Of a stretch of DNA of 28,227 nucleotides, positions 1 through 28,227 are shown one piece after another. The position numbers and the translations under genes are program-made. The notes under the pieces were generated by a model. The model did no database searches. It was not told the DNA's origin and saw only the letters and a list, made by a program, of their open reading frames with translations. Numbering within the stretch: position 1 is the stretch's first letter; the number at the start of each line of letters is the position of its first letter. The DNA is from a virus: the IMG/VR virus record IMGVR_UViG_3300030380_000547, positions 1 through 28,227 of that record; one strand, 5' to 3'.

Positions 1-318
1 AAAACAAAAGAAGTATTTAAGCCCGGAGCTGCTATTAAGCTCGGAGCGATACTAACAGAATACGACATGCAGGTAGCAAAAGATGCAGCCCAGTTAAGGA
101 CTGTTGCTACTAATAAGTTAATAGAACTCATGTCTGACCCAGATCCTAAAATACAAATACGTGCCATAGAACTTATAGGTAAGATTGCAGATGTAGGATT
201 GTTTGCTGAACGAACTGAAATAACGATTGGTACTAGAAGTACAGCAGATTTAGAAAAAGAATTATTTAAGTTAGTAGGTGATTATATAGATGTCGAAGCT
301 AAAGAAGTTACAGAATGA
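1..318 (+). CDS. terS: Terminase small subunit (5'-truncated)
   Basis: The reading frame is open from base 1, so the gene begins before the window; an internal ATG at 67 is unlikely to be the true start. The 105 visible residues are mostly helical, with a DPDPKIQIRAIELIGKIADV segment and a C-terminal LEKELFKLVGDYID helix, then an acidic tail. Small terminase subunits form a ring that recognises phage DNA and hands it to the large subunit, and their C-terminal part commonly contacts TerL. The strongest evidence is position: it overlaps the terL start by four bases (ATGA). The N-terminal DNA-binding region is outside the window. Sequence similarity alone would not settle this call, so it rests largely on context. 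Confidence 0.72.
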   Translation, partial: KTKEVFKPGAAIKLGAILTEYDMQVAKDAAQLRTVATNKLIELMSDPDPKIQIRAIELIGKIADVGLFAERTEITIGTRSTADLEKELFKLVGDYIDVEAKEVTE

Positions 319-1838
319 TAGAACAACAAGAGCGTGATAAGATTTTAAAAGCAATTCCTAATTTGCCAGTAGAGAAACAAGACACTGTAAAGAAGATTTT
401 AGAAGAACTTAACAAAAGAAAAACCAAAACAAAATCGCAAAATGGTTTTCTTGACTATGTAAAGCATATGTGGCCTGAGTTTATTAACGGCAGACATCAT
501 CGAATAATGGCAGAAGCTTTTGAAAGAGTTGCTAAAGGGGAGCTAAAAAGGTTAATTGTAAATATGCCACCCAGACATACTAAGTCTGAGTTCGCTAGTT
601 ATTTGCTACCTTCATGGTATCTAGGTAGATTCCCTAATAAAAAAGTCATTCAAACCTCACACACAGCAGAACTAGCTACAGACTTTGGTAGAAAAGTACG
701 AAACTTAGTGGATAACCCTATATATAAAGATGTTTTTCCTAATGTATCACTTCAGTCTGATTCAAAAGCCGCAGGTCGGTGGAATACTAGTCATGGAGGT
801 ACTTACTTTGCTATCGGGGTGGGGGGAGCTGTAACAGGTAAAGGTGCGGATTTGCTTATTATAGACGACCCTCATTCTGAGCAAGAAGCTGTTTTAGCAG
901 AAGTGAATCCTGATATATATGACAAAGTATATGAGTGGTATTCTTCTGGACCTAGGCAGCGTTTACAACCGGGGGGAGCAATTGTTATTGTGATGACCCG
1001 TTGGGGGAAAAGAGATTTAACAGCTCAAGTTGTAAAGGCTTCTGTTCAAAGAGGCGGAGAAGAATGGGAGGTTATAGAGTTTCCTGCAATTATGCCAAGT
1101 GGTCAACCACTTTGGCCTGAGTTTTGGGATTTAAAAGAATTAACTGCTCTAAAAGATGAACTACCTGCTCACAAATGGGCGGCTCAATATATGCAAGAGC
1201 CGACAGGTGCTGAAGGAGCAATGATTAAAAAAGAGTGGTGGAAAATATGGGAAGGAGATAGACCTCCTGTTTGTGATTATATTATCCAGTCTTGGGACAC
1301 TGCTTATTCAAGAAGCACACGTGCTGACTACTCAGCATGTGTTACATTAGGTATCTTTCGCCGGGACGATGATGATGACAATTCACGTGAAAATCAAATT
1401 ATTATATTAGATGCGTTTAAGGATAGACTCGAGTTTCCTGACTTAAAACAGAAAGCATTAGAACTTTATAGAGACTATGAACCGGATTGTTGTATCATAG
1501 AGGCTAAAGCAGCAGGTTCACCTCTAATTCACGAATTAAGGAGTATGGGTATTCCTATACAAGATTATACCCCAACCAGAGGAAATGACAAGATTACCAG
1601 AGTCAACGCCGTTACGGATTTTTTTGCTTCGGGAATGGTATGGTACCCACAAACTAGATGGGCAGAAGAAGTAGTGGAAGAGTTTGCTTCTTTCCCTGCG
1701 GGTGAACATGACGACTTAGTTGATGCAATGACACAAGCTCTTTTACGTTTTAGGCAAGGTGGGCTTGTACGTTTAGCGTCTGACGAACCCGATGACATTA
1801 CATATTTTAAAAGCCCAAAACGGGCTGGATATTACTAG
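315..1838 (+). CDS. terL: Terminase large subunit (packaging ATPase and nuclease)
   Basis: This is the motor that pumps DNA through the portal and cuts the concatemer. The 507 residues match the usual length. A Walker A-like loop NMPPRHTKS lies at residues 83-91, a Walker B segment LLIIDDP at about 180-186, and a coupling-type motif VMTRW at 226-230. The C-terminal RNase H-like nuclease shows the expected acidic residues: D328 in QSWDTA, E396 in CIIEAKA, and D466/D467 in HDDLVDA. A run of five aspartates (351-355) sits between nuclease strands, probably a surface loop. The gene is translationally coupled to terS through ATGA and is followed closely by the portal gene. All key residues are present, so it should be functional. 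Confidence 0.97.
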   Translation: MIEQQERDKILKAIPNLPVEKQDTVKKILEELNKRKTKTKSQNGFLDYVKHMWPEFINGRHHRIMAEAFERVAKGELKRLIVNMPPRHTKSEFASYLLPSWYLGRFPNKKVIQTSHTAELATDFGRKVRNLVDNPIYKDVFPNVSLQSDSKAAGRWNTSHGGTYFAIGVGGAVTGKGADLLIIDDPHSEQEAVLAEVNPDIYDKVYEWYSSGPRQRLQPGGAIVIVMTRWGKRDLTAQVVKASVQRGGEEWEVIEFPAIMPSGQPLWPEFWDLKELTALKDELPAHKWAAQYMQEPTGAEGAMIKKEWWKIWEGDRPPVCDYIIQSWDTAYSRSTRADYSACVTLGIFRRDDDDDNSRENQIIILDAFKDRLEFPDLKQKALELYRDYEPDCCIIEAKAAGSPLIHELRSMGIPIQDYTPTRGNDKITRVNAVTDFFASGMVWYPQTRWAEEVVEEFASFPAGEHDDLVDAMTQALLRFRQGGLVRLASDEPDDITYFKSPKRAGYY

Positions 1839-1846
1839 GATAAATC

Positions 1847-4369
1847 ATGGCTAAAAATAGTATAGAAAAAAGTTTGTATTCCGCACCAGAGGGTATGTCC
1901 ATGGAAGACGCTATGGAACCTGATGTGCAAATACAAATAGAAGACCCAGAGCAGGTAACACTAACCACAGATGATATGCAGATCATAATTGATCCTGATG
2001 CTGATGTAGGCACAGGTATAAAAGAATTTTCGGCAAACTTAGCTGAGTTCTTAGATGAAGAAGAATTAGTTGGGATATCTGAAGAATTATTAACTAATTT
2101 TGAAAGTGATAAAGGATCAAGAAAAGATTGGGAAAAGACTTATAGAGATGGTCTTAAATTACTCGGATTAAAAATTGAAGACAGGAGTGAACCTTGGACG
2201 GGAGCATGTGGTGTCTTTAACCCTATCTTATCAGAAGCAGTTGTCAGATTTCAAGCTGATGCAGTTATGGAGACTTTTCCTCCACAGGGACCAGTTAAAA
2301 CACAAATCATAGGGAAACTCACTAAAGATAAAGAAGAAGCTGCTAGGCGTGTCAAAGATGACATGAATTATCAACTTACTGTAAAGATGGCAGAGTATAG
2401 ACCTGAACACGAAAAGATGTTGTGGTCTTTAGCTTTAGCAGGAAGTGCATTTAAGAAAGTGTATTATGATCCTGCGTTAGAAAGACAAGTTTCTATATTT
2501 GTACCAGCAGAAGATTTTGTTATTTCATATGGTGCATCAGATTTAAAAACTTCTGAACGATATACACACATCATGCGTAAAAATGCAAATGATGTAAAAA
2601 AACTACAAGTGGCTGGTTTTTACAAAGACATAGAACTACCAGAACCAGAAGAAATAAGTTCAGATTATTCTGAAATACGTCCTGATATGGAAGAGGCTAG
2701 TGTTAATACAGATGATCGCTATATATTATTAGAAGCTCATGTTGATTTAATTATTGAAGGCGACCCATTAAAAAGTGAAGATGGTATAGCTGTTCCATAT
2801 GTAATAACTATTGAAAAATCTTCTGGAGAGATTTTATCTATTAGAAGAAACTGGGATTCCGAAGATAAAACGTATCAAAAACGTATGCACTTTGTTCATT
2901 ATATCTATATTCCCGGTTTTGGATTCTACGGATATGGGTTAATTCACTTAATTGGTGGCCATGCTAAGTCAGCAACCTCGCTTTTACGTCAATTAGTAGA
3001 TTCTGGTACGTTAAGTAACCTTCCGGGGGGCTTAAAAACAAGAGGTTTACGTATAAAAGGCGATGATACACCTATTTCTCCGGGAGAATTTAGAGATGTA
3101 GACGTACCGGGAGGTAAAATTAGTGAAAATATTACGTTTTTACCATATAAAGAGCCATCTCAAACGCTTTTAGCCCTTATGAATATGATTGTAGAGCAAG
3201 GAAGATCACTTGCAGCAGTCGCAGAGTTAAAAATATCTGATATTAATAAAGAAACTCCTGTTGGAACAACTTTAGCGTTGTTAGAACGTAGTTTAAAGGT
3301 TATGTCAGCGGTGCAAGCACGTATTCATGCGGCTATGAAGATAGAATTTCAGCTTTTAGCCTCAATAATTGGTGAATTTGCTCCAAAAAGCTATGAATAT
3401 ACGCCTAAATACAACGATTCTGAGGGCACATCTACTAGAGAAGATTACAAAATAGTAGAGGTTATACCCGTTTCTGACCCAAATGCGTCAACAATGTCGC
3501 AAAGAGTTGTGCAATATCAGGCAGTTTTACAGTTAGCTTCATCTGCTCCTCAGATGTATGACATGGCTCAACTACACAGACAAATGCTAGAAACTTTAGG
3601 TGTAAGGGCAGTAGAGAAGATACTTCCGTTGGATGATGACCAAAAACCGTTAAATCCAATAAGTGAAAATATGAACGCTATACAATTACGTCCTTTGAAA
3701 GCATTTATGTATCAAGACCACGAGGCACATATAAAAGTTCACATGAACGCTATGCAAGACCCTTTGATTCAACAAATGATAGGGCAAAATCCAAACGCAA
3801 AAGCAATAGCTTCTTCTTTACAGGCACATATTGCAGAACATTTAGCGTTTGCATATAGACAGAAGATAGAAGAGGCTATGGGTACTTCTTTACCACCTCC
3901 AGAAGAGGATTTACCAAAAGATATGGAAGTCGAATTATCTAAAGTTGCGGCAAAAGCTTCAGATATTGTGTTGGGTATGAGTAAACAACAAGTCGCAGCA
4001 CAACAAGCCCAACAAGCAAAACAAGATCCAATTGTACAAATGCAGCAAGCTGAACTTCAACTTAAACAAGCAGATGTTCAACTCAAACAAGAAGAACTCA
4101 AACGTAAGAAAAATAAAGATATTATGGATTCAGCAGCTAAAGCTGACCAGATTGAAGTTGAAAAACAGAGAATCGCTACTCAAGCTGAAACTGAAGGGGC
4201 AAGAATTGGTCTTGACGCAGCAAAAGCTAAAGATAAACAATCTGCCGATCAACAACTTGCAGGGTTAAAAATAGGTATGGATATAGCCAGAGATGCGGCA
4301 CAACGGCAAGCACAAGAATCTGTAGATAATACAAAACCAATCCCACCGGAAGGAACGCCAGATGCCTAG
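1847..4369 (+). CDS. Portal protein
   Basis: The portal forms the ring at one capsid vertex through which DNA enters and leaves and to which the neck binds. Evidence is the position immediately after terL, the large size (840 residues, close to P22-type portals) and an alpha/beta body including GACGVFNPILSEAVVRFQAD near residue 120. Roughly residues 710-830 are rich in Gln, Lys and Ala in a heptad-like pattern, predicted to form a long coiled coil resembling the C-terminal barrel of P22-type portals. The first 50 residues are acidic. An AGGA ribosome site precedes the ATG by six bases. The last bases overlap the next gene. The main uncertainty is the exact portal family. Confidence 0.88.
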   Translation: MAKNSIEKSLYSAPEGMSMEDAMEPDVQIQIEDPEQVTLTTDDMQIIIDPDADVGTGIKEFSANLAEFLDEEELVGISEELLTNFESDKGSRKDWEKTYRDGLKLLGLKIEDRSEPWTGACGVFNPILSEAVVRFQADAVMETFPPQGPVKTQIIGKLTKDKEEAARRVKDDMNYQLTVKMAEYRPEHEKMLWSLALAGSAFKKVYYDPALERQVSIFVPAEDFVISYGASDLKTSERYTHIMRKNANDVKKLQVAGFYKDIELPEPEEISSDYSEIRPDMEEASVNTDDRYILLEAHVDLIIEGDPLKSEDGIAVPYVITIEKSSGEILSIRRNWDSEDKTYQKRMHFVHYIYIPGFGFYGYGLIHLIGGHAKSATSLLRQLVDSGTLSNLPGGLKTRGLRIKGDDTPISPGEFRDVDVPGGKISENITFLPYKEPSQTLLALMNMIVEQGRSLAAVAELKISDINKETPVGTTLALLERSLKVMSAVQARIHAAMKIEFQLLASIIGEFAPKSYEYTPKYNDSEGTSTREDYKIVEVIPVSDPNASTMSQRVVQYQAVLQLASSAPQMYDMAQLHRQMLETLGVRAVEKILPLDDDQKPLNPISENMNAIQLRPLKAFMYQDHEAHIKVHMNAMQDPLIQQMIGQNPNAKAIASSLQAHIAEHLAFAYRQKIEEAMGTSLPPPEEDLPKDMEVELSKVAAKASDIVLGMSKQQVAAQQAQQAKQDPIVQMQQAELQLKQADVQLKQEELKRKKNKDIMDSAAKADQIEVEKQRIATQAETEGARIGLDAAKAKDKQSADQQLAGLKIGMDIARDAAQRQAQESVDNTKPIPPEGTPDA

Positions 4370-4562
4370 ATCGTTTGAAGAAATAATTATAGAAAAACTT
4401 AAAGAACATGTTAATAGTTATGCTGATGGATTAGCTTCCGGAGGTGCACAAAATTTCCCTGACTATCGGTTTCAGGTTGGGGTAATTCATGGATTGACTC
4501 TTGCTGAAAGAGACATTCTTGAAATAATTGAAACTGCGAAACAAACAGAGGATAGTACATGA
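4362..4562 (+). CDS. Small conserved phage protein of unknown function
   Basis: This 66-residue protein starts inside the end of the portal gene (8-base overlap) and ends in an ATGA overlap with the next gene, so it is embedded in the head operon. It has an amphipathic N-terminal helix (EEIIIEKLKEHVNSYADGL), a central Gly/Ala/Phe-containing turn, and a second helix ending LAERDILEIIETAKQ. There is no signal peptide, membrane segment or recognisable catalytic motif. I do not recognise a function. Position suggests a role in head assembly or portal function, but that is context only. Confidence 0.75.
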   Translation: MPRSFEEIIIEKLKEHVNSYADGLASGGAQNFPDYRFQVGVIHGLTLAERDILEIIETAKQTEDST

Positions 4563-4957
4563 ACACTAGAATAGGTGCGATAGATAAACAAAAAACGCAA
4601 AAACTAGCTGGAGAAATTGGAGAGTTAAAACTTCCACAACCGTCAGGATATAAGATTCTTATTACTTTACCAAAAATTGAAGATACTGTGGGAGATGCTG
4701 GAATTGTTTTAGCAGATTCTACAAAGAGAGCTGAAGAGATTGCTTCATGTTTAGGTTTTGTAGTAAAACTTGGTCCCCTTGCTTATAAAGATGAAGTTAA
4801 GTTTCCTGATGGACCTTGGTGTAAAGAAGGCGATTTTGTAATTATGAGAAATTACTCTGGTACTAGATTCAATATTCATAATGAAGAATTTAGATTAATA
4901 AACGATGACCAAATAGAAGCGGTCGTTGATGACCCTCGTGGATATACCCGTGCGTAA
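4559..4957 (+). CDS. GroES-like co-chaperonin (Cpn10 fold)
   Basis: This 132-residue protein aligns by eye to GroES over residues 30-125. GYKILITLP matches the first strand; a mobile-loop-like stretch follows with GIVL, where I49-V50-L51 equals the GroES tripeptide that binds GroEL; then GFVVKLGPLAYKD, EGDFVIM and a C-terminal strand pair ending NDDQIEAVVDD. An extra N-terminal tail of about 28 residues is absent from bacterial GroES. Phage co-chaperonins such as T4 gp31 replace host GroES to fold capsid protein, and placement among head genes fits that role. ATGA coupling joins it to the upstream gene. The fold call is fairly firm; partnership with host GroEL is inferred. No cpn60 gene is visible here. 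Confidence 0.85.
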   Translation: MNTRIGAIDKQKTQKLAGEIGELKLPQPSGYKILITLPKIEDTVGDAGIVLADSTKRAEEIASCLGFVVKLGPLAYKDEVKFPDGPWCKEGDFVIMRNYSGTRFNIHNEEFRLINDDQIEAVVDDPRGYTRA

Positions 4958-4967
4958 GGAGAATGAA

Positions 4968-5951
4968 ATGGAAAACCAAGAAGAAAAAGTTGAAGTAGAA
5001 GCAGTGGAACAGGAAGGGACTCCTGTAGAGACTGAACCAAAAAAAGAAGCTAAGAAGGAAGAATTAGAAATAGAAGTTGTAGATGATACTCCTGCAGAAG
5101 ATCGTGGGCGTAAGTCTATGAAAGTTCCTCCTAAAGAACCTTCTGAAGATGAAGTTAAAGAATATAACGCAAAAGTACAAAAACGAATAGATGAGATGAA
5201 ACGTGCTTGGCACGATGAACGCAGAGAAAAAGAAAAAGCATTTAGAGAACAACAAGAAGCTATTAACTACGCAAAACAAATTAAAGACGAAAATGAAAAA
5301 TTAAAACAAAAATTATCAGATGGTGAAAAAACCTTAATGGAGCAATCCAAACAAAAGGCAGAAACTTCTATTGCCATGGCTAAGAAAAATTTAGTTGCTG
5401 CACAAGAGACAGGGGATGCTGAAAAAATAACTCAAGCAATGGCAGATCTAACTCAACAAAACATTGAATTGGAAAATTGGAAGCGGTATGTACCTCAGTA
5501 CGATAAAACAGTTGAAAAAACTGCAGAAAAGACTTTACAAGAAGAAAAGAAAGAGTTACCGTTAAATCAACCTGTTCAAGAGCCAGCCCCACCAGATGAA
5601 AAAGCTATGGCTTGGTACAACAAAAACAAATGGTTTGGGGTTGATGATGAATTAACATCATTCGCTTATGGACTGCATACCAAACTGGTAAAGGACGGGA
5701 CTGATCCCCGTTCAGATGAATATTACGAGAGAATAGACTCTCGGCTGAGACAAGTATTTCCAGAGAAGTTCGATGAAGAACCTCAAAAGGAAACTACTAG
5801 CCAACAACAAAAAACGGTGGTAGCCCCGGCGACAAGAACGACTCCAAGTAAAAAGATTACTTTGACTAAAAGTCAGGTAGCTATTGCTAGGAAATTAGGC
5901 GTTCCCTTAGAAGTTTACGCTAAACAAGTTGCACTACAGGAGAAAAGATAA
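4968..5951 (+). CDS. Capsid scaffolding protein
   Basis: Scaffolding proteins guide coat assembly and leave before or during packaging. The 327-residue protein has a strongly acidic N-terminus (about residues 1-60), a charged, coiled-coil-like middle (about 75-190) rich in Glu, Lys and Gln, a more globular part near 215-275 (WYNKNKWFGVDDELTSFAYG), and a basic C-terminal helical segment with KSQVAIARKLGVPLEVYAKQ. In P22 a basic C-terminal helix-turn-helix binds coat, so a similar role is plausible. The start at 4968 is chosen because AAGGAG lies six bases upstream; an in-frame ATG 42 bases earlier lies inside the preceding gene. The position between portal and capsid supports the call; sequence identity to a named scaffold was not tested. 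Confidence 0.8.
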   Translation: MENQEEKVEVEAVEQEGTPVETEPKKEAKKEELEIEVVDDTPAEDRGRKSMKVPPKEPSEDEVKEYNAKVQKRIDEMKRAWHDERREKEKAFREQQEAINYAKQIKDENEKLKQKLSDGEKTLMEQSKQKAETSIAMAKKNLVAAQETGDAEKITQAMADLTQQNIELENWKRYVPQYDKTVEKTAEKTLQEEKKELPLNQPVQEPAPPDEKAMAWYNKNKWFGVDDELTSFAYGLHTKLVKDGTDPRSDEYYERIDSRLRQVFPEKFDEEPQKETTSQQQKTVVAPATRTTPSKKITLTKSQVAIARKLGVPLEVYAKQVALQEKR

Positions 5952-5952
5952 A

Positions 5953-6399
5953 ATGGGTAATCGTGTTGATCGAGAACTTCAAACGAGAGAAAAAGAATCT
6001 CGTGCTACGAGTTATACACCTCCACAACAACTACCTGACCCGAATCCTATGGACGGTTATAAATTCCGTTGGGTTAGAACAGCAATAAATGGACAGTCTG
6101 ATGTCCGTAATGTTTCTGTTCGCCGTAGGGAAGGTTGGGAACCTTGTAGAGCGGAGGATCATCCGGAGTTGGCTCTGTCTTTAGATGATTCATCTAAGCA
6201 GTCCGGTAACGTAGAGATAGGTGGTTTGATGTTATGTAAAGCACCTATTGAGATGACAGATAGTCGTCAAAAGTATTACGAGGATAAAGCCAATCAACAG
6301 CTTACTGCTGTTGAAAATAATTTTATGCGAGAGAATGATCCAAGGATGCCTTTATATGCAGATAAAAAGACAACTACGACATTCGGTAAAAGTAACTAA
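5953..6399 (+). CDS. Conserved hypothetical head-region protein
   Basis: The 148-residue protein starts at 5953, with AGGAG ten bases before the ATG inside the end of the scaffold gene; an in-frame ATG at 5929 would add eight residues inside that gene and lacks a good ribosome site. The N-terminus is charged and probably disordered (RELQTREKESRATSYTPPQQ), followed by a conserved-looking core DGYKFRWVRTAINGQSDVRN and RRREGWEPCRAEDHPE, and a helical C-terminus. I recall similar proteins beside capsid genes in marine phages, but no function. It could be a minor head component or assembly factor. Confidence 0.75.
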   Translation: MGNRVDRELQTREKESRATSYTPPQQLPDPNPMDGYKFRWVRTAINGQSDVRNVSVRRREGWEPCRAEDHPELALSLDDSSKQSGNVEIGGLMLCKAPIEMTDSRQKYYEDKANQQLTAVENNFMRENDPRMPLYADKKTTTTFGKSN

Positions 6400-6414
6400 T
6401 TTAGGAGATAAAAA

Positions 6415-7077
6415 ATGGCAGCTACTGCTTCCCCTTTTGGGTTAAAACCTACCAATATGATTGGTGGTGCACCCTACAATGGCGGTGCTATTAGACACTA
6501 TCATGTGAAAGCTAATAACTCTGCCGCTATTTTTAATGGCGACTTAGTTGTATTAAGTTCTGCTGGTTTACCAGCCGCCGTGTCCTCAACTCCCTCTGCT
6601 ATCAAAGATGCTCACGAAGGAGCTGCTGGTACCCCGGGAATTGTAGGAGTAATGGTTGGTGCTAGGTATATTGATAACAACGGAATTTTACAGTTCGATC
6701 AATTTTTACCAGCTAATGCTACAACTTCAGGATTTACAGAAATCAAAATAATGGTTAATGATGATCCAAGACAGTTGTATAAGATTCAAGGTAACGCAGC
6801 GTTGGGAACATTCAACAGCGGTACAGATGGATCTGGTTTTGCTGGTGCAGTTGGTAAAAACTGTTCTTTAGATTTCAGCACATCAGGTAGCACAAGCACG
6901 GGTAATTCAGGTGTATCACTTAAAATTGATACTAACGGTGGTACTTTAGCAGCAACTGCAACTCTCGGTATGAGAGTAATTGATGTTGTCGAAGGTACTG
7001 AAACCGATAACTTCCCTGAGTTTATTGTTAAATTTAATGTTGGCGTACATGCGTATGACAACTCATTAGGCGTATAA
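6415..7077 (+). CDS. Probable virion protein preceding the capsid gene
   Basis: The gene has a strong AGGAG site seven bases before its ATG and lies directly before the major capsid gene. The 220-residue product is rich in Gly, Ala, Ser and Thr with alternating hydrophobic residues typical of beta-structured virion proteins. It opens with ATASPFGLKPTNMIGGAPYN, has a probable beta-barrel body (GDLVVLSSAGLP, GIVGVMVGARYID), and ends with FIVKFNVGVHAYD. A decoration or head-stabilising protein is plausible from the good ribosome site and the neighbour, but I see no diagnostic motif. An alternative is a minor structural protein of the neck. Confidence 0.72.
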   Translation: MAATASPFGLKPTNMIGGAPYNGGAIRHYHVKANNSAAIFNGDLVVLSSAGLPAAVSSTPSAIKDAHEGAAGTPGIVGVMVGARYIDNNGILQFDQFLPANATTSGFTEIKIMVNDDPRQLYKIQGNAALGTFNSGTDGSGFAGAVGKNCSLDFSTSGSTSTGNSGVSLKIDTNGGTLAATATLGMRVIDVVEGTETDNFPEFIVKFNVGVHAYDNSLGV

Positions 7078-7089
7078 GGAGATTTTTAA

Positions 7090-8001
7090 ATGGCTATTTC
7101 AAGAGCACAACTACTAAAAGAACTCCTTCCCGGCTTAAATGCTTTATTTGGTTTAGAGTATGCCAAGTACGGTGAAGAGCATAAGGAGATCTACGAGCAG
7201 GAAAATTCTGAGCGTTCATTTGAAGAGGAAACAAAGCTATCTGGCTTTGGTGCGGCTCCAGTTAAAACTGAAGGTGCTTCTGTAGAATTTGATAATGCAC
7301 AAGAAGCGTTTACTGCTAGATATTCACACGAAACCATAGCTATGGGTTTTGCAGTAACTGAAGAAGCAATGGAAGATAATCTTTACGATAGTCTTTCTTC
7401 TCGTTACACAAAGGCTTTAGCAAGAGCGATGGCTTATACAAAACAAGTAAAAGCTGCAGCTACTTTAAATAATGGTTTTAATTCTAACTTTAAGGGTGGT
7501 GATGGTGTTTCGTTATTTAGCACAGCACACCCGTTAGTAAGTGGTGGTACAAACAGTAACCGTCCATCTACAGGGGCAGACTTGAATGAAACATCTTTAG
7601 AAGATGCAGTAATTCAAATTGCAGCTTGGGTAGATGAACGTGGTTTATTAATTGCATCACAACCAAGAAAGTTAATCATTCCTCCAGCACTACAATTCGT
7701 GGCAACACGTTTGTTAGAAACTCAAGGGCGAGTTGGCACTGCTGATAATGATCTTAATGCATTGGCTAATAATGGTTCTATACCTGAAGGTTATTCAATA
7801 AACCACTATTTAACTGATACAAACGCTTGGTTCTTAACAACAGATATACCTAACGGTCTTAAGCACTTTGTTCGTGCACCTATGGCTACATCTATGGATG
7901 GAGACTTCGATACAGGTAACGTACGATACAAAGCTCGTGAGAGATATTCCTTTGGATTTTCTGATCCATTGGGAATGTTTGGATCGCCCGGTTCATCTTA
8001 A
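7090..8001 (+). CDS. Major capsid protein (HK97 fold, Mu gpT-like)
   Basis: This 303-residue protein is the best candidate for the shell-forming subunit. It has a helical, charged N-terminal arm (residues 1-50, EEHKEIYEQENSERSFEEE), then ARYSHETIAMGFAVTEEAMEDN (77-97), a central ALARAMAYTKQVKAAATLNNGF region, the turn LFSTAHPLVSGG (142-153), a helix DLNETSLEDAVIQIAAWVDERG, and RKLIIPPALQFVATRLL (193-209). This pattern resembles Mu major head subunit/HK97-type capsids. AAGGAG precedes the ATG by eight bases, one of the strongest ribosome sites here, consistent with high expression. A strong terminator follows the stop codon. No capsid maturation protease gene is visible in the window. Confidence 0.9.
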   Translation: MAISRAQLLKELLPGLNALFGLEYAKYGEEHKEIYEQENSERSFEEETKLSGFGAAPVKTEGASVEFDNAQEAFTARYSHETIAMGFAVTEEAMEDNLYDSLSSRYTKALARAMAYTKQVKAAATLNNGFNSNFKGGDGVSLFSTAHPLVSGGTNSNRPSTGADLNETSLEDAVIQIAAWVDERGLLIASQPRKLIIPPALQFVATRLLETQGRVGTADNDLNALANNGSIPEGYSINHYLTDTNAWFLTTDIPNGLKHFVRAPMATSMDGDFDTGNVRYKARERYSFGFSDPLGMFGSPGSS

Positions 8002-8003
8002 TT

Positions 8004-8035
8004 GAGTGGGGGCTACGTGCCCCCTCCTCATTTTT
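8004..8035 (+). terminator. Intrinsic terminator after the capsid gene
   Basis: A GC-rich hairpin begins three bases after the capsid stop. GGGGGC (8008-8013) pairs with GCCCCC (8019-8024) around a five-base loop, and GAG (8004-8006) can extend the stem with CTC (8027-8029) across a small bulge. TTTTT follows at 8031-8035. This is the only convincing rho-independent terminator I found in the window, and it separates the head genes from the small-protein module. Partial read-through is likely, since downstream genes remain co-directional. Confidence 0.85.
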
Positions 8036-8045
8036 GGAGACATAA

Positions 8046-8198
8046 ATGGATATAATTATAAAATTTTTAGATGCTTGGACAAAACAAGCAACTGACGCAA
8101 CAAAAAGTGTCATAGATAATAATGCTGCTATGGCAAAAAAAATGGTAGAGTATTCTGAAAGACCTTATACTTGGATTAAAGAAACCATTAAAAAATAA
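8046..8198 (+). CDS. 50-residue hypothetical protein
   Basis: A short frame starts at an ATG six bases after GGAG (8036-8039) and runs to TAA. The product (MDIIIKFLDAWTKQATDATK at its start) is a predicted amphipathic helical peptide, net basic at the C-terminus (YTWIKETIKK), without a clear membrane segment. The good ribosome site and its place in an otherwise unfilled gap between capsid terminator and next gene support real coding. It has no recognisable family. It might be a minor virion or regulatory peptide. Confidence 0.6.
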   Translation: MDIIIKFLDAWTKQATDATKSVIDNNAAMAKKMVEYSERPYTWIKETIKK

Positions 8199-8207
8199 CT
8201 AGGGTTA

Positions 8208-8264
8208 ATTAGTCATACATACTGACCTAGCAGACATATTAGAGATTGTATGACGAGTGCTAAT
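8208..8264. promoter_or_regulatory. Inverted repeat in an intergenic leader
   Basis: In the 80-base gap between small genes, GTCATACA (8212-8219) is exactly mirrored by TGTATGAC (8247-8254). ATTAG (8208-8212) and CTAAT (8260-8264) can extend the pairing across a bulge on one side. This could be an RNA hairpin in the leader of the next gene, an operator or part of a phage promoter. I could not assign convincing -35/-10 boxes. The GGAG ribosome site of the next gene (8269-8272) lies outside the stem. Confidence 0.45.
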
Positions 8265-8278
8265 ACACGGAGATAAAA

Positions 8279-8734
8279 ATGGCAACAACAACATTTTCAG
8301 GCCCAATAAAAGCTGGAACAATTAGAGATACAACAGGAACTACTGTAGGAACTAATGTTGTAAACGTAGGTTCAGTTGTAATGGCTCAATCAGCAGTTAT
8401 AGATATAATTGGTGCAGATTCAAACGATCAAGTTTGTGCAACTGTCCCAGCTAATTCTCAAATTATAGATGTAATCTTAAACGTAACTACAGTATCGAAT
8501 GATTCAGGTACGGCTGTTGTTAATGTTGGAACTTCTGCTGATCCAGATGCGTTTTTAAATGACGTTAATGTTAAAGCATTAGCAACCACTCATGGTACAT
8601 TAGACGCAGAAGCCACTGATGTTGGTACATCCGACATACAAGTTTTAGCTGATTTTGATGGTCAAAACGCAGATGGTGATGCTGGTGCAGCTACGGTAAC
8701 TGTTTTATATATTCAAAACAATAACCTTTCATAA
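8279..8734 (+). CDS. Probable virion protein, beta-rich
   Basis: This 151-residue protein begins ATTTFSGPIKAGTIRDTTGT and is dominated by Thr, Val, Ala, Asp and Asn with beta-strand-like alternation (SVVMAQSAVIDI, SQIIDVILNVTTVS, AATVTVLYIQNN). The composition and lack of any enzyme motif are typical of phage structural proteins, possibly a capsid-surface or fibre-like element. A GGAG site precedes the ATG. It is followed after ten bases by another small beta-rich gene with its own AAGGAG. The specific role is unknown. Confidence 0.72.
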   Translation: MATTTFSGPIKAGTIRDTTGTTVGTNVVNVGSVVMAQSAVIDIIGADSNDQVCATVPANSQIIDVILNVTTVSNDSGTAVVNVGTSADPDAFLNDVNVKALATTHGTLDAEATDVGTSDIQVLADFDGQNADGDAGAATVTVLYIQNNNLS

Positions 8735-8744
8735 GGAGTAAGTG

Positions 8745-9029
8745 ATGGAATCAGATGTTAGAAGTCTATCTTTCACGTCTTCTTCAGCTACAGTTACACC
8801 TCGTTCAAGATTACAAGCTATATATTACGTTCACGCTGCCAGTGCTGATTTAACTTTTAGTAATGGATCAGGTGGAGGAACTACACTATTAGAGTTGACC
8901 GCTCCTAGTGCAATTGGTACAGAAACAGTTTATGTACCGGGTAGAGGTCTTTTGTTCGGTGGTGGTATTCATGTAACATCTAGTAGCACAACTAATATAC
9001 CTAGTGTTACTTTGTTTTATGAAGGCTAA
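8745..9029 (+). CDS. Small beta-rich probable virion protein
   Basis: The 94-residue product starts at ATG 8745, six bases after AAGGAG (8733-8738); a GTG one codon earlier would be too close to that site. The sequence contains SLSFTSSSATVTPRSRLQAI, a strand YYVHAASADLTFSNGSGGG, and VYVPGRGLLFGGGIHV, then a terminal VTLFYEG strand. It looks like a compact beta-sandwich or decoration-type protein. The adjacent gene upstream has similar composition, so the two may act together on the virion. No recognised motif is seen. Confidence 0.68.
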   Translation: MESDVRSLSFTSSSATVTPRSRLQAIYYVHAASADLTFSNGSGGGTTLLELTAPSAIGTETVYVPGRGLLFGGGIHVTSSSTTNIPSVTLFYEG

Positions 9030-9315
9030 AAGAAAAAAAGGAATGGGGATTAAGACTTCTGTGAAGTCTGGTAATTTTCGTAAAACCAAGAGCGGTGCAG
9101 GTATGACTGCTAAAGGTGTAGCTGCATATCGCAGAGCTAATCCCGGTTCTAAACTTAAAACAGCCGTTACAGGTAAAGTTAAAAAAGGTTCTAAAGATGC
9201 AAAAAGACGTAAGTCGTTTTGTGCTCGTTCTGCTGGGCAAATGAAGATGTTCCCAAAAGCAGCCAAAGATCCAAACAGTCGTTTACGACAAGCTAGAAAA
9301 AGGTGGAAATGCTAA
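9019..9315 (+). CDS. Basic Cys-containing phage protein (DUF6321-like)
   Basis: The 98-residue protein is very basic. The start ATG at 9019 overlaps the preceding gene by 11 bases. The core is GAGMTAKGVAAYRRANPGSK (residues 26-45), then KRRKSFCARSAGQMK (62-76) and a terminal KDPNSRLRQARKRWKC. This order (a TAKG-AAY helix, a KSFCAR cysteine motif and a final R-W-x-C) matches a small family I recall in marine phages as DUF6321; that name is from memory. Two cysteines (C68, C98) might form a disulfide or bind metal. The charge suggests binding to nucleic acid, perhaps in the virion, but this is inference. Confidence 0.75.
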   Translation: MKAKRKKGMGIKTSVKSGNFRKTKSGAGMTAKGVAAYRRANPGSKLKTAVTGKVKKGSKDAKRRKSFCARSAGQMKMFPKAAKDPNSRLRQARKRWKC

Positions 9316-9611
9316 TAGATACAGTAACTGCTTTTCAAGGTGAAAGAATGGAAAAAGAAGATATACAGAGAGTCTTTGGTAAAGACATAAACAGCAAAGT
9401 TGCCGTTCAAGGCAACGAAATTAAACATATGCAACAAGATATGGATGAAATTAAGGCCGATGTAGAAGAGATAAAAAAGTCTTTAATTGAAATTCATACT
9501 GTTTTATCAGAAGCTAAAGGCGGCTGGAAAACATTGATGTGGGCAGCAGGTGCAGGTAGTGCCGTGACTGCTTTTTTGATTATGGTACAACAATTTTTTT
9601 GGGGTAAATAA
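9309..9611 (+). CDS. Coiled-coil protein with C-terminal membrane anchor (XhlA-like)
   Basis: The product, 100 residues from ATG 9309, has a heptad-patterned coiled coil over roughly residues 35-70 (MDEIKADVEEIKKSLIEI), followed by a single hydrophobic segment WKTLMWAAGAGSAVTAFLIM near the C-terminus. This layout resembles XhlA/hemolysin-type accessory lysis proteins that work with holins, with the N-terminal coiled coil in the cytoplasm. An internal ATG at 9348 with AAGG upstream is an alternative start, giving 87 residues. It overlaps the previous gene by seven bases. It lies far from the main holin/endolysin block, so a virion or membrane-tethering role is also possible. Confidence 0.65.
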   Translation: MLIDTVTAFQGERMEKEDIQRVFGKDINSKVAVQGNEIKHMQQDMDEIKADVEEIKKSLIEIHTVLSEAKGGWKTLMWAAGAGSAVTAFLIMVQQFFWGK

Positions 9612-9612
9612 A

Positions 9613-9882
9613 ATGGCAGAAATGAGCTTTGAAGAATATCAGAAATCTCAAGTATCTAAAATGATGAAAGGGATGAAAGAAAAAGCTGAGGACAGACGTA
9701 AAAAGAATGATGAGGCTTTTAAGAAAAAAACGAGAGAAGAAGATAAAAAAGCAGGTGGTGGTTACATGCAATCAAAAGGTGGAGCTGCTGGCGGTGTTAA
9801 AAAGAAAAAAACGAAGTCGAATGTTTCTAGCCGTGCTGATGGTATTGTTAAAAAAGGTAGGACAAAAGGTAGGATGGTCTAA
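9613..9882 (+). CDS. Lysine-rich small protein with DGI-KKG-TKGR tail
   Basis: The 89-residue product is a long charged helix in its first half (EMSFEEYQKSQVSKMMKGMK), followed by a glycine-rich hinge (GGGYMQSKGGAAGGVKKKK) and the tail RADGIVKKGRTKGRMV. It has no membrane segment or enzyme motif. The tail closely resembles that of the next gene's product. The next gene starts within the stop codon (TAATG), so the two are probably made together. High lysine content suggests electrostatic binding to DNA or capsid. Function unknown. Confidence 0.65.
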   Translation: MAEMSFEEYQKSQVSKMMKGMKEKAEDRRKKNDEAFKKKTREEDKKAGGGYMQSKGGAAGGVKKKKTKSNVSSRADGIVKKGRTKGRMV

Positions 9883-10295
9883 TGGCTAAAACCAGATCAT
9901 ATTTACTAGATGTAAAAAAAAGAAGAAAAGATGCGAAAAACGAGAGAATAGCAAATGACTTAGAAAACGCTATGAATCTTACTGATGATCCCGCAATACA
10001 AGGTATGGGAGTAGCAAGGATATTAGCTCCTAAACCTAAACCTAAACAAAAAGGGATAAGAATAAAGCTGCCTTTTGATCCCAGTAAAACGGGAGACATG
10101 ATACGAAAAATGATTAATGAGGAAACAATGATTAATGAGGAAACAGAAAAAGCCAAAGATAAAAAAGGTATGCAAGTAAAAGGAACTCAAACTGCTAGAA
10201 AAGGAGGCTTGATTAGAAGTAAACCGAGAAGAGATGGAATTGCTAAAAAAGGGAAAACAAAAGGGAGAATAATTCGTGGCGTACTTAATAAGTAA
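9882..10295 (+). CDS. Lysine-rich protein sharing a C-terminal tail motif
   Basis: This 137-residue basic protein begins AKTRSYLLDVKKRRKDAKNE, has a Pro/Lys stretch near residue 50 (LAPKPKPKQKG) and two almost identical MINEET segments (about residues 83-94), then GGLIRSKPRRDGIAKKGKTK and a short GRIIRGVLNK end. Its C-terminal motif parallels that of the upstream neighbour even though the N-terminal parts differ. It is coupled by TAATG to the previous gene and overlaps the next by 20 bases. No known function; likely a structural or nucleic-acid-associated phage protein. Confidence 0.65.
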   Translation: MAKTRSYLLDVKKRRKDAKNERIANDLENAMNLTDDPAIQGMGVARILAPKPKPKQKGIRIKLPFDPSKTGDMIRKMINEETMINEETEKAKDKKGMQVKGTQTARKGGLIRSKPRRDGIAKKGKTKGRIIRGVLNK

Positions 10296-11001
10296 CATAC
10301 CATATACGAAAGTTTGGATTAGAAAAGAATTTACACATGGACATCAAAAATATCACGGGGAGTTTATACATGGATTGGCAATCGCAGTCACAACAATGCC
10401 GGACCGATGTCTCAGTTTCCAAATCATATTTACAGGATGTGAAGAGGAAGAGGGCGAGAGTAATCCGCACGGAGGTGCCATGTGGGCAAGGATGCCTATC
10501 ACAGCACTCTGTGGGGACATCCCAATGGATGAGTGGCCTGAAAGAATGGAAACACACCTCGCACAACCGTGGGACTGTCCATCACACCACCACTCAATTG
10601 TGTCCCTTAACAGGTGTAAGCCTAGCCCATGGTTATGTAAGATCGCCGGGGAGTTTCATACATCGAGATATCTCTTCACTGTGGACTTCACCGAAAGCGA
10701 AATCGCAGACTGTCCAGCCCAACACAAGCAGAGTCACGTTATGGTGCTGACAGATGGGCCTTGGAAGGGCAACATGGTAGCATTACCGAATAATAGAGTA
10801 AGAGTTACTAGTCCTGCTCTCTGGGTTACTGGTGAGGGTGCTCCTGATTTTAGACCAACACAATTTACACATTGTGCAGAGCAAGATGACTCGTATATGG
10901 ACCCAAATATAACATTCAACAATCTTTATAGAGGAGATGAAAATGTCGATATCGAGAAGTCAGATGTCAAAACAACTAAAAGGAAACAAAAAAGAAAATA
11001 A
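10276..11001 (+). CDS. Cys/His-rich conserved phage protein of unknown function
   Basis: The 241-residue protein starts with GTG 10276, eight bases after GGGAG (10263-10267). It opens MAYLISNIPYTKVWIRKEF, a start I recall in a conserved marine-phage family without assigned function. Eight cysteines (C45, C55, C79, C101, C114, C121, C146, C200) and many histidines, including a triple His at 104-106, suggest metal binding. It ends in a basic KTTKRKQKRK tail inside the next gene. Bases 10441-10740 contain 157 G or C in 300 (about 52%), far above neighbouring genes, which points to unusual selection or transfer. A second long frame lies over the same DNA. Not an enzyme I can recognise. Confidence 0.75.
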   Translation: MAYLISNIPYTKVWIRKEFTHGHQKYHGEFIHGLAIAVTTMPDRCLSFQIIFTGCEEEEGESNPHGGAMWARMPITALCGDIPMDEWPERMETHLAQPWDCPSHHHSIVSLNRCKPSPWLCKIAGEFHTSRYLFTVDFTESEIADCPAQHKQSHVMVLTDGPWKGNMVALPNNRVRVTSPALWVTGEGAPDFRPTQFTHCAEQDDSYMDPNITFNNLYRGDENVDIEKSDVKTTKRKQKRK

Positions 11002-11326
11002 AAAAAGTAACACTGCTACTGGTAATAGAAAAAAACTAGATGCTGATGGTGATGGTAAAATAACTGGAAAAGATTTCGCATTACTTAGACAACGGAAAGG
11101 AACTACGATGAGAAAAAAAATGGCTAAAGGTAACTCTGTAAAGATGTCCAAAGGTGGAGCAGTTAAGATGTCCAAAGGTGGAGCAGTTAAGATGTCCAAA
11201 GGTGGAGCAGTTAAAATGTCCAAGGGCGGAGCCGTTATGAAGAAAATGGCTAAAGGCGGTGCTGTTAAGATGTCCAAAGGCGGTGCTGTTATGAAGAAGA
11301 TGGCTAGAGGCGGAAGGGTTAGATAA
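10943..11326 (+). CDS. EF-hand/dockerin-like protein with tandem KMSKGGAV repeats
   Basis: Start ATG 10943 lies six bases after GAGGAG; the ATG at 10937 abuts that site. The 127-residue product has three parts. A basic N-terminus is followed by a calcium-loop-like sequence DADGDGKITGKD (residues 33-44), with acidic residues at loop positions 1, 3, 5 and 12, glycine at 6 and isoleucine at 8. Only one such loop is present, followed by FALLRQ, so it resembles half a dockerin or a lone EF-hand. The C-terminal half is a tandem array of KMSKGGAV units, with two longer MKKMAKGGAV-type units, ending GGRVR. The protein overlaps its upstream gene by 59 bases. Calcium binding is predicted, not shown. 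Confidence 0.75.
   Translation: MSISRSQMSKQLKGNKKENKKSNTATGNRKKLDADGDGKITGKDFALLRQRKGTTMRKKMAKGNSVKMSKGGAVKMSKGGAVKMSKGGAVKMSKGGAVMKKMAKGGAVKMSKGGAVMKKMARGGRVR
11141..11290 (+). repeat. 24-base tandem repeat within a coding region
   Basis: Three adjacent 24-base units (11141-11164, 11165-11188, 11189-11212) are identical; a fourth (11213-11236) differs mainly at silent third positions. After a 30-base insert-like unit (11237-11266), another related 24-base unit occupies 11267-11290. Each encodes KMSKGGAV. The array is in frame, so copy-number changes would lengthen or shorten the protein without breaking it. Confidence 0.92.
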
Positions 11327-11502
11327 TGACCGTTAAAAAGAAAAAGACAACTAAAAAAAAGTCTGGCTCTAAACCTACAAACCCAGCTTTGTACGCTAGA
11401 GTAAAAGCTGAAGCAAAGCGTAAGTTCAAGGTATATCCATCAGCTTACGCAAACGGCTGGTTAGTGCGTACATATAAGGCTAGAGGAGGAGGCTACGCTT
11501 AA
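11326..11502 (+). CDS. 58-residue basic protein with YPSAYANGW motif
   Basis: The ATG overlaps the preceding stop (TAATG). The product has a Lys/Thr-rich N-terminus (VKKKKTTKKKSG), then KPTNPALYARVKAEAKRKFK, YPSAYANGWLVRTYK and a GGGYA end. The repeated basic residues with conserved aromatic positions suggest a small folded domain, perhaps nucleic-acid or virion associated. I recall the KPTNPALYARVKAEAK / YPSAYANGW signature in many environmental phage genomes, without a function. No membrane segment. Confidence 0.72.
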   Translation: MTVKKKKTTKKKSGSKPTNPALYARVKAEAKRKFKVYPSAYANGWLVRTYKARGGGYA

Positions 11503-11571
11503 ATGGGCTTAGTGTTATTTTTTATAATCTTTGTACTGCCTGTTGTTTGGGTAACTTATTATGTCTCTTAA
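11503..11571 (+). CDS. 22-residue membrane microprotein (candidate)
   Basis: A frame starting directly after the upstream stop (TAAATG) encodes a single hydrophobic stretch beginning MGLVLFFIIFVLPVVWVTYY and ending two residues later, a plausible single-pass membrane helix with one central proline. A GAGGAGG-like purine tract at about 11482-11490 could initiate it by coupling. It overlaps the start of the next gene by 11 bases. Very short frames can be chance, but the filled gap, the coupling and the entirely hydrophobic content support a real peptide, perhaps tied to lysis or envelope interaction. Confidence 0.42.
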   Translation: MGLVLFFIIFVLPVVWVTYYVS

Positions 11572-11857
11572 AGAATGGTTCGGTAAAGGTTCTAAAGGAG
11601 ATTGGGTAGACATAGGTGCTCCTAAGAAAAAGGGCAAATATCAAGCTTGTGGACGTAAGTCTGCGAAAGGAGATAGCAAACGTGCATACCCAAAATGTGT
11701 ACCAAGAGCAAAAGCTAAATCTATGACTGCGGCACAACGTAAATCTGCTGTTCAGAGAAAACGAGCAGCAGGAAACCCGGGAGGTAAACCAACAAATGTC
11801 AAAACGATTGCCAAATCCAAGAATACCAAGAAAACCCGGTCAACCCGCAAAGTCTAA
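11561..11857 (+). CDS. Basic small protein with CGRKS / YPKCVP motifs
   Basis: The 98-residue product starts SLKEWFGKGSKGDWVDIGAP, then carries two cysteines, C30 in QACGRKS and C46 in YPKCVP, and a basic helix MTAAQRKSAVQRKRAAGNPG, ending in a Lys/Arg/Thr-rich tail. The WVDIGAPKKKGKYQACGRKS ... YPKCVP ... RKRAAGNPGG signature is one I recall in marine phages and in some large eukaryotic viruses, of unknown function. The pair of cysteines could hold a disulfide or a metal. Its tail overlaps the next gene by 62 bases, an unusually long overlap that encodes two basic tails at once. Confidence 0.75.
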   Translation: MSLKEWFGKGSKGDWVDIGAPKKKGKYQACGRKSAKGDSKRAYPKCVPRAKAKSMTAAQRKSAVQRKRAAGNPGGKPTNVKTIAKSKNTKKTRSTRKV

Positions 11858-12089
11858 AAAGCACTCTGACCTCTATACGGATGAAAACCCAAAGGGTACA
11901 ATAAAAGGACTGAAGTTCGCTACTAGAGAGGATGCAGTAAAAAGCGTAAGTAAGATAAGAAATAGCGGTAGATCAAAAGCTCATAAAATTCAAGCTGCTA
12001 TAGCTATGGAACAAAGAGCTAGGGTTATGGGTAAAAAGTCTGCTGCTGGAGTTTATAGAAAATATATTAATAGTGTGAAAGCAAAATGA
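11796..12089 (+). CDS. Small protein with HSDLYTDENPKGTIKGL motif (DUF5824-like)
   Basis: The 97-residue protein has a basic/proline N-terminus (KRLPNPRIPRKPGQPAKSKK), then the motif HSDLYTDENPKGTIKGLKF, a helix DAVKSVSKIRNSGRSKAHKI and a C-terminal AAIAMEQRARVMGKKSAAGV helix before a YRKYIN end. I recall this motif as DUF5824, a family in phages and giant viruses; the name is from memory. It overlaps the upstream gene by 62 bases, and the next gene starts in ATGA at its stop. Role unknown; basic character suggests virion or DNA association. Confidence 0.75.
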   Translation: MSKRLPNPRIPRKPGQPAKSKKHSDLYTDENPKGTIKGLKFATREDAVKSVSKIRNSGRSKAHKIQAAIAMEQRARVMGKKSAAGVYRKYINSVKAK

Positions 12090-12799
12090 CTACAACTGGA
12101 ACAACTAATTTTAACTTAAACTTAATAGATTTAGTGGAAGAAGCATATTCTAGGTGTGGCACTGAATTACGCACAGGTTATGATTTAGCTACAGCTAGAC
12201 GCTCTTTAAATTTACTAACTATTGAATGGGCAAACAGAGGAATAAACTTATGGACTATCGAAGAAGGATCTGTCCCACTTACTTCTGGAACTTCTGAATA
12301 CGACTTACCTCTCGACACTATAGATTTATTAGACCACGTATTAAGAACGGGGTCGAATACAACACAACAAGATTTATCAATCAGCAGAATATCTGTTAGC
12401 ACTTATGCTTCTATACCAAGTAAAAATAATACAGGGCGACCTGTACAAGTTTGGGTAGATAGAAGATCGGGAGCGACTACACCTACAGGAGTCGAAAGTC
12501 CTCGGATTCATTTGTGGCCTGTACCAGATTCAGCTACCACATATACGTTTGTATATTGGAGAATGAGGAGGATTCAAGACGCAGGGAACGGCGTAGAGAC
12601 TCAAGACATACCGTTTAGGTTAATTCCGTGTATGGTGGCTGGTTTAGCGTACTATTTATCTTTAAAGATACCAGAAGCAACTCCGAGGATTGAGATGTTA
12701 AAAATGGCGTATGAAGAACAGTGGTCGTATGCGTCTGGAGAAGATAGAGAAAAGGCAGCAGTTAGGTTTGTTCCTAGAGAATTTTATTTGGGAGGATAA
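12086..12799 (+). CDS. Head-tail connector / neck protein (gp4- or tubular A-like)
   Basis: The 237-residue protein starts in an ATGA overlap. Near the N-terminus LIDLVEEAYSRCGTELRTGY and ATARRSLNLLTIEWANRGIN form the helical bundle typical of connector proteins; a beta region follows with SGTSEYDLPLDTIDL, GRPVQVWVDRR and IHLWPVPDSATTYTFVYWRM; the end returns to helices (PFRLIPCMVAGLAYYLSLKI). This helix-beta-helix layout is shared by P22 gp4-like and T7 gp11-like neck proteins that bind the portal. Position after the head module and before tail genes supports it. Which of the two families fits better cannot be judged by eye. Confidence 0.78.
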   Translation: MTTTGTTNFNLNLIDLVEEAYSRCGTELRTGYDLATARRSLNLLTIEWANRGINLWTIEEGSVPLTSGTSEYDLPLDTIDLLDHVLRTGSNTTQQDLSISRISVSTYASIPSKNNTGRPVQVWVDRRSGATTPTGVESPRIHLWPVPDSATTYTFVYWRMRRIQDAGNGVETQDIPFRLIPCMVAGLAYYLSLKIPEATPRIEMLKMAYEEQWSYASGEDREKAAVRFVPREFYLGG

Positions 12800-13159
12800 A
12801 TGGGAAATCGTTATGCCGCTGGAAAACACACTATTGCTGAATGTGATAGGTGTGGGTTCAGGTATAAACTCAAGGAACTTAAACCATTAGTAATAAGAGG
12901 TGAACATACAAACATCTTTGTGTGTCCTCCATGTTTTGAAAAAGACCATCCACAAAACAGATTAGGTCTTTATCCTGTAGAAGATCCACAAGCTATACGA
13001 AATCCCAGACCTGACTTATCAAGATTTGCAGAATCAAACGCTAGAAATTATCAGTTTGGATTTAATCCTGTGGGGTTAAGCGATACATTTGGTTTGGATG
13101 ATATAAACGATTTAGTAAGCACTGGCAGTGTAGGAACTGTTACTGTTACTACGAGTTAG
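12800..13159 (+). CDS. Zinc-ribbon neck-associated protein
   Basis: The 119-residue protein begins at the base after the upstream stop. A treble of cysteine pairs C15-x2-C18 (ECDRCGF) and C42-x2-C45 (VCPPCFE) forms a likely zinc ribbon around a KLKELKPLVIRG strand. Next is DHPQNRLGLYPVEDPQAIRN, then a low-complexity region and a terminal strand ending SVGTVTVTTS. I recall this CDRC...CPPC...DHPQNRLG arrangement in phage genomes beside neck genes. Zinc probably stabilises the fold; a virion role is inferred from neighbours on both sides. The C-terminal strand is almost repeated in the protein at 24841. Confidence 0.78.
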   Translation: MGNRYAAGKHTIAECDRCGFRYKLKELKPLVIRGEHTNIFVCPPCFEKDHPQNRLGLYPVEDPQAIRNPRPDLSRFAESNARNYQFGFNPVGLSDTFGLDDINDLVSTGSVGTVTVTTS

Positions 13160-13168
13160 GAGTTATAA

Positions 13169-13846
13169 GTGAACTACACTCAGTTATTTGAAACAATAAA
13201 AAGTTTTTGTGAAAATGATTTTCCAGATACAGAATTTACTGATTCTTTAGGAGGGGCTACAACAAATACAAGTACAGAGCAAATAAATAAGTTTATAGAT
13301 TTAGCTGAACAAAAAATATATAACTCTGTACAAATATTAAGTTTAAGAAAAACTGTTACGGGAAGTTTAACTCAGAATAATAGATACCTGCAAACCCCTA
13401 CTGATTGGTTATCTAATTTTTCATTAGCTCTCATAGATAGTTCTGGAATTTATCACTATCTTATGAATAAAGACGTAAATTTTATTAGAGAAGCTTTCCC
13501 TGACCCTACTGCCACAGCAAGACCTACACACTATGCTCTTTTTGATAAAGATACGTTTATAGTTGGCCCTACACCTGATACTGGATATACCGCAGAACTT
13601 TATTATTTTTATTATCCAGAATCTATTGTTACTGCCACTAATACATGGCTAGGGGATAATTACGATTCAGCTCTTTTGTACGGTGCTTTACTAGAAGCTC
13701 AAGTGTATATGAAAGGTGAACAAGACGTATTTAAAAACTACATGGACCGATATAACGAAGCTTTGAGTGGACTTAAAACGCTAAGTGAAGGTAAAAATAG
13801 GCAGGACACGTATAGAACTAAACAAAATAGAGTAGGAGTAGGGTAA
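13169..13846 (+). CDS. Second head-tail connector/adaptor protein
   Basis: The start is GTG 13169, placed six bases after AGGAG, a site that overlaps the previous stop codon. The 225-residue protein has an N-terminal helical part (TQLFETIKSFCENDFPDTEF, and INKFIDLAEQKIYNSVQIL), a beta core (LQTPTDWLSNFSLALIDSSG, THYALFDKDTFIVGPTP, TAELYYFYYPES) and a C-terminal helix pair with DSALLYGALLEAQVYMKGEQ. The last motif, an LLYGALxEAxxxMKGE helix, is typical of phage neck/adaptor proteins that join portal to tail. Its size and layout echo the upstream connector, suggesting distantly related neck rings. Confidence 0.78.
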   Translation: MNYTQLFETIKSFCENDFPDTEFTDSLGGATTNTSTEQINKFIDLAEQKIYNSVQILSLRKTVTGSLTQNNRYLQTPTDWLSNFSLALIDSSGIYHYLMNKDVNFIREAFPDPTATARPTHYALFDKDTFIVGPTPDTGYTAELYYFYYPESIVTATNTWLGDNYDSALLYGALLEAQVYMKGEQDVFKNYMDRYNEALSGLKTLSEGKNRQDTYRTKQNRVGVG

Positions 13847-13847
13847 A

Positions 13848-14135
13848 ATGTTTAATATTAAAACTGGAGATATAAAATCACCAATCGTAAAAACCAGCAA
13901 TTACGGTGGATTATCGGCTGATGATATCGCAGAGATATGCACGAGTAAGATAATATCCGTTGCAGAAACTGCCCCTCCTGCAATTAGAGAACAAGCTAAG
14001 TTTTTTAAAGATAACTTAAATCTTGTCCTAAAGGTATATATAAATCAAGCTATGGAATCTCAAAAAGACAGGGATATTCAAACCTGTATAAGAGGAGGAC
14101 ATAGTGAGGCAGCAGATATATTAAGGAGATCATAA
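13848..14135 (+). CDS. Small helical protein of the neck/tail region
   Basis: The 95-residue product has an extended N-terminus (FNIKTGDIKSPIVKTSNYGG), a helix DDIAEICTSKIISVAETAPP, and a second helical stretch EQAKFFKDNLNLVLKVYINQ ending with CIRGGHSEAADILRRS. No membrane segment or catalytic motif is evident. It is spaced one base from the upstream connector and its stop overlaps the next start (TAATG). It may be a tail-assembly or adaptor component. Function unknown. Confidence 0.7.
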   Translation: MFNIKTGDIKSPIVKTSNYGGLSADDIAEICTSKIISVAETAPPAIREQAKFFKDNLNLVLKVYINQAMESQKDRDIQTCIRGGHSEAADILRRS

Positions 14136-14563
14136 TGGCAATTACACAAGCAATGTGTACCAGTTTTAAAGTAGAGCTTTTAACTGCTACGCATAATTTT
14201 ACAAACAGTTCAGGACACACTTTTAAATTAGCTTTATTTACAGATTCAGCTAGTTTGGGTGCGGGTACAACTGCTTATTCAACATCAAATGAAGCTAGCG
14301 GAACAGGATATTCTGCAGGTGGTAACACTTTATCTGCTACAACACCTACATCTGGGGGCACTACCGCATTTACGGATTTTGCAGACAGCTCTTTTACTAG
14401 TTCTACTATAACAGCTAGAGGAGCGTTGATATACAATAGTTCTCAAAGTAATAAAGCTGTTGTGGTGTTAGATTTCGGAGCTGATAAATCATCTACATCT
14501 GGAACTTTTTCAGTTATATTTCCTACTCCAGACGCTAGTAACGCAATTATACGTATAGCTTAA
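14135..14563 (+). CDS. Beta-rich virion protein
   Basis: The 142-residue product opens AITQAMCTSFKVELLTATHN, then HTFKLALFTDSASLGAGTTA, a GTGYSAGGNTLSATTPTSGG turn-rich stretch, and ITARGALIYNSSQSNKAVVV with a closing FSVIFPTPDASNAIIRIA strand. I recall many phage genomes with this pattern, placed near tail fibre genes; it is commonly treated as a virion structural protein. The Ser/Thr/Gly-rich beta character supports a fibre or surface role. The start overlaps the upstream stop (TAATG) and GGAG lies seven bases before it. Confidence 0.75.
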   Translation: MAITQAMCTSFKVELLTATHNFTNSSGHTFKLALFTDSASLGAGTTAYSTSNEASGTGYSAGGNTLSATTPTSGGTTAFTDFADSSFTSSTITARGALIYNSSQSNKAVVVLDFGADKSSTSGTFSVIFPTPDASNAIIRIA

Positions 14564-14575
14564 TGGAGGAATTAA

Positions 14576-15862
14576 ATGGCTTTAATACAAGCAGACAGAG
14601 TAAAAGAAAATTCTTCTACAACAGGCACAGGTAATTTTGCATTAGGAGGTGCAGCAACAGGTTTTAGAACTTTTGCAGATGGTGTAGGAGTTAGTAATAC
14701 TTGTTATTACGTGATTACAGACGATAGTAGTTACGAGGTAGGCTTAGGTACGTTAAACGCTTCTGCCACATTAGCTAGAACTACAGTTATAACTTCTTCT
14801 AACTCTAATAACGCTGTTGATTGGGCGGCAGGGTCAAAAAGTGTTTTTACTACATACCCCGGTCCTAAAGCAGTTATATTAGATGCTTCTAATAATTTAA
14901 ATGTTGCGGGAGGCGTTTCCGTAGGTGGTACGTTTCAAGTAACAGGTGAATTTAACTTAACAGATGTTTCAGCTAGTGGCACCTTAGATGTTGCAGGTAA
15001 TGGCTCTGTTGGTGGAACTCTTGCTGTAACTGGAGACACTGATGTTACAAACCTTTCAGCTAGTGGCACCTTAGATGTTGCGGGTAATGGTTCGGTTGGT
15101 GGCACATTTAATGTTGAAGGTGATCTTAAAAACACATCAGGTAATTTTACGGTAGCTCCAGCTACCCAGATATTTGAAATCAAAGGCTCTGGTTCTACTG
15201 AAGGACAAGTACAACTTAATTGTGCTGTTAATTCACACGGGCAAAAAATCACGGCAGCAGATCATTCTTTGGGAGCTACTAATACCTTAACGCTACCCGG
15301 AGGTAGCACTATAGGTAACTCAGATGCTACTTTAGTTTCTGACACAGGCACACAAACTTTAACTAATAAAACTTTTGATGATGTAACTTTAGGAACAGGC
15401 ACGGCGGATATATCAACAATGGTTAGTCAGGTTGCTTTTCAAAATAATTTAAGAGAACGAACCAGTATAAATACTTCAAGTGCTACTGGTACAATTAACT
15501 TTGATATACTGAGTCATAATGTTGAGCTTAGAACAAATGATGCAGCGGCTAATTTTGAGCTTAATTTTAGAGGAAATGCCAGCACCGCTTTTTCTGCAAC
15601 TGTAGCAGTGGGTCAAACAACTTCGTTTGCTTTTGAATCTAGTATGGGTAGCACGGCTTATTATTTAACAGCTATAAAAATAGATGGTGCTACAGCTTCA
15701 CCTGTTCATTGGCAAGGAGGAACCACCGCTCCATCAGAGGGTAATGCCGCTGGTATAGATAGTTATCTAGTTAATATAACTCGAGGAGCAGATGGAGGTA
15801 GTGGTTCGGCACAATATACATGTCTAGCCTCTCAAACTCAGTTTGGAAAGGTCACTTACTAA
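14576..15862 (+). CDS. Tail fibre-like protein with internal repeats
   Basis: The 428-residue product has a GGAGGA site five bases before its ATG. The N-terminus (ALIQADRVKENSSTTGTGNF through TTYPGPKAVILDASNNLNVA, to about residue 110) is probably a virion-attachment part. Residues 131-159 and 160-188 are tandem copies of a 29-residue unit (SASGTLDVAGNGSVGG core). Further beta repeats follow, including ATLVSDTGTQTLTNKTFDDV, a motif common in marine phage fibres. The end (SSMGSTAYYLTAIKIDGATA ... YTCLASQTQFGKVTY) is a beta domain. Overall this resembles a trimeric fibre shaft. The last base overlaps the following giant gene. Confidence 0.82.
   Translation: MALIQADRVKENSSTTGTGNFALGGAATGFRTFADGVGVSNTCYYVITDDSSYEVGLGTLNASATLARTTVITSSNSNNAVDWAAGSKSVFTTYPGPKAVILDASNNLNVAGGVSVGGTFQVTGEFNLTDVSASGTLDVAGNGSVGGTLAVTGDTDVTNLSASGTLDVAGNGSVGGTFNVEGDLKNTSGNFTVAPATQIFEIKGSGSTEGQVQLNCAVNSHGQKITAADHSLGATNTLTLPGGSTIGNSDATLVSDTGTQTLTNKTFDDVTLGTGTADISTMVSQVAFQNNLRERTSINTSSATGTINFDILSHNVELRTNDAAANFELNFRGNASTAFSATVAVGQTTSFAFESSMGSTAYYLTAIKIDGATASPVHWQGGTTAPSEGNAAGIDSYLVNITRGADGGSGSAQYTCLASQTQFGKVTY
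14967..15081 (+). repeat. Repeat copies in the fibre gene (87-base period)
   Basis: Bases 14967-14994 and 15054-15081 are identical over 28 bases, and similarity continues downstream with scattered differences. The 87-base spacing equals 29 codons, so the repeats are in frame and extend the fibre shaft. Divergence outside the identical core suggests an older duplication partly homogenised. Confidence 0.85.
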
Positions 15863-18800
15863 TGCCCATTAAAGGATTAAAAGGGGGCATAGGCACTAAA
15901 CCATTAGGTTATGGTCTTGGAGCTGCTGCAGAAGAATCAGAGCCTAATTTTAATCAAACTGTATTACTTCTTCATGGTGATGGTTCTGAAGGTGAGGGGA
16001 ATACTTCTGTATTAGGTAATCCAAACTACAAAGCATTTAAAGATAACTCTACATCAGCCCATGCTCTTGTTGTTAATGGTGATGCTTATGGTAATGACTT
16101 TAGCCCATATTATTATGCTAATGGGTATTGGTCTGAGTATTACAACCAACCTTCTGACTCAGGAGGTAATTGTAATCATAAAATATTACCTGCATCTTTT
16201 CTTAATGATTTAACTATTGCAAATAAATCAACATCTACTAAAACAGTTGAAGCATGGGTATATCCTACATCCATTAGAACAAGTTCAGTTCAATATTATG
16301 CAATGGGATGGTTTTGTAAAGGTAACATATATTGGGATTGTGCTCTTTGGTCTACTTCAAGCACCACTTCAGGAAAATTTACAGCATATCATTATGATGG
16401 AACACAAAGACCTTTAGAAAGTTCAAATTATTTTACAGTGGGTCAATGGTATCATGTTGCTTTAGTTATTGCTTCAGGAACTATAAAGTTATATGTTAAC
16501 GGAGCATTAGAAGGAAGTCGCACTTGGCATGGACTTGGGAGTACTGGGATTGGAGAAGTTAGTGTTATTGGTGGGACAGCTAGTAACAATGATTGGAATG
16601 GGTATATATCAAATCTAAGAGTGTCTTCTACAGCTAGGTACCCTTCTGCCTTTACGCCTAGCACTTCACCATTTACAAGTGATAGTGATACTTTATTACT
16701 TACAAACCAATCAAATAGATTTGTTGATAACTCTAGTTCAGCAAATACATTTACATTTCAAAATAACCCAAAAATAACTACCAACACACCATTTACACAA
16801 AGTAAAACTGCAAATGTAGGTTCTGGATATTTTGATGGTACTGGGGATAATTTAGAACTTGCTACTTCTGCCGATTGGGCATTTGGAACAGGTGATTTTA
16901 CTATTGAGATGTGGGTATATGCAGTTAAAACAACTGAACAATCTTTGTATGATGGTAGAAGTGCAAATGGTGCATATCCATTTTTGCTGATTCAAAATAG
17001 CTCAAATAAATTTATGTATTATGTAAATACAGCAGTTAAAATTACTGCTAATGATACTGTTCCTTTAAATCAATGGGTACATTTAGCCTTGGTTCGTTAT
17101 AGTAGTACAACAAAAATGTATGTAAATGGTGTAGCACAAACAGAGACTTTTTCAGATAGTACTAATTATTTACAAGCACCACTTCACATAGGGCAAAATC
17201 AACCTGCTGGTTCAGGAGATAACTTTGAAGGTTATTTAGCAGATTACAATGTTATTAAAGGAACAGCGAAACACACATCAAATTTTACACCTTCAACATC
17301 TACAATATCTGCTGATTCAAATACTAAACTTCTTACAATGCAATACTCAGGAGCAGTTCGTAACGTAGGGTTTGTAGATGACTCTAAATATAATCATCAG
17401 ATTACTCGTAATGGTGATGTAAGCATAGGTACATTTAGCCCATTTAGTTTAGAAGATGGGTATTGGAGTAATCTTATTAAATCAGGTGACGATTTAGAGT
17501 GTGGATCTTTTAACAAAACTTTATCAAATCAATGGTCTTTTGAGTTTTGGTACTTTAAATTAGATGATAGTATAGACGTTGTTATATCTACAGATTCAGG
17601 AGATCAATTTCAATGTGCTATCCTAGCATCAACAGTTTCTTTTTATTATGGTGGTGGTAGTAATATTGATGTTACAAGTAACTATACGGAAAACAATTGG
17701 GTACACTTTCTAGTAACAAAGGATAGTAGCAATAGAACAAGATTATTTTTAAACGGTGTGTTAAAAGGAACAAATGCAAGTAGTACAGCTACACCAACTC
17801 TTCAACATTTTAGAATTGGAGATCAAAGAAATACTGGTTCTCATCCTAGTTTTGGTTATATTAGTAATGTGCGATTTGTAATTGGTTCTATACCAACAAG
17901 TTATCAAACTTCTGAAACGTCTGTTGGAACATCTGTATTTACTTCCCCTTCTTCATTTTTAACAACAACATCTCAAGGAGCTACGTCTGGCGATGTAGAA
18001 TTGTTGACTTGTCAATCAAATCGATTTAAAGATAACAGTAGTAATAATTTTGCAATTACTGCTGCAAGTAATACACCAGAAGTACAACCATTCTCACCCT
18101 TTGTACCAACTCGGTCATATAGTAAAGATGCAGTAGGGGGTAGTTCATATTTTGAAGCTGCTGGTGATTATTTAAGTATTGAACAAAAATCTGGATATGA
18201 GTTTGATCTAGATGGCGATACAGATTGGTGTGTAGAATTTTGGTTGTATATGATAAACCCTTCTGCAAATTATGCTAGAGTCATGCAGTTAGATGCCAAT
18301 AGTTGGGCAATTCGTTTTGAGGCTACTACAAGCAAAATTGGAATGGGTACGTCTGATGCAGGGTCGATAGAAGATATTGAAGACCCAACAGCATTACCAG
18401 CGAATCAATGGACACATTTTGCGTTCACACATAAAAATTCAGATAGCACATTAAGACTATTTAGAAATGGAGCGTTAGTAGCAAGTACAACGTCATGGAG
18501 TCCATCATGGGGTCATAGCACAAATCCTTTGTTAATTTCAAGATATAAAAGCGGTAGTGCTAATTTTTTTGGAAATTTATACTTAGGTTCATTTAGGATA
18601 GTTAAAACCGACTATATTTATGATAGTGCATTTACACCTCCCACTGCTCCTTTCACTGCAAATGCAAACACAGTGTTACTTATGAATTCTACTAACGCAG
18701 GTATCATTGACCATACAATGAAAAACAACCTTGAGTCAGAAGGTAATACAAGAGTTTCAGGACAACAAATAAAGTTTGGCACTGGCAGTATTTATTTTGA

Positions 18801-19278
18801 TGGTACTGGTGATAAATTAGTAATTCCTCATCAGGAATATCATCAATTAGGGACGGGTGAATTCACAGTAGAATTATTTGTATATTTTACTTCGACTGAC
18901 GCCAGACAAGGATTTTTTGGGAATGATGGGGGTTGGTATTTTCAAATTTATGACGGTGAATTAGAATTTGCTCTAAGTACTAGTGCAGTTATCGAAAGAT
19001 CATTTTCACACAGTATTAATCAGTGGTATCACTTAGCTGCTACTAGGGATTCGTCAAATGATATTCGTTTGTTTATTGATGGTACACAACAAGGAGCAGT
19101 TGTAAATAGTACTGCTGACTTACGTCATGCTTCTAATGATTTTCATATTGGAAATATCGGACCAGCTACTAGTAGACTTTTTAAAGGGGGATATATGGAC
19201 GAAATTAGAATAACTAAAGGAGTTGCCAGATATACTTCAAACTTTACAGTCCCAACAAAAGCATTTGCAAATAGATAG
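15862..19278 (+). CDS. Giant LamG-like multidomain fibre/adhesin
   Basis: With start ATG 15862 (overlapping the previous stop) the product is 1138 residues, the largest in the window. It contains five modules of about 220 residues. Each opens with an LLL/KLL strand and a linker like RFVDNSS or FKDNST (near residues 59, 287, 504, 722, and a degenerate IIDHTMKN near 948), followed by a jelly-roll core with EAWVYP-, FTIEMWVY-, SFEFWYF-, CVEFWLY- and FTVELFVY-type strands (near 127, 345, 559, 789, 1000), WYHVALV/WVHLALV-type strands, LYVNG/MYVNG/LFLNG/LFRNG/LFIDG turns, and a NLRVS- or EIRITKG-like end. This is the laminin-G/concanavalin-like fold, which often binds carbohydrate. It is probably a receptor-binding or adhesion protein. 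An assembly chaperone follows it. Confidence 0.88.
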   Translation: MPIKGLKGGIGTKPLGYGLGAAAEESEPNFNQTVLLLHGDGSEGEGNTSVLGNPNYKAFKDNSTSAHALVVNGDAYGNDFSPYYYANGYWSEYYNQPSDSGGNCNHKILPASFLNDLTIANKSTSTKTVEAWVYPTSIRTSSVQYYAMGWFCKGNIYWDCALWSTSSTTSGKFTAYHYDGTQRPLESSNYFTVGQWYHVALVIASGTIKLYVNGALEGSRTWHGLGSTGIGEVSVIGGTASNNDWNGYISNLRVSSTARYPSAFTPSTSPFTSDSDTLLLTNQSNRFVDNSSSANTFTFQNNPKITTNTPFTQSKTANVGSGYFDGTGDNLELATSADWAFGTGDFTIEMWVYAVKTTEQSLYDGRSANGAYPFLLIQNSSNKFMYYVNTAVKITANDTVPLNQWVHLALVRYSSTTKMYVNGVAQTETFSDSTNYLQAPLHIGQNQPAGSGDNFEGYLADYNVIKGTAKHTSNFTPSTSTISADSNTKLLTMQYSGAVRNVGFVDDSKYNHQITRNGDVSIGTFSPFSLEDGYWSNLIKSGDDLECGSFNKTLSNQWSFEFWYFKLDDSIDVVISTDSGDQFQCAILASTVSFYYGGGSNIDVTSNYTENNWVHFLVTKDSSNRTRLFLNGVLKGTNASSTATPTLQHFRIGDQRNTGSHPSFGYISNVRFVIGSIPTSYQTSETSVGTSVFTSPSSFLTTTSQGATSGDVELLTCQSNRFKDNSSNNFAITAASNTPEVQPFSPFVPTRSYSKDAVGGSSYFEAAGDYLSIEQKSGYEFDLDGDTDWCVEFWLYMINPSANYARVMQLDANSWAIRFEATTSKIGMGTSDAGSIEDIEDPTALPANQWTHFAFTHKNSDSTLRLFRNGALVASTTSWSPSWGHSTNPLLISRYKSGSANFFGNLYLGSFRIVKTDYIYDSAFTPPTAPFTANANTVLLMNSTNAGIIDHTMKNNLESEGNTRVSGQQIKFGTGSIYFDGTGDKLVIPHQEYHQLGTGEFTVELFVYFTSTDARQGFFGNDGGWYFQIYDGELEFALSTSAVIERSFSHSINQWYHLAATRDSSNDIRLFIDGTQQGAVVNSTADLRHASNDFHIGNIGPATSRLFKGGYMDEIRITKGVARYTSNFTVPTKAFANR

Positions 19279-19286
19279 GAGATAAA

Positions 19287-19751
19287 ATGTACATTGCAAA
19301 AGTAGATGGAAATATTGTTCGTGAAATAGTACATTACACGAAAGTGTTTCGTAGTGTACCTACCGATGAACAATTAGCCCTTAGAGGTTATAAAAAAATA
19401 AATAAACATAAACCTTATAATGTTTTAACAGAACGACTAACAGGTGCTACACCTTATGTATCTGGCACATATGTATTTACTGTAGAAAAAACAGACATGA
19501 CTGCTGATGAAATAACTTCAGCTAAAGAAAGTGCTATGGCTAATATACGGTCTCAAAGAGATAATATGTTAAAAGATACAGATTGGGCTGCAATTAGAAA
19601 AGCAGAAGCGGGTACAGCTATGCCTAGTGCTATGGCTACATACAGACAAGCATTAAGAAATGTTCCTGCCACAATAGGTAGTGCAGATCCAAGAACATGG
19701 TCTGATTGGCCCAGCATTAGTTTAGACGGAAGTTCTGCTAGTGGAGTATAG
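19287..19751 (+). CDS. Tail fibre assembly chaperone-like protein
   Basis: The 154-residue protein has a TAGGAG site six bases before ATG 19287. The N-terminal half (YIAKVDGNIVREIVHYTKVF) is a beta part; the C-terminal half carries NIRSQRDNMLKDTDWAAIRK, followed by PSAMATYRQALRNVPATIG and a WSDWP end. This RDxxLxxTDWxxxR ... YRQALR pattern is the phage tail assembly chaperone/tail fibre assembly signature. These proteins help fold or trimerise an adjacent fibre, and it lies directly downstream of the giant LamG protein. Its last base overlaps the next gene's GTG start. Confidence 0.82.
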   Translation: MYIAKVDGNIVREIVHYTKVFRSVPTDEQLALRGYKKINKHKPYNVLTERLTGATPYVSGTYVFTVEKTDMTADEITSAKESAMANIRSQRDNMLKDTDWAAIRKAEAGTAMPSAMATYRQALRNVPATIGSADPRTWSDWPSISLDGSSASGV

Positions 19752-20272
19752 TGTTGATAGACCCACTCACAGCATTAACCGCCGCAAACTTGGCTTTCAA
19801 CGGAGTCAAAAAGGCTATTCAAGTAGGGAGAGACTTAGAAGATATTTTTCAACAGTTATCAACTTGGAGCGGTCATGTTTCTGATTTACAAGAATGGATG
19901 GGTCAGGAAAGAAAGTTTAAGAAACCGACCCTATGGCAAAAATTAACGTGGGACAAAAGCGAAACCGCAGAGGCATTTGATGAACTTATTGCAAAAAAGA
20001 AAATTAAAGAGATGGAAGACGCAATCCGCCATGAGTTTACATGGGGAAAACTTCATCACCTTGGCATGGATGGACCATATGGATATAAAGCCCTCATTAA
20101 AATACGCCGTGAGGTTAGAGCCAAACGCAAGGCTCAAATATACGATCAGATGCGAAGAAGGAAGGCTTTTATATATAACACCAAAATGGGTGTGGCAATT
20201 GGAACCCTTATACTAATTTTATTATGGTTAATACATTTTTTATGGACAGCAATTATGGAGGCAAGTAAGTAA
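19751..20272 (+). CDS. Membrane-anchored conserved phage protein
   Basis: Starts with GTG in a TAGTG overlap. The 173-residue protein has an amphipathic N-terminus (LIDPLTALTAANLAFNGVKK), a charged helical body with KKPTLWQKLTWDKSETAEAF and AIRHEFTWGKLHHLGMDGPYG, a strongly basic KIRREVRAKRKAQIYDQMRR region, and a single transmembrane segment near residues 147-168 close to the C-terminus. I recall the family as widespread in marine podovirus-like phages, unassigned. Its position before the holin suggests a lysis-linked or membrane-associated role, but a virion or ejection role remains possible. Confidence 0.72.
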   Translation: MLIDPLTALTAANLAFNGVKKAIQVGRDLEDIFQQLSTWSGHVSDLQEWMGQERKFKKPTLWQKLTWDKSETAEAFDELIAKKKIKEMEDAIRHEFTWGKLHHLGMDGPYGYKALIKIRREVRAKRKAQIYDQMRRRKAFIYNTKMGVAIGTLILILLWLIHFLWTAIMEASK

Positions 20273-20709
20273 TGTTAAATTTAATTGGATCACTTTTACC
20301 AATAGGTGAAAAACTTGTAGATAAATTAATTCCAGATCCACAGGCAAAACAGAAGGCTCTTCAACAGCTAAAAAAAATGGAGCAAGACGGAAGTCTTAAA
20401 CGCATGGAAGCTGAGTTTGCTGATAAAGATAGTGCTAGACAACGTGAAATGACTATCTCTACTAGCGAACATAGTCCTTGGTTAAACAAAATAATTACTA
20501 GTCTGTTGGCTCTGGGAATTGTAGGTCTTGCTTTTGCTTTATTTGCTGTTATCTTATTTCTTGAGGTAACACCTGCTAACAAAGATATTTTAATTTTCTT
20601 ATTAGGTAATTTGACAACTTTAGTGGGTCTAGTGTGTTCCTATTATTTTGGTAGTTCGGTAGGTAGTAAAGATAAAACTGAAGAGATAAAAGGGTTAATG
20701 AAAAAATGA
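20272..20709 (+). CDS. Holin (GTA-type 3TM-holin-like)
   Basis: Holins form lesions in the inner membrane that release the endolysin. The 145-residue protein has an N-terminal amphipathic helical part (LIGSLLPIGEKLVDKLIPDP), the motif ADKDSARQRE (residues 50-59), and two strong membrane segments at about 73-97 and 104-127, with the ending YYFGSSVGSKDKTEE. The SAR-R-E motif, the YYFGSS-GS-K end and TM placement match the holin family known from gene-transfer agents and phages. It starts in a TAATG overlap and is two genes from the endolysin. The call is well supported, though the exact topology is not. Confidence 0.85.
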   Translation: MLNLIGSLLPIGEKLVDKLIPDPQAKQKALQQLKKMEQDGSLKRMEAEFADKDSARQREMTISTSEHSPWLNKIITSLLALGIVGLAFALFAVILFLEVTPANKDILIFLLGNLTTLVGLVCSYYFGSSVGSKDKTEEIKGLMKK

Positions 20710-20834
20710 ATACTAATTTAACAGTTGCACAGAAAAAGAAGTTAGTGAAAGAACTTAGAAAAGCTTCTGCTTTACACAAGGGACAAGCTGATTTAATTGA
20801 AAAAACTATAAAAAAACAGGTGAAGAAAAAATGA
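20706..20834 (+). CDS. 42-residue basic protein between holin and endolysin
   Basis: ATGA at the holin stop starts this frame, and its own stop is overlapped by the endolysin start (ATGATG). The product, beginning MNTNLTVAQKKKLVKELRKA, is a highly basic amphipathic helix ending KKQVKKK. There is no membrane segment, so it does not look like an Rz-type spanin. Tight coupling on both sides in a lysis block argues for real translation. It might regulate or assist lysis; function unknown. Confidence 0.62.
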   Translation: MNTNLTVAQKKKLVKELRKASALHKGQADLIEKTIKKQVKKK

Positions 20835-21214
20835 TGGATTGGAATATGAGTACTTACTTTACTCAATATGAGTTTAAATGTAGCCATACTGGACAATGTG
20901 ATATGAACCCAGATTTTATAAGTAAACTAAATGAGCTTCGTACAGCTTACGGTAAGCCTATGAAAATAACCTCTGGTTACAGAAGTACGAGCCACCCAAT
21001 CGAACGAAAGAAAAAAACTCCGGGGGCACACACGACAGGGCAAGCTGCTGATATAGCGGTATCAAGACAAGATGCTTTTCATTTGTTATCTCTTGCACTA
21101 TCAAAAGGTTTTACAGGCATAGGTATACAGCAAAAAGGTTCGGGTAGATTTATTCATTTAGATACTTTAGAAAATTCGGAGGGTAGACCTAGACCTACGG
21201 TCTGGTCGTATTAA
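20831..21214 (+). CDS. Endolysin: M15-family peptidase
   Basis: This 127-residue protein is a zinc peptidase that cleaves peptidoglycan peptide bonds, of the M15A/D-Ala-D-Ala carboxypeptidase-like family. MKITSGYRS (residues 44-52) is the family start, HTTGQAADI (67-75) supplies H67 and D74, and IHLD (108-111) supplies H109 and D111. There is no signal peptide or membrane anchor, so it should need the holin for access. GGTGAAGA-like purines precede the ATG within the previous gene, and a second ATG follows immediately. The complete set of expected ligands suggests it is active. It lacks any separate cell-wall binding domain, typical of enzymes acting on Gram-negative hosts. Confidence 0.92.
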   Translation: MMDWNMSTYFTQYEFKCSHTGQCDMNPDFISKLNELRTAYGKPMKITSGYRSTSHPIERKKKTPGAHTTGQAADIAVSRQDAFHLLSLALSKGFTGIGIQQKGSGRFIHLDTLENSEGRPRPTVWSY

Positions 21215-21217
21215 AAT

Positions 21218-21520
21218 ATGTTTGGAAATAGTTCTTATTCTGAGCTAGCTTATTCTACAGAGGGTATAGATCCTAACGCAGAAGTAGCTATTACTGGAGC
21301 TTCTGCTACAGGCGTGGTAGGGACTGTATCTTTTGTATTAGATCAAAAATTATCTCCTACAGGTGTGTCTGCAACTGGGGTAGTAGGTGATGTTTTGGTA
21401 ATACAAAATATTAGTGTATTTGTAACTAGTTTGATTGGATCTTCAGAAGTTTCTTCTGCTCTTGTATGGGGAGAACTAGATCAAGGTCAAACTCCTAACT
21501 GGACAGAAATTAAGGATTAA
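21218..21520 (+). CDS. Small repeat-bearing virion protein
   Basis: The 100-residue protein has two near-identical segments, TGASATGVVGTV (residues 26-37) and TGVSATGVVGDV (48-59), 22 residues apart, suggesting duplicated beta hairpins. The C-terminus carries SALVWGELDQGQTPNWTEI. I recall the TGxSATGxVG repeat and the VWG ... PNWT ending in marine phage proteins near fibre genes. It sits between endolysin and the second fibre and probably is part of the tail or fibre base. It has no catalytic motif. Confidence 0.72.
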   Translation: MFGNSSYSELAYSTEGIDPNAEVAITGASATGVVGTVSFVLDQKLSPTGVSATGVVGDVLVIQNISVFVTSLIGSSEVSSALVWGELDQGQTPNWTEIKD

Positions 21521-21522
21521 AT

Positions 21523-22938
21523 ATGAGTCAAACATTCCCAAACGATTTTAAGATAAGTAATATTGACACCGGAACCGAATCAGGCACATGGGGCACTATT
21601 ACAAATTCTAACTTTAATAATTTAGTCGCTACTGTAGGTGGTTTTAAACAGATAAGTATATCTAGTACAAACAGCCATACATTAACAGCACCTGCTGATA
21701 ACACGTCTACACAAGATTTTAGAAACCATTTTTTAGAATTAACAGGGACATCTACTGGTACTGCTGCTGCTACATTTACACTAACTTTACCTGCTTCTTT
21801 AGATAAAGAATACATAATAAAAAATTCATTACAGCATACTGTTAATGTTAAAACATCAACTCAAGTTACGCCTTTAGAAATACCAATAGGCAAAACAAAT
21901 GCTGTTTATCTAAATGGAGCAACTGCTTTACCAACAATAAACACACTAGATTCTTTAACATTAAGCACAGCGTTACCTGTATCTTCTGGAGGTACAGGGT
22001 TAGTATCTGCTGAAGCTGGGGGATTGATGGTTATGAACTCAGCAGCTACATCTTTTACTATAGTTTCTGCTGGGCCAACTGGTAATGTATTAACAAGTGA
22101 TGGTGATAAGTTTATTAGTGCGTCTTTTCAGTCTGCTGCTTTATCTAATGTTATTAGAACGAATGTTGGTGGGTATGCTGCTGCAGGTAGCACTCAACCC
22201 ACCGTGGCAAACGGAGGTATGCAAGCAGTACAAAGTTATCTTTTATCAAAAGACACTACTTATACAGGGTTTGATGCAGTGGGAGCGTTCAATGCAGCTA
22301 GAGAAGAAACAGGAATTACTGCTACAAGAAACGATTCTGCTGGTGTAAATCAATGTAATTTACACGTATTTAAATCTGGAGAACCTAATAACGCAATAAC
22401 ACCTTTAGCTGTGCGAAATAATGGAGGGAACGCTGATGTCTTAATTACAACTAATGTTGTTCCTTTTGTGGATAATACAAATGATTTAGGCTCTAGCTCT
22501 AAAAGATTTAATGACGTGTTTGCAGCTAATGGTGTAACTACATCATCTGATAGAAGATTAAAAAACAATATTACAAATTCTGAATTAGGATTAGATTTTA
22601 TAAATCAATTACAACCTCGTAGATATAAAGTTAATCAGGGTGGTGGTTACATAACTGGAGTTGATGATACACCAAATTATATGCCTACATATGGAGTTAC
22701 TCCGGGCGTTAGATTTCACCATGGATTAATTGCTCAAGAAGTTGAACAAACTTTATATAACCAGAATATTGATAAGTCTACTTTTGCAGGATGGTGTTTA
22801 ACAGATCCCGGTGATTCAAATTCAACACAAATGTTAAGATATGAAGAGTTTATAGCACCGATGATGAAAGCAATACAAGAGTTATCTAATAAAGTAAATG
22901 CGTTAGAAACGAGAATACAACAACTAGAGTCTAACTAA
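21523..22938 (+). CDS. Tail fibre with C-terminal S74 autoprotease/chaperone domain
   Basis: The 471-residue product starts six bases after AAGGA. The N-terminal half is beta-rich fibre (SQTFPNDFKISNIDTGTESG onward, with a SSGGTGLVSAEAGGLMVMNS repeat-like stretch common in fibres). Residues 340-471 form an intramolecular chaperone: TSSDRRLKNN carries S342 and K347, five apart as in endosialidase-type S74 proteases; DLGSSSKRFNDVFA precedes it, and HHGLIAQEVEQTL and LRYEEFIAPMMKAIQELSNK follow. The chaperone trimerises the fibre, then cleaves itself off before S342. The released tail ends in a coiled coil. Key residues are intact, so self-processing is predicted. Confidence 0.92.
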   Translation: MSQTFPNDFKISNIDTGTESGTWGTITNSNFNNLVATVGGFKQISISSTNSHTLTAPADNTSTQDFRNHFLELTGTSTGTAAATFTLTLPASLDKEYIIKNSLQHTVNVKTSTQVTPLEIPIGKTNAVYLNGATALPTINTLDSLTLSTALPVSSGGTGLVSAEAGGLMVMNSAATSFTIVSAGPTGNVLTSDGDKFISASFQSAALSNVIRTNVGGYAAAGSTQPTVANGGMQAVQSYLLSKDTTYTGFDAVGAFNAAREETGITATRNDSAGVNQCNLHVFKSGEPNNAITPLAVRNNGGNADVLITTNVVPFVDNTNDLGSSSKRFNDVFAANGVTTSSDRRLKNNITNSELGLDFINQLQPRRYKVNQGGGYITGVDDTPNYMPTYGVTPGVRFHHGLIAQEVEQTLYNQNIDKSTFAGWCLTDPGDSNSTQMLRYEEFIAPMMKAIQELSNKVNALETRIQQLESN

Positions 22939-22939
22939 A

Positions 22940-24841
22940 ATGCCTTTAACAAAACTACAATTTAAACCGGGTATAAATAGAAACCTAACTAACTACTCTA
23001 ATGAAGGTGGGTGGTTTGAATGTGATAAAGTCAGATTTTTAGATGGCTATCCCGAAAAACTAAAAGGGTGGCAAAAACATTCTGTAACTTCTTTGTTTGG
23101 CACATGTAGAGGACTATTTAATTGGGTAACATCTTTTAACGATAACTTTTTAGCTATAGGAACAAATAGTAAGTTATATATAGAAGTTGGTACTAACTTA
23201 AACGACATAACACCTGTAAGAGCAACTACTAGTGCAGGAGATGTTACGTTTGATGCCACCGCAGGTTCTACTATTATCGTGGCTACAGATGCAAGTCATG
23301 GTGCAGACACTGGAGACTTTGTAACATTTTCTGGAGCTACAGCTCTAGGTGGTTTAATTACAACAAGTGTTTTAAATCAAAATTATGAGATAACAAAGAT
23401 AGACACTAACAGTTATTCGTTTAGTGCTACTGCCACTGCTAATTCTTCTGATACAGGAAATGGTGGCTCAAGTGCAATTGGTACTTACGAAATAGATGCT
23501 GGAAATGGCACTCTTACTTTAGGTTATGGTTGGGGAACAGATAATTGGAATAGTGGTGGTTGGGGTGAAGGTTCACTACAACCTGTGAGTTTACCACTCA
23601 CGGTTTGGTTTTTTGATAATTTTGATAATGATTTATTTGCTAATATAAATACAGATGGAAAAGGAGCGTTATATTATTGGTCAAGAGGTGCGGCTACAGA
23701 TCCAGCGAGTGCATTAGGAACAAGAGCGATAAAATTATCTAGCATAACTAGTTTTGCAGGCAGTTCTGTTACACCTAAAAACGTACCTGCTTTAGTAGGG
23801 CAAATATTAGTGTCTCAAAAAGATAGACACTTGTTAGCGTTTGGAGCTTCAGCGTATGCTGGAGGCACACCCACTGAAGATACAGGCGACTTTGACCCTT
23901 TACTTATAAGATTTGCAAGTCAAAACGAACCATATAATTTTGACCCTGCAGACGATGCTAAAAGTGCTGGTTTTATTAGAGTAAGTAGCGGATCAAAAAT
24001 TGTATCTGCAATAAGCACACGTCAAGAGATATTAGTATTTACTGATTCTAGTTTACATTCACTACAATTTTTAGGAACTCTTGACGTATTTGGATTACAA
24101 GAGTTAGACCCACATATTTCCATAGCTTCTGCTAGATCACCGATTAGTATTGAGGGTGTTACCTACTGGATGGGTACTGATAAGTTTTATATATACAATG
24201 GTAGAGTAGATACACTGCCTTGTTCTTTGAGAGATCATGTTTTTGATAATATAAACTTTGACGCATTAGCTTATGTATATGCTGGAGCTGTAGAATCACA
24301 GAATGAGATTTGGTGGTTCTATCCTTCTCAAGATAGTAATATCAACGATTCTTACATTACATACAACTACAAAGACAACATATGGTTTTATGGAAGTATA
24401 GAAAGATCAGCGTGGTTAGATTCTAGTTTAAGAAGATACCCACAAGCTACTGGAGAGTCGTTTTTATTTAACCATGAATTAGGGAATGATGCAGATGGTT
24501 CTGCATTATCTTCTTTTATAACTTCTTCTGATGTAGATATTGCTGATGGTGATAGATTTACGTTAATAAAACGTATTATTCCTGACATAGATTTTAACAC
24601 TTCTACTACTTCACAACCGACAGCGTTGTTGTCTGTGTTACCAAGAGACTTTAATGGAGCTGCACATTCTAATGAAGCAGAACAAAGGGTAGTACAATCA
24701 TCTGTAAATAACTATACAAATCAAGTATTTATGAGAGCTAGAGCTAGACAAATAGGTTTTAAAATAGAGTCTACTTCACAAGGCACGTTTTGGAAATTAG
24801 GTTCGCCTCGTGTAGACGGAAAACCAGACGGGAGAAGATAA
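22940..24841 (+). CDS. Tail nozzle/stabilisation protein (P22 gp10-like)
   Basis: The 633-residue protein begins PLTKLQFKPGINRNLTNYSN, followed by GGWFECDKVRFLDGYPEKLK and GTCRGLFNWVTSFNDNFLAI, a pattern I recall in P22 gp10-like tail hub/nozzle proteins of short-tailed phages. Strand-rich body includes SFNDNFLAIGTNSKLYIEV, a Gly/Ser/Thr-rich insertion near residues 110-200, and VLVFTDSSLHSLQFLG-like blades (EILVFTDSSLHSLQF, EGVTYWMGTDKFYIYNGRVD, NEIWWFYPSQDSNINDSYIT), suggesting a beta-propeller. It plugs or extends the neck to hold the packaged DNA. It starts two bases after the fibre's stop. Identification by family recall, not search. Confidence 0.78.
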   Translation: MPLTKLQFKPGINRNLTNYSNEGGWFECDKVRFLDGYPEKLKGWQKHSVTSLFGTCRGLFNWVTSFNDNFLAIGTNSKLYIEVGTNLNDITPVRATTSAGDVTFDATAGSTIIVATDASHGADTGDFVTFSGATALGGLITTSVLNQNYEITKIDTNSYSFSATATANSSDTGNGGSSAIGTYEIDAGNGTLTLGYGWGTDNWNSGGWGEGSLQPVSLPLTVWFFDNFDNDLFANINTDGKGALYYWSRGAATDPASALGTRAIKLSSITSFAGSSVTPKNVPALVGQILVSQKDRHLLAFGASAYAGGTPTEDTGDFDPLLIRFASQNEPYNFDPADDAKSAGFIRVSSGSKIVSAISTRQEILVFTDSSLHSLQFLGTLDVFGLQELDPHISIASARSPISIEGVTYWMGTDKFYIYNGRVDTLPCSLRDHVFDNINFDALAYVYAGAVESQNEIWWFYPSQDSNINDSYITYNYKDNIWFYGSIERSAWLDSSLRRYPQATGESFLFNHELGNDADGSALSSFITSSDVDIADGDRFTLIKRIIPDIDFNTSTTSQPTALLSVLPRDFNGAAHSNEAEQRVVQSSVNNYTNQVFMRARARQIGFKIESTSQGTFWKLGSPRVDGKPDGRR

Positions 24842-25143
24842 TGGCGATGAGGTCTTTTAAATCCCCTGTTTTACCATTACCTCCAACGGTATATAATGAG
24901 AGGTACTTTGATACTTTAATAAAACTACTTAATATTTATTTTGGACAATTAGATTCTCAAAACCCACTACATTTAGAAGGTTTAGTATTATCAGAATTAA
25001 CGACAGACCCTACAAATTTACCAAGTTATAGTTTATATAGACAAGATAGAAATGTTAGAATCAAGTTACCGGGGGATCATTTTGTAACCGCTGGGCTTGG
25101 TGGCACAATGTCAGTAGGGACTGTAACAGTAACCATATCTTAG
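24841..25143 (+). CDS. Small tail-associated protein ending SVGTVTVTIS
   Basis: Starts in a TAATG overlap with the nozzle gene (ATG 24841); an upstream in-frame ATG at 24790 lies inside that gene. The 100-residue product has a helix-prone region RYFDTLIKLLNIYFGQLDSQ, then NLPSYSLYRQDRNVRIKLPG and the tail MSVGTVTVTIS. The terminal strand nearly duplicates the end of the zinc-ribbon protein at 12800, although the rest differs. Probably a tail accessory protein; function unknown. Confidence 0.7.
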   Translation: MAMRSFKSPVLPLPPTVYNERYFDTLIKLLNIYFGQLDSQNPLHLEGLVLSELTTDPTNLPSYSLYRQDRNVRIKLPGDHFVTAGLGGTMSVGTVTVTIS

Positions 25144-25151
25144 GATAATTT

Positions 25152-26135
25152 ATGAGTATGCAATCTTTAGCCCAAGCAATACAATCACAAGGTCGTGGTA
25201 ATGATACCATGCTTGTACATATGACTCCAAACGAAGTTGGAGGTTTACAAAATCTCGCTAACAACTTTGGAGGTAGTTTAACAACTAACCCTAGCACTGG
25301 GCTACCAGAGGCGGGATTCTTAGATTCTATTTTACCTACCCTCGCAGGTGCTGCCCTTACTATTGGGTCAGGAGGAGCACTAACTCCTCTTATGGCTGCG
25401 GGATTAGTAGGTGGAGGAACTGCTCTTGCAACTGGCGATATTAGTAAAGGATTAACTGCAGGACTTGGTGCATATGGTGGTGGCGGTTTATCAAATCTAG
25501 CTACAGCTCCAGCTTCTTTTTCGGCTGGAGCATCATCGCCAAGTTTTGCTCAGTTAGCAAGTCAACCTATGGGTGAGATAGCTACTGCAGGACTTGCCGC
25601 AGCATCTCCGATGTTAGCACAATCAATGGAGCAACCACAGATGGGGGGTGGAGCAGGATCCCAACAACAAATGATACGACCATTTAAATTTAATTTAAAT
25701 CAAACAGGAGCAGACAGAGAGAATACAGCCGCTAATCTAAGATCTGACAGGGGTGAAAGAAAATACTTCGATTCAAATTTTGATGCTTTACCGCCATATG
25801 GAGTAGGTAGAAAATATGGAGAAGGTGGTATAGTAAACTTGAATGTTGGTGGTATGCCGGGCATGGCAAGTCCAACCCCACCGAGTAGGTTCTTACGAGG
25901 TGCTGGTGATGGAGTTAGTGATTCTATTCCTGCAACAGTAAATCAAGGGGAACGACCTGCAGCTTTATCGGACGGAGAATACGTAATTGATGCTAGAGGT
26001 GTTGCAGAAATAGGCAACGGTTCTAGTGAAGCAGGGGCAAGAAAATTAGCTGAGATGATGAATAGAATACATAATGCAAGAAGAAAAGCAGATATGGGTG
26101 AGGATATGAACGCAGATAGGTTTCTATTAGCGTGA
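25152..26135 (+). CDS. Candidate internal/ejection protein (Gly/Ala-rich)
   Basis: The 327-residue protein opens SMQSLAQAIQSQGRGNDTML and carries MTPNEVGGLQNLANNFGGSL (about residues 24-43). Residues 54-105 (GFLDSILPTLAGAALTIGSG, LMAAGLVGGGTALATG) are hydrophobic and glycine-rich, able to insert in membranes, with many Ala/Gly residues up to about 160. The C-terminus has GDGVSDSIPATVNQGERPAA, SDGEYVIDARGVAEIG and a helical LAEMMNRIHNARRKAD end. I recall this pattern in marine phages as virion-internal or ejected proteins. The hydrophobic block suggests a role in carrying DNA across the membrane; this is inference. A GTGA overlap joins it to the next gene. Confidence 0.65.
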   Translation: MSMQSLAQAIQSQGRGNDTMLVHMTPNEVGGLQNLANNFGGSLTTNPSTGLPEAGFLDSILPTLAGAALTIGSGGALTPLMAAGLVGGGTALATGDISKGLTAGLGAYGGGGLSNLATAPASFSAGASSPSFAQLASQPMGEIATAGLAAASPMLAQSMEQPQMGGGAGSQQQMIRPFKFNLNQTGADRENTAANLRSDRGERKYFDSNFDALPPYGVGRKYGEGGIVNLNVGGMPGMASPTPPSRFLRGAGDGVSDSIPATVNQGERPAALSDGEYVIDARGVAEIGNGSSEAGARKLAEMMNRIHNARRKADMGEDMNADRFLLA

Positions 26136-26542
26136 GAGTAGAACTTGTGCCTTTAAACACAATTCATTTAATTTGGGATCAAGTTGAAGACTATTTTCAA
26201 AAGGTTATAGATAAATCAGTTGGAGAATATAATATAGAACAGTTAAAAGCCCATGTAGTAGCGGGTATGCAAACTTTATATATTGCAATAAATAAAGAAG
26301 GGGTTATAAAAGGAGGGGCTATTGTTAATTTTATAAACTATCCTAATTTTAGGGTAGCATTTATAACTGCTACAGGCGGAAATATGATTATAAATAATGA
26401 TACTTGGAACAATTTAGCTAATTTACTAAAACAAGCAGGGGCTACTAGATGTCATGCTTGTGCTTCTGAATCTGCAATGAGACTTTACAAGTCAAAGGTA
26501 GATTTTAAGAAAATATATAACACAGTTGAGAGGATATTATAA
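26132..26542 (+). CDS. GNAT-like fold protein
   Basis: Start GTG in a GTGA overlap. The 136-residue protein has a strand-helix pattern of the GNAT acyltransferase fold: an early helix (HLIWDQVEDYFQKVIDKSV), central strands (TLYIAINKEGVIKGGAIVNF, FRVAFITATGG), and a C-terminal ESAMRLYKSKVDFKKIY resembling GNAT motif B. The Q/R-x-x-G-x-G/A acetyl-CoA loop is not evident, so catalysis is doubtful. I recall GNAT-like phage proteins of this size beside internal virion genes, where they may act in assembly. Its place among candidate ejection proteins supports that over host modification. Confidence 0.65.
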   Translation: MRVELVPLNTIHLIWDQVEDYFQKVIDKSVGEYNIEQLKAHVVAGMQTLYIAINKEGVIKGGAIVNFINYPNFRVAFITATGGNMIINNDTWNNLANLLKQAGATRCHACASESAMRLYKSKVDFKKIYNTVERIL

Positions 26543-27483
26543 TGAGTATGGGTGGAGGAGCCAGCGGGCCGCAGTCAGTAAGCCAAACTACGATACCAGA
26601 ATATGCTAAACCTTACATGGAGAACCTGTTAGGTCAGGCTTCAGCATTAACTTTAGGTAACCCGGTATTAGATGATGAAGGTAACCCTACAGGTGAATTT
26701 ACCTCACCTGAACAAGCTGTATATGGCGGGCAACGACTCGCTGATCCTTCACAAACACAACAAATTGCTAGACAAAATATAAGAGGTTTAGACCCTGCAA
26801 CTGGATTCGCAACGGGTATGAACTTAACACAAGAAGGAATCTCAGGTTTAAGAGATATACCTATGCAGTTTACTGGAGATACTGTTTCTCAGTATATGTC
26901 TCCATACATGCAAAACGTAGTAGATGTTCAAAAACGTAAAGCTGCAGAAGATATGCAAAGAACTCAGTTAAATGCTAATTTAGGTGCAGCTACGCAAGGA
27001 ACACTTGGTGGTTCAAGACAAGCACTTATGCAAGGATTACGAGAGCAACAACTTGGTCAGCAGTTAAGTGATATTCAAGCATCAGGTCAACAAGCAGCCT
27101 ATGATTCTGCTATGGCTCAATTAGAAAGAGATCGAGGTGCTAGATTTTCTCAATCTCAAGGTATAGCAGATCTTGGTTCTCGGATAGCTGGTTTAAGTGA
27201 AGCTGATTTACAATCACGTTTAGGATTGTTTGGAGCACAAGAAGGACTTGGAGCAAAAGAACGAGCAGATCAACAAGCACTTTTAACACAAGGGTATGAA
27301 GATTTTTTAACGCAACAAAGATCACCATTTACAAGACTTGGATTTTTGTCAGATGCTTTGCGAGGTTCTAGTAATTTAGCACAAACTGGAGGCTCTGCTG
27401 TATATAAACAAGCAGCAGCACCTTATCAAGATCTTGCAGATGCTGGATTAAACGCTTTAGCTTTATATAAGGGGTTATCATAA
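26542..27483 (+). CDS. Candidate internal virion/ejection protein (helical)
   Basis: The 313-residue protein starts in TAATG. It begins SMGGGASGPQSVSQTTIPEY, has SPYMQNVVDVQKRKAAEDMQ (about residues 119-140), ATQGTLGGSRQALMQGLREQ (about 152-173), and a long Gln/Ala-rich helical section to about residue 260. The proline-poor, Gln-rich, helical composition is typical of ejected internal proteins, which unfold to pass the portal channel. I recall YMxPYMQNVVDxQKR plus GSRQA in many marine podovirus-like genomes, unassigned. No transglycosylase motif is evident. Confidence 0.68.
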   Translation: MSMGGGASGPQSVSQTTIPEYAKPYMENLLGQASALTLGNPVLDDEGNPTGEFTSPEQAVYGGQRLADPSQTQQIARQNIRGLDPATGFATGMNLTQEGISGLRDIPMQFTGDTVSQYMSPYMQNVVDVQKRKAAEDMQRTQLNANLGAATQGTLGGSRQALMQGLREQQLGQQLSDIQASGQQAAYDSAMAQLERDRGARFSQSQGIADLGSRIAGLSEADLQSRLGLFGAQEGLGAKERADQQALLTQGYEDFLTQQRSPFTRLGFLSDALRGSSNLAQTGGSAVYKQAAAPYQDLADAGLNALALYKGLS

Positions 27484-28227
27484 TGCAAGGACAACAACCA
27501 CGAATGGTTCCACCGCAAGCACAAGCAATGAAACCAGTTCCTAGTACAAATACATTTAAAACTCAGGATTTAGAAAAATTACGAATAGCTTTTCAAGATG
27601 AAGATACATTTAAAACTGAACGTCTAGCTGAACTTAAAAGTCAACCTTATCCTGTTGGTACGTTAGCAGGTATAGAAATAGATAGACGAACCAGAATGAG
27701 GCTTATGGATAGTGCTGTCAAAGCTGGTGTGCCTAGAACTGTTGCAGATCAAAACATGGAACAGTTAGCTTACGATGACATGCGTAAAAAATTAGCTGCG
27801 AATGAAGGTATGGGTGTGCCAAATATTATCAACCAAATGGAACAAGGTAGACCACCCCTACCATCTAAAATGCTGGCTGCTTCTGGTGGTGTGGTTGAAG
27901 GATACAACAAAGACGGATTAGTTGAAGATCCTATTCAAAAAGCAAGAAGAGAAGCAAGAGAAAAAACATTAAAATCTTTAGGTATAGAACCTACAACTCC
28001 ATTCGGAGACATGTTTAGAGAAATAGGAGAAGATTTTAGAGGTATACGTTCTTATGTAGGTGAAAATTTAAACCCATTTAGAGAAAGAATATCTGGAGCG
28101 TACGGAAAAGATTTAAAAAAATTAGAGGACTATAAGAGAGAGCAATTTAGATTAGCAGATGAAGAATACGAACGAAAACAAAAAGATCCTAGAGCAGCAG
28201 AATTTTTTCCAGATCGATCTGATACAG
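27483..28227 (+). CDS. Large internal virion protein candidate (3'-truncated)
   Basis: This frame starts in TAATG at the previous stop and stays open to the end of the window, giving 248 codons plus one base; the 3' part is missing. It starts QGQQPRMVPPQAQAMKPVPS, with charged helices (KTQDLEKLRIAFQDEDTFKT), then SPLMxxAAGGVVxGYN-like text LPSKMLAASGGVVEGYNKDG and long charged helices (KARREAREKTLKSLGIEPTT; LKKLEDYKREQFRLADEEYE). The context after two candidate ejection proteins suggests a large internal protein. A cell-wall degrading domain may lie downstream; nothing in the visible part shows one. Confidence 0.72.
   Translation, partial: MQGQQPRMVPPQAQAMKPVPSTNTFKTQDLEKLRIAFQDEDTFKTERLAELKSQPYPVGTLAGIEIDRRTRMRLMDSAVKAGVPRTVADQNMEQLAYDDMRKKLAANEGMGVPNIINQMEQGRPPLPSKMLAASGGVVEGYNKDGLVEDPIQKARREAREKTLKSLGIEPTTPFGDMFREIGEDFRGIRSYVGENLNPFRERISGAYGKDLKKLEDYKREQFRLADEEYERKQKDPRAAEFFPDRSDT

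Follow-up and report, generated by a model that had tools for sequence, protein, structure and literature searches.

The open reading frame (ORF) at positions 4559-4957 very probably encodes a GroES-like lid for the host GroEL, with a phage-specific roof and with the major capsid protein as its likeliest client. The gene lies on the plus strand of a 28,227-base IMG/VR record (hereafter the window), as do the head genes and protein segments described below; it starts at ATG and specifies a phage co-chaperonin of 132 amino acids (14.7 kDa). It is an ordinary and correctly recognised gene of a kind already known, and its link to one class of capsid protein is better than expected. Phage GroES genes are easily taken for accessory genes; here one is almost invariably tied to a single capsid module.

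The ORF scored 34.9 bits against PF00166 (Cpn10; cut-off 21.1), with residues 27/28-123 covering positions 4-93 of the 93-position profile, and matched phrog_3188 ("co-chaperonin GroES") at 1.9e-12, as did 37/37 aligned phage relatives. The Pfam and phrog_3188 matches indicate that the resemblance to GroES is not due to chance. A PDB sequence search returned GroES chains, including 8wuw, and many annotated viral GroES proteins in a viral library also matched. An AlphaFold2 model of the monomer, generated from an alignment of the 37 phage relatives, was of moderate confidence (pLDDT 73, pTM 0.68). Its leading PDB matches were Cpn10/GroES structures (TM normalised by target 0.5-0.76), and T4 gp31 (1g31) was recovered with an E value of 5e-4 at 13 percent identity. 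The structural comparison with GroES and gp31 that had been suggested alongside the original prediction upholds the claim of a GroES-like fold: the predicted model is a GroES beta-barrel, and each of its best PDB matches is a Cpn10/GroES or gp31. Most nucleotide differences between the ORF and its relatives fall at third codon positions. Scored against NCBIfam's equivalog models for bacterial GroES (NF001532 among them), the ORF remained below the curated cut-offs, with a best score of 34.2 bits versus approximately 96-147. By sequence and by predicted fold the protein is a genuine Cpn10/GroES homologue, and the profile scores place it in a divergent phage lineage outside the bacterial GroES equivalogs.

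Its location within a head operon was correctly anticipated, since the Cpn10 gene lies between the portal and capsid genes both in the window and in the loci retrieved with GroES queries. Upstream in the window are genes for the terminase large subunit (315-1838; phrog_38, 1.9e-107), a 93.6-kDa portal protein (1847-4369; phrog_1216, 1.6e-23) and a 66-residue protein (4362-4562; phrog_32603) that is a conserved companion immediately before Cpn10. Downstream follow a putative scaffolding protein of 37.9 kDa (4968-5951), the conserved head-module proteins g156 (5953-6399; phrog_36003, syntenic) and g220 (6415-7077, syntenic), and a 32.9-kDa Mu gpT-like major capsid protein (7090-8001; phrog_371, 4.3e-23; PF25209 and PF10124 over cut-off). 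The start of the scaffolding gene was taken as the ATG at 4968, which follows AAGGAG; the protein belongs to phrog_28737, a family of unknown function, and the proposed role is suggested by its place between the portal and capsid genes. In 80 loci found with GroES queries the order terminase, portal, small gene, GroES, scaffold-like gene, g156, g220, capsid held wherever sequence was available, with tblastn at this divergence missing some of the module members.

The 66-residue companion is predicted to fold into two helices (AlphaFold2 pLDDT 94) and carries the core motif Y-x4-G-x-I-x-G-L. Matches to an HMM of this family were detected in 195/270 candidate ORFs directly upstream of Cpn10, and a PDB structure search with the companion model gave no informative match. 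The stop of the companion gene overlaps the start of the Cpn10 gene in the sequence ATGA, suggesting that translation of companion and lid is coupled.

Linkage was examined in the reverse direction by anchoring on the capsid protein, counting loci with at least 3.5 kb of upstream sequence and requiring Cpn10 upstream on the same strand. Cpn10 was found in 191/193 such loci, comprising 56/56 IMG/VR loci near the window, 73/73 IMG/VR loci near Caulobacter phage RW, and 62/64 contigs from bacterial genomes. The two remaining contigs (L184 and L193) were rejected as counter-examples because the entire upstream portion of the module is missing, cut off where the contig passes into unrelated sequence or a run of N; they are MAG contigs labelled Rhodothermaceae and Dehalococcoidia in which this phage head module is joined to unrelated sequence, probably through assembly errors. 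Among phage records with this capsid protein, at least 20/22 carry Cpn10. In two distant branches of the capsid protein Cpn10 is not adjacent to the capsid gene; the three records longer than 40 kb that were searched and two complete genomes carry it elsewhere, and the several shorter records that show no Cpn10 are too short to judge. One distant capsid relative occurs in an archaeal virus (BK063670, Methanomicrobiales virus; L169), where Cpn10 is located before the terminase gene. An E. coli GroES query matched 117/50,697 phage records, which is a low estimate. In marine, freshwater and prophage lineages alike, Cpn10 is a nearly obligatory component of this one head module. Its presence in essentially every phage with this capsid type suggests that such a capsid cannot be folded without the Cpn10 lid, and the near-invariant linkage opens a direct test both of the capsid's need for its own lid and of client selection by the conserved roof.

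The capsid protein is the likeliest client because the lid gene travels with the capsid module almost without exception, and this linkage together with the T4 precedent would make it the best candidate. GroES distances track capsid distances across lineages (rho 0.89, partial 0.27). The capsid protein ranks first in only about half of the bootstraps. The co-variation of portal and of g156 with GroES is almost as strong as that of the capsid protein, and the whole head module is inherited together, two observations that would fit a lid for host GroEL serving a different head protein (portal, scaffold, g156 or g220) or a large number of phage proteins. Moreover, portal and capsid genes co-occur in isolates, so that linkage cannot name the client, and a case of Cpn10 with the portal minus the capsid protein is not separable. 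The 93.6-kDa portal, however, is larger than GroEL/GroES can accommodate, since even approximately 56 kDa slightly exceeds the limit (PMC6318259); for the neighbouring scaffold the partial correlation with GroES is close to nil (0.07); and the known essential client of T4 gp31 is the capsid protein (PMC6318259). We consider a client other than the capsid protein possible but doubtful, and the capsid protein is retained as the preferred client.

To act as a lid, the phage protein would require a GroEL partner. A phage-encoded partner was rejected, as searches of the window and of 14 related phage records turned up no GroEL. In six bacterial genomes with related prophages, Cpn10 genes were detected in 6/6 and GroEL scored over the cut-off in 5/6. 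Given the absence of phage GroEL from the records searched and the presence of host GroEL in five of these six genomes, action of the phage lid on host GroEL is, by homology, a sensible reading.

The putative GroEL contact is the tripeptide I49-V50-L51 (4703-4711) in the mobile loop. When the protein is aligned jointly with E. coli GroES and 36 bacterial GroES, the tripeptide occupies exactly the three columns of I25-V26-L27 in the E. coli protein, and a phmmer alignment matches it to the same loop of 8wuw; the tripeptide is therefore in exact register with the position originally assigned to it. Model confidence (pLDDT) in this loop is low, as expected of a mobile loop. The tripeptide had further been described as conserved, but IVL occurs in just 7/174 phage relatives. 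Position 49 is the only strict position of the three, being I, L or V in 172/173 non-redundant relatives, and position 51, the equivalent of GroES L27, is Lys or Arg in 69/174 (~40 percent). Among the chromosomal GroES compared, most of which come from one bacterial class, 34/36 have III. The Lys/Arg state has switched at least nine times on the capsid tree and at least seven times on a loop-free GroES tree.

GroES L27 is highly conserved, and an L27A variant has been reported unable to interact with GroEL (PMC3514286); relatives with Lys or Arg must therefore dock differently or not at all. Their frequency challenges the expectation that docking needs this leucine. If this variation at the putative GroEL contact of the phage family reflected a loss of GroEL action, the protein could have a structural or assembly role in the head while retaining the Cpn10 fold. 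We regard this as highly improbable, given that the window protein has Leu at the L27 site, that the mobile loop is kept, with the low confidence noted above, and that position 49 remains I, L or V in all but one relative. For the window protein, docking on GroEL through the loop remains the preferred reading.

The strongest signature of the phage family lies in the roof segment, G72-D92 (4772-4834), which follows the pattern G-x2-A-[YF]-x-D-x3-F-P-x-G-x-W-C-x2-G-D; the A-[YF]-x-D, F-P, G and W-C elements preceding G-D are conserved columns in both the 37 and the 173 relatives. These aromatic/Cys residues were not found in the 36 bacterial GroES of the joint alignment. Both this signature and the tight linkage to one capsid module would be unexpected if the gene were a generic supply gene, an ordinary GroES substitute without client specificity that frees the phage from limiting or degraded host GroES. 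The IVL loop of the window protein, identical to that of E. coli GroES, would suit such a role, and T4 gp31 is able to stand in for GroES with every cellular client (PMC6318259). On balance we judge simple lid supply to be unlikely, and a lid with a phage-specific roof is favoured.

It had also been proposed that a larger roof and loop and a 28-residue N-terminal extension could enlarge the folding chamber. The loop part of this description holds, as the mobile-loop segment comprises 30 residues versus 25 in bacterial GroES (phage median 29, or +4-5), but the roof, at 19 residues versus 18, is only one residue longer. The N-terminal extension is likewise present, at approximately 24 residues beyond E. 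coli GroES (P28 aligns with P5; residues 1-24, 4559-4630; predicted helix at 10-20), but relatives differ greatly in how long it is and in its sequence, and two of them nearly lack it. Compared with T4 gp31, whose type is marked by a lengthened mobile loop (22 versus 16 residues) and absent roof loops, the window protein shares the longer loop segment and differs in having a roof. The larger cage of gp31 has been invoked for T4 gp23, which is roughly 56 kDa (PMC6318259). With one extra roof residue, an unconserved extension and a capsid protein of 32.9 kDa, enlargement has little basis and was rejected; a capsid protein of this size needs no larger cage, so that a roof matched to the client, or lid supply, is the better reading.

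We propose that seven copies of the phage Cpn10 would form a ring, and that this ring would dock on an ATP-bound host GroEL ring through the mobile-loop residues I49-V50-L51. The docked lid would displace or supplement host GroES and close the folding cage, whose roof would then present the residues characteristic of this phage family. The enclosed client would most likely be the co-encoded Mu gpT-like major capsid protein. What the phage gains could be a cage roof adapted to its capsid protein, or a source of lids that does not depend on the host, rather than an enlarged cage. A bolder version, which we put forward only tentatively and hold to be rather less likely true than false, is that this Mu gpT-like capsid class folds only under a dedicated Cpn10 with an aromatic/Cys, client-facing roof, and that the GroEL contact has been remodelled at least seven to nine times (Lys/Arg at the L27 position), with docking through two hydrophobic residues in many relatives.

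Beyond the head module, the window encodes a 1152-residue protein (15820-19278) that contains five Laminin_G_3 (concanavalin A-like) domains and is probably a tail or fibre protein that binds the host. Several small Lys-rich ORFs lie between 9004 and 12089, one of which (10937-11326) encodes a basic protein with tandem KMSKGGAV-type repeats. The protein encoded at 21523-22938 has a C-terminal Peptidase_S74 (endosialidase chaperone) domain; such domains act as intramolecular chaperones for tail spikes or fibres.

Cpn10 genes of this kind are already annotated in isolated pelagiphages, roseophages, cyanophages and Caulobacter phages; annotated GroES relatives occur in pelagiphages HTVC023P and HTVC027P, in roseophages CRP-901 and CRP-902, and in Planktothrix, Synechococcus and Caulobacter phages. 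In HTVC023P-type pelagiphages, GroES counts among the 13 core genes (PMC9599517). HTVC023P gp36 and HTVC027P gp55 belong to the same family, are likewise encoded between the portal and capsid genes and share 39.8-40.2 percent identity with the window protein, whereas the loop tripeptide and the N-terminal extension differ and the insertions between portal and Cpn10 are larger in these phages. Planktothrix phage Pag-Yong1, roseophage CRP-902 and Caulobacter phage RW show the same module order with an annotated GroES at 29-49 percent identity, but have other hosts and other loop residues (IIR in Pag-Yong1). E. coli GroES resembles the window protein in fold, in strand order and in having IVL in register; at 28 percent identity it differs in that the window protein has five more residues in the mobile-loop segment, one more in a roof bearing the aromatic/Cys signature, and extensions at both the N- and C-termini. 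T4 gp31 is likewise a phage-encoded GroES analogue with a longer mobile loop and is used for capsid folding. It is, however, a weaker structural match to the window model (1g31) than Cpn10/GroES, and whereas gp31 is without roof loops (PMC6318259), the window protein keeps its roof.
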